Source: Reichenbachiella versicolor (GTDB lineage Bacteria > Bacteroidota > Bacteroidia > Cytophagales > Cyclobacteriaceae). From it: 64,000 bases of DNA. A model generated the notes under the pieces. The model saw only the letters and a program-made list of their open reading frames with translations. It had not been told where the DNA came from and did no database searches. The stretch is from positions 310,001 to 374,000 of the forward strand of contig NZ_QFZQ01000001.1 in assembly GCF_003171675.1 (NCBI RefSeq), given 5' to 3'. A program made the position numbers and the translations under genes. Below, one piece after another: positions 1-64,000 of the stretch (its first letter is position 1; each line of letters opens with the position of its first letter).

Positions 1-237
1 AGGTTATTGCATGAATATGGTGCTTCATGTCGTTTTGCTCCAATGAATCTTTTCAAAGCTTGTTGGTTTAGTAGCGACGACAAGAAAAAATTAGAAGAAT
101 TTATCAAATCTAAATATCGTCATGTTGCTCAAGATAAGGATGGTAAAATGGTCTTTATGGCAGAATCACGTGCATGGCTTCAGATGGTTCAAGATAATTT
201 TCCAGATATTTCATTCCACTTTACGAGTGAATTTTAA
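1..237 (+). CDS. C-terminal end of an unidentified protein (5' truncated by the window)
   Basis: The reading frame is open from base 1 to a TAA at 235-237 and encodes about 78 residues that end in FHFTSEF. The TTG at position 7 could be a start, but the frame is open upstream of it, so this is more likely the tail of a longer gene. The segment is mixed alpha/beta in character, with a charged stretch (DDKKKLEEF) and no membrane segment or sorting motif. I do not recognise the family. The DUF5686 gene follows after 26 bp on the same strand. Confidence 0.55.
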   Translation, partial: RLLHEYGASCRFAPMNLFKACWFSSDDKKKLEEFIKSKYRHVAQDKDGKMVFMAESRAWLQMVQDNFPDISFHFTSEF

Positions 238-263
238 CTTTACCCAGAAATAAATATCTAATT

Positions 264-2708
264 ATGCTAAAAAGACAACTGCGACATTTGACTTTCTGCA
301 TTGTCTTCTTAATGTCAATCTTTGATGGTTTCTCTCAGACTATTACTGGGGAGATAAAATCAAAATCAACAGGTGAGCTTTTACCCTTTGTTTCTATAGC
401 CATCGGTGATACAGGGAATGGAGTTACCTCTGACATTAATGGAGCTTATCAATTAAATCTACCAAGTTCTTACCAAGGAGTCATTCTTGTAAGAAACGTA
501 GGTTATCATATGCAAGCTATTACTGCATCGGATCTTCGTAAAAATCCTAATATTTTTTTAGAAGAGGATATACAGCAGTTATCTGAGGTAGTTTTTCAAG
601 CTAGAGAAAACCCAGCTAACGAAATAATTCGCCGAACTATCAAAAATAGAGAGCTTCATGATCCAGATAGATTGAGAAGTCATCAGTTCACTTCTTATGC
701 AAAAGAGATATATAGGCTTGACCCAAATGAAGCTTTTTCAGACTCGCTTTTAAACTTACTTGGTGCTAATACAGGAATGTCTAAGAATGATTCAATAAAG
801 CTACAGATTGAAAAAAACCTTAGACAACGACACATTTTTGTAGCGGAGTCTGTATCTGAAGTCAAATACATGAAACCAGGTATGAGAAATGAGACTGTTT
901 TGGCTACGAATGTGTCAGGTTTTAATAGTGGTTTATTGGCAGCAACAGGTTCAAGCTATCAGCCGCTGGGGTTTTATAAGCCAGTTATTAGTATGCTGGG
1001 TACAGAATATGTAAACCCAATTAATCCAGCAGGTCTATCTCAATATGACTTTTATATAGAGGATACTCTTTTCTATCATGGTATTGATACTGTTTGGGTG
1101 TTAAGTTTTGAGCCAAAGCAAGGGAAAAAAATAGATGGTTTTGTTGGGGAAGTTTCTATTCATCAGAATGATTATGCAATCACACATGTAGTCGCTGAAA
1201 ATGCCGATCAAAAGTCTACTGTCGGGCTGAAAATAGAACAAAACTATGATATGGTTAAAGGACAATGGTTCCCTGTGATGCAGTATACTAATTGGGTGTT
1301 GCAAGATTTTAAATACTACGGCCATAGAGTGGTTTTAGAAAATTATAGGTATCTGTCAGATATCAGTATAAATCCTAACCTTACTGCCGACGATTTTAGC
1401 GATGTGAGTTTAAGTATCCAAAGACAAGATCCTAAGAAGAGTATCAAACTGATTGAGAAGAAACGACCTACAGCACTCGATGTAATGGAATTGGAGACTT
1501 TTAATAAAATGGATAGTATCTCCCGCAGATTGAGACCAATTGAAACTGCTATTGAATCTCTTTTCACTCAGAGATATGAGGTTGGGAAGTTAGACCTTCG
1601 TTTAAATGATATTATAGGCTATAATAGGTATGAAAAGTTGAGGCTAGGTCTAGGCTTAGAGACCAATGATAATTTGTTGAAATGGTTTAAAGTTGGAGGA
1701 TATGGAGGGTATGGAACTGGAGACAGAGTTTGGAAATATGGGGCCAATATGAAATTTGAATTTAACAGAAGGAATAGCTCCTATCTGTTACTGAATTATC
1801 GTCATGATCTTAGAGAGGTAGGGGCTGTAGATTATTTTGAAAAGAGCTATGGTAATTTGGCTGATTTAATACGATCATTTCAAGGGAATTTATTTGATAT
1901 GGAAACTCATTATAAGGTCACTGCAAATAGTAGAGTTGCTCCATTTACATATGCTCAGTTTAGTATAAAAAAAGCAGAATTAAATCCAACATACGATTAT
2001 AGTGTTCAAACAGAAAATGGTGTTTTGGAGGCTTATGACCTTAATGAAATGGCAATCTCGATGAGGTTTGCTAGAAAAGAAAGGTATGTAGACCTCTATG
2101 GACGAAAGGTCGCTACTGGTGTAGAGTTTCCTATAATTAAATTTCGATATGCTTATGCAGACCCTTCGCTATTGGGTGGTGATTTTGATTATACTAGATA
2201 TGATTTATACTTTCATTATGAAAAGAAGTATCGTTTAGGTAAGACTCGAATGATTGCCAAAGGAAACTATACAAATGGTAGTCTACCATATTCCTATTTA
2301 ATGACTGGATCTGGTAATAGGGATTCATACGTGGCCGTTTGGGGATTTTTTCAGACCATGGGACGTTATGAATTTTTGTCAGATCAATATGCTGCATTGT
2401 TTTTGCGTCACAACTTTGGGAATGTCTTGATTAACAGTAAGGTTATTAAGCCTGAATTAGTAGTGTTTCACAGTACGGGTATTGGGGAATTAGAGGATTC
2501 TGAAGTGCATAATCAAGTGGAATTTAAGACAATGGAACAAGGCTATTTTGAAGCTGGAGTGGGTTTGAAGAACTTGATTAGAGTAAGTCTTGTTAATCTT
2601 GCTTATTTGACCGCGGGAGTTGAGGCACATTATAGATATGGAAAGTATGCTTTTCGAAACAAAAGTGAAAACCTAGTATTTAAGGTCAATGTATCATACA
2701 GCCTGTAA
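264..2708 (+). CDS. DUF5686 / carboxypeptidase-regulatory-like outer membrane protein
   Basis: 814 residues. Residues 1-25 form a signal peptide ending in GFSQ. Residues about 27-110 are a carboxypeptidase-D-regulatory-like beta domain (TGEI, then LPFVSIAIGDTGNGVTSD). From about residue 117 the NPANEIIRRTIKNRE motif opens the DUF5686 region, which runs to the C terminus with alternating amphipathic strands and an aromatic-rich end typical of an outer-membrane beta barrel. The family is widespread in Bacteroidota and its function is not established. It is too short for a SusC-type TonB receptor, and I see no plug domain. The gene lies just upstream of the rluA-like gene but is separated by 49 bp, so it may be a separate transcript. 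Confidence 0.85.
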   Translation: MLKRQLRHLTFCIVFLMSIFDGFSQTITGEIKSKSTGELLPFVSIAIGDTGNGVTSDINGAYQLNLPSSYQGVILVRNVGYHMQAITASDLRKNPNIFLEEDIQQLSEVVFQARENPANEIIRRTIKNRELHDPDRLRSHQFTSYAKEIYRLDPNEAFSDSLLNLLGANTGMSKNDSIKLQIEKNLRQRHIFVAESVSEVKYMKPGMRNETVLATNVSGFNSGLLAATGSSYQPLGFYKPVISMLGTEYVNPINPAGLSQYDFYIEDTLFYHGIDTVWVLSFEPKQGKKIDGFVGEVSIHQNDYAITHVVAENADQKSTVGLKIEQNYDMVKGQWFPVMQYTNWVLQDFKYYGHRVVLENYRYLSDISINPNLTADDFSDVSLSIQRQDPKKSIKLIEKKRPTALDVMELETFNKMDSISRRLRPIETAIESLFTQRYEVGKLDLRLNDIIGYNRYEKLRLGLGLETNDNLLKWFKVGGYGGYGTGDRVWKYGANMKFEFNRRNSSYLLLNYRHDLREVGAVDYFEKSYGNLADLIRSFQGNLFDMETHYKVTANSRVAPFTYAQFSIKKAELNPTYDYSVQTENGVLEAYDLNEMAISMRFARKERYVDLYGRKVATGVEFPIIKFRYAYADPSLLGGDFDYTRYDLYFHYEKKYRLGKTRMIAKGNYTNGSLPYSYLMTGSGNRDSYVAVWGFFQTMGRYEFLSDQYAALFLRHNFGNVLINSKVIKPELVVFHSTGIGELEDSEVHNQVEFKTMEQGYFEAGVGLKNLIRVSLVNLAYLTAGVEAHYRYGKYAFRNKSENLVFKVNVSYSL

Positions 2709-2757
2709 TAAACCATTTATTGTATAATACTCTAATGTATTCGGTTAATTTTGCTGC

Positions 2758-3498
2758 ATGGTAAAGAAAGCGTTTGTACCTATCTATGAAGATAATCATT
2801 TGCTGATTGTTGATAAATCACCTGGGGTTTTGGTTCAGGGTGATAGGACTGGTGACGTACCGTTACTAGATCTCTGTAAAGATTATATCAAAAAGAAATA
2901 TGATAAACCAGGCGCTGTTTTTTTAGGCAGCGTTCACAGGTTAGACCGTCCTGTCAGTGGAGCGGTTGTTTTCGCTAGAACGTCCAAAGCGCTTGAGCGC
3001 ATGAATAAGATTTTTAAGGATCGAAAAGTAAGTAAAGTTTATTGGGCCATCGTAAAGAATCGACCACCTAAAAAAGAAGATAAGCTTATTCATTGGTTGA
3101 AGAAAGATGAAAAAATAAACAAGACAACCGCATATGATAAACAAATAGATGGTTCTCAAAGAGCCGAGTTAAAATATAAAGTTTTGGGGAGGCTGAATGA
3201 ACATTACTTGTTAGAAGTGAGGCCTTTGACTGGGCGGCCTCATCAGATAAGAGTCCAATTAGCTAGTATGGGATGTCCAATACGAGGAGATATTAAATAT
3301 GGTTTTGCCAGACCCAATCCTGACGCTAGCATTAATCTTCACGCACGTCATCTAGACTTTATTCATCCAGTGAGCAAGGAACCAGTTAAGGTAACAGCAG
3401 GAGTTCCTCAGAACGACTTTTGGGAGCAATTTCTTGTTTTAGATAAGACTAGTGCCAAGGTTCTTTCAAAAGATAAATATCTAGATAAGTTATTTTAA
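2758..3498 (+). CDS. RluA-family pseudouridine synthase
   Basis: 246 residues, cytoplasmic. It isomerises uridine to pseudouridine in rRNA or tRNA. The catalytic motif is HRLDRPVSG with the nucleophilic aspartate at residue 63, and the later family motif RPLTGRPHQIRVQLA is also present. There is no N-terminal S4 RNA-binding domain, which fits the short RluA/TruC-like subgroup rather than RluC/RluD. The stop codon TAA overlaps by one base the ATG of the following DUF6787 gene, indicating translational coupling. The exact target uridine cannot be read from the sequence. Confidence 0.9.
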   Translation: MVKKAFVPIYEDNHLLIVDKSPGVLVQGDRTGDVPLLDLCKDYIKKKYDKPGAVFLGSVHRLDRPVSGAVVFARTSKALERMNKIFKDRKVSKVYWAIVKNRPPKKEDKLIHWLKKDEKINKTTAYDKQIDGSQRAELKYKVLGRLNEHYLLEVRPLTGRPHQIRVQLASMGCPIRGDIKYGFARPNPDASINLHARHLDFIHPVSKEPVKVTAGVPQNDFWEQFLVLDKTSAKVLSKDKYLDKLF

Positions 3499-3812
3499 TG
3501 AGGTATTTGAAGAAACTTCAATCAAAGTGGAAACTGGAGTCTATGACAGATCTAGTCATTGTACTAATTGTCTTTGCTAGTACAGGATTTACTGTAATGT
3601 TTCTGAAGGGAGAACTTCTTGGTTTGATTTCAAAAGAGGTAGCTGATAGTACTTTATACAGTGTCCTGTACTATATTTTTATTCTACCAATTTATAACCT
3701 AATTCTACTTTTTTATGGATTGATTTTCGGGAAGTTCAAATTCTTTTGGGAGTTCGAATTAAGAATGTGGAAACGTCTGGTAGGAAGTAAAGTAAATGAA
3801 GAGTCTAAGTAA
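3498..3812 (+). CDS. DUF6787-like small membrane protein
   Basis: 104 residues with two or three hydrophobic segments (about residues 17-37, 50-75 and a shorter third) and a basic, aromatic C terminus (FWEFELRMWKRL). The pattern matches the DUF6787 proteins common in Bacteroidota, whose function is unknown. Its start overlaps the end of the pseudouridine synthase gene by one base and its end overlaps the pabB start by 17 bases, so it is inside a tightly packed operon. Nothing indicates an enzymatic site. Confidence 0.75.
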   Translation: MRYLKKLQSKWKLESMTDLVIVLIVFASTGFTVMFLKGELLGLISKEVADSTLYSVLYYIFILPIYNLILLFYGLIFGKFKFFWEFELRMWKRLVGSKVNEESK

Positions 3813-4776
3813 GAAGCTAGCAATTTCTCGCATCAATGAATTGGCAGGTTTGCGAAGACCTTTTTTATTCATTTCGGATTTTTCAGGGAAGAATAACTTT
3901 GTTTGGGAAGAGAAGGAGATAGACCCAAATAAAGTATTATATAGAATAAATGGCAGAACGAATGCGCATGGTCTAGGCAAATCTTCGGTTAATCTTTCTA
4001 TTAAAAAGTCACCATTACCTTTTGAGCATTACAAGCGCTCATTCGATCTTGTTCATTCAGAGTTGGGAAAAGGGAACTCGTATTTACTTAATCTTACACA
4101 GCCCACATCTATTGAGTTAGAAGGAGAATTGCGAGATGTATTTATTCAAAGCGAGGCTAGGTATAAATTGTGGTTCAAGAATGAATTTGTTGTGTTCTCC
4201 CCTGAGAAATTTGTTCAGATAAAAAATAGCAGGATTTCTTCTTTTCCTATGAAGGGAACAATTGACTCGAGAATTCCTGATGCAAAAAAGATAATTCTTT
4301 CTGATGCAAAGGAGATGGCAGAGCATGCCACCATAGTAGATCTTATTAGAAATGATATGAGCAAGTTTGCCTCCAAAGTTACTGTTGAAGATTTTCGTTA
4401 TGTTGAAGAGGTTTATACGAATGAAAAGAATCTGTTTCAAGTAAGTAGTAAGATTACAGGGGAGTTAGATCATAATTTTCACGATATTTTAGGCGATATT
4501 TTATTTTCACTTCTGCCTGCGGGATCTATCAGTGGTGCCCCCAAAAAGAAAACCCTTGAAATTATTAGTAGAGCGGAGCAGTATGATCGTGGTTTTTATA
4601 CTGGAGTGATAGGGTATTTTGATGGAGATTCATTTGATAGTGGAGTCTTGATAAGATATATAGAAAAGAAAAACGATAAGCTCATTTATAAAAGTGGAGG
4701 AGGTATACATTACTTGAGTGATGCCTTTACGGAATACCAAGAGTTAATTGATAAGGTGTATGTTCCAATTCGTTGA
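3796..4776 (+). CDS. pabB: Aminodeoxychorismate synthase component I (chorismate-binding)
   Basis: 326 residues with the chorismate-utilising enzyme fold. Near residues 240-250 is the conserved GSISGAPKKKT stretch, followed by YDRGFYTGVIGYF and then the SGGGIHY region near the end, all characteristic of TrpE/PabB/MenF-type enzymes. With a glutaminase partner (not in this window) it makes 4-amino-4-deoxychorismate for folate. It lacks the N-terminal TrpE-like extension, so it is shorter than the usual 450 residues, which is common in Bacteroidota PabB. The overlap with the following class IV aminotransferase-fold gene strongly favours PabB over anthranilate synthase. Confidence 0.88.
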   Translation: MKSLSKKLAISRINELAGLRRPFLFISDFSGKNNFVWEEKEIDPNKVLYRINGRTNAHGLGKSSVNLSIKKSPLPFEHYKRSFDLVHSELGKGNSYLLNLTQPTSIELEGELRDVFIQSEARYKLWFKNEFVVFSPEKFVQIKNSRISSFPMKGTIDSRIPDAKKIILSDAKEMAEHATIVDLIRNDMSKFASKVTVEDFRYVEEVYTNEKNLFQVSSKITGELDHNFHDILGDILFSLLPAGSISGAPKKKTLEIISRAEQYDRGFYTGVIGYFDGDSFDSGVLIRYIEKKNDKLIYKSGGGIHYLSDAFTEYQELIDKVYVPIR

Positions 4777-5356
4777 AACTATTTGCATTCAAGATGGTCA
4801 GCCAAAGTTGTTGAAATATCATCAAGCAAGACTTAATTGGACTTGGGATAATCACTTTAATGGTAGCCCTTTTGTAATAGATGAAATTCTTTTACAGCAT
4901 ATTATGCCTAAGCAAGGTCGTTACAAATGTAGGTTTCTGTATAATGCTTCTGAATTTCGTGTTCAGATTGAACCTTATGTAGTTAAACCTGTATTTACAT
5001 TGAAATTAGTAGAAGGGAAGGATATGTCATATTCTTATAAATCTTTATCAAGAACATTATTGACCGAGCTGTATTCGTCAAAAGGTAAGAATGATGATAT
5101 AATAATTGTAAATAGCAAAGGGGAATTAACTGATTCTTATTTTGCTAATTTAGCGTTTTATGATGGAGAAGGATGGTATACGCCAAATACCTATTTGTTG
5201 AAAGGAGTAAAACGTTCTTTTTTAATTGATAGAGGAATTTTGAAAGAAATTAAGATTCTAAAAAGTAATCTTCAAAATTTTTCTAAAGTAAGTTTGATTA
5301 ATGCTTTATTGAATTTAGGTGAATTAGAGATAGATATTGAGAGTATTTATAATTAG
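4760..5356 (+). CDS. pabC: Aminodeoxychorismate lyase-like class IV PLP enzyme
   Basis: About 198 residues from the ATG at 4760, which I prefer to the upstream in-frame TTG at 4748 because the protein then begins MFQFVETICI, typical for the family. It has the class IV fold signature: a candidate PLP lysine in YKSLSRT, then GELTDSYFANLAF and TPNTYLLKGVKR. It would convert aminodeoxychorismate to p-aminobenzoate and pyruvate. The start lies inside the end of pabB (17 bp overlap), so the two are co-translated. A branched-chain aminotransferase is less likely because of the short length and the pabB neighbour. Confidence 0.85.
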   Translation: MFQFVETICIQDGQPKLLKYHQARLNWTWDNHFNGSPFVIDEILLQHIMPKQGRYKCRFLYNASEFRVQIEPYVVKPVFTLKLVEGKDMSYSYKSLSRTLLTELYSSKGKNDDIIIVNSKGELTDSYFANLAFYDGEGWYTPNTYLLKGVKRSFLIDRGILKEIKILKSNLQNFSKVSLINALLNLGELEIDIESIYN

Positions 5357-5450
5357 GTCATATTATGACTGATTATATATGTTTTATCTTAGAGATTCAT
5401 ATATTTAATTCGCATTTGAGAAAACGAATAAAACGGAAGTAAGTAGGAGT

Positions 5451-6071
5451 ATGAGACGCCCAAGAGCTAGTAAGCAGTATAATATGTTGAATCATCTCAA
5501 GAATGTCATGACATTCAAGGAGAAGATGGGTGAGGGACACGCTAATATTGTTTATTATGGTAAAGTGACTCAACCTACTATCGATGGGATTACAGATATG
5601 ATGGAGAGTCAGATGAAGGATGAAGGTCTTCCTCGTCAGGCGACTAAAAGAGTCTATCATGTAATGATTGAAGCCTTACAAAACATTTGTAAACATGCAG
5701 ATAGTACTGCAGAATATGCCTCTAGTGATTTACAGACGGGACTTGCTCAAGAAGGGATTTTTGTAATAGGAAATAGTGATACAGAATACTACGTTACTAC
5801 TGGTAATCAGATAGAAAATGAGAATGTAGTTCGTCTTAGAGATATGTTGGATCATATCAATGCCCTTGATAAAGATGGATTACGAGAGCTTCACAAGCAA
5901 AAGATGCAAGAAGGATCAATTAGTAGTGTAGGTGGGGCAGGTCTTGGATTTATTGATATCAAGAAAAAAACAGGAACAGAGTACGAATATTACTTTGACC
6001 CAATGGATGAAAAATATTGTTTTTTCGTTTTGACTATTCGAATACTCAAAGAGTCAGTAAAGGATTTTTAG
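5451..6071 (+). CDS. SiaB-like atypical GHKL protein kinase (DUF6272)
   Basis: 206 residues, cytoplasmic. The GHKL ATPase N-box is seen in VMIEALQNICKHA (about residues 67-79) and the glycine-rich lid in GGAGLGFIDIKKKTG near residue 162. There is no H-box, so it is not a classical histidine kinase. The layout matches SiaB-type kinases, which in Pseudomonas phosphorylate the small protein SiaC on a hydroxyl residue. A SiaC-like gene follows 131 bp downstream, supporting the pairing. The ATG is preceded by a purine-rich GTAGGAGT. The assignment is by motif and neighbourhood. Confidence 0.82.
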   Translation: MRRPRASKQYNMLNHLKNVMTFKEKMGEGHANIVYYGKVTQPTIDGITDMMESQMKDEGLPRQATKRVYHVMIEALQNICKHADSTAEYASSDLQTGLAQEGIFVIGNSDTEYYVTTGNQIENENVVRLRDMLDHINALDKDGLRELHKQKMQEGSISSVGGAGLGFIDIKKKTGTEYEYYFDPMDEKYCFFVLTIRILKESVKDF

Positions 6072-6094
6072 TCTTTTTTTGTTAGGGGTTTTTC

Positions 6095-6127
6095 CTACAA
6101 GATATTAGGTGTTTTAACGTCTTGTAG
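6095..6127. promoter_or_regulatory. Inverted repeat between siaB-like and siaC-like genes
   Basis: CTACAAGA (6095-6102) is perfectly inverted as TCTTGTAG (6120-6127) with 17 nt between. It lies in the 131-bp gap of the two switch genes. The arms are not followed by a T-run on the plus strand, so it is more likely an operator or RNA structure than a terminator. Its function is unknown. Confidence 0.35.
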
Positions 6128-6202
6128 AGCAATTGTCGTTTGGATAGATTTGTTCTTGTATAATGCGTTAAATTACGAAGAAGTTCATCTTTAAAAATCG
6201 CT

Positions 6203-6607
6203 ATGGACGGTTATATTATTAGGTCTACTGGCTCTACTCCTATGGTTGAATTCAATCCAGAGGAAGGATATTTGGACATCACCGGAGTTTCTACTCCTGA
6301 TGATCCACTAAGCTTTTATGGGCATGTATTTAGTCAATTACATAAGTTTGAGAAATATAAGAATGAAGTTATTACTATCAATTTTGCATTGAAGAATATG
6401 ACTGGTTCTACTACCTATATTTATATTCTTGTAAAAAAATTGATTTCTCTGGCTAATGCTAATAGGCAGATAGTATTTAATTGGTTTTATGAAAAGAATA
6501 ATGAAAAAATACTAGATGCAGGAAAGGAAATAAGTCAACACTATAATCATCCATTTAAATTTGTAGGGGTATATAAAATTAAACAGCAATTAAGACAGGC
6601 TAGTTAA
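6203..6607 (+). CDS. SiaC-like regulatory phosphoprotein (DUF1987)
   Basis: 134 residues. The protein has the DUF1987 pattern: N-terminal PMVEFNPEEGYLDITG, SxPDDPLSFY, then a central NMTGSTTYIYIL (about residues 65-76) at the position where SiaC of Pseudomonas carries its phosphorylated threonine, followed by an alpha/beta C terminus resembling STAS-like partner-switch proteins. It is the expected substrate of the SiaB-like kinase upstream. In Pseudomonas, SiaC activates a diguanylate cyclase, but no GGDEF domain is encoded anywhere in this window, so the output here is unknown. The exact phosphosite (S69, T70 or T71) is inferred. Confidence 0.82.
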   Translation: MDGYIIRSTGSTPMVEFNPEEGYLDITGVSTPDDPLSFYGHVFSQLHKFEKYKNEVITINFALKNMTGSTTYIYILVKKLISLANANRQIVFNWFYEKNNEKILDAGKEISQHYNHPFKFVGVYKIKQQLRQAS

Positions 6608-6710
6608 TTGGGTTTTAATCTTATTATTACTAATTTTTAATTCATCATGTCGTCTGATTATCACTGATTTTAAAGTGTTTGGACGTTAAATATTTCAATC
6701 AAGTCAAAAA

Positions 6711-8006
6711 GTGATCAAAAAATCAATCCGCTTACTTTTAATATTTGGACTTTTTGTCCAACCAGCCTTAGCTGCCACCACAGCTGCTTCATCTGAGGCA
6801 GGAGGTATCAATATTTTTATGATACTCTTTGCTATTGCCCTATTTGCAGGAATAGGTGTTTCTGTAATGTTCTTTAATAAAACACAGAAAGCAGAGGAAG
6901 AAAGAGATAAGGCTATTAGTCGTGAAAACTTAGTCAAGAATAAGTATGAGCAGCAGGTCATAAACTTAAAAGAGAAAGTAAAATTAAAACATAATCAAGG
7001 TAGGGAAGTAGTTAAAAAACTTCAAGCATCTAACGACCAAAACAAACAACTGCGAGTTAAGTTTCAGGCAGCATACGATGAACTAGCTCAAAAGTTTAAA
7101 GAAGCGCAAGAGAGTTTGAAAAACGTAAGTCAAGAAACAGGCTTTCAAGAAGAGTTGGATAAAGTGTATCATAAACTTGAAGATGCACAGGCAATGATTC
7201 TTCATGCTGAAAAAATGTCATCATTGGGTCAGTTAACTGCGGGGATAGCTCATGAAATTAATAACCCCGTCAATTTTGTTTCGAATGGTATCAATACTCT
7301 TAAAGAGAATTTTGAGCAAGTAGGAGTATTCATTGATAATTATAGGAGCGTTTGTGAACAAGAGTCTCTAGAGGATGTTAAAAAGTATTATAAAATACTT
7401 AGAAGTGACGATAAAGAGTATGATGGTATTATTCAATCAATACAAGAATCGTTAGAAGATGTGGATTATGGTACCAATAGAATTACAGAAATTGTTAATG
7501 GATTGAGAATTTTCTCAAGACAGGATGAGCTAGATGTAAAAGAGTCGCATGTTCATGATATTGTAGATAATGCTCTTCTAATTCTTAAACCGAAATACAA
7601 GAAAAAGGCAAAGGTTTTAAAGGAATTTGATCACAATATGCCAACTATCAAGTGCCTACCTGGACAACTTAACCAAGCACTGGTGAACTTAATAGGTAAT
7701 GCATCAGATGCAATAGACTTTAAAGGAACTATTACTATCCGAACTATCAACAAAGATGATGACAACATCGAAATACAAATCAAAGATGATGGTAAAGGGA
7801 TGTCAGAAGAAGTTCAGCGAAAAATATTTGATCCATTTTATACCACCAAGCCAGTTGGTAAAGGAACAGGTCTTGGTCTTAGTATTACCTATGGTATAAT
7901 AGAGAAACATGGTGGTACTGTAAAGGTAGAAAGTGTAGAAGGAGAAGGAACTACATTTTTCGTTTCTTTACCAAAGAAGATCAAATTGAAAAAAATCAGA
8001 AACTAA
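6711..8006 (+). CDS. Membrane-anchored sensor histidine kinase with long coiled coil
   Basis: 431 residues from a GTG start. Residues 1-22 form a signal-like segment, a second hydrophobic segment spans about 33-55, and residues 58-165 are a long Lys/Glu-rich coiled coil with no recognisable sensor fold. The H-box EKMSSLGQLTAGIAHEINNP places the phosphorylated histidine at 181. The ATPase domain has an N-box (NLIGNASDAID, N330), G1 box DDGKGMS (359-365), F-box FDPFYTTKP and G2 GKGTGLGLS (383-391). All catalytic elements are intact. It is followed after 17 bp by the response regulator, its likely partner. Confidence 0.9.
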   Translation: MIKKSIRLLLIFGLFVQPALAATTAASSEAGGINIFMILFAIALFAGIGVSVMFFNKTQKAEEERDKAISRENLVKNKYEQQVINLKEKVKLKHNQGREVVKKLQASNDQNKQLRVKFQAAYDELAQKFKEAQESLKNVSQETGFQEELDKVYHKLEDAQAMILHAEKMSSLGQLTAGIAHEINNPVNFVSNGINTLKENFEQVGVFIDNYRSVCEQESLEDVKKYYKILRSDDKEYDGIIQSIQESLEDVDYGTNRITEIVNGLRIFSRQDELDVKESHVHDIVDNALLILKPKYKKKAKVLKEFDHNMPTIKCLPGQLNQALVNLIGNASDAIDFKGTITIRTINKDDDNIEIQIKDDGKGMSEEVQRKIFDPFYTTKPVGKGTGLGLSITYGIIEKHGGTVKVESVEGEGTTFFVSLPKKIKLKKIRN

Positions 8007-8023
8007 AAGAAACTTAATTCAAC

Positions 8024-9304
8024 GTGGCGCAAGTACTCAACAGAACTTATAAGGTAGACAAGGCTAAGAAATACAAGGTTTTGTATGTAGATGATGAAGA
8101 AGTCAACTTGCGAATTTTTGAAAGAGCTTTTAGAAACTATTACGATGTTCATACTGCTATATGTGGTGCAGATGCTATTGAGTTACTGGAATCGGTGCCT
8201 ATTGATTTAATAATGACCGACCAAAGGATGCCTAATATGACAGGTGTTGAACTACTTCTAAAAATTGTTCCTAAGTACCCTAACATAGTTAGGATGATAA
8301 TGACAGGATTTAGTGACGAAGAGGAGATTTTAAGAGTGGATGATGAAGTAGGTTTAGATAGGTTTATGGTCAAGCCTTGGAATAAAAATGCTTTAAGAGA
8401 GGAATTTGACAGGGCTCTTAAACTTAGAAAAGGTTCATTGCAAGAAGAACCTAAGAAGGAGGAAGAGGATTACAAAACTCAGAATGAATCATTAGATCTT
8501 TTAGAGTCTACGATGTCTCTTGTTGAGACTCCTGAAACAACCGCTTTAGATAATGAAATTAATGATTTAGTAGAGTCTAACAAGGCAAAAACAAGACCAG
8601 AATTCATAGAAAGCGATACTAATGATCTTTTAAAATTAAAAGAGTCATTGATGCCTATACAGCAAGAGTTAAAGCTTTATATTGAAGACTCTATTATTAT
8701 TTATGATCATCAGTCTGTTAATAAGAATGGTTACTGGTTTGGTGATTTGAATGACCGTGTTGTACTAGCATCTTTTCATTCTAAAACAGATTCTATTCAA
8801 GCACTAACATTGAATACTTTTATTGGTGTAATGATGACTGAAATGGTGTACAAGGAAAAGAACATTAAGTCAGATGAACTTTTGAGAGAATTGGCTAATC
8901 GAATTAATGTTCGATATGTTAATAGAGGTAAGAAAATGACTGCTACAATTGATATTGCAATTACAGTAATTGATAAAAAGAACGAAATATTATCTATGTC
9001 TGGTGCCAATCATGATTTGTTCTTTTATGATCGTTCTGATAATTTAAAAATGATTAAAGGATCTGGCGAATCATTAGTACCAGGAGAGGATGTTGAGTTT
9101 GTAACAAATAAAGTAAGTTTTAGTGCTTTGGATGAAGTTTACTTTATTCCAAAAAATATTGCTAAAGAAACTAATGATGGAACTTACAATCCAAAAGCTA
9201 TTGAAATGTTCTTGAAAGATATTCATAACTATCCAATGAGCATGCAAGAAAGGCTCTTTGATGAGTATAATTATAAGAGTGTCATAGGACTTAGACTTGT
9301 ATAA
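8024..9304 (+). CDS. Response regulator fused to a degenerate PP2C/SpoIIE-like domain
   Basis: 426 residues from a GTG start. Residues 17-135 are a receiver domain with acidic pair D23/D24, phosphoacceptor D66, T94 and K117. An acidic linker (about 138-205) leads to a domain resembling SpoIIE/PP2C phosphatases: SGANHDLFFY (327-335) fits the family's AGHNPPLL stretch. The two metal-binding aspartates appear lost: the usual DVSGHG position reads ASFHSKT (249-255) and the usual TDGVTE position reads IPKNIAK. It could be a pseudophosphatase or SiaA-like partner for the nearby SiaB/SiaC pair, under control of the preceding histidine kinase. The alignment is by eye. Confidence 0.78.
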   Translation: MAQVLNRTYKVDKAKKYKVLYVDDEEVNLRIFERAFRNYYDVHTAICGADAIELLESVPIDLIMTDQRMPNMTGVELLLKIVPKYPNIVRMIMTGFSDEEEILRVDDEVGLDRFMVKPWNKNALREEFDRALKLRKGSLQEEPKKEEEDYKTQNESLDLLESTMSLVETPETTALDNEINDLVESNKAKTRPEFIESDTNDLLKLKESLMPIQQELKLYIEDSIIIYDHQSVNKNGYWFGDLNDRVVLASFHSKTDSIQALTLNTFIGVMMTEMVYKEKNIKSDELLRELANRINVRYVNRGKKMTATIDIAITVIDKKNEILSMSGANHDLFFYDRSDNLKMIKGSGESLVPGEDVEFVTNKVSFSALDEVYFIPKNIAKETNDGTYNPKAIEMFLKDIHNYPMSMQERLFDEYNYKSVIGLRLV

Positions 9305-9305
9305 A

Positions 9306-9971
9306 ATGTCTCTAGGGAAAAATATTAATAAAGGTGAATCAAAGCCTGCAGAGGTTCAACCTTCCGATGCAGAAAGTGCTGTTCCAGCTACAACATCAAG
9401 TATGGACGCTACTAAACTTCAGGAAATAAACGAATCTGTAGCTGCCGTTAGTGCTAGTGGTGGACAAGAAGCATTAAAAGCCCAAGAACAAGATATGCTT
9501 GAGGCTGCGATTCTAGATTCTGATCGTGTCATGCTTATTGTATTTCCAGTAGGAGAAGAAGAGTATGCTATTTCTATTGATGATATTAGGGAAGTCGTTC
9601 CTATTCCTCCAATTGCTATTATTCCTCAAGTGCCCGATTATGTGAAAGGAGTAGCGAATGTTCGAGGGAATGTATTAGCAATTATTAATCTCTTAAAGAT
9701 GTTTTCTAAGGCTGAAGAGGTTAAAGAGAAAGCAGACCCAAAATTTGTTTTGGTTATTAAGAGTGAGGAAATGCAATTCGCAATTAGTTGTACTACGGTA
9801 CCCAATACAATGATCGTATCAAAAGCCGAGATAGATCCTCCTTCTAATATTATTAACAACTCTGGTCAGATTTCTGATTATGTAAAAGGAATTATCAAGA
9901 GAGAAAAACGAATGATTGTTTGGATTGATATTCACGACTTGATGGCTCGAACTGAGATTACAAGCGAATAA
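9306..9971 (+). CDS. cheW: CheW-like chemotaxis adaptor
   Basis: 221 residues from the ATG at 9306; an in-frame TTG at 9297 overlaps the previous stop and is less likely. The first 70 residues are a low-complexity, Ala/Glu/Ser-rich tail. The CheW domain begins near residue 75 ([25 protein letters not shown]) and contains [17 protein letters not shown], which fits the receptor- and CheA-binding beta fold. It would link the adjacent MCP to CheA. A second CheW lies in the same operon at 12953. Confidence 0.9.
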
Positions 9972-9981
9972 GAAAAAAACA

Positions 9982-12159
9982 ATGAGACTGGAGATAAATA
10001 AACAAGGATTAGTTTTAAGTGGAGCATTGTCTGTGTTGTTATTGACGTTGTCTATGTTTTTCTACTTTTCTACAAAAAAACTTGTGAACTCTGGTATCAA
10101 TGAGCAACTAGTATCAGATTTTCAATATATTTCAGTTACAGGCCTAATATTAGGATCTTCGGTTTTATTAATTTCTTTAGTTCTATTTATTAGATCATTA
10201 ACTAGTACAGAAGGAGGAAATGCTAGAATTAATGAAATTAAAACTTTGATCGATAAACTTTCCATTGGAGAGCTAGAAGGAAATTCCGATTTAGTTGAAG
10301 ACAATACAGAATTGGGTCGCTTATCAGCTTCAGTCAATAGGCTGATTAACGATATGTATAAAAAGGTAGAATTTTCTAAGCAGATTGGTTCTGGCTTTTT
10401 AAATGCAGAGTTTGAGGTGAGTAGTGAAAAAGATGAATTAGGGAATTCATTGGTTTTGATTAGAGATCATCTTTCTAATTTAATAAACGAAACACGAGAA
10501 GTTATCTGGTTGGTAGGAGATCAGGGTGAGCTTAATACAAGAGTAGAGCTAAACGACAAACAAGGTGTTTGGAGAGATATTAGTGGGTCAATTAATAGTT
10601 TAATAGATTCTCTATCTAAACCTTTATTTACATTCAATTCCTTGTTCAGTAAGTTGTCATCTGGAGATATGACTCAGCGTTACAATGAAGAATCAAAAGG
10701 AGACATTAAAAGAATGGCTGATAATTTAAATATTGCCTTAGCTAATGTAGATGGTCTTCTCTACCAAATCTCAAAAACAGCTGTAACAATCGACGATGCC
10801 TCTGAAGAGATGCTTACTTCTAGTCAAGAAATGAGTACCAATACACGAGAGATAGCCTCAGCTATTTCCCAAATGAGTCATGGTGCACAAAATCAAGTGA
10901 CAAAAGTTGATGAGTCATCTTTGTTGATAGAAACAATTCTTAGAACTTCCAATGATGTAGGAGATAGAGCTGAAAATATTAACCGCGCTGCTAAGCAGGG
11001 AGTAGAGACTAGTGAAAGAGGAATGAAGATGGTTCATAATATGGTAGAAAATATGGACGATATAGGTCAATTTTCTACTCAAGCTAACGACTCAATCAAG
11101 GTTCTCACTGAAAGGTCTCAAGAAATAGCTCGTGTTCTAGGGTTGATTACTGAGATAGCTTCCCAAACAAACTTACTTGCTTTAAATGCGGCAATAGAAG
11201 CTGCTCAAGCAGGGGATGCAGGTAGAGGGTTTGCTGTCGTAGCTGAGGAAATTAGAAAACTGGCAGAAGATTCCCGAAATTCAGCTAGAGAAATCGAAAC
11301 TTTAATTAATGATGTTCAAATAGATACAAATGCTGCTGCTAAGGCCATTACCACAATGAATCAAAGTGTGAAAAACGGTCAAGTCACATCTAAACAAGTA
11401 GTTGAGGCATTCGAAGATATTTCAAAGTCTTCAACTGACACATTGAATTTTTCAGAAGGAATTTTAGTAAGTACAAAAGATCAGACAGAAGGAATTAACA
11501 ACGTAGTGACCATAATAGAAGGAGTTGTAGTGATAGCTGAACAGACAGCTGCTGGTACAGAAGAAGTGGCTAGTAGTGCTACAGAACTCTCGACTGGAAT
11601 GGATGGGTACAATGATAAAATAACTGAGCTGACGCAAATTGCCGATTCTCTTAGAGAAGGAGTAAGTATGATCAAGATCTCGGGAGAGGCAGGTAAAAAT
11701 GATAAAATGTTCAAAATGAGGGAATATTATGAACGTGAGAAGTTTTTATTGGGTGCTCTATTAGATCATAGTATTGATTCAATTTACTTTAAAGATAAAG
11801 ACAGTAAGTTCATAAGATGGAGTAAATCCATGGAAGCATTGTTTGGGACTAGTAATTTAGAAGGTAAATCAGATTATGACTTTTTTGGAGAGCATGCTGA
11901 CTCATCCCGTGAGGATGAGGTCAAAATTATGGAGTCTGGTAAGCCAATGATTAATAGAATTCAGGTTGTGGATCTTAATAATGGTGAAGTTAAGTATGAG
12001 ACTACTACAAAGATGCCATTATTTGATTTGGAGAATCAAGTGATAGGTACTTTTGGGATTTCAAGAGATTTAACTAAGAATATGGTGGCTGATTCTAGTA
12101 CAACTGATCTTATTCAACAGCTTAAATTGAAAATAGATGAATCTATTCGCGAAGAATAG
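9982..12159 (+). CDS. Methyl-accepting chemotaxis protein with C-terminal PAS domain
   Basis: 725 residues. Two membrane segments (about 10-30 and 51-71) enclose only about 20 residues, so there is no periplasmic ligand domain. HAMP-like coiled segments follow. The conserved signalling tip near residues 390-425 includes [19 protein letters not shown] and [18 protein letters not shown]. After the signalling domain (from about 570) a PAS domain is appended: [17 protein letters not shown] and [11 protein letters not shown]. Sensing is therefore probably cytoplasmic, and the PAS domain sits at the membrane-proximal end of the antiparallel hairpin. It lies 10 bp after cheW. Confidence 0.92.
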
Positions 12160-12186
12160 AGACAAGTAAACCGGAGGAATTGAGAT

Positions 12187-12948
12187 ATGCCTAATACGAC
12201 CATTTATACAATCATTAACCAAAAAGGAGGAACTGGTAAAACAACTACAGCGGTGAATTTGAGTTGTGCAATTGCCAAGAAAAGAAAAAAGGTTTTGTTA
12301 ATAGATTTGGATCCCCAAGGAAATCTTAGCTACTGGTTAGGTTGTGGTGAAATAGAATTGAGTGTAGGAGATTGGATGCTTGGAGAGTGCCTTTTGGAGG
12401 ATGTAGCTATGAGTAGAGAAGGGGTTGATGTAATTCCATCGGATATGAATCTGGCAGATTTGGAAATTAATATTGCTAGTATGGATAATCGAGAAAGTCT
12501 ACTAAAAACTGCCTTAGGTCAGATTGAAGGTTATGATTATGTAATTATTGACTGTCCTCCCTCATTATCTTTATTAACAGTCAACGCGCTAACAGCTTCT
12601 AATAAAGTAATTGTTCCATTGCAAATGGAAGTGCTTAGCCTTCAAGGACTAGATCAAATTATATCTACTGTTGGCAAGATAAAAGACGTATTAAATCCAG
12701 ATCTTCAAATTGAAGGCTTATTACCAGTAATGGTAGATAATAGAAGAAAATTAAGTAAAGAAGTTCATGATCACATATCACAGAATTATGAAGTGAACAT
12801 ATTTAAGTCTCGTATCCGTACTAATGTGAGAATAAGTGAAGCGCCTTCTTTTGGTGAGAGTGTTTTGAGTTATTCTCCATCGTCAAATAGTGCAGCTGAT
12901 TATACTGCATTTGCTAAAGAAATTCTTTCATTGAACAAGAAAAAATAA
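12187..12948 (+). CDS. ParA/Soj-family ATPase of the chemosensory operon
   Basis: 253 residues, cytoplasmic. The deviant Walker A motif INQKGGTGKTTTAVNL lies at residues 9-24, Walker A' is LLIDLDPQGNLSYWLG, and Walker B is YVIIDCPPSL. No N-terminal DNA-binding extension and no parB gene are present, so chromosome or plasmid partitioning is unlikely. Its position between the MCP and second CheW suggests a ParC/PpfA-like role in placing or segregating chemosensory arrays; this is inference from context. A GGAGG-like purine tract precedes the ATG. Confidence 0.88.
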   Translation: MPNTTIYTIINQKGGTGKTTTAVNLSCAIAKKRKKVLLIDLDPQGNLSYWLGCGEIELSVGDWMLGECLLEDVAMSREGVDVIPSDMNLADLEINIASMDNRESLLKTALGQIEGYDYVIIDCPPSLSLLTVNALTASNKVIVPLQMEVLSLQGLDQIISTVGKIKDVLNPDLQIEGLLPVMVDNRRKLSKEVHDHISQNYEVNIFKSRIRTNVRISEAPSFGESVLSYSPSSNSAADYTAFAKEILSLNKKK

Positions 12949-12952
12949 GGAC

Positions 12953-13756
12953 ATGCCAATAGGAAAGAACCTTAAAAAGGATACGCTAATTCCTTCAGGA
13001 AAGAAGGTGAAGGCTACCAAGGCTGTAACTAAGAAAAAGACTACGCTTAAAAAGAAAACACCTGAAGCTACTCAGGAAATAGCTGAGCAAATAGAGGAAA
13101 AAGTAGTTCAGAGTTTAGAAGTCTCCGATGCTGAGAAGCAGGTAATAGATGAGGGAGCTCAAATTAGAAAGCAAATAAGCAGTGGTGAATACATTACTGA
13201 AAAAGAATACCAAGAAAGACAACGTCTTCAGGCTAAGTTTGATGATGAAATATTAAGTTATAAGGGTAAAGAACTACAGCTTGTAACATTTACAATTGGA
13301 GATGAACGATATGCTATTGACATTGATGCAATTAAAGAAGTAGTTCCAATACCACAGATAGCAAAAATTCCTCATGCTCCATTGTTTATCAAAGGAGTAG
13401 CAAATATCCGCGGTGTTATTATGGTCATTATTGACCTTGATTATAAATTCAAATACAAGACAGAAAAAGAAGACTCTGCTGTTTTGGCCAATAAAGAGGG
13501 TGTTTATACCGTAGTTATTAAAGGTTCCATTTTTAATGCGGCTATAATAGTGAATGAAGTTCCTACTACCTTAAAAGTAAGTGGAGATAATATGGTAAGT
13601 TCAGCCGGTCTATTAGGTCATACAGCATTAGATGAAACTTATATTAAGGGGTTAATCAAAACCGATATAGGAATGGTTATATATCTCGATATCAAGGAAC
13701 TTATAGAAGACAATGATGTAAAAGTAATGTCTCAAACTATCGCTCAATTAAAATAA
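12953..13756 (+). CDS. cheW: CheW-like adaptor with lysine-rich N-terminal tail
   Basis: 267 residues. Residues 1-40 are rich in Lys, Thr and Ala (KKVKATKAVTKKKTTLKKK) and residues 40-100 are acidic and helical. The CheW domain starts near residue 103 (QLVTFTIGDERYAIDIDAIKEVVPIPQI), followed by FIKGVANIRGVIMVIIDL. The basic tail could contact DNA, an acidic partner or the ParA protein encoded 4 bp upstream. ParA-family cargo adaptors often carry basic N termini that stimulate the ATPase, so a ParA-CheW link is a testable idea, not an observation. Confidence 0.9.
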   Translation: MPIGKNLKKDTLIPSGKKVKATKAVTKKKTTLKKKTPEATQEIAEQIEEKVVQSLEVSDAEKQVIDEGAQIRKQISSGEYITEKEYQERQRLQAKFDDEILSYKGKELQLVTFTIGDERYAIDIDAIKEVVPIPQIAKIPHAPLFIKGVANIRGVIMVIIDLDYKFKYKTEKEDSAVLANKEGVYTVVIKGSIFNAAIIVNEVPTTLKVSGDNMVSSAGLLGHTALDETYIKGLIKTDIGMVIYLDIKELIEDNDVKVMSQTIAQLK

Positions 13757-13765
13757 GTAAAGGCA

Positions 13766-14800
13766 TTGCAAAAAATTAAAGTTCTCATAGCTGACGATTC
13801 TGGCTTCATGCGTTTGCTGATTTCAGATATTCTTGCTGAAAGTCAGGTGATAGAGGTTGTCGGGACAGCTGTAGACGGAAAGGATGCGGTAGAGCAGGTT
13901 AAGAAAACTAAGCCTGATGTTCTTCTTTTGGACATGAATATGGGTGACTACAGTGGATTGTACGCAGTAGAGCGTATAATGGAAGAATGCCCACTGCCTA
14001 TATTGATTTTGAGTGCATTAGGGAATACCGATCTACAACCAATTTTCGAAGCACTTGATTTAGGTGCAGTAGATTATTTAAATAAACCGCAAAGAGGTAG
14101 TTCTAAACTTCGATTGATTGAACAAGAACTGCTTCATAAGATACAAAGTGTTAGTAGGGCAAATTTTGAAGTATCTAGTACCATTGATACTAGAATAAAT
14201 ACTAATACACACACCTTCAGCGCTGAGAAGAATTACGATATGATTGTAATCGGTGCATCTACAGGTGGACCATCAGCGATTGAAAAGGTTATCAACTCAT
14301 TGCCAGGAAATCTTGTAGTTCCTGTTATAATCGTTCAGCATATGCCTTCAAACTTTATTGGTTCTTTTGTTAAAAGACTAGACGGAATGACACCACTAAA
14401 AGTAATGGAAGGAAGAGCTAATGTTAAGCCAAAGGCGGGACAAGTAATTGTAGCTCCAGGGAATACCAATATGATATTGGAGAAAACCAGTTTGGGAGAT
14501 GTTAAAATAGGTTTTACTGATGAAGTGTATAGAGAGTATGACAAACCTTCGATCAATGCGTTGATGCTATCTGCAGCAGAAGTTGTAGGGGGGCGTACTA
14601 TTGGTGTAATTTTAACAGGAATGGGTAAAGATGGAATGCTAGGTATGAAGGCGATTCGTGATAAGGGAGGTTATACAATTGCACAAAGTCAAAAAACATG
14701 TGTAATTTATGGGATGCCTAAGGCGGCAGTTGCATTTGAAGCTGTCGAACGGTCGATTGATATAGATGAAATTGGAGGATTTTTAGTAAATAGTTTGTAA
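13766..14800 (+). CDS. cheB: Chemotaxis protein-glutamate methylesterase
   Basis: 344 residues from a TTG start 9 bp after the preceding gene; no suitable ATG is available before the receiver domain. Residues 3-125 are a receiver domain with D10/D11 and phosphoacceptor D56. The methylesterase domain carries the catalytic triad S165 (VIGASTGGPSA), H192 (QHMPSNF) and D289 (GMGKDGMLG). It removes methyl groups from, and deamidates, receptors. CheR is encoded at 17240 in the same operon, so adaptation is complete. Confidence 0.95.
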   Translation: MQKIKVLIADDSGFMRLLISDILAESQVIEVVGTAVDGKDAVEQVKKTKPDVLLLDMNMGDYSGLYAVERIMEECPLPILILSALGNTDLQPIFEALDLGAVDYLNKPQRGSSKLRLIEQELLHKIQSVSRANFEVSSTIDTRINTNTHTFSAEKNYDMIVIGASTGGPSAIEKVINSLPGNLVVPVIIVQHMPSNFIGSFVKRLDGMTPLKVMEGRANVKPKAGQVIVAPGNTNMILEKTSLGDVKIGFTDEVYREYDKPSINALMLSAAEVVGGRTIGVILTGMGKDGMLGMKAIRDKGGYTIAQSQKTCVIYGMPKAAVAFEAVERSIDIDEIGGFLVNSL

Positions 14801-14806
14801 AAGAAG

Positions 14807-16555
14807 ATGTCCAAAGAATCAGAATATATTGAACTCTTTCGTCAGGAAGCTCTCGAGAATTTTGAGCAGCTTAATAACCTGTTTACAGAGCTAGAAAAAA
14901 ATCATAAGAATCAGGATGCGATTAATTCTATTTTTAGAATTACTCATACACTGAAAGGAAATGCTATGGGGATCGGAGTTGATCCTGTAGCTAAACTGGC
15001 TCATGTCATGGAAGATGTCATGGGAGCAGTAAAAAATGGTGAAATATCACTGAATCAAGAGCTTTTTGATAACTTATTCAAGGCTAATGATAAACTTGGA
15101 GCGTTGATTCAGGCTTTAGAGACTGGCGAAAAAGTTAGTTTCTTAGGAATAAATACTAAGCTGAAGATTCTATTGAAAAATGCTCTAGAATCGGGTGCAG
15201 GGGATGGTGATGGTACTGGAGATTCAGCTGATGCTGAGAAATCTACTTCTGAGATCAATCAAGCAGAGTTAACCGAGGAGATGATTGAAGAGGAGGAGGA
15301 CGAAGTGGATGAAAGTGCCTCTCAACCAAGTATTACTTTTACTGAAGTAATTCAGATACCAATTAAGAAAATGGATGAGCTGATGAATCTTGTAGGTCAG
15401 CTTATTATTGAAAGAGATAGATTAATTAGTGTCAATACAGAAGCTGGAACTGGTACATCTCAGTTTGAAAGACTTCAAAGAATAAGTTCGGACCTTCAAT
15501 ACGCTGTAATGAATGCAAGAATGGTTCAAGTGGGATTTTTATTTAATAAGTTCCACAGAATTGTTCGTGACGTTGGAGCTATTGAAAAGAAAAAAGTAAA
15601 TCTTGAGATCAAAGGCACAGATGTTGAGATTGATAGAAATATTTTGAAAATCATGAGTGATTCGTTGATTCACTTAGTGCGTAACGCAGTGAGTCATGGA
15701 ATAGAGCCAGCATCAGTAAGAGCTGAACGCAATAAAAGTGATGTTGGTACGATTACTTTAAATGCACGATATGAAAAAGATAATGTCGTAATAGACGTAT
15801 CCGACGATGGTAATGGAATAGATGCAGAAGCTATAAGATATAGGGTTGTCAAAAGAGATATGATGACAAAGGCTGCTGCTGACGCCATGAGTGACGACGA
15901 TATAATAATGAAAATTTTCGAGCCAGGATTTTCAAATGCGGAGAAGGTTACAGAAATATCTGGACGAGGTGTCGGAATGGATGTGGTTAAGAGAGCTACT
16001 GAGTCAATAGGAGGTCACATTAGTCTTGATACGGTTGTAGGACATGGGTCTACAGTTTCTCTCCATTTGCCTTCGTCATTGGCATTGAAAGGTGCTCTAC
16101 TATTTGAGATTGGTACTCAGGAATACGCCATTCCATTGTCTTATACTAAAGCGGTCATTTCAGTTAATATTGAAGAAATTCATAAGATTAGCGATGGATT
16201 GATGATTAATTATCTCGATAATACAATTTCAATCGTTTTCCTTAAAGATATTATCAATGCGAAGAAACTATCTGAGCTAAAGAAGGATGGAGCTCTTCAT
16301 AAGACTTTTGAAGCTTTAGAAGATTCTACGGAATTGGATGTTATTGTAATATCTTACATGGGTAAAGAAATGGGAGTGGTAGTCGATAGATTATTACTCC
16401 AAAGAGAAATAATCGAAAAGTCTTTAGTTAAGCCTTTAGATAAAGTAAAAATGATAAGTGGCACTACTATTTTAGGAAATGGTAATGTATGCCCGATCAT
16501 AGATATTGTAGCTTTGATAGATATGCTATATAAAACCAAAGCTATAGCGGAATAA
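14807..16555 (+). CDS. cheA: Chemotaxis histidine kinase lacking the CheY-binding P2 domain
   Basis: 582 residues. The Hpt domain (1-115) has the phosphorylated histidine at 47 (ITHTLKGNAMGIG). Instead of a P2 domain, an acidic linker (about 130-180, with EEEEDEVDES) leads directly to the dimerisation helices (IPIKKMDELMNLVGQLI). The ATPase domain contains HLVRNAVSHGIEP, DVSDDGNGID and GRGVGMDVV. The C-terminal CheW-like domain begins near residue 425 (ALLFEIGTQEYAIPLS). Both CheB and CheY in the operon are candidate phosphoacceptors. The start is the ATG 6 bp after cheB. Confidence 0.95.
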   Translation: MSKESEYIELFRQEALENFEQLNNLFTELEKNHKNQDAINSIFRITHTLKGNAMGIGVDPVAKLAHVMEDVMGAVKNGEISLNQELFDNLFKANDKLGALIQALETGEKVSFLGINTKLKILLKNALESGAGDGDGTGDSADAEKSTSEINQAELTEEMIEEEEDEVDESASQPSITFTEVIQIPIKKMDELMNLVGQLIIERDRLISVNTEAGTGTSQFERLQRISSDLQYAVMNARMVQVGFLFNKFHRIVRDVGAIEKKKVNLEIKGTDVEIDRNILKIMSDSLIHLVRNAVSHGIEPASVRAERNKSDVGTITLNARYEKDNVVIDVSDDGNGIDAEAIRYRVVKRDMMTKAAADAMSDDDIIMKIFEPGFSNAEKVTEISGRGVGMDVVKRATESIGGHISLDTVVGHGSTVSLHLPSSLALKGALLFEIGTQEYAIPLSYTKAVISVNIEEIHKISDGLMINYLDNTISIVFLKDIINAKKLSELKKDGALHKTFEALEDSTELDVIVISYMGKEMGVVVDRLLLQREIIEKSLVKPLDKVKMISGTTILGNGNVCPIIDIVALIDMLYKTKAIAE

Positions 16556-16588
16556 ATTGGATAAAATACTAAACAGATAAGATAGAGG

Positions 16589-17224
16589 ATGTTAAGTAAA
16601 TGGACTGAAAAAGAAGCGCAAGTAGCTGATAGACTCATCAAGTATGGATTGGCCAAAGGGTCTTTAGCTTTAGAGATGGTAGTACAGTCCCCTGTTGTGA
16701 TTAAGCAAATAGAAATGGATTTATCTCAGGAGAATGGTATTACTTTATTTACCAACAAAGGGGATTCTAAGTGTCATTTGCTTCGTACGGATTTGGTAGG
16801 TGATTTAAAAGGATTTTGTCATTTAGTTTTTACTGAAGATGATGTGACTAAGATCCAACAAAAATGTCTTCCAGCTGAAGTACTTGAGCAGAATAATTCA
16901 CACAGTCGGATGATGAAAATGGAGTTCATGACTGAACTAGACAATATGGTGGCAGGTGCAGTCATTACCGAGTTGGCGAATTATTTAGAGCTTGAAATGT
17001 ACGGAAATGTTCCGGCACTAAATGTAGTTAATGCAGGAGAGGCTAACGCTATAATAACTAAAGAAGCCAACGAAGCGGAAGCTCCAAATGCTCTTAGAGG
17101 GATTATGCACGTTCCAGAACTCAATGTTTTTGTTGAGTTTATTTGGGCGTTTCAAGAAAGAATAATTGATTTAATAAAAAATTTCTCAGAGAGTGAAAAA
17201 TCTAGAGATTTAGTAGAATTATAA
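16589..17224 (+). CDS. CheC-like CheY-P phosphatase
   Basis: 211 residues. It has the CheC/CheX/FliY phosphatase signature: TELDN followed after exactly 22 residues by the proline in GNVPAL, that is ExxN-x22-P. The usual Asp or Ser four residues before the glutamate is a glutamate here. Only one copy of the motif is obvious, so it is CheC-like but probably single-site. It would dephosphorylate CheY and so end the signal. It lies between cheA and cheR in the operon, 33 bp after cheA. Confidence 0.8.
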   Translation: MLSKWTEKEAQVADRLIKYGLAKGSLALEMVVQSPVVIKQIEMDLSQENGITLFTNKGDSKCHLLRTDLVGDLKGFCHLVFTEDDVTKIQQKCLPAEVLEQNNSHSRMMKMEFMTELDNMVAGAVITELANYLELEMYGNVPALNVVNAGEANAIITKEANEAEAPNALRGIMHVPELNVFVEFIWAFQERIIDLIKNFSESEKSRDLVEL

Positions 17225-17239
17225 CCAACTAACTACCAA

Positions 17240-18055
17240 GTGATCGAAAGAATATCAGATGAAGAGTTGAACTCGTTAGTTCAGGCGATGAAAAATCGTT
17301 ACGATCTTGACTTTTCGAATTATGAAAAGAAGTCGTTTAAACGAAGTATCGTCCGGCTAATGATGAAACACAAGATGGAGTCCATGCTTGAGCTTTGGTC
17401 GCGAATTATTCGTGACAAACAGTTCTTTCTTGATAGTATAGATGACTTGTTAGTGAATTTGACGGAGCTTTTTCGTAATCCAGATGCTTGGATTATGATT
17501 CGAGATAAGATTCTTCCCGAATTTAGAAGTAAATCTTCCCTTAAAATATGGCACGCAGGCTGTTCTACAGGAGAGGAAGTATATACTATGGGAATCGTCC
17601 TCGAAGAGAAAAGATTATTGCACAAGGTGGAACAACTTGCTACAGATTTAAGTTCTACCGCTCTAGCAACTGCAATTAAAGGAGAATATTCTCTTTTAAT
17701 TTTAAAACAATATATGAAACCGTTCTTGTCGTTTTATCCGAACAAGAAAATGGAGAATTTTTTTGATTTCAGTGATAAATTTGCTGTTATCAAAGATACT
17801 TATCGCAAGCATGTTCGCTTTTTGAATCATAATTTGGTTCATGATGAAATGCATGAGAGATTTGATATTATCTTTTGTCGAAATGTAATGATATATTTCG
17901 ATGAAAATTTGAAAGTACAAGTATTAAAGATGTTTCATGAATGCTTGAAGCCAGGAGGGACATTAGTCATTGGGTACTATGATATAATGCCAGATGCTGG
18001 GAAAGAGATTTTTGACGCATTTGATGTGAAAACCAGAATTTATAAAAAGAAATAA
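17240..18055 (+). CDS. cheR: Chemotaxis receptor methyltransferase
   Basis: 271 residues from a GTG start. The N-terminal all-helical domain (1-75) contains LTELFRNPDAW. The SAM-binding domain has KIWHAGCSTGEEVYTMGI (about residues 97-114), and FDIIFCRNVMIYFDE marks the conserved acidic/aromatic active-site end. It methylates glutamates in the MCP. It lacks a C-terminal NWETF-binding region or TPR domain. Fifteen bases separate it from the CheC-like gene. Confidence 0.94.
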   Translation: MIERISDEELNSLVQAMKNRYDLDFSNYEKKSFKRSIVRLMMKHKMESMLELWSRIIRDKQFFLDSIDDLLVNLTELFRNPDAWIMIRDKILPEFRSKSSLKIWHAGCSTGEEVYTMGIVLEEKRLLHKVEQLATDLSSTALATAIKGEYSLLILKQYMKPFLSFYPNKKMENFFDFSDKFAVIKDTYRKHVRFLNHNLVHDEMHERFDIIFCRNVMIYFDENLKVQVLKMFHECLKPGGTLVIGYYDIMPDAGKEIFDAFDVKTRIYKKK

Positions 18056-18071
18056 CTAAATATTTATCAAT

Positions 18072-18434
18072 ATGAGCAAGAGAGTATTAGTAGTTGACGA
18101 CTCTATGTACATGCGTACTTTGATTAAAGATGCTTTGATCAAGGAAGGATTTGAGATAGCTGGAGAGGCTCCAAATGGCGAATCTGCTATTGATTTGGCA
18201 ATGGAATTGAAACCAGATTTAATTACTTTGGATAATATCCTTCCTGATATGATTGGTACTGATATTTTGAAAGTTTTGATGGATGAAGGTCTTGAGGCTA
18301 AAGTCGTCATGGTTAGTGCTGTAGGGCAGCAATCTGTGATCAACGAAGGTATAGAGCTAGGTGCGTCAGATTATATCGTAAAGCCATTTACTGCAGAGGA
18401 TTTGGTAGAGGTAGTTAAGAAACACGTAGGATAA
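18072..18434 (+). CDS. cheY: CheY-like single-domain response regulator
   Basis: 120 residues comprising only a receiver domain. Acidic pair D9/D10, phosphoacceptor D54 (ITLDNILPDM), S82 (VMVSAVGQQ) and K104 (YIVKPFTAED) are all present. It is the last gene of the chemosensory operon, 16 bp after cheR and followed by a terminator hairpin. Since no flagellar gene is present here and related organisms glide, its target is unlikely to be FliM; the gliding machinery or another regulator is possible. Confidence 0.93.
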   Translation: MSKRVLVVDDSMYMRTLIKDALIKEGFEIAGEAPNGESAIDLAMELKPDLITLDNILPDMIGTDILKVLMDEGLEAKVVMVSAVGQQSVINEGIELGASDYIVKPFTAEDLVEVVKKHVG

Positions 18435-18447
18435 GAAAAATATAATT

Positions 18448-18473
18448 GGAGTTGGTATAAGCTAGCTCCTTTT
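18448..18473 (+). terminator. Intrinsic terminator after cheY
   Basis: A 9-bp stem with GU pairs (GGAGTTGGT at 18448-18456 and GCTAGCTCC at 18461-18469) has a 4-nt loop and is followed by TTTT and a T-rich tail. It is 13 bp after the cheY stop and would end the long signalling transcript. Confidence 0.7.
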
Positions 18474-18480
18474 AGTTTCT

Positions 18481-18653
18481 CCTTAACTTGTCGAACAAAG
18501 TTTAAATATTGGAGTATACGGTAGTATATGTACCCTTGAAATATTTGTGCTTTTGCAAAATTTCGAGGTACTGGGCTGGGTCTATCTCATGCTCATAGGT
18601 GGACTATGGATTCCAACCCGCTTCTTATTAAGTTTGATTAGGTTAGGTAGAAC
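18481..18653 (+). ncRNA. Possible small RNA upstream of a strong terminator
   Basis: This gap holds no gene. Part of it (about 18568-18632) is clearly richer in G+C than the surrounding intergenic DNA and contains short complementary segments, for example CATAG and CTATG five bases apart and GGGT pairing with ACCC. It ends in a perfect intrinsic terminator (18654-18695) although the cheY transcript already has its own terminator at 18448. That leaves room for an independent short transcript. I do not recognise a known RNA family (not tRNA, tmRNA or SRP RNA). Confidence 0.2.
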
Positions 18654-18695
18654 AAAAAAATAGCCATTTTGAATTTTCAAAATGGCTATTTTTTT
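18654..18695. terminator. Perfect bidirectional intrinsic terminator
   Basis: A 19-bp perfect stem: AAAAAAATAGCCATTTTGA (18654-18672), loop ATTT, and its exact complement at 18677-18695. A-runs and T-runs flank the GC core on both sides, so it can terminate transcripts from either strand. It lies 12 bp downstream of the ferredoxin stop on the minus strand. Confidence 0.9.
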
Positions 18696-18707
18696 GCTGT
18701 CAGTCTA

Positions 18708-19067
<360 letters not shown>

Positions 19068-19092
19068 TTAGTTGTCCTAAAAATTAAGTCTG

Positions 19093-19122
19093 CAAAAATA
19101 AGGATTAATTTTGCCTGCCAAA
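19093..19122 (-). promoter_or_regulatory. Bacteroidota-type promoter of the ferredoxin gene
   Basis: On the minus strand TTTG (19122-19119), 18 nt, then TATTTTTG (19100-19093). This matches the Bacteroidota consensus TTTG and TAnnTTTG with the normal spacing. Transcription would begin near 19087, giving a leader of about 30 nt before the ATG at 19055. Confidence 0.75.
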
Positions 19123-19164
19123 CAAATTGTAACATTAGTTACTCAATACTGAATCAATTTAAAT

Positions 19165-20160
19165 ATGTTGCTTTCGGAGCGAATAAAGTGTTTTTCTACA
19201 CTAGGAGAGAAGTTAAAAAGTCTTAGAGAAGACCAATTAGAGAACTTATGCGTAGCTGCTCAAAACGGTAATAGTTGGTTTACTCGAGAAAGTGTAATTC
19301 AAGCCATTGAAGGTATTACAGTGTTTTTGGATGAAATTAAGCTGATTCAATGGGTAAATGATTATGAGTTGAACACGACGTCTAATAAAAAAGTAGGTGT
19401 CATAGCAGCAGGAAATATTCCTTTAGTCGGTTTTCATGATGTACTTTCGGTTTTAATAGCAGGTCATAGGTTATTGCTAAAACCCAGCTCTGAAGATCAA
19501 GTATTAATGCAATTTATACGTCAGGAACTAATTGTCATTGACACAAGTTTTGAAGAATTATTTAATATAGTAGAACGATTGAATGATGCAGATGCTTTCA
19601 TAGCTACAGGTAGTGATAATTCAGCTAGATACTTTCAATATTATTTTAAGAATAAGCCTCATATTATCAGAGCCAATAGAAGTTCGGTCGCAGTGTTAAC
19701 AGGTTCTGAAACGAAAGATCAGTTGCATTTATTAGGCAAAGACGTTTTTCAATATTATGGTTTAGGGTGTAGAAATATTTCTAAGTTATTCGTTCCTAAA
19801 GGATATGTATTCGACGACTTTTTTGAAGCTATTCAAGATTTTGAGTATGTAGGTGATCATCATAAGTATCGAAATAATTATGACTATAATAAATCAATTT
19901 ATCTTGTTAACCGAGAAAAGCATTTTGATAATGGGTTTCTTTTGATAAGAGCATCAGAGGATATGGTGTCACCCATCTCTGTTCTATATTTTGAACATTA
20001 CGAAAGTGAGGAGAGCTTAAAAAAAATTTTAGAAGAGAGAAAAGAAAAGGTTCAGTGTGTAGTTGGAGAAGGATTTATACCTTATGGACATACACAGTGC
20101 CCTGCAGTGAATGAATATGCTGACGGAGTAGATACACTTGAGTTCTTACAATCTCTTTAA
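19165..20160 (+). CDS. LuxC-like acyl-CoA reductase
   Basis: 331 residues. It has the aldehyde-dehydrogenase-like LuxC fold: a nucleotide-binding region with GVIAAGNIPLVGFHDVLSVL (about 78-97), LKPSSEDQ, then DAFIATGSDNSARYF, and the catalytic cysteine C202 in YYGLGCRNISKLF. It would reduce an acyl-CoA to aldehyde, or be involved in related fatty-acyl turnover, with NAD(P)H. No luciferase genes are near, as is usual for Bacteroidota LuxC homologues. It is divergent from the ferredoxin gene with a 109-bp gap. Confidence 0.85.
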   Translation: MLLSERIKCFSTLGEKLKSLREDQLENLCVAAQNGNSWFTRESVIQAIEGITVFLDEIKLIQWVNDYELNTTSNKKVGVIAAGNIPLVGFHDVLSVLIAGHRLLLKPSSEDQVLMQFIRQELIVIDTSFEELFNIVERLNDADAFIATGSDNSARYFQYYFKNKPHIIRANRSSVAVLTGSETKDQLHLLGKDVFQYYGLGCRNISKLFVPKGYVFDDFFEAIQDFEYVGDHHKYRNNYDYNKSIYLVNREKHFDNGFLLIRASEDMVSPISVLYFEHYESEESLKKILEERKEKVQCVVGEGFIPYGHTQCPAVNEYADGVDTLEFLQSL

Positions 20161-20263
20161 ACTATCACTACTGACTTTAGCGTTGGAATAAATAAGTCGG
20201 ATAAAATTATTTTTCTGAGAGGTTGTATAGTATTAGCTGGACAATAGTTTTTCTTAAACTGGA

Positions 20264-20295
20264 ATCATGCCATTACTGCATGATAGATCTTTTTT
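20264..20295 (+). terminator. Probable terminator after the acyl-CoA reductase gene
   Basis: ATCATGC (20264-20270) and GCATGAT (20278-20284) form a perfect 7-bp stem, with six T at 20290-20295. Five bases separate stem and T-run, which weakens it. The remaining sequence between 20161 and 20328 shows nothing else. Confidence 0.45.
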
Positions 20296-20328
20296 AGTGC
20301 ACTCTTAAGAATAGTATACAAGTAGGTT

Positions 20329-23300
20329 TTATCTTAAAATATACATCTTCCCAAAACCATTCTTAAATGCTTTATCCCCTGCGGTGTTTCGGTGTTTAAA
20401 GTCTTCTCCAGGATTTTTAATAAGCACTCTGTATAAATAGACGCCATTAGCTAGTTGATCTCCAAAATTGTCTTTGCCGTCCCAAGCATATTCAGTTTTG
20501 TTGTTTCCGATATGAATGTAACCAAGTTCATTCATAAATATTTCTCGAACTACGCGTCCGGATATAGTAAGAATTTGAATTTTAATATCCTCTGGTATTT
20601 CCATACCAGTAAGAGTAAATACAAATCTAGTGCTAGTAGAGAAGGGGTTTGGGTATGGGTAAAAGTTCGTAATTGTGGATTCATTAATTACCTCAAAGGA
20701 GATTTCGTATGGTTGAAAACCAGTGCTGTTTCCAGATCCATCCACAGCTTCAATTTTTAGTGAATACAATCCGTCTTCAAGTCTTGTCGGTTTATAATCT
20801 ATTTCGAAAGGAGATTCTACTGTTGCAGGTTTCCATGTGATATTCTGGCTACTGAACGGAATTCGTTGATATTCATTATCACATTCTTCAATTTCTTCCG
20901 CTAAGCATATTTTTTTCATGTAGATATTAAGCCCAATAGTATCCTCCTTATATATGAAAGATCCATCATCTTTTATCTTTATATTAATGGAAGGTACTGG
21001 TGATACAATATCTCCATCCATGATATATACTCCATCAAATAATACATCTACTAGCGGATTTTGTTTATCTGCTTCGATGTTAATGAACTTTGAGAATCGT
21101 GCTAGATTATTGAAGAGAATTAATTCTTTACCTGTTGAATTAGCATTAACAATCAGATCACTTTCACCCAAGAAGTTGGATGATTGTAAAGTGACATCAA
21201 AGTTTATTGAATCTCCAGCTTCCAGTGCTTGTATTTCCATAGAATCCAATAGTAAACTGCCACTTTCAGTACTTTGTAGATCGTGTCTTACTCTTATAGG
21301 TGTTTCTATGTTCTTGTTGGAAATATTCCAGAATGTAAAAGAACTTTTTAATGGCTGACCAGCTTGGATGTAATTAGTTTCTTCTAAATCACTTTGATCA
21401 TTTTTTATCAGTACACCTTCTGGTGGTGTAACAAAGTTTACCGACCAATCCAATAACTGAGGTGGGGAAAATTGAACTGGATCTGTTACTTCAAGGTTGA
21501 GTCTAAGGAAAGGGTAGTCTGTCGTTGAATATGAACTAAGATCAATAGAGTTTCCAGATGAAGCGCTAGTAATCTCCGTTTCTGCACCTGTTTGACTAAT
21601 TCCAGTAACAGTTATTTCCCAGGTGTCATCAGAAGCGTTTCTAGAGTTCATAATGTCAAAAGTAGCTTCCTGCCATGCCATAGCTGGACCTATGATATTA
21701 GAAGTAGCTTTACCGCTTTCTATTGAGCTGCCAACTAATCCTTCTTGCATTCTTAAACTAGCTGCATTATTAGCTCCAGAAATTATTTGTGCAGTACCTG
21801 TCGGTCGTCCTTTCATTCCTAGAATAATTAAAGGACGGTCATCTGTTATATAATTCCAAGTGTTGGAACTCAGTCCAATGTCTTCAAATGCATTTAGAAC
21901 CTCTGGAGTCCAGTTGGTTGCGTTTGTGTAATTAAGCTGTCCTGTTGAGAAGACTAGCAGTTTGTCTCCATCTTCCAACTCATTGATATAAGCTTGTACT
22001 CCATTATTCACATCTTTCAATCCACTTTCAGTATATCTAACCAATAGTCCTGGGTATCGACCACACCAACTTAGGTTTAAATTTGTAGGGTAAAATGGTT
22101 GATTTGTTTCTTTCTTGAAAGCTAAAAGGTAGAGTCTATTGTTACTACAAGCTAAATTTCCAAAGAGTGTAGAATAATAGTCTTGGCCATTTAGATAGAC
22201 TTTGGTTTCATTTGGGTTGTTTAATGAGGCGGATCCATGATTTTGAATATCAATGTTCATGGTGGTACTTAAAAATTCCCAAATTCCATCTTCATTGATT
22301 TCTACTCCTTCTAAATTGAGTTCTTTGAATTGATCGTGAGAAGTCTGATTCCAACCTTCATCGAAATCGGTGTTATATGTGAATGAACTATTAATCCATT
22401 CTGAATTTTCATTTTCATTAGGGGCACTGAGTTTTGTTCTCCAATAGAAGACAGTGCCATTTGGAATCGAACCTTTTGAAATTAAATTTAAATTAATATG
22501 ACCTACAGAGCTAGCGTCAATGGTTTGGAGTATTCGATAGGAGCTGCTAAAATCAGATGTAGTATCCAGTTCAAAAGTATATGATTTACTTCCTGATTGA
22601 ATATTAGTGTTCTGGAAAAAGAAATTGACTTCACTATTGTTAACTTGACTATAGTTAAATGGTAGAATATTGAGTGTAGCCCCGTCGGTGAATAGATAGT
22701 TAAACGATACTTCATTATTAGTCTTATCTAGTTCATCAATTTTGTTATTTGGATCTACTAATATTCTAAAGGAGTTTACACCTTCTATGTTTTCTATTTC
22801 ATTATCAATTTTTATTCTAACTGTGTCGGTATTTAAGGTAGGAGTAAAAGAATTTGGTCCATATGTAACAACTTGTCCGTTGAGTAAGGTTCTAAGAATT
22901 GTGATTTCAAGTTGTGTATCATCTGAAACATCAATACCAAAATTCTTTAAATCAATATCTATATAAAAGGAGTCTGTTTCAGCTTTGATCGGTTCTCCAT
23001 CGTAGGTGTCTAACCATATTAATGATTCCTGAATACTAAAATCTGGTTTGTCTGCACCAAATAGTTTGACAGCAGGATCACCTAAAATGTTAAGTGATTC
23101 TGCTTGTAGTCTTCTGTTTTCAGATGTTCCAAATTGATTGATAAATCTTTTACTTGCTTCAAGTTTAACTTCACCGAGAGATTTAGTTACCCATTCAAGT
23201 TCGTTGTAGCCAATATCATAGAAAAGATTTGAATGACGGTTTAAATCCCCAGATAATCCAAAGTTGCTTAATGCTATAAAACCAACAGCCCCTTTATCTG

Positions 23301-25326
23301 GAGTGATTGTCCAATCATGACCAAAAGAGTTTTCGTTTGAATCGTAGAATTCACCCGCATTGCACCCATTTACTAAGAAAACAGGATAAATATCATTGTC
23401 GTATCCGTTGGCTGGGTCAGAGACATCCCCAATTTCTATGTCTGTGAATTCTCCTCCGGAGTGACCAAAGAAGGTAACTAAACCAGCTCCTTTATTTATT
23501 TCATCTGAAATATTAATGAATTCGACAGCATCAAAATTGTTCTTGTTGATTTGAGATGAAGATGCCCCTATATAAGGTTTTGCAGCCTTGTTAGCGTAAT
23601 TGTCTATATAAGATTTAAATAGAGCTAGTTCTCGTTCACTATTTCCTCCACTAAGATGGATAATGTGTTTTTGTCTGAGGTTATAAAATCCTTTTGATTC
23701 TTGATAAATTACTTTGTTCAAATAATCATGGATATGGACTGGTAGTGTCGCATTAAGTCTACCTGTAGCAAAGGTTTCGTAACTCGATCCTCCATCAAAT
23801 CCAGCCGAAAACAAACCGTCACTCCCAGGAGTTCCAAAGGTTGGTACATATTGAGTATAGCTAGGGGAAGATTGGCGATAATAATTGTATTGAGGCTCTA
23901 GCCCTTTCCCTATAAAAAATAGGTGTTTGACTTTATCCGTTTCATACATGTACTTTAAAAAATTTCGAATGGCAAGTGGTGAGGTTTCACCATAGTTGAA
24001 TTGATTAACAACATCTTTAAAATGTACTGTTTGAACATTGAAATCACCACCAGCACTAGATCCGCGATAATTTTCATAAGCGTCGATTTGGTCTTGCCCT
24101 TGGTAAAGTGTTCTTAGTTCAGGAGCTGTGATGATAATGTAGTCGCTAGTAGGGTCAATAGAATGTCTTATTGAATTAAAATCAACTGCTACTATTGAGA
24201 CTGCTGATTTAGGAGCGCTCTCCCAAAATAGAGTTCGTGAGACATTTGTATTTCGTATACCAGCTTGTAAGTTTCCTATATTATCAAACTCTACTTCGAT
24301 GGGACTGGAAGGATTAGTAATATCAAATAACCTTGATGAGTTGACCGGTACATTTCTTAAGACCACTAAAGATTTAGTACCACTTCCAGCTATTGGTAAC
24401 TCAATGGTTTTAGAGTTTTCTCCATTTAGGTCGTATCCTCTTGGATAACGCAAAGACAGGTAACTAAGACTGACTACATCGGCAGCACCACCTACTCCAT
24501 TGGGTGTTACACTTATTGAAAGTTGGGAACCATTAATATCTGACCAGCTTACATTATTTGATGTGGTTTCATATTCTCTAGCATTGAATGAAAATGTACT
24601 CCATAGATTAGATCCAGTATTTACTGAAACGTTATGTTGATTATTATTACGTCCTGTCAACTGAACAGTAAGTGAAGGGTTTCCGGCTGTATTTACAGCA
24701 TCATTTATTTTATCTAGGTTATATGTTACCGTATTTCCTCTTTGTATAATTGGTCCTGTCCAGCCTTCAGCATCATTATAATAAGCGTGTTGCAGTCTAT
24801 CGTCAGCTGCTAATAAATCTCCTGCATTGTAGTCAGAGGTGAGTATTAAGTTTTTGGTCTCATAAAAGAAAGGTTCTACTGTTAAAGAGCCGGCATTTTC
24901 ATCATATGAATCCATCCTTATGCCATCTTCGGAAAGAGTATTGGTTAAGAAATATGCTGTGGTGTCAGTAAATAAATTGTAAAGCTTATGCGGTTGATAA
25001 GATTCTTGTTCGTATAAAGGAGTGTCAGACCTTCCATCTATAGCTTCTCCAAAAAATTCAATATAATTGAGATTCGATCCACTGGTTTCTTCAATAATCG
25101 GTATCTGCTGACCTTTATGCCACAATTGGTTTTTGTCTGGTCGAGTTACAAAATTGGAATTGAAACTTACTAGTTCTGAAGCGTTGATTCTGTAGATACC
25201 TGTTTCAGTAATAGAGATTTTTAAATACGGTTGACTCTTGACTATCCAATCATTTGTGTGTTGAGATATTCCATATAGACTTGCAAGAACAAGAGTAAAC
25301 AGTATAGCTATTTTCTTACTCAACAT
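20329..25326 (-). CDS. porU2: Type IX secretion sortase of the PorU2 kind (C25 peptidase)
   Basis: 1665 residues. A signal peptide spans 1-22 (ending YGISQ). After a long N-terminal beta region comes a C25 gingipain-like caspase fold (about 390-760) with catalytic H622 in FFGHSGGEF and C655 in VNGCNAGEF. Ig-like and CARDB-like segments follow, and a FlgD-like domain ends the protein (NFYPYPNPFSTSTRF, then YAWDGKDNFGDQLANGVYLYRV). The length and FlgD-like end resemble PorU2 rather than the shorter canonical PorU. It would cleave sorting domains and attach cargo at the cell surface. Its start overlaps the end of the porV2 gene by 11 bp. Confidence 0.85.
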   Translation of the reverse strand: MLSKKIAILFTLVLASLYGISQHTNDWIVKSQPYLKISITETGIYRINASELVSFNSNFVTRPDKNQLWHKGQQIPIIEETSGSNLNYIEFFGEAIDGRSDTPLYEQESYQPHKLYNLFTDTTAYFLTNTLSEDGIRMDSYDENAGSLTVEPFFYETKNLILTSDYNAGDLLAADDRLQHAYYNDAEGWTGPIIQRGNTVTYNLDKINDAVNTAGNPSLTVQLTGRNNNQHNVSVNTGSNLWSTFSFNAREYETTSNNVSWSDINGSQLSISVTPNGVGGAADVVSLSYLSLRYPRGYDLNGENSKTIELPIAGSGTKSLVVLRNVPVNSSRLFDITNPSSPIEVEFDNIGNLQAGIRNTNVSRTLFWESAPKSAVSIVAVDFNSIRHSIDPTSDYIIITAPELRTLYQGQDQIDAYENYRGSSAGGDFNVQTVHFKDVVNQFNYGETSPLAIRNFLKYMYETDKVKHLFFIGKGLEPQYNYYRQSSPSYTQYVPTFGTPGSDGLFSAGFDGGSSYETFATGRLNATLPVHIHDYLNKVIYQESKGFYNLRQKHIIHLSGGNSERELALFKSYIDNYANKAAKPYIGASSSQINKNNFDAVEFINISDEINKGAGLVTFFGHSGGEFTDIEIGDVSDPANGYDNDIYPVFLVNGCNAGEFYDSNENSFGHDWTITPDKGAVGFIALSNFGLSGDLNRHSNLFYDIGYNELEWVTKSLGEVKLEASKRFINQFGTSENRRLQAESLNILGDPAVKLFGADKPDFSIQESLIWLDTYDGEPIKAETDSFYIDIDLKNFGIDVSDDTQLEITILRTLLNGQVVTYGPNSFTPTLNTDTVRIKIDNEIENIEGVNSFRILVDPNNKIDELDKTNNEVSFNYLFTDGATLNILPFNYSQVNNSEVNFFFQNTNIQSGSKSYTFELDTTSDFSSSYRILQTIDASSVGHINLNLISKGSIPNGTVFYWRTKLSAPNENENSEWINSSFTYNTDFDEGWNQTSHDQFKELNLEGVEINEDGIWEFLSTTMNIDIQNHGSASLNNPNETKVYLNGQDYYSTLFGNLACSNNRLYLLAFKKETNQPFYPTNLNLSWCGRYPGLLVRYTESGLKDVNNGVQAYINELEDGDKLLVFSTGQLNYTNATNWTPEVLNAFEDIGLSSNTWNYITDDRPLIILGMKGRPTGTAQIISGANNAASLRMQEGLVGSSIESGKATSNIIGPAMAWQEATFDIMNSRNASDDTWEITVTGISQTGAETEITSASSGNSIDLSSYSTTDYPFLRLNLEVTDPVQFSPPQLLDWSVNFVTPPEGVLIKNDQSDLEETNYIQAGQPLKSSFTFWNISNKNIETPIRVRHDLQSTESGSLLLDSMEIQALEAGDSINFDVTLQSSNFLGESDLIVNANSTGKELILFNNLARFSKFINIEADKQNPLVDVLFDGVYIMDGDIVSPVPSINIKIKDDGSFIYKEDTIGLNIYMKKICLAEEIEECDNEYQRIPFSSQNITWKPATVESPFEIDYKPTRLEDGLYSLKIEAVDGSGNSTGFQPYEISFEVINESTITNFYPYPNPFSTSTRFVFTLTGMEIPEDIKIQILTISGRVVREIFMNELGYIHIGNNKTEYAWDGKDNFGDQLANGVYLYRVLIKNPGEDFKHRNTAGDKAFKNGFGKMYILR

Positions 25327-26401
25327 CGAAGCTTAATTTAAGTGAAACGACATGAGAATATGGAGTCTCCGCTTGGTTACCAAGATCAGTCAAAGCATAA
25401 TCAATCTTGAATGTATTCTCTTTTTTCATTTGGAGTTTAATTCCAAGACCAAAATTGGGTTGAAAGACTGTGTTATATGATCGGTCAAAATTTTGAATTT
25501 TCTGAAATTGACTTACCCCTCCACGAACATAGAATTTTTGCCGATAATCTAGTTCAAGGCCGAATCGAGGGTCCATAGAAGCAAATTCTGCTTTGATTAT
25601 AGTATTTCTAGGTCCATCAAAAGTGTTTTCTAGGTCGAATGCTACCAAAACTCCTACTATACTTTTAAAAGAATAATAATAACTAACTCCAAGAATCGCT
25701 CTGGGAAGTGTGATTTCTATAGAGTTTTCAGGTATTTCATTTCCTGTTTGAGTATAGATGTCAGCAACTAATTCAGTGTTGTGATACCAGGCATTATAAG
25801 TACCAGTAATATCTCTTAGCATCAAACCAATGTTCAAGTTGCCTATGGATTTTTGTGCTCCTAGATCAATACCATATCCCCAAGCTTTGGCGAATTGACC
25901 AGCTGAACGGTGGATAATTTTTACATTTCCACCAATTTCAATTCCTCCAAAGTAGGGTAAGATTCGGGCATATGTAAAGAGGAAAGCATAATCGACTGCA
26001 GAAAAGAACTTTATATTATCATAGTTAAGTGCTCCATTTGCGTCATACAAAAAACGAGTGTCTGGAATGTCATCTATGCCAAATCTAATAGCTGTGATTC
26101 CAAAGGTACTAAGGCTATCTATTCTTGTAGCAAAACCCAAATAATCGTAATTAGCTATTCCTGCAAAGTATTCAGCATGCATGAATCCAAGGTCGAAATC
26201 GTTTTGTATTTTATTAAGTCCAGCAGGATTCCAATAACCTGAACTAGCATCGTTACTGACAGCAGTAAAAGCATTGCCCATTCCAAATGATCTTGCATCC
26301 ACTCCGATGGCAAGGAATTCATTACTGTATTTAGGTGCATTGGACTGTGAATAGACCTTTATCCAACTCAAAATACACAATAAAAATAGGACTCTTTTCA
26401 A
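25316..26401 (-). CDS. porV2: PorV/PorQ-family outer membrane protein, PorV2-like
   Basis: About 361 residues from a TTG at 26401, which yields a clean signal peptide (MKRVLFLLCILSWIKVYSQ); a GTG at 26467 would add 22 residues before it. The mature part begins NEFLAIGVDARSFGMGNAFTA, then SSGYWNPAGL, which are hallmarks of the PorV/FadL-like barrel family. It ends with a strand terminating in SFDVE. PorV proteins shuttle T9SS cargo to the PorU sortase; the overlap with porU2 supports a dedicated pair. The start choice is uncertain. Confidence 0.82.
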   Translation of the reverse strand: MKRVLFLLCILSWIKVYSQSNAPKYSNEFLAIGVDARSFGMGNAFTAVSNDASSGYWNPAGLNKIQNDFDLGFMHAEYFAGIANYDYLGFATRIDSLSTFGITAIRFGIDDIPDTRFLYDANGALNYDNIKFFSAVDYAFLFTYARILPYFGGIEIGGNVKIIHRSAGQFAKAWGYGIDLGAQKSIGNLNIGLMLRDITGTYNAWYHNTELVADIYTQTGNEIPENSIEITLPRAILGVSYYYSFKSIVGVLVAFDLENTFDGPRNTIIKAEFASMDPRFGLELDYRQKFYVRGGVSQFQKIQNFDRSYNTVFQPNFGLGIKLQMKKENTFKIDYALTDLGNQAETPYSHVVSLKLSFDVE

Positions 26402-26584
26402 TTCGCTTTTTCTACTTAAATCAAATTTATTAACAATGAAGGAGTATCCAATGATTCCAGATTGCACTAAAAAAAAACTTTACGAATACAGGAGAAGTTA
26501 GGTCGATAACGACGGTTTAGAGCCGATTATTGACATGAAATTTGAAAAAAGAGCAAAATTTTAATCAAATATCGAAACATTATC

Positions 26585-26611
26585 ACAAGGTACTATGTAT
26601 AACAAGGTACT
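26585..26611. promoter_or_regulatory. Direct repeat, candidate PadR operator
   Basis: ACAAGGTACT occurs at 26585-26594 and again at 26602-26611, 17 bp apart start to start, followed by the 8-bp palindrome TTACGTAA. It lies about 125 bp before the padR-like gene. PadR proteins often bind TAC/GTA-type sites near their own promoters, so this is a plausible autoregulatory site; no binding data are available here. Confidence 0.35.
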
Positions 26612-26655
26612 TTACGTAATTTAGTATTGTATAAAAACTCAACAATCTATTCATC

Positions 26656-26721
26656 ATGTTTTTACTATTATTTATTGTTTTCGCCCTAGTGTTTTTGTTT
26701 ATCAGTAGGGTATTCAGTTAA
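26656..26721 (+). CDS. Possible 21-residue membrane micropeptide
   Basis: ATG at 26656 to TAA at 26719-26721 encodes MFLLLFIVFALVFLFISRVFS, almost entirely a single transmembrane helix ending with one arginine. It is 11 bp upstream of the padR-like ATG on the same strand. Such a composition is unlikely in random AT-rich intergenic DNA, although TTT-rich stretches do bias codons to Phe and Leu. It may be a leader peptide or a small protein acting with the PspC membrane protein downstream. Not proven to be translated. Confidence 0.4.
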   Translation: MFLLLFIVFALVFLFISRVFS

Positions 26722-26732
26722 CCATCACAGAT

Positions 26733-27068
26733 ATGAAACTGGAGAATACACAGGTACAGATGAGGAAGGGGATATTAGAATACTGTGTTCTGCAAATTAT
26801 CTCAAGAGGAGAAGTTTATGCTTCTGATATGCTTTTAGAGTTGACTTCGGCTAAGATTATGGTAGTTGAAGGTACGCTTTATCCGCTATTAACTCGCCTG
26901 CGAAAGGCAGAGTTAGTAGAATATAAATGGGTCGAATCTACTTCGGGTCCTCCCAGAAAGTACTATACCATCACGGATTCTGGTCGCGAGTTTCTTAAGA
27001 GTCTAGATGATACATGGACAGAACTAGTAGCCTCTACAAAACAGATTACTTCTAAGAATATCTCCTAA
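26733..27068 (+). CDS. PadR-family transcriptional regulator
   Basis: 111 residues. The winged-helix domain is in residues 10-95: MRKGILEYCVLQIISRGEVYASDML, then VVEGTLYPLLTRLRKAELVEY and a wing with SGPPRKYYTITDSGREFL. The C-terminal helix (WTELVASTKQI) is short, as in the PadR-s2 subgroup. It is 13 bp upstream of a PspC-domain gene, which it probably represses; this pairing is common in Bacteroidota and Firmicutes. Confidence 0.92.
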   Translation: MKLENTQVQMRKGILEYCVLQIISRGEVYASDMLLELTSAKIMVVEGTLYPLLTRLRKAELVEYKWVESTSGPPRKYYTITDSGREFLKSLDDTWTELVASTKQITSKNIS

Positions 27069-27081
27069 CGCTAAACTCAAA

Positions 27082-29520
27082 ATGAAAAAGAATATAAGTA
27101 TTAATATCAGTGGTATAATATTCCATATAGAAGAGGATGGATACACTGAACTAAAACAATATCTAGACTCTGTATCTTCCTATTTTTCAGGATATGAAGA
27201 TAGTAAGGAAATTATTGAAGATATAGAATCTCGTGTGGCAGAGATTTTTCTATCCAAATTGGCAGATGGTAAACAAGTAATCACCGCTGAGGACGTCGAT
27301 GCTTTGATCAAAAAAATGGGGACTGTCTCCGATTTTGAAGCAGAAAGCGATACTTACGAGTCTCAGGATGAAAAAGAAACCACTGATGAAACTCATAGTC
27401 AAGAGCATAGTGATTCTACGCAGGAACCAATAAAAAAACAACTCTATCGAAATTGTAATCGAAAAATATTAGGAGGAGTAGCTTCAGGAATTGGTCATTA
27501 TTTTGGGATAGATGCACTCTGGGTTCGCTTGTTGTTTGTGATATTGTTTTTCAATGTGGTCTTAAACCCAATCGGTGGTTTTGCCTTTTTGATTTATGTC
27601 ATTTTGTGGATAGTTGTGCCGGGTTCATTCAAGCTTGAAGAGGACGAAAAAATTAAGAAGCTATATCGAGATCCAAAATCAAAAGTACTTGGAGGTGTTG
27701 CTGGAGGTCTTTCTGCCTATTTAAGAGCAGATGTTTCGCTCATTCGAGTTTTGTTTGTCGTACTCATATTTGCAAGTGGGGCAGGGCTCATTATTTACAT
27801 TGTGCTGTGGATGATTACTCCTAAAGCAATGTCTGTAACCGAGCGTATGCAGATGAAAGGGGAGGCCGTAACACTTAATAATATACAAGAAAGTATTAAA
27901 AAGAGTCTCAAAACTGAAGAAGGAGAAGAAAGTGCTTTGGCCAAAATATTACTCTTTCCGTTCAGGCTGATTGCAGTAATTTTTGAAGCGTTAATAAAGT
28001 TAATCGGACCAGTTTCGCATATTTTAATAGACATAGCACGAGTTTTGGTAGGAGCTATATTGGTTATCATTGGAGGGTTGTGTTTATTGACTTTAACTAT
28101 GCTGTTTTTTACAGTGCTAGGTGTGATTCCCTCCGAAACACTGACGCTGTTTCACTCTAATATACCATTGCATTTAATGCCATTTACATTAAGCTCTTGG
28201 ATCTATCTGTTGGCATATGTTATGGGTTTTATTCCGCTCATGTTTCTAGTATTACTCGGATTGTCTGCTTTTGCTAAAAGAATTGTTTTTCCAGTTTCTT
28301 TAGCTTGGGGGTTAATTGTTGCTTTTTTAGTAGGAGGTGTAGTTTCTGTCATTACAATTCCTATGGTGATTTCTAGTTTTTCTACTGAAACTATCCGAAA
28401 CGAAGAGGTTAGGTTCGAGTTTGATAAAGAAGTTATTACACTCGATGTGAATTATGTAGGAGAATCTTATAATGAAGGTGGATTTGTGAGATTGTATTCT
28501 CACGGAGACTCAGTATGGTTACTTCAAAATCAATTTACCAGTTTAGGTAAAGACTTGAAAGATGCGAAAGAACATTCTGAAGAAATAAAATACGGTGTTA
28601 GAAAAGATGGGGATATGTTAATGTTTGATTCTAGGTATCAGTTTGAAGATAAAGCTGCATTTAGAAATCAAAAAGTTAGATCAATACTCTACATACCTGT
28701 AGGACAAAAGTTTGTACTGTCTCATGGGATGAAACCTTTACTCGGAGAGTCGATTTGGAAATTTGGTTACGATTCCGAAGATATTCATGATGGTAATACT
28801 TGGATGTTTGACGGTAATGGGTTGAAGTGTTTGAGTTGTGAATCCGCAATAGGAAGAAGTATTCAATCTAGTGACCGAAAAGAAAAAGTGACTTTTGATT
28901 TTAGAGACTTCTCTGATGTCGAGGTGAATGGAGCATATAAAGTATATTTAACTCAGTCAGATTATTTTTCTGTAGAAGTAAGAGGGACTGATCAATCTTT
29001 ATCAGATATCAGCCTTAGAGAAAGTGCAGGAAAACTAAGAATATCAGACAGAAGTAATGCATGGTCAATTTTTAAAGGGCTCCCGTCAGATGAATGGACA
29101 AGTATACATATTAAAATGCCTGATATCGATGAAGTCAACGTACGGGGTTTGAGTACTGTTCAATTGTATGTTGATGATCAGGAAAGCTTTAGGATAGTTA
29201 CTGATGGTGCTTCCAAATGTATTGCAGACATAGATGTCAATAGGTTGTCCGTAAAAGCCTCAGGTGCAAGCAAAATAAAATTATCTGGCAGTTTGCTAGA
29301 ATTAACGGCAGATGTTAATGATGCTTCTTTTTTGGATAGTTACGGACTGGATGCTAAAAGGGTGGATATAAAAGCATCCGATGCTTCTAAGGCTAATATT
29401 AAAACTAATAAGGAGCTTGTTGCTAGGGCGAGCGATTTAGCTCAAATAAAATACATTGGTAGCCCAGAAAGAAAAGAGATTGATGTCAATGACATTGCTG
29501 GAGTAAGAAGAGGAGATTAA
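27082..29520 (+). CDS. Membrane protein with two PspC domains and a C-terminal GIN domain
   Basis: 812 residues. The N terminus (1-115) is cytoplasmic and acidic. Two PspC domains follow: one near 120-180 (KILGGVASGIGHYFG) and one near 194-250 (KVLGGVAGGLSAYLR). Four to five further membrane segments extend to about 450. The rest is extracytoplasmic, including a C-terminal GIN/DUF2807 beta-helix from about 603 (VTFDFRDFSDVEVNGAYKVYLTQ) with repeated DASK/GASK turns. It is likely an envelope-stress sensor or effector. The PadR gene precedes it; a terminator overlaps its stop. Confidence 0.88.
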   Translation: MKKNISINISGIIFHIEEDGYTELKQYLDSVSSYFSGYEDSKEIIEDIESRVAEIFLSKLADGKQVITAEDVDALIKKMGTVSDFEAESDTYESQDEKETTDETHSQEHSDSTQEPIKKQLYRNCNRKILGGVASGIGHYFGIDALWVRLLFVILFFNVVLNPIGGFAFLIYVILWIVVPGSFKLEEDEKIKKLYRDPKSKVLGGVAGGLSAYLRADVSLIRVLFVVLIFASGAGLIIYIVLWMITPKAMSVTERMQMKGEAVTLNNIQESIKKSLKTEEGEESALAKILLFPFRLIAVIFEALIKLIGPVSHILIDIARVLVGAILVIIGGLCLLTLTMLFFTVLGVIPSETLTLFHSNIPLHLMPFTLSSWIYLLAYVMGFIPLMFLVLLGLSAFAKRIVFPVSLAWGLIVAFLVGGVVSVITIPMVISSFSTETIRNEEVRFEFDKEVITLDVNYVGESYNEGGFVRLYSHGDSVWLLQNQFTSLGKDLKDAKEHSEEIKYGVRKDGDMLMFDSRYQFEDKAAFRNQKVRSILYIPVGQKFVLSHGMKPLLGESIWKFGYDSEDIHDGNTWMFDGNGLKCLSCESAIGRSIQSSDRKEKVTFDFRDFSDVEVNGAYKVYLTQSDYFSVEVRGTDQSLSDISLRESAGKLRISDRSNAWSIFKGLPSDEWTSIHIKMPDIDEVNVRGLSTVQLYVDDQESFRIVTDGASKCIADIDVNRLSVKASGASKIKLSGSLLELTADVNDASFLDSYGLDAKRVDIKASDASKANIKTNKELVARASDLAQIKYIGSPERKEIDVNDIAGVRRGD

Positions 29521-29538
29521 TAACCTCTTCTTATTTTT
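29504..29538 (+). terminator. Terminator overlapping the PspC gene stop
   Basis: TAAGAAGAGG (29504-29513) pairs perfectly with CCTCTTCTTA (29524-29533) across a 10-nt loop, followed by TTTTT. The stem includes the last codons of the PspC gene and also reaches the stop of the convergent MlaD-like gene. Confidence 0.75.
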
Positions 29539-30487
29539 GTGCCTTTTGAGCTTGTTTAGCTCTATCTTTTTCTATTTTTCTACTTGATTTACCCAATGGA
29601 GCTAAAAAATGTTTAGGATTACTGTTGAAATTCACTAGCAATATGTCAAGATCAATCATAGCTTGATTTAAGCTATTATAAAGGGAGTCGTCTTTCATTA
29701 GTTTGCCCATAGTTCCTTCTCCAGCATTTATTCCAGCCATCAACACACTTATTTCTCCTAGAGAATTATTGAGTTCGTTAAATGATTTCTCTAAATCTAA
29801 AGTATTTACTTTCTGAAGAGTAGAATCAGCATTAGTTAGGATAGGATCTAGTTTGTTTACTTTATCATTGATATTGGCCAATAAGATATTTGTACTGTTT
29901 AATGTTTTTGTCATTCCCTTATTAGTTGAATAGATCATGCTATTAGCATTCTTCAATGTCGTTTTTAGTGTTTGAAGAGTTTCTACTATCTCTTCACCCG
30001 CACCTTCCATACCAAGTAGGATTTCGTTCAGTCGACTTATGGTAACACCAATATCATCGGTAAGAGGTTGTGCCCTTTCGATTACAGCTGCAAGCCCTTT
30101 ATCAATTTCTGAATCTAGAGTATCACCGTTTTCAAGAGGTTGAGTGATATCACCGATTTCAAGAAGTATTTCTTTACTTCCCATGAAATCTGAATTTCGT
30201 AAATGTGCTTTTGTACTTTTTCCTAAAACAACATCATCCTTCACACTTATCTCCACTAAGATTTTGTTGTTTTGGTTTTGTAATATCCTAATGTTATTGA
30301 CTCGTCCAACCGAAAACCCGTTGATTATAACAGGGTTAGAAACGTTTAGGCCATCTATATGGTCATAGATAGCATAATATTTGTTTGAAGGGTCTAGAAA
30401 GTCCTTTCCTTTAAGAAAGTTGAAACCAAAGAATAATATGGCTCCTGATATTACGGTAAATAATCCTACTTTGAATTCTTTGCTCAC
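29531..30487 (-). CDS. MlaD-like MCE-domain protein
   Basis: 318 residues. A single N-terminal membrane anchor (about 7-25) precedes an MCE domain (37-115) with YDHIDGLNVSNPVIINGFSVGRV. The remainder is alpha-helical coiled coil (150-290) and ends with a basic tail. MCE proteins form hexameric rings that carry lipid between inner and outer membranes; the MlaE and MlaF partners are not in this window. It follows the amidase gene by 8 bp, suggesting co-transcription with cell-wall enzymes. Confidence 0.88.
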   Translation of the reverse strand: MSKEFKVGLFTVISGAILFFGFNFLKGKDFLDPSNKYYAIYDHIDGLNVSNPVIINGFSVGRVNNIRILQNQNNKILVEISVKDDVVLGKSTKAHLRNSDFMGSKEILLEIGDITQPLENGDTLDSEIDKGLAAVIERAQPLTDDIGVTISRLNEILLGMEGAGEEIVETLQTLKTTLKNANSMIYSTNKGMTKTLNSTNILLANINDKVNKLDPILTNADSTLQKVNTLDLEKSFNELNNSLGEISVLMAGINAGEGTMGKLMKDDSLYNSLNQAMIDLDILLVNFNSNPKHFLAPLGKSSRKIEKDRAKQAQKAQK

Positions 30488-30495
30488 GATGGAGT

Positions 30496-31281
30496 TTAGT
30501 TATTAGATTCTAATTCGTTTTTGTAGTCTCTGAAGGCTCTGAAAATTCCAGAGGCAATATAGGTTTGTTGTAGTTTGTCATTAAGATCCCTTTCCTCTTT
30601 CGCATTGCTCAAATAGCCTGTTTCTATCAATACACTCGGCATCGCTGTACTCCAGAGAACGTACAAACTAGATTGCTTCACACCTCTACTTTTTCTACCA
30701 ACTCGATTTTTAAATTGCTCTTCAACTTTACTAGCCAAAGATATGCTTCTCTCTTGAAAAGCATTCTGAGTTAAAGAAAACAAGATATAAGATTCTGGCG
30801 AATTGGGGTCGAAACCCTGATAATTTTCTTCATAATTCTCTTCAAGTAGGATTACAGAGTTCTCTCTTTTAGCTACTTCAAAGTTCCTTCCAGAGTTTTG
30901 AAGCCCCATTACATATGTCTCGGTACCGTGAACTTGGTTACTCCAAGGAGCGGAATTGCAGTGAATAGAAATGAATAGGTCGGCATGGTTGTTATTAGCT
31001 ATTTCAGACCTATTTCTTAGCGTTGGGAAACTATCGTCATTGCGAGTGTAAATAACTTCCACATCCGGCATGTACTCTTTTATGGTAGCTCCAGTTTCCA
31101 ATGCGATACTTAAAGCAATGTCCTTTTCTCTAGAAAACTGTCCCGAGGTACCAGGGTCTTTACCTCCATGTCCAGCGTCAATTACTACTTTTCTTATAGT
31201 GTAATCTTTCACTCCTGTATGGTTGAAAGACATAAAAAGTAGGGCTGTGGAAAAAATTACTATGCCAATAATATTTTTCAT
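30496..31281 (-). CDS. N-acetylmuramoyl-L-alanine amidase (Amidase_3)
   Basis: 261 residues from the ATG at 31281; an in-frame TTG at 31311 is less likely because the ATG yields the signal or anchor segment MKNIIGIVIFSTALLFMSF. Zinc ligands are H38 (DAGHGGKDPG), E52 (SREKDIAL) and H107 (ISIHCNS), with catalytic E220 (VLIETGYLSN). It cuts the peptide from the glycan of peptidoglycan in the periplasm. An AmiC-like SPOR or AMIN domain is absent. It is divergent from lptD with a 77-bp gap. Confidence 0.92.
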   Translation of the reverse strand: MKNIIGIVIFSTALLFMSFNHTGVKDYTIRKVVIDAGHGGKDPGTSGQFSREKDIALSIALETGATIKEYMPDVEVIYTRNDDSFPTLRNRSEIANNNHADLFISIHCNSAPWSNQVHGTETYVMGLQNSGRNFEVAKRENSVILLEENYEENYQGFDPNSPESYILFSLTQNAFQERSISLASKVEEQFKNRVGRKSRGVKQSSLYVLWSTAMPSVLIETGYLSNAKEERDLNDKLQQTYIASGIFRAFRDYKNELESNN

Positions 31282-31358
31282 CAAGAGTCCTCTGCTTATG
31301 TTTGCACGCAATTATTTTTGCACAAAAATGTATATTTTTAGTTGAAACTGGAAACCTA

Positions 31359-34271
31359 GTGCCCCATATAAAGTACTTCATTTTCTTATCTTTTACACTC
31401 TTCTGGGCATTTTCCGGTCAATCTCAATCTCCTTCTATTGATACGCAATCTGCTCAATCTTTGATTTCAGTAGCTTCAGATTCACTAGGAGAGTACGGAG
31501 ACCCCTATAAGGCTATCGGTCTAATAGACTCTTTAGATCAAGCGGGAATTATTGACAAGGAAGTGATTCAGCAGACTGTTTTAGACTCTATTTCGAATAA
31601 TTCTGAGCTAGCTCAATTTTGGATGGATTCGCTCACGAGAGTTGCAAAAAATGACCCTCGAACTCAAATTAGACAGGATACTTCCTTATTCCAGCCGTCT
31701 GGGCGTGTTAAAAGAGATGTAGAGACCACAGTAGATTACAAGGCGACGGATTCGATGTATTTTGACTTGAAGGCGCAAAAGATATACATGTATGGAGACG
31801 GAGATATCACTTATGGAAATATCAATCTGAAGGCCGATAGTATTGAAATGGATTGGACGGAGAATACCCTGAGTGCTAGTTCAAGAAAAGATTCTACAGG
31901 TAAAATGATTTCGAAGCCAGTTTTTACCGATGCAGGAGATGTTTATGAAACTAAAGACATGGTATACAATTTCAAGAGTAGAAAAGCACTGATTAATGGA
32001 GTGATAACTGAGCAAGATGGTGGTTTTATGCACGGAGAAAGAGTCAAAAAGAATGAAAAAGACGAGTTATTTGTAAGACATGCGCGATATACTACTTGTG
32101 ACCTTGCTCATCCACATTTTCACATTCAAGCCTCAAAGTTGAAGGCTATTCCAGGAGATAAAATTGTGTCTGGTCCTTTCAATCTTCACTTTGGAAATAT
32201 TCCTACTCCAATAGGTTTTGCTTTTGGTATATTTCCTGAGCCTCAAGAAAGTAGATCAGGGATTATTTTTCCAGGATATGGAGAGGATCAAAATAGAGGT
32301 TTCTTTTTAAGACAGTTTGGATATTATTTCTATATCAATGATTACATGGATCTGAAAGCTACTGGTGACTTATATTCTAATGGTAGCTACGGGGTAAATG
32401 GTAATTATAGGTATCGTGTTAGGTACAACTTTAATGGAAATATGAATGTCAGATACAATAAGACCAACAGTACTAATTTTGAGGACGATTCTTTCTCAAA
32501 AGACCTGTGGGTCACTTGGTCGCATACTCCTGAATCAAGAGGTTCATCAAGGTTTTCTGCTTCAGTAAATGCAGGGACTAGTTCTTTTACTGCTAACTCT
32601 AATGATATTAATCAAGATTTTAATCGAAATGTAAGTGCTGAGTTTAGTTCTAATGTGAGTTATTCAAAAACTTTTAAAGGAACTCCATTTAGTATGGCAG
32701 CCAATGCACGTCATAGTCAAAACATAGCAACGGATGTTGTAAGGTTGACTTTGCCAGATTTAAGTGTGAATGCATCAAGAATTCAGCCTTTTAAGAATAT
32801 AGGAGATCTGAAAAATACCCCACTTGGTAAACTTGGTTTTTCTTACAGATTTGCATCGAAAAATGAACTGTCCAATGGGCCAGCTTCAAAATTTAGTGGT
32901 TTTGATGTAGCTAATGAAGACCCATTGGCAGACTCTATAGTTAGTTTTAATTCTGAAAACATGGACATTATTTTAGCCAGAGCAAAGCAAGGAATTAGAC
33001 ATCAGGTTCCTGTTTCGACCTCTTTTAATGTTGCTAAGTATTTTACTGTTTCTCCAAGTTTTAATTATTCGGAAGTATGGTATGGGAAAGAATTAAGTTA
33101 TACAGACTATGATCAGGATGCTGGCGGAGTAAGAGTAGATACCTTACAAGGTTTTTCTAGAGCTGGATGGTGGAGTACAGGTGCTTCTGTGAACACTAGA
33201 TTATATGGTTTTTATCCGTTGGGAACTGGTAAAATTCAGGCAATAAGACATGTATTGACGCCTTCCGCAGGTATAAGTTATAGCCCAGATTTTTCATCAC
33301 CTGGTAAAGGAACATATAAAGAGGTGGTAGTAGATAGTTTAGGGAATACACGTACGTTATCGAAATATGAAGGCTTTGCCTATGGAGGACCAACTGGAGC
33401 TGAAAGTGCTACAGTATCTTTTTCTTTAAATAACAATCTTGAGATGAAAGTTCGAAATAATAACGACTCTATTTCCGAAACCAAGAAGATCAAGATATTC
33501 GATAACTTATCAATGTCTTCAGGTTATAATTTACTGGCAGATTCTTTTAATCTCAGCAATATAAACTGGAATGCCAGAACGTCGTTTTTTAATAGCGCCA
33601 TATCAGTAAATATGAGCGGTACTATTGACCCATATGTGTATTTATTAGATAGTGTAGGTGTTTCTGATCAAAGGGTTTATCAGAGAAAAATCGATAAGTA
33701 CGCTTGGAATAATGGACAAGGCTTGGGGCAACTGACAAGAATGTCATTAGCGGTAGGGTTTAGTCTGTCTCCAGGTAAATTCAAACAAACTGCAGAAGAG
33801 GCTCAAGCAGAAATTGATCAGGCAGCAGCACAACAAGCAGATAACCCTTTTGTTCAAACAACACCCGAACAAGATTTTCTCGCTGGAAATGTTAATCACT
33901 ATATTTCTAAAGATCCGAATGAATATGTTCCTTTTGACTTACCTTGGCAACTCAGTGTTAATTACTCTATGAACTATACCAAAACTGGTTTTGAAGATCA
34001 TGATATTACTCACGGGCTTACATTTAGAGGTAGTTTGAGCTTGACAGATAAAACTCAAATAAATATGAGCTCTGGATATGATGTGTCTAATAAAGAGTTC
34101 ACGTATACGCAAATCAGTGCAAATCGCGATTTACACTGTTGGAACTTAAGTTTTAATTGGGTTCCTTTTGGAGTAAGGCAGTCTTATTTTGTTAGTATAA
34201 GAGTTAATTCTCCATTGCTGAAAGATCTAAAACTAGATAAGCGTCAAACAAGTCCTCCGGCAGGGCTGTAA
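31359..34271 (+). CDS. lptD: LptD-like outer-membrane LPS assembly protein
   Basis: About 971 residues from a GTG at 31359, chosen because it gives a signal peptide (MPHIKYFIFLSFTLFWAFSG); earlier in-frame TTGs reach into the divergent promoter region. An OstA-like jellyroll follows (KIYMYGDGDITYGNINLKAD), then DEL-FVRHARYTTCDLAHPHFH and the long barrel, ending with SFNWVPFGVRQSYFVSIRVNSPL. It inserts lipopolysaccharide into the outer leaflet. No LptE gene is adjacent. The barrel shows the aromatic alternation expected. It is followed after 9 bp by an MFS gene. Confidence 0.85.
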   Translation: MPHIKYFIFLSFTLFWAFSGQSQSPSIDTQSAQSLISVASDSLGEYGDPYKAIGLIDSLDQAGIIDKEVIQQTVLDSISNNSELAQFWMDSLTRVAKNDPRTQIRQDTSLFQPSGRVKRDVETTVDYKATDSMYFDLKAQKIYMYGDGDITYGNINLKADSIEMDWTENTLSASSRKDSTGKMISKPVFTDAGDVYETKDMVYNFKSRKALINGVITEQDGGFMHGERVKKNEKDELFVRHARYTTCDLAHPHFHIQASKLKAIPGDKIVSGPFNLHFGNIPTPIGFAFGIFPEPQESRSGIIFPGYGEDQNRGFFLRQFGYYFYINDYMDLKATGDLYSNGSYGVNGNYRYRVRYNFNGNMNVRYNKTNSTNFEDDSFSKDLWVTWSHTPESRGSSRFSASVNAGTSSFTANSNDINQDFNRNVSAEFSSNVSYSKTFKGTPFSMAANARHSQNIATDVVRLTLPDLSVNASRIQPFKNIGDLKNTPLGKLGFSYRFASKNELSNGPASKFSGFDVANEDPLADSIVSFNSENMDIILARAKQGIRHQVPVSTSFNVAKYFTVSPSFNYSEVWYGKELSYTDYDQDAGGVRVDTLQGFSRAGWWSTGASVNTRLYGFYPLGTGKIQAIRHVLTPSAGISYSPDFSSPGKGTYKEVVVDSLGNTRTLSKYEGFAYGGPTGAESATVSFSLNNNLEMKVRNNNDSISETKKIKIFDNLSMSSGYNLLADSFNLSNINWNARTSFFNSAISVNMSGTIDPYVYLLDSVGVSDQRVYQRKIDKYAWNNGQGLGQLTRMSLAVGFSLSPGKFKQTAEEAQAEIDQAAAQQADNPFVQTTPEQDFLAGNVNHYISKDPNEYVPFDLPWQLSVNYSMNYTKTGFEDHDITHGLTFRGSLSLTDKTQINMSSGYDVSNKEFTYTQISANRDLHCWNLSFNWVPFGVRQSYFVSIRVNSPLLKDLKLDKRQTSPPAGL

Positions 34272-34280
34272 TCTTTAGGT

Positions 34281-35462
34281 ATGTCTGATCAAAAGGGTAT
34301 CTATTCTCTTCAGTTTTTCTTACTTTGTTTTAGTGGCTTCCTATTTTTTGCAAGTTTTAATATGATGATACCTGAGCTACCCTCATACTTAGATAGCATT
34401 GGAGGAGGGGAGTATAAAGGTCTCATTATTGCCTTGTTCACTGTTACAGCAGGATTGTCCAGACCGTTTAGTGGTAAGTTAGCAGATAAGGTTGGTCGTA
34501 TTCCTGTGATGGTAGTAGGAGCAGTTGTAAGTGGCGTTGCAGCATTGTTTTATCCTTTGATATCAGGAGTAGTAGGCTTCTTTGCCTTGAGGCTATTTCA
34601 TGGATTTTCTACAGGATTCAAACCTACAGGTACTTCTGCTTATATAGCGGATTTAGTACCAGTCGATAGAAGAGGAGAGGCAATGGGAGTAATTGGATTC
34701 TTTAGCAGTCTTGGAATGGCAGCTGGGCCTTCAATCGGTGGATGGGTAGCTAGTGAGTTTACTCTGAACATGATGTTTTATACTTCCTCAGCATTCGCAG
34801 TTTCCTCAGTTGCCATTTTGATAGGTATGAAAGAAACGTTACAAGCACCAAAAAAGTTTAGTGCTGAGTATCTCAAAATAAAAGCAGATGAGGTGTTCGA
34901 ACCAAAGGTGATTCCTGCATCTATCAATATGGGGCTTTCGGTGTTTTCTTTTGGAGCGATTTTGACTGTGGTACCAGATCTCAGTGACTCATTAGGGGTC
35001 TCCAATAGAGGTCAGTTCTTTACTTTCTTTACCTTTTCTTCTCTCTTAATTCGATTGTTAGCAGGGAAAGTGTCGGATAAATACGGACGAATACCCGTCT
35101 TGAAAGCTGGGGGAATAGTAGTCTTTTTGGCACTTATTATTATGTCTCAAGTGGATACTTATTTTTGGTTTGTGGTAGGAGGTATATTATTTGGAATAGG
35201 AGTAGGACTTCATTCTCCAACAGTGTTTGCTTGGACTGTTGACTTAAGTGATGAAAAGCATAGAGGGAGAGGAATTGCTACTATGTATATAGCGCTAGAA
35301 ATCGGAATAGGAGTTGGAGCTTCTATGGCAGGCTGGGTGTTTGCTAATGAAATTCAGAATATTGAATACGTATTTTACATGTCTGCCTTTAGTGTTTTAA
35401 TGTCATTTTTGTACCTATACTCTAAACCAGTAAGAAGACTAAAAGAAAAGAAACATGAGTGA
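34281..35462 (+). CDS. MFS transporter
   Basis: 393 residues with 12 predicted membrane helices. The MFS signature between helices 2 and 3 reads SGKLADKVGRIPVMV, and the matching repeat in the second half is AGKVSDKYGRIPVLK, so both halves are intact. The substrate cannot be read; the family with PSGLAD-type loops includes multidrug and sugar exporters. The gene overlaps the following lysoplasmalogenase gene by 8 bp. Confidence 0.9.
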   Translation: MSDQKGIYSLQFFLLCFSGFLFFASFNMMIPELPSYLDSIGGGEYKGLIIALFTVTAGLSRPFSGKLADKVGRIPVMVVGAVVSGVAALFYPLISGVVGFFALRLFHGFSTGFKPTGTSAYIADLVPVDRRGEAMGVIGFFSSLGMAAGPSIGGWVASEFTLNMMFYTSSAFAVSSVAILIGMKETLQAPKKFSAEYLKIKADEVFEPKVIPASINMGLSVFSFGAILTVVPDLSDSLGVSNRGQFFTFFTFSSLLIRLLAGKVSDKYGRIPVLKAGGIVVFLALIIMSQVDTYFWFVVGGILFGIGVGLHSPTVFAWTVDLSDEKHRGRGIATMYIALEIGIGVGASMAGWVFANEIQNIEYVFYMSAFSVLMSFLYLYSKPVRRLKEKKHE

Positions 35463-36162
35463 TGAAAAGCAAGCTATATACTTGAAGTACGCGTATATTG
35501 TAGTTGCAGCGTTGGAGATTTTAGCTTTGATGTTAGATATTGACCGACTCCACCACTTAGCTAAGCCGTTACTTATGCCTTTATTGTTGGTTTATTTTAG
35601 AAAAGGCCTAAAAGGCAGGTTGTCATCATCTTTTATGCTGGCAGTTTTAGGGCTGCTCTTCTCTTTCGTTGGAGATTCAGCTTTTATGTTTGCTGATGAT
35701 AATCAATTGTTCTTTTTACTCGGTCTAGGAGCTTTTTCAATAACTCAAATTATGTATTCGGTTAGCTTCAATAAAGCCATTGATTTAGATTCAGCAAAGC
35801 CGAATAAGCTGATGAAAGTATTATATGCTGTGCCATTATTGATTGTCTTAGGGGGTGTTTTGAATATGGTTTGGGACAAGGTTTCGGTTGAATTATTCGC
35901 TGCTATGGCTATTTATTCACTGTTGAGTTTGAATATGGTTTTAAGTGCAGTTTTGAGGCATGGAAGAGCTTCTGTTGAAGGGACAAAGCAGGTTATTCTA
36001 GGCGCTGTTTTCTTTATGTTTTCAGGTGTTTTACTGGTTCTAGATAGATTCCATGTACCAATGAATAATGCACAAGTTTTTATAATGGCTCCTTATATCC
36101 TTGCTCAATGGCACATTATTAATGGTCTACAAAAATTTTATAATGAAACGAGCAGTTATTAA
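35455..36162 (+). CDS. YhhN/TMEM86-family membrane protein (lysoplasmalogenase-like)
   Basis: 235 residues with about eight membrane helices. The family motifs KPLLMPLLLVYF (about 37-48) and SFVGDSAFMF (about 71-80, with the catalytic-type GD pair) are present, then the C-terminal histidine region (FHVP, then QWHIING). TMEM86/YhhN enzymes hydrolyse the vinyl-ether bond of lysoplasmalogens. The function in bacteria is less certain. Its start is within the end of the MFS gene, so the two are likely coupled. Confidence 0.85.
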   Translation: MSDEKQAIYLKYAYIVVAALEILALMLDIDRLHHLAKPLLMPLLLVYFRKGLKGRLSSSFMLAVLGLLFSFVGDSAFMFADDNQLFFLLGLGAFSITQIMYSVSFNKAIDLDSAKPNKLMKVLYAVPLLIVLGGVLNMVWDKVSVELFAAMAIYSLLSLNMVLSAVLRHGRASVEGTKQVILGAVFFMFSGVLLVLDRFHVPMNNAQVFIMAPYILAQWHIINGLQKFYNETSSY

Positions 36163-36178
36163 TCACTACTCGTTTCAT
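36143..36178. terminator. Inverted repeat between convergent genes, possible terminator
   Basis: ATGAAACGAG (36143-36152) is perfectly inverted as CTCGTTTCAT (36169-36178), with a 16-nt spacer. It overlaps the end of the YhhN gene and precedes the convergent M16 gene stop. No long T-run follows on the plus strand, so termination is only possible, not clear. Confidence 0.4.
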
Positions 36179-36183
36179 CTCAA

Positions 36184-39105
36184 TTAATATCCAAAAATCT
36201 CTTCTAGAGATACCTCATTTACCTCTCCATATTTCGAAAGGTTATCAATGTCTATTTGTTCTCTATCTCCAATGAGTACAATATTGTAAGGCTTGTCCTT
36301 TACGTTTTGGGATTGAAAATCCTTGATATCCATTAAAGTTAGTTCTTGAACGTCTTGATAAATATCTTTTCTGATATCGTAGTTAAGACCTTTGTCTTGT
36401 GCTCTCACGTAGTTCCAAAGTATACCGTTTTTGGTAATGCGCTCACTCTCTATTTTATTTAGAATACTCTTCTTAGCTATGTCAAAAGCTCCTTCCGACT
36501 CAGGCATATTATTTAGAAGATCAGTCATGCTAGACATAGCTTCTGCTTGTTTGTCAGCTTGAGTTCCTACATATGCGAATAAGTAATTAGAGTCATCCGC
36601 TTTTTTTGCTTCGACGTAGCGGCTAGTCACAGAATATGCTAGTCCTTGTGCCTCTCTGATCTCTTGGAAAACGATACTATTCATACCACTTCCAAAATAT
36701 TGATTGTATAACCTTACTTTACTACTCAATTTCGGATTAAAATCAATATTCTTATTAAAGAATACAATTTCGGATTGCTTCATATCGAAGTGCGTCCAAA
36801 ATATTTTGTTGTCAGCATCTGCCAATTCAAAATTATTCTTAGCAGGAAGTTGTAATTCAGTATCAGTGATTGAGTGGTTCTTTTTGATGAATTCAACTAT
36901 CTCTTTAGGTGATTTTGGACCATAGTAAAGGATTCGGTGTTTCCATTTAGTGAAGTTTTGAATCACGGATACTAAGTCTTCAGCCTTTAAAGCTTTTAGT
37001 TGTTCGTTTGATAGTTTATTAGTAAATGGGTTTTTAGCTCCGTACTTTCCATAGTTGGCCAAACCATCCCAAAGTACTCTTTCTCTATCTTTTTTAGCGT
37101 CAACTCTTGATTTCAGATTTCTTTCAACGAGTTTGTCTAAAGCTTCTTGGTTTACAGACGGAGTTGCAAACATGCTTTCAACTAACTCGATCGCTGGTTG
37201 CATTTTCTCATCAAGCCCTTTAATTCTAATGGAAGTACGAGTATCATCTACTTTGATACTAAAGGAACATCCTAGTTTATACATCTCTTTTTTAAATTCT
37301 TCAGCAGAAAGAGACCCGTTTCCAATGTATTCGCTGTATTGTGCAGCTATTCCGACTGTTTTGTGATCGTTTTTCCCAAATTCATACAAGAAACTCAATT
37401 CGAATAATTCATTCTCTTCGTTTTTCTTAGATAAGACTTTCACTGATTCGATATCGTTTTTGGTGATTTCTTTATCGTAATCAAGGAATACCGGCAATAG
37501 TTTTTCTGGGGTCATTTCAGTGATTTCTTTATTGAAATCAGATTGAACGCCTCGGTTTACAGGTACTTTGGTGATTTTAGGTTTCTCTACAATTTGCTTG
37601 TTTGGGTCTTCACCAGTGCGCTTATAAACGTAAGCATAGTTGTCTTTGAAATGTTCATTAGCAAAAGCGACAATTTCCTCTTTAGTGATACTCTCCATCT
37701 TTTCAATTTCTTTAAGATAGTCAGACCATTTAATGTCGAATATGAATGCCTCTTTAAGATTTGAAGCTCTAGTTTTATTGCTTTCAAGGCCTTTCATTTT
37801 ACTGATTTTAAAATCAGTAATGATAGCATCAAGCAACCATTCTTCAAACTCTCCCTTTTTGATTAATTCAAGCTGTCCCAATAGCAACTCTTTCACTTCA
37901 TCAAGTGTCTGTCCTTCCTTAGGGTATCCATATAGGAATTGAGTAGAATAGTCAGTCAAGAAATATGGAAAACTACCGGCAGAAAGTACTTGTTGTTGTT
38001 GCTTTAGATTAATATCAATTAACCCAGCTTGAGAATTACTCAAGATCATATCAACTAGGCTTAATAGAATGTAGTCTTTTGTCTTGCGACCGTCGAATCT
38101 GTAACCGATATATACAAACTCAGACTCAGGTCCCCATACTTCTTTAAATTGAGGAGTTGTAATTGGTTCTTCTTTTGCAGGAACCCACTCGGTAAGGTTT
38201 TCATTCGGTTTCCAATCGCCAAAGTACTGATCTATCAACCGTATGGTTTTATCATAGTCTATATCTCCACTGATACATATAGCAGCATTATTAGGTCTAT
38301 AGTAGTTGTAGAAATATTTCTTAATAGCTGTGATGGAAGGATTTTTTAAATGTTCGGCAGTACCGATAACTGACTGTGTCCCATATTGGTGAGTAGGGAA
38401 AAGGTTTTCAAGAACTCCTTGAAAAGCATCGAAACCATCACTTTTTCTATTTTTCTCCTCGTATACAGTTTCTAACTCCGTATGAAATAATCTGCCAACT
38501 ATAGTTTTAAATCTATTGCCCTCAACTTTTAAATAACGTTTTAGTTCATTGGATGGAATATCAACCGTATAAACAGTTTCATCGAATGAAGTCCATGCAT
38601 TTACCCTTTTAGCACCTAGGAGGGCAGTCATTTGGTCATATTCGTTGGGAATGGCAAGCTCGGCAGCTCTATTTGATATCTCATCTATTTTAGCATAGTA
38701 TGCTTTCCTTTCCTCTTTATCTGTTAGTGTACCATAGTGTTCAAACATCATTTCGATGCTATCTAAAAGTATCTTTTCTTTTTCATAGTCTAGAGTTCCA
38801 AAATCACCTGTCCCTTTGAACATCATATGCTCTAGATAGTGAGCCAAGCCGGTGTTGTCAGCAGGATCATTTTTACCTCCAGCGCGTACAGGAATCAAGA
38901 CTTGTGCTCTAGGAGCATTTGCGTAGGCACTTAAGTATACTTTTAAGCCATTTTCGAGTGTATAGATCCTTGTTTTCATTGGATCATCTTCGACGTATTC
39001 ATAAGTGTACTTTCCGTCGCTAGATGATATCAACTCGTCAGTTTTTGACTGAGTGCAGGCCACTGATATAGTGACTATAAGTAAGATGTATAGTGTTCTT
39101 CTCAT
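36184..39105 (-). CDS. M16-family zinc metallopeptidase lipoprotein
   Basis: 973 residues. The N terminus has a lipobox (TISVAC, Cys17), so it is a probable lipoprotein in the periplasm. The first peptidase domain holds the inverted zinc motif HYLEH (residues 89-93, E92 catalytic) with the later zinc glutamate in the ETVYEEKNR region. A second M16 pair follows in the C-terminal half without the zinc motif, so the protein is the two-tandem PqqL/pitrilysin-like type. It would degrade small peptides. The substrate is unknown. YccF is encoded 67 bp upstream. Confidence 0.92.
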   Translation of the reverse strand: MRRTLYILLIVTISVACTQSKTDELISSSDGKYTYEYVEDDPMKTRIYTLENGLKVYLSAYANAPRAQVLIPVRAGGKNDPADNTGLAHYLEHMMFKGTGDFGTLDYEKEKILLDSIEMMFEHYGTLTDKEERKAYYAKIDEISNRAAELAIPNEYDQMTALLGAKRVNAWTSFDETVYTVDIPSNELKRYLKVEGNRFKTIVGRLFHTELETVYEEKNRKSDGFDAFQGVLENLFPTHQYGTQSVIGTAEHLKNPSITAIKKYFYNYYRPNNAAICISGDIDYDKTIRLIDQYFGDWKPNENLTEWVPAKEEPITTPQFKEVWGPESEFVYIGYRFDGRKTKDYILLSLVDMILSNSQAGLIDINLKQQQQVLSAGSFPYFLTDYSTQFLYGYPKEGQTLDEVKELLLGQLELIKKGEFEEWLLDAIITDFKISKMKGLESNKTRASNLKEAFIFDIKWSDYLKEIEKMESITKEEIVAFANEHFKDNYAYVYKRTGEDPNKQIVEKPKITKVPVNRGVQSDFNKEITEMTPEKLLPVFLDYDKEITKNDIESVKVLSKKNEENELFELSFLYEFGKNDHKTVGIAAQYSEYIGNGSLSAEEFKKEMYKLGCSFSIKVDDTRTSIRIKGLDEKMQPAIELVESMFATPSVNQEALDKLVERNLKSRVDAKKDRERVLWDGLANYGKYGAKNPFTNKLSNEQLKALKAEDLVSVIQNFTKWKHRILYYGPKSPKEIVEFIKKNHSITDTELQLPAKNNFELADADNKIFWTHFDMKQSEIVFFNKNIDFNPKLSSKVRLYNQYFGSGMNSIVFQEIREAQGLAYSVTSRYVEAKKADDSNYLFAYVGTQADKQAEAMSSMTDLLNNMPESEGAFDIAKKSILNKIESERITKNGILWNYVRAQDKGLNYDIRKDIYQDVQELTLMDIKDFQSQNVKDKPYNIVLIGDREQIDIDNLSKYGEVNEVSLEEIFGY

Positions 39106-39172
39106 GATCGAAGTTAATGTTTAGACTAATTTTATAAAATGGTGAATGCTAATACGAATTTATAAAATAGAC

Positions 39173-39550
39173 TTAGATGTCAAGGTCTATTTGTCTACCA
39201 AATGGAGTGAATGCCAAAGAAGCAAGCTTGAAATGCTGTTTTGCAAAGGGAATTCCTATGATAGTAATACCAAAAAGGACTCCAAGTAGTAGATGAGTCA
39301 CCATAATCCAAAACCCACCTACAAAGAACCAAATGATGTTCATGATGATATTTAAGCATCCATTTTGCGGCTCTGGTTCACTGATTTTGGCGCCGAATGG
39401 CCATAAAGCAACGAATGCTAGTTTGAGTGTTTGAATCCCGAAAGGAATGCCAATAACGGTAATGAATAAAGCAAGTGAAGATAAAAAGTACTCAATGGCT
39501 ACCATTAATCCACCAAAGACTACCCAAATAATGTTTCCGATTGTTCTCAT
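39173..39550 (-). CDS. YccF-domain small membrane protein
   Basis: 125 residues containing two copies of the YccF repeat: NIIWVVFGGLMVAIEYFLSSL and NIIWFFVGGFWIMVTHLLLGV, each followed by a TVIGIPFG or TIIGIPFA motif and an aromatic/proline turn (WPFGA, TPFGR). The repeat is typical of YccF, an inner-membrane protein of unknown function. It sits 37 bp after the PAS protein gene, on the same strand. Confidence 0.9.
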   Translation of the reverse strand: MRTIGNIIWVVFGGLMVAIEYFLSSLALFITVIGIPFGIQTLKLAFVALWPFGAKISEPEPQNGCLNIIMNIIWFFVGGFWIMVTHLLLGVLFGITIIGIPFAKQHFKLASLAFTPFGRQIDLDI

Positions 39551-39587
39551 AGTAGCTTAGTAGTTAGATTGGCTTCTAGACTTACAG

Positions 39588-41306
39588 CTAATCGTCTTTT
39601 GTTTGAATATTCTTCAAACTTTCAAGGATTTCCTCTCTGCTTAGATTTGATCTTTGGTCAAGCACTTCATTTATTTTCGAAACTATAGTGTCTAATTCAG
39701 CTGCTGAAGTCTTGAAGTTTTCAATAAGGTCTTGGTGCTCTTCAGCTTTTACATGGCGAGAAACCAAATCTGCAAGTCCAATCATTCTGGCCAATGGCGC
39801 TCTTAAAAGGTGTGAGTTGATAAAACCATATTCAGTGAGTTGTTTATTCCTGTTTTGAAGATCATTCAACATATCTCTAAGGTTCATATTTCGATGTTCT
39901 AGCTCACGTTCCATTATTTTGCGTTCTGCTATGTCGATTCCAAAACCTATGATATAGTATTTGTCTTTGTTTCTAAAAGCTACATTTTCGAAATGCCAAA
40001 GATCGCCAGTCCCATTTGGCGTATTGATTGGGAATTCGACTGAAAAGACCTTGTCAGGTTTTAGTTCAGCCATAATTTTTCTCATTTGTTCATGATACTC
40101 ATTTGGGAAGAAGTCAAAAGGTTCTTTGCCATACAACTCATCTTGCGAAAGGTTATAAACTTTTTCGAAATTCTGATTCCATCTTCTAAGACTAAAGTGT
40201 TCGTCATTAATTTCATACAAATAGAATATACCAGGTATAGTATCAAGTATTTTATCACTAAAGAGCTTTTCCTCTTTTAAAAGGTTTTCTACCAGCTTAT
40301 TTTCAGTAATATCTATACCAGTACCAATAAAGTATTCTTCTTCTCCATGTTTGAATGGATAACTCTGAAGAATCATCCATTTGTCTTTATTGGTTTGAAG
40401 TTTGACCTCTGTTTTTACAGATTTACCTTCAAGTATCAGTTGGGTCTGTTTGTAAGCGTCTTGGATATAATCAGGATGGATTTGAGCAAATAATGAATCT
40501 CCAGAGACTTCATCTTCGGGGACTTCAAATACCTCTGAGGTGTTTTGATTCCAACGAATTATTTTAAACCTATCACCATCTTTTTTGTAAAGATTGAAAG
40601 TACCTGGCATACTGTCAATCATGTGGTTCATGAATGCTTGTTCTTTTTTTAACTGTTCTTGGCTTGAATGTAGTTCAGCATTCCTAGTCTGTAAATATTT
40701 TACCAAGTTGTCCAATACTTGATTATACTTTTGAGTGAATAACATGACTACGAAAACTATTAGAGATATTAAGACAGCACTTTCTATCCAGTTTTCTAAG
40801 GAGAGAATTCGATCGTTAGGATTAATACAAACAATAGCGCCATTTACGTGTAATATACCTAGTATTAAATATCCAGTAAGGCATAAGATATAACTGACAA
40901 CAGCTGTTCGGAGAGAAAATATGAACATCGCATAAAATGGAGTCATTATCATCAGTATCATATTCAAGGGATGAAATCCCCAAATCCAAACATCTGTAAG
41001 CAATACGGCTACTAGGATTGAAAGAACAAGTACAGCTTTTACTTGTAGAGAGAACCTGTTTCTAAAAACATAGACTAAGCCCAATAAAATAAGAGAAGAT
41101 GTTTCTATCCAGAATATTGAATGAGTATGAGCAAACGGGTAATAGTTGACAGTATATGCCCATAACCTCACAATGCTACACACTAATAAAGTGTTGTGAA
41201 TAGTGATTTTTTTAAACGTATCTATTTCTTTTTGAAGATTATATCTATTCAATTCTTTGAGGAAGAGTGAGTTAAAGTAAGATGGTTTATTTCTGGACAG
41301 GTGCAC
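39588..41306 (-). CDS. PAS protein with a histidine-phosphoacceptor helix but no ATPase domain
   Basis: 572 residues from a GTG start. About six membrane helices occupy residues 35-200. A short coiled coil leads to two PAS domains (about 225-340 and 345-460: MIDSMPGTFNLYKKDGDRF and ILDTIPGIFYLYEINDEHF). A HisKA-like helix pair follows, with H499 in NSHLLRAPLARMIGLADL. The protein ends about 70 residues later without N-, G1- or G2-boxes. The stop region shows no frameshifted ATPase remnant downstream, where YccF begins. It may be phosphorylated by another kinase or act as a scaffold. Confidence 0.82.
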   Translation of the reverse strand: MHLSRNKPSYFNSLFLKELNRYNLQKEIDTFKKITIHNTLLVCSIVRLWAYTVNYYPFAHTHSIFWIETSSLILLGLVYVFRNRFSLQVKAVLVLSILVAVLLTDVWIWGFHPLNMILMIMTPFYAMFIFSLRTAVVSYILCLTGYLILGILHVNGAIVCINPNDRILSLENWIESAVLISLIVFVVMLFTQKYNQVLDNLVKYLQTRNAELHSSQEQLKKEQAFMNHMIDSMPGTFNLYKKDGDRFKIIRWNQNTSEVFEVPEDEVSGDSLFAQIHPDYIQDAYKQTQLILEGKSVKTEVKLQTNKDKWMILQSYPFKHGEEEYFIGTGIDITENKLVENLLKEEKLFSDKILDTIPGIFYLYEINDEHFSLRRWNQNFEKVYNLSQDELYGKEPFDFFPNEYHEQMRKIMAELKPDKVFSVEFPINTPNGTGDLWHFENVAFRNKDKYYIIGFGIDIAERKIMERELEHRNMNLRDMLNDLQNRNKQLTEYGFINSHLLRAPLARMIGLADLVSRHVKAEEHQDLIENFKTSAAELDTIVSKINEVLDQRSNLSREEILESLKNIQTKDD

Positions 41307-41402
41307 TACTAAAATAGTAATAGTTTTTTAATTCACAGATTAATGAAGGTTGATACAATAGGCTAGATGTAAAATGCAGTGTAAAAGCATTTATTTGATA
41401 AA

Positions 41403-41430
41403 TTTGCGGGCTGTGAGGACAATAATTTTG
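41403..41430 (+). promoter_or_regulatory. Possible promoter of the acyltransferase/gpsA pair
   Basis: TTTG at 41403-41406 and TAATTTTG at 41423-41430 fit the Bacteroidota -33 and -7 elements, but the 16-nt spacing is slightly short. The start would lie near 41437, 17 nt before the ATG. An overlapping TAAATTTG at 41399-41406 has no partner at proper spacing. Confidence 0.35.
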
Positions 41431-41453
41431 TATGTCCTTGATCCTTAGGTTAT

Positions 41454-43151
41454 ATGAAGCCATTAGTGCTAAGAAGACGTAGAAATAAAAAACAGTACAA
41501 GCCCATTCTCAAAAGTGCCAAGTCTTGGCCTGTGGTTCAAATGGCAAAAAAAAGGAATGAATTTATTCAGCTGGTTGTAGAAGAAAGTTATGAAAATCTT
41601 CTAGAGGAGCGTAGGGGTAAATCATTGCGTGAGGAACTCGAAACTACAATATTCAGAGAGAAACAACGTGCCAAAAACAACCCTTGGAAAGTCGACCCTA
41701 AGGATGACAAGGAGTTTTGGAGTGGTATGCAGCATAAGCTGATGGAGGTAGATGCATATCCAGAGGATGAACAGGAAGCAGGGCAAAAGTCTATTCTGAA
41801 GGAAATATTATCTAGATATGGGAATGAAATAGCTGGGAACTTTAACCCATCTCATTACAGTGTGGCTAAAGCCGTTGTTACCATCGGTTTTGGTCGTTTG
41901 TTAAATGTAGCGAGAGTTAAAGGCCCGTGGTCAATTTTTAGCAACCAATTGGATTTAGATGATAAGATCCATGTCAAAGGAGAAATTGATCAATTAAGAA
42001 AGCTGGCTAAAATAGGTACCATTGTGATGGTTCCTACTCATTATAGTAACCTTGATTCTGTTTTAATAGGCTGGGTCATTCAGCATCTTGGATTGCCACC
42101 ATTTATCTATGGTGCAGGTTTGAACTTATTCAACCTTAAAATATTTGCCTACTTTATGAACAGTGTAGGTGCATATAAAGTTGACCGTCGTAAGAAGAAT
42201 CCTCTTTATTTGGAGGCTCTGAAGTCCTATTCTACCACGGCGATAAGAGAGGGATGTCATAGTTTGTTTTTTCCTGGAGGAACTAGGTCACGAAGTGGTA
42301 AGGTCGAGAAGCAACTAAAACTTGGTCTATTAGGTACTGCGATTGAAGCTCAGCGTCAGATAATGCAGAGTGATGAAAAGCCTGAGAATAGTAAGATCTT
42401 TATAGTACCGATGACACTTCATTATCACTTTGTATTGGAAGCTCCGAGTTTGATCAATGACTATTTAAGAATCAAAGGGAGAGAAAAGTACTATAGAGAA
42501 AGAGATGAGTTTACTTCTTCTTATAAGATCTCTAAGTTTCTGATGAAGTTCTTTACGAAGGGTTCTGATATCTCTGTGAGCATAGGGAAAGCTCTAGATG
42601 TAGTGGGAAACTACGTTGATGAGAACGGAAATAGCATAGATAATAAAGGGAAAGAAATTGATCTCGAAGACTATTTTAAGTCTCATGGAGAGATTACCGA
42701 AGATCGTCAGCGCGAACAAGAGTATAACAGGATTCTAGGAAAGAAGATCGTACAAGAGTTTCATAGAATCAATAGAGGGTTTTCGAGTCATTTAGTAGCA
42801 TTTACGGCTTTTAAATATTTAGAAAAAATACATCCATCTTTAGATCTGTATAGCTTACTAAGGTTATCTGATGAGGATTTAATTATAAGCTATTCGGCAT
42901 TTAGAGATGAGTTTTCTAAAAACTTAAGGATACTTAAGGAAAAGAAAGAGGCAGGCGAACTGGGGCTAGCAGATCACATGTATTTGGATATCGATGATGT
43001 GGTAAAACACGGTGTCAAGAATCTGGGAATGTACCATGCAATGCTTCCTGCTGTCTGGACTAAGTCTGGAGACTTGAAGATTCAGGATATGAATGTTCTC
43101 TATTACTATCACAATAAGTTAGTCGGATATGACATCGAGCTCAGCAAGTGA
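41454..43151 (+). CDS. Glycerol-3-phosphate/1-acylglycerol-phosphate acyltransferase
   Basis: 565 residues. The PlsB/PlsC catalytic motif HYSNLD has H196 and D201, and the phosphate-binding motif FPGGTRSRSG lies near residue 273. The N terminus is basic, and the long C terminus (about 400-565) is helical, so it is larger than PlsC and closer to a PlsB-like enzyme. It would begin phospholipid synthesis by acylating glycerol-3-phosphate. The gpsA gene, which makes that substrate, overlaps its end by 23 bp. Confidence 0.85.
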   Translation: MKPLVLRRRRNKKQYKPILKSAKSWPVVQMAKKRNEFIQLVVEESYENLLEERRGKSLREELETTIFREKQRAKNNPWKVDPKDDKEFWSGMQHKLMEVDAYPEDEQEAGQKSILKEILSRYGNEIAGNFNPSHYSVAKAVVTIGFGRLLNVARVKGPWSIFSNQLDLDDKIHVKGEIDQLRKLAKIGTIVMVPTHYSNLDSVLIGWVIQHLGLPPFIYGAGLNLFNLKIFAYFMNSVGAYKVDRRKKNPLYLEALKSYSTTAIREGCHSLFFPGGTRSRSGKVEKQLKLGLLGTAIEAQRQIMQSDEKPENSKIFIVPMTLHYHFVLEAPSLINDYLRIKGREKYYRERDEFTSSYKISKFLMKFFTKGSDISVSIGKALDVVGNYVDENGNSIDNKGKEIDLEDYFKSHGEITEDRQREQEYNRILGKKIVQEFHRINRGFSSHLVAFTAFKYLEKIHPSLDLYSLLRLSDEDLIISYSAFRDEFSKNLRILKEKKEAGELGLADHMYLDIDDVVKHGVKNLGMYHAMLPAVWTKSGDLKIQDMNVLYYYHNKLVGYDIELSK

Positions 43152-44175
43152 TTTGGTAGGGGTAATCGGTGCTGGTAGTTTTGGTACTGCTGTAGCTAAT
43201 ATCTTGGCGGAGAAAAGCGATGTATTACTCTACGTACGTGATGCAGAGAAAGCTGAGGAAATTAGAACTTCTAGATTGAGTTCATCTCAGAGAATAGAAG
43301 ATAATATAGAGATTACATCGGATATCTCCGAAATCGGTAATAGATGTGAAGTCATTTTTCCAGTGGTTCCTTCAGCGAACTTTAGAGCAATGATAGAAGA
43401 CTTAGCTCCGCACTTAAAGCCATATCATGTATTGATTCACGGTACTAAGGGGTTGGATGTCAATGTGCCAGATCATAAAAAAGGAGAGCCACTTACTCGC
43501 AAGGAAGTGAAAACCATGAGTGAGGTCATTCGTGAGTTGACTCCAGTATTAAGAGTAGGTTGTTTGGCAGGGCCAAATTTGGCTACCGAGATAGCAGAAC
43601 GACAACCAGCAGCTAGTGTAGTTGCTAGTCATTTCGAAGAGGTCATTGATATAGGGCAGAAGCTTTTGAAGAGTGATCGTTTCATGATTTATGGTAGCAA
43701 TGATTTGATCGGCATAGAGCTTTGCGGAGTGCTGAAAAACATCATAGCCATTGGTTCTGGGGCGGTCAGTGGAATGGGACTTGGAGGAAATACTAGGTCA
43801 CTGCTGATTAGTCGAGGAATGGTAGAGATGATCTATATAGGCAATGCCTTGGGTGGTAATACCAAAGCATTTTTGGGATTGGCCGGTGTAGGTGATTTGA
43901 TCGCTACTTGTACATCCAACTTGAGTAGAAATTTCACGGTAGGGTATAGACTAGCCAAAGGAGAGACTCTTCAGGAGATTATTGAATCGATGGAGGAAGT
44001 CGCTGAAGGTGTCAATACGATCAGAATCATCAAGGATCTGGCACAGACATATAACATTAGAGTACCTATCACCGAAACACTCGACAAGATCATGAAAGGT
44101 GAAATGACCGTGGAGGATTCTCACAACTATTTCATGAAGTTCCCTTTCAGAGCCGAGATTGATTTTATGGAATAG
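43129..44175 (+). CDS. gpsA: NAD(P)H-dependent glycerol-3-phosphate dehydrogenase
   Basis: 348 residues. The N-terminal Rossmann motif is GVIGAGSFGTAVANIL (about 11-26), followed by the LIHGTKGLD region and the family signatures GPNLATEIAERQPAA and ELCGVLKNIIAIGSGAVSG (catalytic lysine near residue 204). It reduces dihydroxyacetone phosphate to sn-glycerol-3-phosphate, the substrate of the overlapping acyltransferase. An insertion (PDHKKGEPLTRKEVKT) is seen after the substrate loop. It ends tail to tail with the M48 gene, overlapping by 11 bp. Confidence 0.95.
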   Translation: MTSSSASDLVGVIGAGSFGTAVANILAEKSDVLLYVRDAEKAEEIRTSRLSSSQRIEDNIEITSDISEIGNRCEVIFPVVPSANFRAMIEDLAPHLKPYHVLIHGTKGLDVNVPDHKKGEPLTRKEVKTMSEVIRELTPVLRVGCLAGPNLATEIAERQPAASVVASHFEEVIDIGQKLLKSDRFMIYGSNDLIGIELCGVLKNIIAIGSGAVSGMGLGGNTRSLLISRGMVEMIYIGNALGGNTKAFLGLAGVGDLIATCTSNLSRNFTVGYRLAKGETLQEIIESMEEVAEGVNTIRIIKDLAQTYNIRVPITETLDKIMKGEMTVEDSHNYFMKFPFRAEIDFME

Positions 44176-45403
44176 TATTCATTGCTTGGATTCTCTGTAG
44201 GAGACTAGGGTGTGAATAGTTTACGAATACGTACCAAGGATGCGGAGTCAAATTTCCTAAGTTGTCAGACGTTAATTTTTTCAAAGCAGTGATTAATGGT
44301 TCTTTTTTATAGGTTCTGACTGCGTATTCATCCGCCTCATATTCGTTCTTTCTGCTAAATATATTCATCAAGATACCTGTTAACATACTGACAGGTGAGT
44401 ACAATATGCCAAAAGCCATGATGTTCAATGCGATACTTTGAGTTTGGCCACCAAGCGCCATAGAAACTTCAGGAGTGAATATCACTTTGGAAAGTAACCA
44501 GAGCATAAAACCAATTTGAAGTACACTGAGAATCATAGAGTAGATAATGTGCTTTTTCTTGAAGTGTCCCACTTCATGCGCCATCACACCTACAAGTTCT
44601 TCGGTTGTGTGATTGTCTATTAACGTATCATATAGCACTACCTTTTTCTTCTTGCCCAGTCCTGAGAAGAATGCATTACCCTTAGAAGATCGTTTAGAAC
44701 CATCAATGACGAAAATGTTGTTTAGAGGAAAGCCTACTTTTTGGCTGTATTCAGTGATGGCATCTTTCAGTTCGCTATCCTCCATTGGCGTAAGCTTATT
44801 GAAAAGAGGCATGATGAGTGAAGTATAAAACATATTCATCACCACTAGGAAGACTGCTACCACTATCCAGAAATAAATCCAGAAGTTGTGCCCGAATGAA
44901 TCTATGAGTAGTAAGAATACTGACATCAATGCTCCCCCTATGATAGTAGTCAATAGATATCCTTTTAACTTATCCATGACATAGGTCTTGACGGTCATCT
45001 TATTGAAACCATACTTCTCTTCGATGACGAATGTACCATATAGATCAAAAGGAATACCTATAAGGTCTGATGCTATGAAGAGAATACCGAAGAAAGCTAA
45101 AGTAGCGACAGATTCCATTGGGACCAATTCACGAACTTGACCATCGAGCCAGCCAAATACACCTGTCCAAAGTAATACTAGTGTGACGGTGAAACTAAGA
45201 GCTGAGGAGAAAATAGAGAAATTAAAGACCTCTGACTGATACTGCTGCGAACGTGCATATTTTTCATCATCATAGATGCCTTCAAGTTCGGAAGGAATAC
45301 TTTGTTTGCTACTTCTATTGTTGAGTATGCCTAGGGTTTTTCCGAGTAGGAAGTCAAAAACAGTGATACCAATAAGAATGTAAAGAATAGTCTGCTCGCT
45401 CAT
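44165..45403 (-). CDS. M48 (Ste24/CAAX protease-like) metallopeptidase
   Basis: About 412 residues from the ATG at 45403 (an in-frame TTG at 45424 is less likely). It has about seven membrane helices and the zinc motif HEVGH (H276, E277, H280), with a third ligand in NEYEADEYAV. The YGFNKMTVKTYVMDKLKG segment before it is typical of Ste24-type CAAX proteases. Substrates in bacteria are unknown, though membrane-protein quality control is likely. It is convergent with gpsA. Confidence 0.92.
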   Translation of the reverse strand: MSEQTILYILIGITVFDFLLGKTLGILNNRSSKQSIPSELEGIYDDEKYARSQQYQSEVFNFSIFSSALSFTVTLVLLWTGVFGWLDGQVRELVPMESVATLAFFGILFIASDLIGIPFDLYGTFVIEEKYGFNKMTVKTYVMDKLKGYLLTTIIGGALMSVFLLLIDSFGHNFWIYFWIVVAVFLVVMNMFYTSLIMPLFNKLTPMEDSELKDAITEYSQKVGFPLNNIFVIDGSKRSSKGNAFFSGLGKKKKVVLYDTLIDNHTTEELVGVMAHEVGHFKKKHIIYSMILSVLQIGFMLWLLSKVIFTPEVSMALGGQTQSIALNIMAFGILYSPVSMLTGILMNIFSRKNEYEADEYAVRTYKKEPLITALKKLTSDNLGNLTPHPWYVFVNYSHPSLLQRIQAMNTIP

Positions 45404-45534
45404 ATCTTTCTGATTTGGCGGCAAATTTATATATCAAAATCCAATTAGATCATTTGGGTTGAGAAGCAATTTATTAGTTAGGCAGTAAATACAAGTTAGG
45501 TTCATGTATTTAATGAATGATGTCTAGTATATGA

Positions 45535-45572
45535 TAGGTCAAAATTCAATACCTAACATGAATTTTGACCTA
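45535..45572. repeat. Perfect 13-bp inverted repeat after the TonB receptor gene
   Basis: TAGGTCAAAATTC (45535-45547) is exactly inverted at 45560-45572 with a 12-nt spacer. It lies 24 bp beyond the receptor gene stop. Neither strand has a following T-run, so if it ends transcription it is not a standard terminator. Confidence 0.6.
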
Positions 45573-45595
45573 AGAGTGTTTTACTTCTGATTGCT

Positions 45596-47764
45596 CTAGT
45601 ATCTCAGGTTTAGACCTATCATGAAGGATCGACCAAGTTTGTCAGATCCGAAACTTTCAGCAGCAGTTTGATCGGTGAGGTTGACACAATTGGCAAATAC
45701 TTTCAAGCTTTGGAAAAAAGAATATGAGACGTAAGCATTCAGTCTTAGTTTGCTTTTTATTTTGTTTCCGTCAAAATCACTGATATTACCGGTATCTGAG
45801 TCCACTTCAGATAGTGAGTTTAATTTATAGCTATCATAATAGTAACTAGACAAACTTATGCTTAACCCTTTAGCAGGATTTGAGATAATATTAACCCCTC
45901 CCCAAACCGATGGGGTGAACTCGCTATCAATGTCAGTGGTGTTGTTTTTGTGACCTTCGAAGACAGTTCCAGTCTCTGGATTATCTCTAGCACCTTCTAC
46001 ATTGTCATTGGGGGAGAAGTTTTTAGCTTCAGTGGCTTGCCAAGTCATGTGAGGTCTGATTTGAAGTTTGTTCTCAAATAAGTTGGCTTGAAACGAAACA
46101 GTAGTTCCAACTTGCTCTACTTCAAGCGGTAAGTTTTCATAAATCATACTTAGCGTCAAGCCTGTTGCAGGGTCAAACTGAGGAGTTTGAAAAATAGCTG
46201 TACTAAAATCAGTGAACCTTTGTGAGAAGAAGGCTACATCAAATACCATGTTTTCGTTGAATTTGGTACGGTAGCCTACCTCGTACATAGTATTGCTTAA
46301 AAGGTCTAGATCTTTACTTCCCATAAACCTAAAATTGCCTCTTGATCCAGCCAATGGGTCATCTGTGTTTACCAAGGTTCGTATGATAAATGATCCATTA
46401 TACGACTTACCTGTCAGTATTCGTAGAAGGTGATTTTCTGCTAGTTTGTAATTAAGTACCCCTTGATACGCAAAAACACCATCATCTGGGTAGTTAAACC
46501 TATCATATCGACCTACTAATACTACCCTGATTTTGTCAGTGGGGGTGGCTTCTAACTTAAGTGAACCAGCGATGTTATTGAGAGAAGCTTTTCCACTCAA
46601 AATGCCGTTTATTTCTTTATCTACGGAGAACTCTCGGTCATCAATAAATGAGGACTGGTAGCTTACTGCCGGCCTTATGATTAGTTTGTCCTTCAGTGTT
46701 TTAAGACTATAGTCTACATAGATATCAGTATTCTTATAGTTGAAATGCCTTGATCGGTCATTTCCTAGCACACCCTGTACACCAGATAGGTGAGCCGCTA
46801 CAAAAGAAAAGTTTTTTACTACTCCACTCAGGTTGAAGTTTTTAGAATCGTTGGTATGGGTAGAGATGCCTAAGTCCAAGGACAATGGATTAAGCCCTGT
46901 GCTTCGATTGACTCCCAGACCAAATCGTAGTTTGACATCCTCTTCGATGTCATAAAACAAGTCTATATTCCCAGAAAACCTTCTCAGGTTTAAGTTGGGT
47001 TCAGGATATCTAGCTTCCTTTAGAGATTCCAATGCACTTATAGAATCAAGTAAGACGTATTCTCCTGTACTAGGATCATAATATTTCTCATCATACCTCT
47101 CTCTAGACTCATATCCCAACCCCACCTGTGCGGAGAATTTATCATTCAAGTTTTTACTTATCGTCGTTGACATTTGCTCGATGAATGGACCGAATGCAGC
47201 GTTGACCGAAGTAGACATTTCCTGCCCTTCTGGTCTGGTGGTAATTATGTTGATCACACCTGATACGGCATTTGGACCATATAGAGGTGCAACTGGTCCA
47301 TGAACTATTTCTATTCTCTCTACATCGGTGATGTTGATTGGTAAGTTTTGCCAGTAAACACCGCCTTCCATTCGGTCATATACGGGGCGGTTATCGATCA
47401 TCAAAAGAATAGTGAAGTTAGTGTACTTAAATACATAAGGAGGGAATCCATCGACCCCTCCTCTCAGTGATACATCATAGGTGCCATTGGATATTTCTCG
47501 TACGATTACCCCAGGGCACAGTCGCAGTGCCTCTGGTATATTGGTGGCACCGTAGAGTTCAATTTCTTGTTTACTAATCACAAAGGAAGAAATGGGCGCA
47601 TCAAAAGAATCTTCTTCTTTTCGAGATGCTGATACTATTTTGATGTCCATTAAACTCTCAAGTGACAATTCAAGGAAGTCATTGGAATCTTCACCAGAAT
47701 CATCCTGAGCATATACCTGAGACAGACAGAAGGTCAAGATTAAAGTTGGTATTAGTACTTTCAT
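45596..47764 (-). CDS. TonB-dependent outer membrane receptor
   Basis: About 722 residues from the ATG at 47764, which begins a clear signal peptide (MKVLIPTLILTFCLSQVYAQ); an open frame continues upstream to 47992 but is not protein-like. A TonB-box-like segment precedes KIVSASRKEED, and the plug has ISKQEIELYGATNIPEALRL, DVSLRGG and VYWQNLPINITDVERIEIVHGP, followed by GPNAVSGVINIIT. The barrel ends in aromatic residues (GRSFMIGLNLRY). No SusD partner is adjacent, so it is more like a metal, vitamin or siderophore receptor than a polysaccharide system. Substrate unknown. Confidence 0.9.
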   Translation of the reverse strand: MKVLIPTLILTFCLSQVYAQDDSGEDSNDFLELSLESLMDIKIVSASRKEEDSFDAPISSFVISKQEIELYGATNIPEALRLCPGVIVREISNGTYDVSLRGGVDGFPPYVFKYTNFTILLMIDNRPVYDRMEGGVYWQNLPINITDVERIEIVHGPVAPLYGPNAVSGVINIITTRPEGQEMSTSVNAAFGPFIEQMSTTISKNLNDKFSAQVGLGYESRERYDEKYYDPSTGEYVLLDSISALESLKEARYPEPNLNLRRFSGNIDLFYDIEEDVKLRFGLGVNRSTGLNPLSLDLGISTHTNDSKNFNLSGVVKNFSFVAAHLSGVQGVLGNDRSRHFNYKNTDIYVDYSLKTLKDKLIIRPAVSYQSSFIDDREFSVDKEINGILSGKASLNNIAGSLKLEATPTDKIRVVLVGRYDRFNYPDDGVFAYQGVLNYKLAENHLLRILTGKSYNGSFIIRTLVNTDDPLAGSRGNFRFMGSKDLDLLSNTMYEVGYRTKFNENMVFDVAFFSQRFTDFSTAIFQTPQFDPATGLTLSMIYENLPLEVEQVGTTVSFQANLFENKLQIRPHMTWQATEAKNFSPNDNVEGARDNPETGTVFEGHKNNTTDIDSEFTPSVWGGVNIISNPAKGLSISLSSYYYDSYKLNSLSEVDSDTGNISDFDGNKIKSKLRLNAYVSYSFFQSLKVFANCVNLTDQTAAESFGSDKLGRSFMIGLNLRY

Positions 47765-48450
47765 TTTTGATTTTAAATTACAGCTTGTACAATAGAATTT
47801 AAATAGCGTTGAAAAGTTCTTTGCATACTCTAAGTTGAGGTTGTGTTCATTCATTTGTCGTTTGTTTGAGCTATAAGAGTCTTTATTGAGATGAGATAAA
47901 ACGAGTTTTAGAGTTAAGGAATTAATACCTGCTATTAGCATTTGTATTAAAACCTTATAATAAGTTAGTGAAAAAATGGTAGACATGTGCACTCTTCAGT
48001 CGAGGACAATTTCCTATTATTTCGGTTTATGGGATTCTAGTGTGAATTTCTGGTACTTAAGATATGTTTCTATCAAACCGATTTAAAAGATCAATTGATA
48101 GCCTTCTCTAAATAAGAATATGCATTATTTTTAGATTCTAGTTTAATCGTCAGGATACGATAATCCATTGACTTTGACTAGCCACCTCTGTCAGCGCTTT
48201 AATAATATTCAAGAATATGTTTTGCCTCTTGGGTGGAGAATTTTTAATAATGAAATTATCTATTAACCTATGTTACACGACTATAATTCAGTCTAGGCTA
48301 GTTCAAAGCCAACAATCACAAGAATTCAGATATATCCGAGTAGTAGCGCGTGCTAGCATTTCAAGCTAGTATGTCAGTGTCTTCGATAAGTAGACATACT
48401 CTTTGGATTACCAATTGAAAATCAATTATCAATACTAAATATTTTTAATT
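47765..48450. other. Divergent intergenic region
   Basis: 686 bp between the TonB receptor and the HU-like gene. I see no gene. A small palindrome (AATTGA and TCAATT three bases apart, 48413-48427) lies 24 bp before the HU-like ATG. Both flanking promoters should be here but I cannot place a consensus -33/-7 pair. Confidence 0.6.
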
Positions 48451-49146
48451 ATGCCTATTAAGTATGCCTTGTTCCGCAACTATTTGACTACTGCACCTGA
48501 TGATTATTCAGCTGCGATACAGGATCAGGTTTCAAAAACCAAAGAAGATATAATCGATGTAATGATCGGACGAGGAAGTACGGTGACCAAGGCCGAAACT
48601 TTGTCTGTTTTGGAAGAGTTTGAAGCGGCTATAGAACATGTGTTGGAACAAGGGTATAGTGTCAAAACGCCGTTGTTTAAAATATTTCCTTCTATTCAAG
48701 GAGTATTTCATGAATCAGACAGTTTTGATAAAAGTCTACATCAAGTGAAGTTAAATGTAATGGGAGGAAGTCGGGTGTCGAAGATTGCACCGAAAATAGA
48801 AGTGAAGAAAGTGGAAGCTACATTACCACACCCTACCTTGACCAACTTCAAGGATGCGATATCTAATACCACCAATGATGTCCTGAGTATCGGCGGAGCA
48901 GGAGAAGTCAAGGGTAATAGGTTAAAAGTAGACCCTTTGGATGTAGAGCAAGGAGTGTTCTTTGTCGCGCAAGATGGAACAACTACCAGGTCTGAAACCA
49001 TAGTTAGAAACAAACCAAGTAATTTGATATTCATGATTCCTAAAGGCTTAACAGCTGGAGAGTATCGATTAGAGGTAAGGGCTAAGATTAATGGCTCGAA
49101 GGAAGCAAAAGTTGGTGTCTTGAATTCTAGTCTTCAAGTATTATAA
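48451..49146 (+). CDS. HU-like DNA-binding protein with C-terminal DUF4469
   Basis: 231 residues. The N-terminal part (1-125) resembles the Bacteroidota HU-CCDC81-type DNA-binding domain, with the opening MPIKYALFRNYLTTAPDDYSA and GYSVKTPLFKIFPSIQGVF. The C-terminal part (130-231) is an Ig-like DUF4469 domain with NLIFMIPKGLTAGEYRLEVR. Such proteins are nucleoid-associated-like, but their role is not defined. It stands alone between two large noncoding gaps, next to a tandem repeat array. Confidence 0.85.
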   Translation: MPIKYALFRNYLTTAPDDYSAAIQDQVSKTKEDIIDVMIGRGSTVTKAETLSVLEEFEAAIEHVLEQGYSVKTPLFKIFPSIQGVFHESDSFDKSLHQVKLNVMGGSRVSKIAPKIEVKKVEATLPHPTLTNFKDAISNTTNDVLSIGGAGEVKGNRLKVDPLDVEQGVFFVAQDGTTTRSETIVRNKPSNLIFMIPKGLTAGEYRLEVRAKINGSKEAKVGVLNSSLQVL

Positions 49147-49158
49147 GATCTGTTTTTT

Positions 49159-49200
49159 GTGATTTCTTGTGACTGGTTCGGTGCCTTTACAAGGAATCAC
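49159..49200. repeat. Long hairpin after the HU-like gene
   Basis: GTGATTTCTTGT (49159-49170) and ACAAGGAATCAC (49189-49200) pair over 12 positions with one GU, around an 18-nt loop. The T-run (49153-49158) lies before the stem on the plus strand, so it does not form a standard plus-strand terminator. Confidence 0.6.
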
Positions 49201-49210
49201 TTAACGTTCT

Positions 49211-49236
49211 AATAAGGCGAGGTACGATGCCTTATT
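49211..49236. repeat. Hairpin directly before the tandem array
   Basis: AATAAGGC (49211-49218) is perfectly inverted as GCCTTATT (49229-49236). The arm shares the TAAGGC core that occurs in every unit of the array beginning at the next base. Confidence 0.6.
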
Positions 49237-49460
49237 AGGCACAACACTCATGCCACATAAGGCACAGCACTCATGCCACATAAGGCACAGCACTCATGCC
49301 ACATAAGGCACAGCACTCATGCCACATAAGGCACAGCACTCATGCCACATAAGGCACAGCACTCATGCCACATAAGGCATAGCACTCACGCCACATAAGG
49401 CACAACACTTAAGCCACATAAGGTATAGAACTCACACCACATAAGGCACAATATGCTCAT
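49237..49460. repeat. Tandem array of a 23-bp unit, nine copies plus a partial
   Basis: Units start at 49237, 49260, 49283, 49306, 49329, 49352, 49375, 49398 and 49421, with a partial copy from 49444. Copies 2-6 are identical and the outer copies have point changes (for example copies 8 and 9). Each regular unit has GGCA and TGCC nine bases apart, so each can form a small hairpin. The 23-bp length is not a multiple of three and stops occur, so it is not coding. There are no spacers, so it is not CRISPR. Confidence 0.95.
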
Positions 49461-50081
49461 TCCATCCTGACGGATTGATTGTAGTTAAATGATCAGTTTT
49501 GAGGTATAGCGGTAGGGGGGTAAACTCTACGGTAAGGGTAAATTAGTCCATGTTAAGGTTGGTGTTAGGGGTGATTTGTTCTTGGAAATAGTGGAAGATC
49601 ATTTTCATAAGATGGAATAATCTGGTTTTTCAATCACAATTTCATCGTTCACAAGTTTTCAGGTTATGTGCTATTTCTTTGGATAGGAGGCTTTTCCAGC
49701 ATTACAACTGTCCTTTACTATTGGTATGAGGCTTTCATTATTGACCATCCCGTATTCTATTCAAGAGGAGTGTTTTTGTATCCAGAATCTAGTGTGTAGT
49801 TATAGGTTTGTTAAGTTATTAATGCTTGTAATTGAAGAATTGTTAGTCCTATCTCTTAAGGGTGGTTATTTCTTGGTTCGAAATTAAATAAGGTTGTATT
49901 CTGTATAGTGTATCGAATAACGGTGATATATGCTTATCTACAAATGAATATTTGGTTTGTGCTGAAGTAGGTATTTGGTGTAGGTGTATATTCGGGTGTT
50001 ATTTGACACTATTAACTATGATTATTATGATGCTATAAATGATGTCTGTAACAGATTATTAACTATTTAATTTTTCAAACA
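49461..50081. other. Intergenic region before the GH16 gene
   Basis: 621 bp without a gene. It is AT-rich apart from a G-rich stretch near 49513 (TAGGGGGG) and has two copies of ATTAACTAT within the last 75 bp before the GH16 start. I cannot assign a promoter. Confidence 0.5.
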
Positions 50082-51254
50082 ATGAAAATAAACTTTTTAC
50101 CTCGTAAGCTTTTTCTAAGAGCCTTACTAACCATGCCTTGTGCGCTAATGCTATCAGCTACCTCGCTCATGGCGCAGCTACAACCTCAAGTGACGGGTAA
50201 CCATGCCAAGGAAAAACTGGTAACGAATAAAAACTGGACTAGAGTATGGAACTTGACTAGTGAATGGGATTCTTTCAATTCTGACCACTGGACGAAAACT
50301 CCGGTCGAAGGTCCTTGGACTTGGGCAGGAAGATGGCCAGGTCTTTTTGAGGAAGATAATGTATCTATCTGGAACGGAGAGTTACGAATAGAAGCGGAGA
50401 AATTTACCTCTCCCAAATTAGCCGCCAATTGGACCCATGGTGGAGGAGTGGTCAGGTCTAGAGCCAAAATGCAGAAAGGTATGTATGTAGAGTGCAGTAT
50501 GAAAACTACAGAAACTATCATGTCTGGTACTTTTTGGTTGATCAATCCTCCCGGGTCTTGCCCTAGAGTAGAAGTAGACATTACCGAAAGCGTAGGAGTT
50601 ACCTCCAATAGAGCTACTTGGCTAGGTGGTCAGTTTTCTACTGGTATGAACTCCAACGTTCACGGTAGAGGAGGATGTGTCGATGATGATAGAGACCCTC
50701 ATAGATCGAATAATTTTGATCCAGACGCTACTTATCATACTTATGGACTCTATTGGGAATCGGAGACTAAGCTGCATTTTTATCACAATGGAAGATTCAT
50801 GTGGACTATCACACCTCCATCTGATGCGGTCGATGATATGCATATCATGATGGTAGTAGAGACTTATAATCACAATCTCCCAAGTACTGGGCCAAATGCG
50901 GATGTGATAGATGGATTCACCAAACCCAAATGGAGAAGATTGACTAGATATCAATGGGTTAGAACATGGAGACCTGTGGCTGGCAATAGTGGAAATAGAG
51001 AGCTTGGCGTAGATGAGTTAGGTAGTGATCAATCTTCTACTGCTTCATTGACGGCTTTCCCTAATCCAGCAAGTGATGTACTTACCATCGAAGGGATTTC
51101 GGAAGTTACTGATGTGGTAGTCACTGATATGACAGGAAGACAAGTCTTAGCTACATCGACTTCAGGGACTATTGATGTTCGAAGCTTAGAATCAGGAGTC
51201 TATCTATTGAAAGTTTTAGGAACGGGTCAATCAGTTAGATTTAAGAAGGACTGA
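50082..51254 (+). CDS. Secreted GH16 glycoside hydrolase with T9SS sorting domain
   Basis: 390 residues. A signal peptide ends near residue 31 (SATSLMAQ). The GH16 catalytic motif EVDITE has nucleophile E164, D166 and acid/base E169, and YHTYGLYWESETKLHFYHNGR matches the family's second conserved block. The sequence resembles beta-agarase/porphyranase-type members rather than laminarinases. Residues 323-390 are a type A T9SS sorting domain (LTAFPNPASDVLTIEG to the terminal KKD). It probably acts on red-algal galactans at or outside the cell surface. No other CAZyme gene is nearby. The exact substrate is not certain. Confidence 0.88.
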   Translation: MKINFLPRKLFLRALLTMPCALMLSATSLMAQLQPQVTGNHAKEKLVTNKNWTRVWNLTSEWDSFNSDHWTKTPVEGPWTWAGRWPGLFEEDNVSIWNGELRIEAEKFTSPKLAANWTHGGGVVRSRAKMQKGMYVECSMKTTETIMSGTFWLINPPGSCPRVEVDITESVGVTSNRATWLGGQFSTGMNSNVHGRGGCVDDDRDPHRSNNFDPDATYHTYGLYWESETKLHFYHNGRFMWTITPPSDAVDDMHIMMVVETYNHNLPSTGPNADVIDGFTKPKWRRLTRYQWVRTWRPVAGNSGNRELGVDELGSDQSSTASLTAFPNPASDVLTIEGISEVTDVVVTDMTGRQVLATSTSGTIDVRSLESGVYLLKVLGTGQSVRFKKD

Positions 51255-51305
51255 TCTATTAAAATAACATATCAAAAACAACATCATAGTATCATTATTA
51301 ATATT

Positions 51306-51342
51306 GAGGCTGACCTAGATATGGTCAGTCTCTTCTTTTTTG
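51306..51342 (+). terminator. Terminator after the GH16 gene
   Basis: GAGGCTGACC (51306-51315) pairs with GGTCAGTCTC (51323-51332), 10 bp with one GU, loop of 7, then TTCTTTTTT. It lies 52 bp after the GH16 stop. Confidence 0.8.
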
Positions 51343-51373
51343 GTCTCGGAATGCTATGAGTTAATGGGGTTTT

Positions 51374-51445
51374 CTATTCAAAGAAGGCGTTGATTATATG
51401 TTTTTTAGCTTGTTGGGGCAAGTTCAGAAAAGTTCTTCTGTTCAC
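51374..51445 (-). pseudogene. Possible remnant of a RelE/ParE-type toxin
   Basis: A GTG one base after the antitoxin-like stop opens a 23-codon frame, with RRTFLNLPQQAKKHIINAFF and then TAG. RelE-type toxins often carry an Fxx-LP-xxxKK-I helix near their N termini, so this may be what is left of a toxin gene; it is too short to be functional. The match is weak and by eye. Confidence 0.25.
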
Positions 51446-51446
51446 C

Positions 51447-51638
51447 TTAGTCCAGATTTACCCATTGATTTAATCTGTCCTTGACCTCATAAGAGGAGTA
51501 AACTCCGTTAGGTTTTTCATTTTGTTCTGATTTTTCAATGTCAGAAAGCATAGCGAGTTGCTTATAAACATCCTCAAGCGTAGACTTAGGATTCAATTGA
51601 TCTGTAATTGTATTCAAATGATCTTTGAGAATTTCCAT
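51447..51638 (-). CDS. Small antitoxin-like protein
   Basis: 63 residues. The pattern MEILKDHLNTITDQLNPKSTLEDVYKQLAMLSDIEKSEQ followed by a short acidic/Trp end resembles small type II antitoxins found before RelE/ParE toxins in Bacteroidota. No intact toxin follows: only a 23-codon frame remains. It may be an orphan antitoxin. It is divergent from the zeta-like gene with a 154-bp gap in which I see no clear promoter pair. Confidence 0.55.
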   Translation of the reverse strand: MEILKDHLNTITDQLNPKSTLEDVYKQLAMLSDIEKSEQNEKPNGVYSSYEVKDRLNQWVNLD

Positions 51639-51792
51639 GTACCAAATTTAGCAGTCGTTCAATCAATTTCTGTTTGGTCGCAATAGCATGTATCTATAAC
51701 ATTCATTATCTGAAGTCTTCTGAAAACATAAAGGTGAGTGATGGCGTCTGACGATACGACTTACTCATCAATTCATCGCTTATCTTTACATT

Positions 51793-52374
51793 GTGAAAAG
51801 TAAGAACCTTTACATAATTGCTGGTTGTAATGGAGCAGGGAAAACAACAGCGTCTTTTAATATTTTGCCTGAGATACTGAAGTGCAAGGAGTTTGTTAAT
51901 GCAGACGAAATAGCTAAAGGGCTTTCTCCTTTTAATACGGATTCAGTCGCTCTAGAAGCAGGTCGATTGATGTTGAAGCGAATAGAGGAATTGATGAGCC
52001 AGAATCAAGATTTTGCTTTTGAGACAACTCTTTCAACTCGTAGTTATGTTTCCAAAGTTCGAAAAGCTCGGGAGTTAGGATACAGGGTGACATTACTGTT
52101 TTATTGGTTGGATTCTGTAGATCTAGCCAAAAAGAGAGTTGAGACGCGAGTTGAAGAAGGAGGGCACAATATACCTGAAGATGTTATAGAACGTAGGTAT
52201 AAGAAGGGAATAGATAATTTGTTTAATTTGTATCTTCCTATTTGCGATTATTCGATGGTGTTTGATAATTCAAGTTCGGACCCAGTATTGATATTTGAGC
52301 AGATTATTCATGGAGATATCAAGGTTTCGGATCATGTGAGGTTATCTTCACTTAAAGAATATTTACAGAAATGA
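51793..52374 (+). CDS. Zeta toxin-like P-loop kinase
   Basis: 193 residues from a GTG start. Walker A is GCNGAGKTTA (residues 11-20). The zeta-family features FVNADEIAKGLSP and DFAFETTLSTRSYV are present, and RRYKKGIDNLF fits the lid region. Zeta toxins phosphorylate UDP-activated amino sugars and block cell wall synthesis; related P-loop kinases may do other things. Its stop overlaps by three bases the start of a 52-residue gene. The family call is good; toxicity is not shown. Confidence 0.8.
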   Translation: MKSKNLYIIAGCNGAGKTTASFNILPEILKCKEFVNADEIAKGLSPFNTDSVALEAGRLMLKRIEELMSQNQDFAFETTLSTRSYVSKVRKARELGYRVTLLFYWLDSVDLAKKRVETRVEEGGHNIPEDVIERRYKKGIDNLFNLYLPICDYSMVFDNSSSDPVLIFEQIIHGDIKVSDHVRLSSLKEYLQK

Positions 52375-52529
52375 AGAATTCGGATATATCACAGCTGAGA
52401 AAAGCAATTTTGGAAGGTATGTCAATATCTGCTGAAAAGCTTAAAAAGCAGAAAGCACAGTTAGGGAGAAAGCTTGTTGTAAGTGATAACGGAGAGGTTA
52501 AATTAGTGTCTCCTGACCCTAACAAATAA
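52371..52529 (+). CDS. 52-residue partner of the zeta-like kinase
   Basis: ATG at 52371 overlaps the kinase stop (ATGA), so translation is coupled. The product has an N-terminal helix (ISQLRKAILEGMSISAEKL), a basic stretch (KKQKAQLGRK) and a short strand pair (LVVSDNGEVKLVSP). It could be an antitoxin or a partner. Small proteins of this shape are known to me next to zeta-like genes in Bacteroidota, but I did not verify this by search. No other gene lies before 52713, a 183-bp gap with nothing clear. Confidence 0.65.
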   Translation: MKNSDISQLRKAILEGMSISAEKLKKQKAQLGRKLVVSDNGEVKLVSPDPNK

Positions 52530-52712
52530 TAGTGTACAACTATTCTAGTTATTGGCTGTCTTCTGAATTATAAAAATGAGTAGAGTGTCAGTAGACTCTA
52601 GGGCTCTATTGTCAGTTTTCAGTATCCTAGTCCTAATATTGAGGATAGTGATTCGGTCAAACCCTTTGGATATTCACTATATACATTACAATCTCTCTCT
52701 TATTTTTCTTGC

Positions 52713-53345
52713 ATGGATTTAGATTTATTTAAGGCCTGTGAATTGTGGCTTAAGGGGACTGAACTTTCAAGCTATAAAGTTTATGGGGTTTCAATTCTCT
52801 GGATAGGTAGAATAGGTATTCTTATTCAATTTTTTGGTGCTTCCTTAGTTGTGGTTGAAATTATAGGGTATGAGAGGTTGAAAAGGTTCAGTTATGATAT
52901 TGCAGAGCTAATTAATTTTAAGAAACTTATGAAGTTTGCCACTTACGCTGTTAATACTACACGAAAGTGGTTCAGAAAGATTGGTGAAAAAAAACTGACT
53001 GAAGCTGAAAAGGACTCTATTGAAGTAGATTCTTGGTTTGCTTGGGTTATTGTTATTACCGCCAGTTTTAATGGAATTTATAGTTGGGTTGTATTTTCTG
53101 AATCAATGCATTGGCTTTTGGCTTATTTCGTTGCTTCGTTTGTTTTGGCCTTGTCTGGATACATAACTCCAATTTTAATAACATTTTTAATGCTATTGGT
53201 TTTTTCTCTGCTTTACCTGTGGAATACTTTCTTTTTGGTTCCTATGTTGTGGGTTTTAGCTCAGAAAAAGTTGAATATTATACTCAAAATAATTGCTCTG
53301 ATATTCTTAATAATCGGAACTTTTATGGACTTGTTAGCTTCCTAG
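52713..53345 (+). CDS. Polytopic membrane protein of unknown function
   Basis: 210 residues with about five or six membrane segments: near 27-52, 108-130, 132-150, 152-185 and 190-210. Between the first two is a basic cytoplasmic-like loop (NTTRKWFRKIGEKKLTEAEKDS). I do not recognise the family. It is in the accessory area beside TA-like genes. The longest alternative frame in the same stretch (53111-53461 +) lacks protein-like composition and is not used. Confidence 0.55.
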   Translation: MDLDLFKACELWLKGTELSSYKVYGVSILWIGRIGILIQFFGASLVVVEIIGYERLKRFSYDIAELINFKKLMKFATYAVNTTRKWFRKIGEKKLTEAEKDSIEVDSWFAWVIVITASFNGIYSWVVFSESMHWLLAYFVASFVLALSGYITPILITFLMLLVFSLLYLWNTFFLVPMLWVLAQKKLNIILKIIALIFLIIGTFMDLLAS

Positions 53346-53359
53346 ATGAGATACAACTG

Positions 53360-53500
53360 CTACTGACGCTGTATGATTTTACTACAGTTTGCAAGCATTT
53401 TGAATTTTATCAAGTAGTTGTTTTGGGTCTTATTAGTTGGTCCGAAGTCAAAGAAGTTTAATGAATTTTGAGCTGTTTAACTCCAGATTACTTCTTTCAT
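53360..53500 (-). pseudogene. Decayed ParE/RelE toxin gene
   Basis: The antitoxin-like stop and this ATG share one base (TAATG), as in intact type II modules. The frame reads MKEVIWS, then an in-frame TAA, then TAQNSLNFFDF and a short continuation ending in CSKIIQRQ before TAG. IWS-x-TAQ-x-SL is how several ParE toxins start, so the gene was probably a toxin now closed by a nonsense codon and truncated, perhaps with a frameshift after FFDF. Confidence 0.5.
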
Positions 53501-53706
53501 TATCTGTTCAGGATATCTCTTGAGTTGGTGTGCTTCATACCATGATCAGGAGATTCGGTGTCCGCTAATTGAAGGAGTTCAACTATTTCCGATGGTAACT
53601 CATCTAACGATAGATTACGGAAGTTTTCTATTTTACTTAAGAGCTTTTCATCTTGTAAATTAGTTATCCAATTGATTAACGATATTTTACGTTGTGCAAT
53701 AGTCAT
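53500..53706 (-). CDS. Small antitoxin-like protein
   Basis: 68 residues. The opening MTIAQRKISLINWITNLQDEKLLSKIENF resembles small Bacteroidota antitoxins of ParE/RelE modules (AQRK then I-x-W-I-x-x-L then an acidic patch). The C terminus is hydrophilic. Its stop overlaps the start of a broken toxin frame. The antitoxin may persist after the toxin decayed. Confidence 0.6.
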   Translation of the reverse strand: MTIAQRKISLINWITNLQDEKLLSKIENFRNLSLDELPSEIVELLQLADTESPDHGMKHTNSRDILNR

Positions 53707-53760
53707 AATGTAAAACTACAGGATTTAGTGAATGAAGGCAATTTCGCTTGTTTAATGGAC

Positions 53761-54042
53761 TTAAACACCGTCTCCAAATCCTGTTAAGGTTTTCCAATTA
53801 TCAGTATTGGAATTAGAGTTTCTTTTTCTGTTTTGCTTTGTATAAACTTTGAGTACAGGTTCTTTGATCATCTTTCTGATTATAAAGCCCCAAACATAAG
53901 GAATAACCCAATTTAGAATGGTGTTAATAATCTTTTGATTAGGGTTTAATTTGGTCGTTTTCAAAATTATCATTTGAGTTATTACTGCCAGTATTATATG
54001 AGGTAAGGAAGTAACTATTATGAAAATTTCGAATTTGTTCAT
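53761..54042 (-). CDS. Small membrane protein of unknown function
   Basis: 93 residues. Two membrane segments (about 5-26 and 40-58, the second with NWVIPYVWGFIIRKM) are followed by a basic and Asn-rich tail (KQNRKRNSNSN). It is vaguely like PLDc_N-type short membrane motifs, but not enough to name. It lies between the antitoxin-like gene and the SprF-like gene. Confidence 0.5.
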   Translation of the reverse strand: MNKFEIFIIVTSLPHIILAVITQMIILKTTKLNPNQKIINTILNWVIPYVWGFIIRKMIKEPVLKVYTKQNRKRNSNSNTDNWKTLTGFGDGV

Positions 54043-54130
54043 GAGAAAGAAGTAAACGCTACCTAATTCGTAAAAGACAGTTTACTAATTGATTCCGATC
54101 TGTCATTTGACCCATATGCATAGACACCAA

Positions 54131-55153
54131 TTAAAACATATAAGGAACGGGACACTGAAGTTCCCTTACATTGCGAGAAGGTTTACGAGGATCACCCCAT
54201 TTGAAAGAGTAAGTCAGTGAAAATTCATGAGCACCTCCAGTAGCGATACCGAGATCAGATAGTGTAAAGTCAAAGCTATATCCGAAAGCAAAATTGTTCT
54301 TTTGAAGACCAAGCATAGCTACGATAGCTTCCGCTCGATTATTTTCTTTGATAGGAATTCCTCTGTACCATAGTCCCATGATGATAGGAGAGTAAGTGAA
54401 ATACGCTCCTAGGTCTAGCTGGTGAAATCCAGCTTGTGTTCGGTAATTGAAAGTGGGAGTTATGCTTTTTTCCTGACCTCTAGCGTTTACGCCCGGTTTG
54501 TAATTGGTACTAAGCGGGAATTTGTATCCGCCGTGTATTGAAGTCTTTCTAGGTAACGGATCAGAAACAACTCCTAAAGATTGATCTGGTTCCAATACAT
54601 GGTGTACTGCCACCCCGATCCATGCGTTCTTAGAAAAGATGATACCTCCAAGGCCAGTGTCAAAGAAGTTAGCCTTTTGATTTCCGAAGGTTTCAGCAGA
54701 AGGGTTTCCAGTAAAGCCATTTTCATCTACCTGATCTCCAAAGATCAAACTTGAGAAATCGATACTTCTAGTAGCATAAGATATTTGAAAGGCAGGTCTG
54801 AAAGTATATTGTTGATTGAGACGTACTTGATAAGCGTATTGTAGCGCCACTTCACTATTTCTTAGTCCAGTAGCCCCAGCTTCATCATTGGTAAAGATCA
54901 AGCCTACGCTGCTATTCTTTTCGTCAAAATTCACATCTACATACGCAGAGAAAGTTTCAAACTTAGCATCGATAGCAGGCCACTGTAGACGGTAGTTCAT
55001 ACCCGCTCTACCCATTTGATTGATACCAGCGAGAGCAGGGTTGAGGTATAGTGGTGCTGCATAGTATTGAGAAAACTGCAAGTCCTGAGCTTGAAGTGAA
55101 GCACTCATCAGTGCTATGAAAGTCAAGAATAAACAGACGAGTCTTTTGATCAT
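54131..55153 (-). CDS. PorP/SprF-family outer membrane protein
   Basis: 340 residues from the ATG at 55153, which gives a signal peptide (MIKRLVCLFLTFIALMSASLQAQ); the in-frame start at 55201 adds 16 non-signal residues. The mature protein opens DLQFSQYYAAPLYLNPALAG, the diagnostic PorP/SprF N terminus, followed by a beta barrel. SprF-type proteins secrete and anchor type B CTD adhesins. It is divergent from the large type B sorting-domain protein, its likely partner. Confidence 0.9.
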   Translation of the reverse strand: MIKRLVCLFLTFIALMSASLQAQDLQFSQYYAAPLYLNPALAGINQMGRAGMNYRLQWPAIDAKFETFSAYVDVNFDEKNSSVGLIFTNDEAGATGLRNSEVALQYAYQVRLNQQYTFRPAFQISYATRSIDFSSLIFGDQVDENGFTGNPSAETFGNQKANFFDTGLGGIIFSKNAWIGVAVHHVLEPDQSLGVVSDPLPRKTSIHGGYKFPLSTNYKPGVNARGQEKSITPTFNYRTQAGFHQLDLGAYFTYSPIIMGLWYRGIPIKENNRAEAIVAMLGLQKNNFAFGYSFDFTLSDLGIATGGAHEFSLTYSFKWGDPRKPSRNVRELQCPVPYMF

Positions 55154-55464
55154 TGTAGAGGGAAAATGTCCTGTTACTGCGTGTATATAGAATCGATGCA
55201 AATTATAAAATATTGCCCCATTTAGAAAATCATTTGGTTTTACTTGATCAGATGAGCATAGAAAACATTATTCCTATCGTTACTAACTTGAATCCTATGG
55301 ATTTGGCTTATTTTTAGCCCTTGATTCCGTATTGTGAGGCTACAGTAGCGGAGTCGATTAGAGAATTAGTTGTTGTGTAGACTAGGCGAGGCAAACTCTT
55401 GAGTAGAATTTGGTCAGTGTTAAGCCCTGCAACTACCAACAAATAACTTTAACTCCAGACATAA
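55154..55464. other. Divergent region between SprF-like and SprB-like genes
   Basis: 311 bp without a gene. I looked for -33/-7 elements on both strands and did not find a convincing pair. Confidence 0.5.
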
Positions 55465-58400
55465 ATGACTCTTAACTCCCCGATCAAAATTACTGAATGC
55501 ATCATTCGAATTCTGTTTGTGGTATTTCTGATGCCTTCATTAGCGCATGCTCAGAACCTATCAGAGTACAACTGGTATCTGGGAACCACAGATGCTTCCA
55601 TTAGATTTGGACAGTCCAGTGACGAACCACAGTTGATTAATGGAGTCTCGGCTTTAGGAGGGGTAGGATCAGGAGTAACCATAAGTGATCCCGTGACTGG
55701 AAATATTTTGATGTACACAGACGGTCAGTCAGCCTATGATCTCTATGATAACCTTATCACTTCAACCACTCTCAACGGAGATCCTAACCTGAATACCTCA
55801 GTCGTAGTCATTGCAAGACCTTATTCAGTAGGAGAGTATCATATATTAACCAATACAGGAGCGGCTATAGAGCAGTCTGTTTTTAGTCGAATCACCAATG
55901 ATTTTGTTTCTTCAAATATCCCAGTAGCAGGACTGAATAATCCAGCAGAGGGAATGATCGTAATTCGTCAAGATATCGATAACTATTGGTTGATCACACA
56001 AGATGTCGTCAGTACCGAAATCAGCGTCACGGAAGTTAACTCAGGAGTGGTAGGAGCCACCACGAATTACAATCTCTGGAATACCACAACCGCACTATCC
56101 TTCGAAATATCAAGTTTTGCATACGATCCCGTCAATGGTAAATTAGCAGCAGCCCCAAAGACTGAAAATAGAAATGTAACCTTGTTTGATTTCGATTCGG
56201 GTACAGGAGTACTTACGCTTGACGATGTTATCCTCAATACTGGGCGATCAGATGGTCTAGGGGAATCCATTTATGATTTGGAATGGTCAGCATCCGGAGA
56301 CTTACTGTATATCTCTAGATTTGGAAGTGCAGCTACAGACGCTAATGTTTATCAGTATGACGTCAATAGTACAGTGACGGCATTGAATTCAATATTACCC
56401 GCATCTGTATTTAGAAGTTTTGGTCTTAAAAGAGGGCCCGACAATCACATCTATCACTTATACCAATCATCCTCTACTAGTAATATTGAACTCGGCGTCA
56501 TAACAGCAGCTGATAGTACTTTCAATAATTCAGACCCATCTCAGGGACCACAGTATGATCCACAGCCATTGGATGTTACCAATATAGCTGCTCAGCAGTT
56601 TCCTACTTCGCCAGAAGAGCATTTCGAAACATTCAACTTTGCAGATATCATGGTACTGGATACCTGTGCCAACCGAACAACTAAATTATTTTCTTCTGTA
56701 TCACCTACACCAACTAGTTACGAATGGGACTTTGGAGATGGTGGAGATCCATCAGATGCGGTCAACCCTGTCTATACTTATGAAACAGCAGGTAACTTCA
56801 CAGTAACACTCAGGGTATCGCTCAATGGTATCACGGAAACAGTTACCAAGGATATAGAAATAGTAGCAGGTGATCTGAGTATTGATCTAGGTACAGATAC
56901 AGTACTCTGTGCTGGAGAAACATTGACACTAGATGCGGGAGCGGGAGCCCTTTCTTACGCATGGAATACCGATGAGACTAGTCAGTCTATCGTTGTGGAT
57001 ACTACTGGGGTCTATTCTGTTAGTGTGATTTCTTCCACAGGTTGTGTGTATTACGACTATATCGGAGTCACTACTTATGGTGACACAACTACCTTCCGAA
57101 ACCAATGGTACTTCGGTGAAGGAGCAGGGATTGATTTTGATGATGATTCCGCACCTATAGAAGACGCTAATTTGATCATGTCTCCTCAAGCATCGTCTTC
57201 AGTATCCGATCTGAATGGTGAATTGTTGTTCTATACCGATGGAGAGACTGTTTGGAATCAAGAGCATAATGTCATGGTGAATGGCGATCTGCTAGGAGGA
57301 AATAATGAATCTGTACAGGGAGCGATGATTGTCCCAATGCCTGGAGATACCACGACCTATTACATTTTTACCACAGACTCAGTAGGAGAGGGAACCTACG
57401 AACTCAAATACTCTATTGTAGATATGAAGCTGGACCAAGCCCGTGGGGAAGTGGTTGTCAAAGATCAGGTTCTCATGAAAAATTCGTCAGAAAAGATGAC
57501 CGCCATCGGTCTTGGGACAAATGCTACCATGCTGTATGTGCATGAATTTGGGAACAATAATGTAAGAGCCTATCGATTGACAGAAGATGGCATCGAGCCC
57601 CCAGTGATTTCAAGTGCAGGAACTTCGCTGAGGTTTAACAATGACGAAATGGGAACTGCAGAGATGCAGATTGGTACAGGTGTATTAGCCGTAGCGATTC
57701 AAGATACACCAGATAACTATGTCGAACTACTTCAGGTCAATGACACGACAGGTGAAGTGTCAGAGTTGGCACTGATCAATATCAATGAAACTGACCCTGT
57801 GAAGATTTACGGATTGGAATTTTCTAGTTCTATGGAGAAGCTTTATGTGTCTACTAATGGCAGTGGTTCCAAACTGATTCAATTTGATCTTGATAGCTTA
57901 TTTGGTGAAACTCCTGTAGCCGATATTGAAGGAAGTAAGTTTGTTTTGGGGACAAGCAGTGCCGAATTTGGAGCCCTGTCAACAGGTTCTGATGGTATTA
58001 TTTATATGGCAATTAATAATTCGTCAACACTGGGAACAATCACCAGTCCAAATGAAGACGATGCTGGAGCTGGATTCGTGGAAAGTGGCTTTGATTTAGC
58101 AAGCCGAACCAGTAGACTAGGACTTCCTAACTTCGTGGCTGACAATCCCGTATCTTCACAGCAGCCTGGTATTTCGATTTCCAACGCCTGTTTGGGGCAA
58201 TCAACTTTATTCATAGGTACAGGTACATCAATCATTGACGAATATTTCTGGACATTTGGAGATGGAACCTCAAGTACTAATGAAACCGACTCCGTAACAT
58301 ATAACCTAGAAGGTGATTACCCGATCAGCTTGAGAATAACCAACCGATGTGGACTAGATACGCTATTCAATGAGACAGCTACGGTTAATGCCATTCCAGC

Positions 58401-60627
58401 CGCACCTACTGTAGAAGATGCAGCTAACATTTGTCAGGGAGCAGTGACACTTGAAGCATGGCCTTCTGACTCGGTAGGGCTATCATATACTTGGAGTAAT
58501 GGAGAAACTACTAGAGAGATTACAGTGGACGAACCGATATTACTATCAGTTTTCATCACCGATACCAATGGCTGTAATTCAAATACCCGAACCACTTTTG
58601 TAGATGATACCTCTCCAACAGTAGATCTTGGAGCTGATCAATTCATTTGCCAAAATGTAGCTTTCGCAGACTTGAATGCCAATAACCCTGGTTCATCCTT
58701 CGTATGGACGATTAACGGAACCGATACCGGAAATGGTCTTAGTGTACAACCAGTAGAAACATTTACCGCAGGGACATTTGAATATGCAGTGGAGGTAACG
58801 GATATCTTCAGTTGTGTAGGAACAGATACTTTACTCCTGACCATTAACCCTACGCCTGACGCCGATGCTGTAGCAGTAGCTACTACGGGCGCTTGTGGTA
58901 GCACTGATGGACAAATCGATTTGACAATCAACGAAACAGGAGACTTTTTCTATCAGTTGACAGGAACCGCTGTCGAAGGACCTACAGCTGTAGCAGGAAG
59001 TGCAACTTATGTTATAGATAATGGAGGTGCAGGATTAGGAGCCGGTAACTACACAGTCGCAGTCACTAATGTCATTTCAGGTTGTGTGAATTCTATTTCT
59101 ACACCTATTGCCGATGGAGGAGTTGGATATACTATTGATGCAACCAATACTAATCCGGGGTGTGATGATGCAGGTGAGATTACAATTACATTGGGCACTG
59201 CTCCACCTGCTAATATCGACTATGAGCTTTATGATCAGCTAGGAACGCTGCTTTACAATGGTACTCTACCAGTGGCAGCAGGGACTGGTAATGTCGTAAT
59301 AGCTAATCTTGATTCAGGTAATTATGACTTAGTATTAGAAGAAGTCGGAGGTTGCATCAGAACTCAAGATAATATTCAATTAAACTCTCTGCCATACGCA
59401 GACTTTTTGGTGCAGCCAGAAGTAATCTGCGGTACTGAAGGCCAAATTGGAATTTCACCAGTTACCGTTGATGCTGTCATTTCCTACACTTGGACACCAG
59501 CTGGAAATATTGTAGGGACTAATGTGGGAGATTCAGTCATCGTCTCCACAGGAGGAACTTATACAGTCACATCTGGAGGTACAGGTTATTGCCCACAAAT
59601 ACAAAATGTTAATGTAACCCAAAACAGTGCTCCAGCAGGAGCCATTACTATTGATGGTGATGTCTGTGATGGGGAAAGATTAGCTACAGCGGAGGTAACG
59701 TCTAGTGCTGTAGGTAACTTGTCATATCAATGGTCCGATGGATTATTGTCTACACAAAGAACCATCACAGAAGTTGGCGATTATACTGTTACTTTCTTGG
59801 ATCAAGGCACAGGTTGTTCGACGACCATTACACAGAACATAGAAGTATATCCAGAGTTGACGGTGTTCCAAGTTTCAGAACCCAATTGTGACAATACAGA
59901 AGAGATTTTTATAGATGCTTACGCTAATATCACAGAAGACGTCACTTTCACCTGGACATTACCAGATGGTACCGTCTTGAGTGATACTACTGCTGAATGG
60001 ACAGCCTCAGAGAGTGGAACCTATACCGTAGATGTAGCATCAACTGTCAATGTTTGTACAGCCACTTCATCTTTCGATGCTCAAGTCGTTCCTATCTTAG
60101 ACAGTCTTTTGGTGCTACCCAATAGAGATGGGATTTGCCCTATAGACCCTAATACTGAATTTAGTGAAGTAACTCTTGATGCAGGATCATTTGCTTCATA
60201 TGCTTGGAGTTTGCAAGACGAACCAGATACTTTATCAACGGATCGTTTTTACACAGTCACAGAAGTAGGCTGGTATGAAGTCAGAATCACCAATGGCTTT
60301 ACCTGTATTACAGATATAGTAGAAATCTATGATGATTGTAGACCTGTCGTTCATACTCCAAATGCCTTCACACCAGATGGCAATGGTGTTAATGACACAT
60401 ACTTTGTCTATGATAACCCTTATGTTCACAATTTCAATATCAAGATCTATTCCCGATGGGGTGAAAAAGTCTACGAAACCAATGATGTAAACTTCAATTG
60501 GACTGGTGCTTATGAAGGAGAACTCCTTCAAGGTGGAACCTATGTATACGTGATGACTTTTGAAAGCTGGCTTCAACCAGAGCTAGGAGAAATCCAGCAA
60601 CGAGGTAGCGTGGCTTTAATTCGATAG
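55465..60627 (+). CDS. Large secreted adhesin-like protein with PKD domains and type B sorting domain
   Basis: 1720 residues. A signal peptide ends near residue 30 (LAHAQ). Two beta-propeller-like modules (about 30-400 and 545-900, each starting with WYxG and a LLFYTDG- or ILMYTDG-type strand) are each followed by a PKD domain (EWDFGDGG near 420, WTFGDGTSS near 927). Ig-like, Cys-containing repeats fill 980-1620. The last 90 residues are a gliding-associated type B CTD (NAFTPDGNGVNDTYF, KIYSRWGEKVYE). It is probably a cell-surface adhesin carried by the neighbouring SprF-like protein. Confidence 0.88.
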   Translation: MTLNSPIKITECIIRILFVVFLMPSLAHAQNLSEYNWYLGTTDASIRFGQSSDEPQLINGVSALGGVGSGVTISDPVTGNILMYTDGQSAYDLYDNLITSTTLNGDPNLNTSVVVIARPYSVGEYHILTNTGAAIEQSVFSRITNDFVSSNIPVAGLNNPAEGMIVIRQDIDNYWLITQDVVSTEISVTEVNSGVVGATTNYNLWNTTTALSFEISSFAYDPVNGKLAAAPKTENRNVTLFDFDSGTGVLTLDDVILNTGRSDGLGESIYDLEWSASGDLLYISRFGSAATDANVYQYDVNSTVTALNSILPASVFRSFGLKRGPDNHIYHLYQSSSTSNIELGVITAADSTFNNSDPSQGPQYDPQPLDVTNIAAQQFPTSPEEHFETFNFADIMVLDTCANRTTKLFSSVSPTPTSYEWDFGDGGDPSDAVNPVYTYETAGNFTVTLRVSLNGITETVTKDIEIVAGDLSIDLGTDTVLCAGETLTLDAGAGALSYAWNTDETSQSIVVDTTGVYSVSVISSTGCVYYDYIGVTTYGDTTTFRNQWYFGEGAGIDFDDDSAPIEDANLIMSPQASSSVSDLNGELLFYTDGETVWNQEHNVMVNGDLLGGNNESVQGAMIVPMPGDTTTYYIFTTDSVGEGTYELKYSIVDMKLDQARGEVVVKDQVLMKNSSEKMTAIGLGTNATMLYVHEFGNNNVRAYRLTEDGIEPPVISSAGTSLRFNNDEMGTAEMQIGTGVLAVAIQDTPDNYVELLQVNDTTGEVSELALININETDPVKIYGLEFSSSMEKLYVSTNGSGSKLIQFDLDSLFGETPVADIEGSKFVLGTSSAEFGALSTGSDGIIYMAINNSSTLGTITSPNEDDAGAGFVESGFDLASRTSRLGLPNFVADNPVSSQQPGISISNACLGQSTLFIGTGTSIIDEYFWTFGDGTSSTNETDSVTYNLEGDYPISLRITNRCGLDTLFNETATVNAIPAAPTVEDAANICQGAVTLEAWPSDSVGLSYTWSNGETTREITVDEPILLSVFITDTNGCNSNTRTTFVDDTSPTVDLGADQFICQNVAFADLNANNPGSSFVWTINGTDTGNGLSVQPVETFTAGTFEYAVEVTDIFSCVGTDTLLLTINPTPDADAVAVATTGACGSTDGQIDLTINETGDFFYQLTGTAVEGPTAVAGSATYVIDNGGAGLGAGNYTVAVTNVISGCVNSISTPIADGGVGYTIDATNTNPGCDDAGEITITLGTAPPANIDYELYDQLGTLLYNGTLPVAAGTGNVVIANLDSGNYDLVLEEVGGCIRTQDNIQLNSLPYADFLVQPEVICGTEGQIGISPVTVDAVISYTWTPAGNIVGTNVGDSVIVSTGGTYTVTSGGTGYCPQIQNVNVTQNSAPAGAITIDGDVCDGERLATAEVTSSAVGNLSYQWSDGLLSTQRTITEVGDYTVTFLDQGTGCSTTITQNIEVYPELTVFQVSEPNCDNTEEIFIDAYANITEDVTFTWTLPDGTVLSDTTAEWTASESGTYTVDVASTVNVCTATSSFDAQVVPILDSLLVLPNRDGICPIDPNTEFSEVTLDAGSFASYAWSLQDEPDTLSTDRFYTVTEVGWYEVRITNGFTCITDIVEIYDDCRPVVHTPNAFTPDGNGVNDTYFVYDNPYVHNFNIKIYSRWGEKVYETNDVNFNWTGAYEGELLQGGTYVYVMTFESWLQPELGEIQQRGSVALIR

Positions 60628-60991
60628 GTTTATTGCCACCCGTCTGATATGAGTGGTAATCAAAAGGTTACTATATACTAGTTTGTATCACTTTCAAAAT
60701 GCACTTTTGAGATTGTCTCATCAGCTTTAAAACTTAAGAATTGATTAATAAACCTTTTTTAGGGTCACTATTACATCCTAATGCAAAGCCTGTAGGTTGA
60801 AACGTCGAATTCAACCGATGACTGGTTAATCATACAAAAAGCGTATTTCACCCCTTTAGATTTACGGCTAAACTATTCTCAATAATTCCAGAAAATTGCT
60901 CCTCTAACTTTGAATTGTACTTATGAAGATCACCGATACATAGAGTGTTTTTGTAAGGGGAAATGATTGTGAAAATTTAAAGTATAGGAAA
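60628..60991. other. Intergenic region after the adhesin-like gene
   Basis: 364 bp without a gene. An imperfect hairpin (ATTGCCAC at 60632, GTGGTAAT at 60653) follows the stop but lacks a T-run. TAACTTTG at 60904-60911 fits a -7 element without a matching -33. Confidence 0.45.
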
Positions 60992-61264
60992 ATGAGAGTT
61001 GTTAAGGTAATAGTTTTAGTGTCAGTATTGGTTTTTGGAAATAATGCTGCAATGAGTAAAGAAAAGGCTTCAAATAAGGATGTAACTGCAATAGGCAGCA
61101 AGACTATCAAAAAGCAAAAGATTGGTCAAGAAGCAACTCTAGATAAGTTTGGTGATTTTGATGGAGATGGTATTATCAACTTGTACGACAGATGCCCTTG
61201 TCAAAGTGGAAAGAAAACTGATACTGGTTGTCCAGACGAAAGAACGAATTTAAAAATAGCTTAA
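60992..61264 (+). CDS. Small secreted protein with a thrombospondin type 3-like calcium motif
   Basis: 90 residues. Residues 1-21 form a signal peptide (MRVVKVIVLVSVLVFGNNAAM). After a basic linker, DFDGDGIINLYDRCP is the Asp-rich thrombospondin type 3 / calcium-binding turn, followed by CQSGKKTDTGCPD, where two cysteines could bridge. In Bacteroidota this motif usually occurs in the linker of OmpA-like proteins; here it stands alone after a leader, so the gene may be a short relative. It has no OmpA domain. Confidence 0.65.
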   Translation: MRVVKVIVLVSVLVFGNNAAMSKEKASNKDVTAIGSKTIKKQKIGQEATLDKFGDFDGDGIINLYDRCPCQSGKKTDTGCPDERTNLKIA

Positions 61265-61335
61265 AGCAACACTGGTAAAGACTAATGGGCCAACATGGCT
61301 ATAACAATCTTTCGTTTTCCTTTTTTATACAATTG

Positions 61336-62529
61336 TTAGAATCGTTCTTCCTTAAAAGAACTCATGGTTAGTAACAAAACGCCAAGCCCCATCAAACCAC
61401 TGAATACCATTAAGGTTTTTGGATAAAATCCAAAACCAAACCCGACCAAAAGAAGTATAGATTCCGTCAATACGAAACCTACCAATAAACAAGATGTTCC
61501 AACTTGAGTAACTATACTCGATATCATCCATTCGAGTCTGAGTAGGATATAGAGAAACAGGAATGAAATTACCCCGATTAAACTTAGGTGTATAAATGCA
61601 ATAATTATAAACCTATTACTGCTAGCATAAATCTGCAAGTTTGGGATTAATGATAGGCCTTGTGCAAGTATTTTGATAAAATAGCATACCAACATCACGA
61701 TCAGTAGATATGATAGTTGGTTGTTTAGTAGACTTTTAATCGATGTGCTTTTAAAGCTCATTATCAGGTAATACAACCCGATTATTTCCGTCAGTCCAGC
61801 AAAAACAGCAAATGGATATATTAATTCTTTGAAACTCATACCCAATAGAGAAAGAGCATATGCGGGTATCACAGCAACCACATTGAGCCAATAGAATATC
61901 AAAGCATACTTAATGTTAAATGAAACATTGTTTAATTCCAGTACTCTAAAGAACAGTCCAATTGCCGTAAACAGAAACCAACCGTTGTATTGAAAATGGA
62001 GGAATCCATAGATAACTGAATGGTATAGTTCTGAACCTGATAGCCCCTTAGCAGAAATAATTCCTATGGCATATGGTGCGAAAGTTGAAAGAAGTCCTAG
62101 CCACATTCCAGCTTTGATCCAGCGTAAAGAATAAGGAGGAGATTGGCTATAATACCTATTTGAATCTCTAATGAAACTCCAGAAAAACCGGTAATTCAAG
62201 AACTGAAAAAGCGTTGAAAACAATATTGAGTACAATGCATATCCTTGAATAACAAATGCGATCATGATCAATATAATCAGCGGAATCGTAATTCTAAACT
62301 GAAGAGAATACCGGCTTTTCTTGACTTGGAAAGGGTTTAAATATAGGGCAGGGATAAGTAGCAGTATCATTGTATAGATCCATCCTTGAAACCCAATATG
62401 AGAATGGGCATGAAGTAAATGAGTGTAATTCCAATTGAGACGTAAATATGGAAATGCTCTAAGAAGTGTACCAATAACCGCTACACTCAATAAAAATAGA
62501 AAGCTAATTCGAACCCAACTACGCAACAT
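61336..62529 (-). CDS. Polytopic membrane protein with conserved-looking histidines, possible heme/copper-oxidase relative
   Basis: 397 residues with about 11-12 membrane helices. Histidines within helices stand out: HLLHAHSHIGFQGW near residue 40 and HSVIYGFLHFQYNGW near residue 190, spaced as in heme-ligating subunit I proteins (NnrS and cytochrome oxidase I relatives). The usual CuB His-Tyr motif is not seen, so it is not a terminal oxidase. I cannot name it. It is a single gene on the minus strand. Confidence 0.5.
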   Translation of the reverse strand: MLRSWVRISFLFLLSVAVIGTLLRAFPYLRLNWNYTHLLHAHSHIGFQGWIYTMILLLIPALYLNPFQVKKSRYSLQFRITIPLIILIMIAFVIQGYALYSILFSTLFQFLNYRFFWSFIRDSNRYYSQSPPYSLRWIKAGMWLGLLSTFAPYAIGIISAKGLSGSELYHSVIYGFLHFQYNGWFLFTAIGLFFRVLELNNVSFNIKYALIFYWLNVVAVIPAYALSLLGMSFKELIYPFAVFAGLTEIIGLYYLIMSFKSTSIKSLLNNQLSYLLIVMLVCYFIKILAQGLSLIPNLQIYASSNRFIIIAFIHLSLIGVISFLFLYILLRLEWMISSIVTQVGTSCLLVGFVLTESILLLVGFGFGFYPKTLMVFSGLMGLGVLLLTMSSFKEERF

Positions 62530-62694
62530 AACTTATCATTCTAGAATGCAAACTATAAAGACTCTTGCTATGTATAGATGATTAATATCATACTATATGC
62601 TAAAAAACATATTAATTTTTCAAGATTAATTTTCTGCTATTACATATTATAAATAGTTTCGAGCTCAATTAATCTATTACTAATAATTCTAATT

Positions 62695-64000
62695 ATGAGA
62701 AAATTATCTACTGCCTTACCAACCTTACTATCTATATTATTATTCACTTATTCTTTACAAGCTACCACACTTACCGACAAGGAAATTCTAATTGAACTCT
62801 ATAACTCTACTGATGGAGCTAACTGGGATAATACTTGGGATTTAGGAGGTGATCATACCCTTTGGTATGGGACCTTGTGGGAAAGTGGGAGACTAACTTT
62901 TTTAAGTTTGGGTGAAAATAGTTTGTCGGGAAGTATACCAACATCCATTGGAGGACTGGAAAAGCTTACATCTCTAAATCTCAGTAATAATAATTTGTCT
63001 GGAACATTACCATCTGAATTAGGGGACCTTGCTGAACTTGATTTTTTGAGTCTAAGTAATAACTCTTTATCAGGGACAATTCCAAGTTCGTTTTCCAGTT
63101 TGACCAAGATGGAGGTTCTCTATTTAAGTTATAATAATTTTGAGGGTGAATTTCCCCAAGCCATATTAAGTATGCTGTCGTTAGAGTGGCTTCATATTTC
63201 CGAAAATAATTTTACAGGAGAACTGCCAGAGAATTTATCAAATTTAACCTCATTAGTCAGCCTTCTTTTAGATAATAATAGTTTTACAGGAAATGTTCCT
63301 AGTACATGGAGCTCACTTAAAGAAATATTTCAATTTAAACTAGGATCTAATAATTTTTCAGGTGATTTTCCCGAAGTTATTAGGAACTTTAAAAAGTTAG
63401 AAAGACTAGAATTAGGTAGCAGCAGTTTTGATGGAGAGCTTCCAGACTGGATTAGTGAGTTTACTCTTTTGGTAGATTTAGATTTAAGCTACAATAGCTT
63501 TTCTGGAAATATTCCTAGTTCTTGGAGTAGTTTGGTCAACCTCAATAATCTAAACCTTGGCTCAAACGATCTATCGGGTAATTTTTCACCAGTTATTAGA
63601 AACTTTAACAAGTTGGAACAGTTAATTCTCCGAGGCAATGATTTTGAAGGAGAACTCCCAGATTGGATTGGTGAATTGATAGTTTTGGAGAATCTCGATC
63701 TCGGTTCTAATGAATTTTCAGGAAGTATTCCAATGGAATTAGGGGATTTGAGTAACCTGAAATTACTTTCACTAGATAATAATCAGTTTGCAGGAGGTGT
63801 TCCTAGTACATTGACTCAATGTACTTTACTAGAATCACTGGATATTTCAAGTAATAGATTTACATCATTGCCTGATTTTACAGTATTGACAAACTTGGGA
63901 AGTGAATACTATGAAGGTCTGGATGTTCAAGATAATGCTATAGAGATTGCTTCAATTGTCAAAAATCTTGATTTAGTTTCAGCTGGGACAAATTTCAGGT
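62695..64000 (+). CDS. Leucine-rich-repeat secreted protein (3' end outside the window)
   Basis: ATG at 62695 opens a frame that stays open to the last base, 435 codons. Residues 1-23 are a signal peptide (ending SLQAT). An opening ELYNSTDGANWDNTW is the LRR cap common to bacterial BspA-unrelated plant-type LRR proteins, and about thirteen 24-residue repeats follow with the plant-type LxGxIPxxLxxLxxLxxLxLxxN pattern (LSGSIPTSIGGLEKL, LSGTLPSELGDL). The end may hold a T9SS CTD, not visible here. Probably a surface binding protein. Confidence 0.88.
   Translation, partial: MRKLSTALPTLLSILLFTYSLQATTLTDKEILIELYNSTDGANWDNTWDLGGDHTLWYGTLWESGRLTFLSLGENSLSGSIPTSIGGLEKLTSLNLSNNNLSGTLPSELGDLAELDFLSLSNNSLSGTIPSSFSSLTKMEVLYLSYNNFEGEFPQAILSMLSLEWLHISENNFTGELPENLSNLTSLVSLLLDNNSFTGNVPSTWSSLKEIFQFKLGSNNFSGDFPEVIRNFKKLERLELGSSSFDGELPDWISEFTLLVDLDLSYNSFSGNIPSSWSSLVNLNNLNLGSNDLSGNFSPVIRNFNKLEQLILRGNDFEGELPDWIGELIVLENLDLGSNEFSGSIPMELGDLSNLKLLSLDNNQFAGGVPSTLTQCTLLESLDISSNRFTSLPDFTVLTNLGSEYYEGLDVQDNAIEIASIVKNLDLVSAGTNFR

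Follow-up and report, generated by a model that had tools for sequence, protein, structure and literature searches.

Results

A SiaB/SiaC pair lies at the front of a complete chemosensory cluster

The analyzed stretch of Reichenbachiella versicolor DNA (64,000 nucleotides; the window) carries a block of 13 genes at positions 5451-18434, all on the plus strand (Table 1). A SiaB-like kinase and a SiaC-family protein are followed by a histidine kinase (HK), a response regulator with a receiver (REC) domain, and the che genes in the order CheW, MCP, ParA, CheW, CheB, CheA, CheC-like protein, CheR, and CheY. Profile matches placed every gene named in the original prediction at its predicted position and on one strand, and the presence of CheA, CheW, MCP, CheB, CheR, and CheY together in one cluster qualifies the locus as a chemosensory system.

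Table 1. Genes, domains, and signals of the block, with positions in the window.
Feature	Position	Strand	Evidence or remark
SiaB-family Ser/Thr kinase (DUF6272)	5451..6071	+	PF19788 131.8 bits; NCBIfam NF038262 150.9 bits (cut-off 85)
SiaB Glu74 codon	5670..5672	+	counterpart of Glu61, the predicted catalytic residue in P. aeruginosa SiaB; 8/8 genus members
SiaC-family (STAS-like) protein	6203..6607	+	PF09345 84.3 bits; phmmer to SiaC 6kko_C, E=1.3e-6
SiaC residues 66-71 (M-T-G-S-T-T)	6398..6415	+	P. aeruginosa SiaC has L-N67-T68-S69-S there
Histidine kinase	6711..8006	+	HATPase_c, HisKA; by eye, membrane anchor and coiled coil, no recognized sensor domain
Response regulator, REC and pseudo-PP2C	8024..9304	+	Response_reg 67 bits
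REC domain	8078..8404	+	Asp, Thr, and Lys sites in 8/8 genus members
Pseudo-PP2C domain	8630..9301	+	three metal-binding motifs changed, terminal DD deleted
CheW	9297..9971	+	PF01584 101 bits
MCP with HAMP, signaling domain, C-terminal PAS	9982..12159	+	PF00015 140 bits, PF18947, PF08448
ParA-family ATPase	12187..12948	+	PF13614 188 bits
Second CheW	12953..13756	+	PF01584 85 bits
CheB	13766..14800	+	PF01339 190 bits, plus REC
CheA	14807..16555	+	Hpt, H-kinase_dim, HATPase_c, and CheW domains
CheC-like protein (weak assignment)	16589..17224	+	no Pfam match; NCBIfam CheC E=0.0016
CheR	17240..18055	+	PF01739 146 bits
CheY	18072..18434	+	PF00072 91 bits
Terminator-like hairpin 3' of CheY	18448..18469	+	suggested by position alone; 3 matches in region vs 6.0 in shuffles

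The CheA of the block is the only H-kinase_dim match in the genome, which also encodes, at C19, a CheA-like kinase lacking this domain. The CheC-like protein has a homologue in locus L077 that matches PF04509 below the cut-off. CheY is 78-91% identical in all seven other genus members; its apparent absence from L123, L125, and L126 was an artefact of the longest-ORF gene caller used for the loci, which may hide other small genes as well, and tblastn found CheY in all of them.

From the HK through CheY the genes are tightly packed, with gaps of at most 33 bp, and the HK, the REC-pseudo-PP2C gene, and CheW lie within 17 bp of one another or overlap. SiaB is separated from SiaC by 131 bp and SiaC from the HK by 103 bp, the corresponding gaps across the genus being 61-267 bp, and an unrelated gene on the same strand ends 94 bp to the left of SiaB (38-126 bp in relatives). 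Given these wide gaps and the close left neighbor, the pair need not share the che transcript. SiaB and SiaC do precede the HK collinearly, as predicted, but not in immediate contact, and they may be transcribed separately. Bacteroidetes-type promoter patterns matched 18 times in the window, never inside the block, and showed no excess over shuffles; sigma-70 promoter matches were likewise at shuffle level.

The PP2C-derived domain of the regulator has lost most of its metal-binding motifs

The regulator had been predicted to carry a PP2C-like domain. Three canonical PP2Cs, compared as a profile in HHalign, confirmed that its C-terminal domain is PP2C-derived (97.9%, E=5e-13), but the metal-binding motifs are mostly lost, and Pfam SpoIIE gave no match at E<=1 in the regulators of the window, L123, and L183. 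In the alignment, the motifs SGDFYWF, DCTGHG, and SDG are altered and the terminal DD is missing in all eight genus members, while the C16 paralogue and three canonical PP2Cs included in the alignment retain all four. The GMD motif of the regulator contains Asp in five and Glu in three of the eight. By these residues the PP2C-like domain resembles a pseudophosphatase, its fold being assigned from the profile comparison, as a single-sequence AlphaFold model was uninformative (mean pLDDT 36). A che-linked PP2C of another type, from genus g128, lacks two motif Asp residues in 4/4 aligned sequences.

Elsewhere in the genome we found six SpoIIE matches; the three that were aligned (C16, C19, and C2 at 595 kb) have all motifs intact. 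The C16 module consists of SiaB, a membrane protein, an HK, and a REC-PP2C in the same order, with intact phosphatase motifs.

SiaB keeps its predicted catalytic residue while SiaC lacks the phospho-motif

The SiaB of the block matched the P. aeruginosa SiaB chain 6kko_A in phmmer (E=3.8e-8), and both it and SiaC scored under the cut-offs of their equivalog models (64.6 versus 225 bits for SiaB, NF038264; 52.9 versus 150 bits for SiaC). Glu61 of P. aeruginosa SiaB is given as the predicted catalytic Glu in the accessible part of PMC7647112. Because the SiaB of the block retains this residue, its sequence suggests that some phosphorylation still goes on.

The phospho-motif of SiaC, N67-T68-S69 with Thr68 as the phosphoacceptor, is absent from the alignment of all eight che-linked SiaCs of the genus. 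N-[T/S] is intact in 42/42 other SiaCs aligned (41 N-T and 1 N-S), four of which are the paralogues from the same genome; the 42 are biased toward high scorers (44 of 106 matches were read, the other 62 being mostly low-scoring), and the motif table includes two edge-cut SiaCs. Asn67 is gone in all eight genus members, subclade B has Glu or Asp at the place of T68 in either alignment, and three of the eight carry Glu-Asp at the motif site. S69, T70, and T71, and in subclade A also T67, remain in the loop, where S-[S/T]-T is present in 8/8; since the alignment register is uncertain here, a shifted phosphoacceptor site is possible. The predicted Pseudomonas-type phosphoprotein switch is thus not intact, most PP2C motifs and N67-T68-S69 having been lost in all eight genus members.

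A phosphorylation switch could nonetheless persist if SiaB phosphorylated a neighboring Ser or Thr of the loop, if the C16 REC-PP2C or the C19 PP2C removed the phosphate, and if the pseudo-PP2C sensed the phospho-state. This would account for the intact catalytic motif of SiaB and the conserved S-[S/T]-T, each in 8/8, and would draw on the intact PP2C motifs found elsewhere; however, it sits poorly with the acidic residues in subclade B, the missing Asn67, and a co-encoded phosphatase devoid of most motifs in 8/8, and we consider it unlikely, although with an appreciable chance of being right.

The genome encodes five SiaC-family proteins (3 to 12 per genome in the 14 genomes searched), so that beyond the block there are four SiaCs, all with an intact motif; three SiaBs are present in the genome. 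The che-linked SiaC could be a pseudosubstrate. By occupying SiaB, it would control whether the four canonical paralogues become phosphorylated; the REC-pseudo-PP2C would release it, and the array would give or take the signal via the HK. The acidic residues at the motif site in subclade B would fit such a role, as would the presence of Pseudomonas SiaB and SiaC as chains of one solved entry, 6kko. Yet SiaB is encoded together with its own SiaC, and we give this explanation, with its presumed cross-talk between the paralogues, a small probability.

The gene order is conserved in all listed genus genomes

The 13-gene order is retained in all seven other genus genomes listed, in some with extra MCPs, and their CheA is 63-68% identical. 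The pair thus lies near cheA in 8/8 genus genomes, so that an occurrence in this genome alone, which would have refuted the prediction, is ruled out, and because the order is common to the seven others, the arrangement is not due to chance. The left flank differs between the two subclades of the genus, while the block itself is retained in 8/8 genomes, the window included.

In four close genus pairs, identity was 88-94% for SiaC, 90-99% for SiaB, and 73-93% for the regulator; between the window and G308 it was 75, 72, and 47%, respectively. As identity is high despite saturated synonymous sites, the three proteins are under purifying selection. The same saturation precluded deriving dN/dS for SiaB, SiaC, the HK, and the regulator.

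SiaC or SiaB lies near che genes in a few other genera

We fetched 100 Cytophagales che loci, with CheA 39-68% identical, of which 87 have neither SiaB nor SiaC near che in the examined stretch; 19 stretches were extended past the first fetch, and the remaining loci may have a more distant SiaC that escaped notice. Among 42 other genera examined, four have SiaC or SiaB beside che genes, each in an arrangement of its own. The evidence is weak for one: in G250, where it surfaced only through a genome-wide SiaC search, SiaC lies 601 bp behind a che-tail PP2C. By a rough estimate based on parameters of our choosing, the chance probability is 0.001-0.03 for 4/42 genera and 0.01-0.10 for 3/42 without the weak case. 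Linkage in other genera is thus modestly above the rough chance level, and the co-location, which was to be checked across Cytophagales, is found in every listed genus genome and in few of the other genera examined. PP2C as well as SiaC occurs by che genes in other genera, and in 12 extended loci from five genera the cluster ends in a tail of kinase, CheY, CheX-type protein, and PP2C.

The SiaC tree, from which the two edge-cut sequences were excluded, did not unite the che-linked SiaCs in a single clade. It needs five changes of the che-linked label, and its starred branches require at least four, though long-branch warnings apply; because of these changes, SiaC was probably recruited to che loci more than once.

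The switch and the che genes might be mere neighbors, with the switch controlling something unrelated and sharing only the place. The gaps around SiaB and SiaC, the close unrelated gene on the left, the large majority of che loci without the pair, and an only moderate chance estimate for other genera are all compatible with this. Against it, the order stayed constant in 8/8 genomes despite a changed left flank, the HK, the regulator, and CheW adjoin or overlap, and PP2C and SiaC recur by che genes elsewhere, so that we think simple neighborhood improbable.

Discussion

A proposed derived partner switch in front of the chemosensory genes

The dead-looking phosphatase and the lost SiaC motif, both retained in relatives, suggest that the switch probably acts by binding instead of the established phosphorylation chemistry. 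We tentatively favor, with nearly as much confidence as doubt, a derived SiaABC switch at the front of the chemosensory cluster, in which phosphatase chemistry has been replaced by binding as in RssB. A partner-switch module (SiaB, SiaC, HK, and REC-PP2C) would have been captured there, possibly by duplication of the type that C16 keeps in its parental form. In the che-linked copy, the PP2C domain would have turned into a binding domain and SiaC would have lost the standard phosphothreonine motif. The HK is predicted to phosphorylate the receiver, which would then change the pseudo-PP2C domain and thereby its hold on SiaC (perhaps also on SiaB), either capturing or freeing it, much like the dead PP2C of RssB, which binds sigma-S. 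Free SiaC could in turn engage a coiled-coil partner in the HK or in the chemosensory array, the presumed target, much as Pseudomonas SiaC acts on the helical stalk of SiaD. According to the accessible part of PMC8457831, Pseudomonas SiaC grips the stalk helices of SiaD via N67, T68, and S69; as this surface is the lost motif, the che-linked SiaC would need another binding mode. The retained catalytic Glu of SiaB, the Ser and Thr residues left in the SiaC loop, and the gaps around SiaB and SiaC also speak against this reading.

A broader proposal is more doubtful, though we take it seriously: a Ser/Thr partner switch may have become a catalysis-free, receiver-gated binding switch that couples the HK directly to the chemosensory array, and Cytophagales che operons may repeatedly have drawn in SiaC and PP2C parts as an extra control layer.

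The gliding motor protein GldM is present in the genome, and the host is probably a gliding bacterium, as predicted. To our knowledge, the use of Che proteins by gliding Bacteroidota is largely open, and a SiaC-family target is known from Pseudomonas only. If SiaC acts on the array, chemosensing would be linked in a defined way to Ser/Thr partner switching. A dead phosphatase that proved to be a binder under receiver control would be a further case, beside RssB, of a PP2C turned adaptor, here inside a SiaC switch. In the open-licence PMC literature searched (including PMC8457831, PMC7647112, PMC7226468, PMC9239204, and PMC13070061), we found no tie of SiaC or SiaB to chemosensory genes.

Comparison with known systems

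The block shares the core of ParA, MCP, CheW, CheY, CheB, CheA, CheC-like protein, and CheR with other Cytophagales chemosensory clusters and differs from most of them in having both SiaB and SiaC. In the HsbR-HsbA and BgrSTUWV partner switches, as may hold for the block, a phosphatase and a STAS-type partner feed an output protein; unlike the block, they have active phosphatases and other outputs, and we know of no link between them and a complete che cluster.

In SiaABCD of P. aeruginosa, as described in the accessible parts of PMC7647112 and PMC8457831, a SiaB-family kinase likewise adjoins a STAS-like SiaC, with a PP2C-derived third partner. In the block, however, the PP2C has lost most motifs and is fused to a receiver rather than to a HAMP/transmembrane part, SiaC lacks the phospho-motif, and a complete che cluster follows. 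The prediction that no GGDEF gene is present can be extended to the complete assembly, where the profile search gave 0 matches; no diguanylate cyclase was found in the genome that could serve as output in the manner of SiaD, and the Pseudomonas output was dropped for the block.

RssB of E. coli also joins a receiver to a PP2C-fold domain without active-site residues, which in RssB binds protein, as stated in the accessible part of PMC7226468. The NCBIfam RssB models matched our regulator in the receiver only (35.6 and 34.5 bits; cut-offs 329 and 700), and we liken the two by their putative way of working, not by sequence membership. The partners of RssB are sigma-S and ClpX, whereas the neighbors of the pseudo-PP2C in the block are SiaB, SiaC, and the che genes.

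Gene content and limits of the SiaB-to-CheY block

The gene list of the original prediction was borne out, with SiaB and SiaC, a histidine kinase (HK), a response regulator, and then the chemosensory (che) genes all lying on the same strand. The assignment of the first two to their families is secure: SiaB matched PF19788 with 132 bits and a P. aeruginosa 6kko chain with E = 3.8e-8, and SiaC matched PF09345 with 84 bits and a P. aeruginosa 6kko chain with E = 1.3e-6; the CheC-like gene is a weak assignment. Judged by the dimerization domain, the whole genome holds one CheA, and its contig C19 carries a CheA-like kinase without this domain. The genome also encodes the gliding protein GldM. No GGDEF domain was matched in it.

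Coordinates of the features discussed
Feature	Position	Strand
SiaB-family kinase, SiaC-family protein, HK, receiver regulator, CheW, MCP, ParA, CheW, CheB, CheA, CheC-like, CheR, CheY	window 5451-18434	+
8-bp inverted repeat (CTACAAGA/TCTTGTAG)	window 6095-6102 / 6120-6127	
CheR, CheB without receiver, GAF protein, GAF/PAS-PP2C, SiaB (genome G051)	L188:169-5780	
Second HK and REC-PP2C-derived pair (window's genome)	L200:6227-10093 (G000:C2 about 954.2-958.1 kb)	

The order from SiaB to CheY was kept in all seven other genomes of the genus among those listed (L123-L126, L127/L185, L129/L183, and L130/L184), some of which have extra MCPs. Chorismate-binding and aminotransferase genes form the left flank in five genus genomes, including that of the window, and two other genes in the remaining three. 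The right neighbor seen in the window is present in three of the seven relatives, none of them from the second left-flank group. Because the order is constant in the genus while the flanking genes vary, the conserved block most likely extends from SiaB to CheY.

The genes from HK to CheY overlap or sit at most 33 bp apart, and a terminator-like hairpin lies 3′ of CheY. SiaB and SiaC are collinear with them but spaced more widely: the window has gaps of 131 and 103 bp, and relatives have gaps of 61-267 bp. The gene to the left of SiaB, also on this strand, lies 38-126 bp away. Thus, SiaB and SiaC may possibly have their own promoters, or SiaB may be cotranscribed with the gene to its left. By eye, an inverted repeat was visible in the siaB-siaC gap, with no T-run behind it.

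Altered motifs of the regulator and SiaC

The predicted PP2C-like domain at the C terminus of the regulator is indeed PP2C-derived (HHalign 97.9%), but most of its motifs are lost in all eight genus members: SGDFYWF reads N-x-NGYWF, DCTGHG reads SFHSKT or similar, SDG is absent, and a deletion has removed the terminal DD. GMD keeps its Asp in five members and carries Glu there in three. The Asp, Thr, and Lys sites of the receiver are retained in all eight.

The N-T-S-S motif of SiaC is M-T-G-S-T in five genus genomes and I-E-D-S-[S/T] in three. Among 42 other aligned SiaCs, a set leaning to high scorers since only 44 of 106 matches were read, 41 carry N-T and one N-S. The register of the M-T-G-S-T group is uncertain, as one alignment puts T and another G at T68. 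A shifted phosphosite, with the phosphate removed by a different phosphatase, is a tentative alternative to the binding mechanism proposed below. The predicted catalytic Glu and GGAGLG of SiaB are retained in all eight members. We consider it unlikely that the che-linked SiaC is a pseudosubstrate of this kinase. In four close genus pairs, SiaC is 88-94% and SiaB 90-99% identical. Because this identity stays high despite saturated synonymous differences, the changes do not look like decay.

RssB, in which a receiver plus a dead PP2C works as a binding device (PMC7226468, in the part available), shows that such an architecture can work. We infer that the HK most likely controls the receiver, which would in turn control the pseudo-PP2C domain as a binding surface; SiaC, held or released by it, would then act on the HK or the array. 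Of this scheme, the gene content, its conservation, and the loss of motifs are observed, and every contact is inferred. That the switch and the che genes are merely neighbors appears improbable.

Linkage of SiaB and SiaC to che genes in other genera

A search for CheA relatives covered the order (60 of 194 genomes matched) and the family (83 of 390). The higher-scoring 100 che loci (from 96 genomes and, by our own count, 43 genera) were annotated with profiles built from the window's genes, and some were later extended. With these extensions counted, SiaB or SiaC lay close to che genes on the same strand in 13 loci, 7 of them from the window's genus; neither was found in the other 87 within the stretch examined, which was short in some. 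In g101, three loci (L131, L132, and L134) carry SiaC, but not SiaB, between MCP and ParA, and three more (L136, L137, and L144) have no SiaC there. PP2C and then SiaC directly follow CheR in g45 (L052), SiaB-SiaC-CheR-CheB lie upstream of CheY-CheA in g54 (L077), and in a weak case, g151 (L209), SiaC is 601 bp behind a che-tail PP2C.

Co-location across Cytophagales, which the original prediction had proposed to check, was thus found for the pair by cheA in seven further genus genomes and for SiaC or SiaB by che genes in 4 of 42 other genera, one being weak. A rough Poisson estimate with self-chosen parameters places four genera above chance at P 0.001 to 0.03, and three at P 0.01 to 0.10. 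An excess of linkage outside the genus is suggestive, not strong. On a tree of 48 SiaCs, the che-linked label needs five changes, and the starred branches force at least four; owing to several long branches, individual placements are uncertain.

Both in the genus and in g101 (L131, L132, and L134), the che-linked SiaCs end in ...AS (RQAS, KQAS, AQAS, and AKAS), which was not seen among the other SiaC termini compared. The L188 row is a second locus in G051 and includes the only SiaB of that genome; a SiaC fragment sits at its contig edge. In several family che clusters (L160, L164, L166, L167, L170-L172, L175, L177, L178, and L181), the MCP region is closely preceded by a kinase scoring high with the window HK profile, and the stretch has no SiaB or SiaC. 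Five genomes (G068, G341, G378, G200, and G316) have many SiaC paralogues, with 10-12 matches each, partly in tandem.

Related modules

Contig C16 of the window's genome carries an unlinked SiaB, membrane protein, HK, and REC-PP2C in the same order with intact PP2C motifs, its HK being 38% identical to that of the che block over 366 amino acids. Thus, the che-linked module would most simply be a relative of the C16 module that has lost its chemistry. The PP2C-derived part of the second pair (L200) has a match in all eight genus genomes and, in the full sequence from the window's genome, is also without the motifs.

The tail of twelve extended che loci (L209-L220; g101, g128, g151, g161, and g153) encodes a CheA-like kinase, a 155-amino acid protein, and a PP2C-like protein, and a CheY-like gene was also seen in 11 of the 12; the NIT, CheX, and SpoIIE domains of this tail were tested with Pfam in L209 only. 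In all four aligned g128 sequences, the tail PP2C is without the Asp of motif 2 and that of motif 4. A similar tail cluster on C19 of the window's genome (L205) is unlinked, with intact PP2C motifs.

Comparison with the Pseudomonas Sia cycle

No paper linking SiaC to chemosensory genes came up in a search limited to open-licence PMC texts. In Pseudomonas, according to the available parts of PMC7647112 and PMC8457831, SiaB phosphorylates Thr68 of SiaC, the PP2C SiaA removes the phosphate, and N67, T68, and S69 of SiaC grip the SiaD stalk. Compared with this cycle, the phosphatase end and the SiaC phospho-motif end are both altered in the window's genus.
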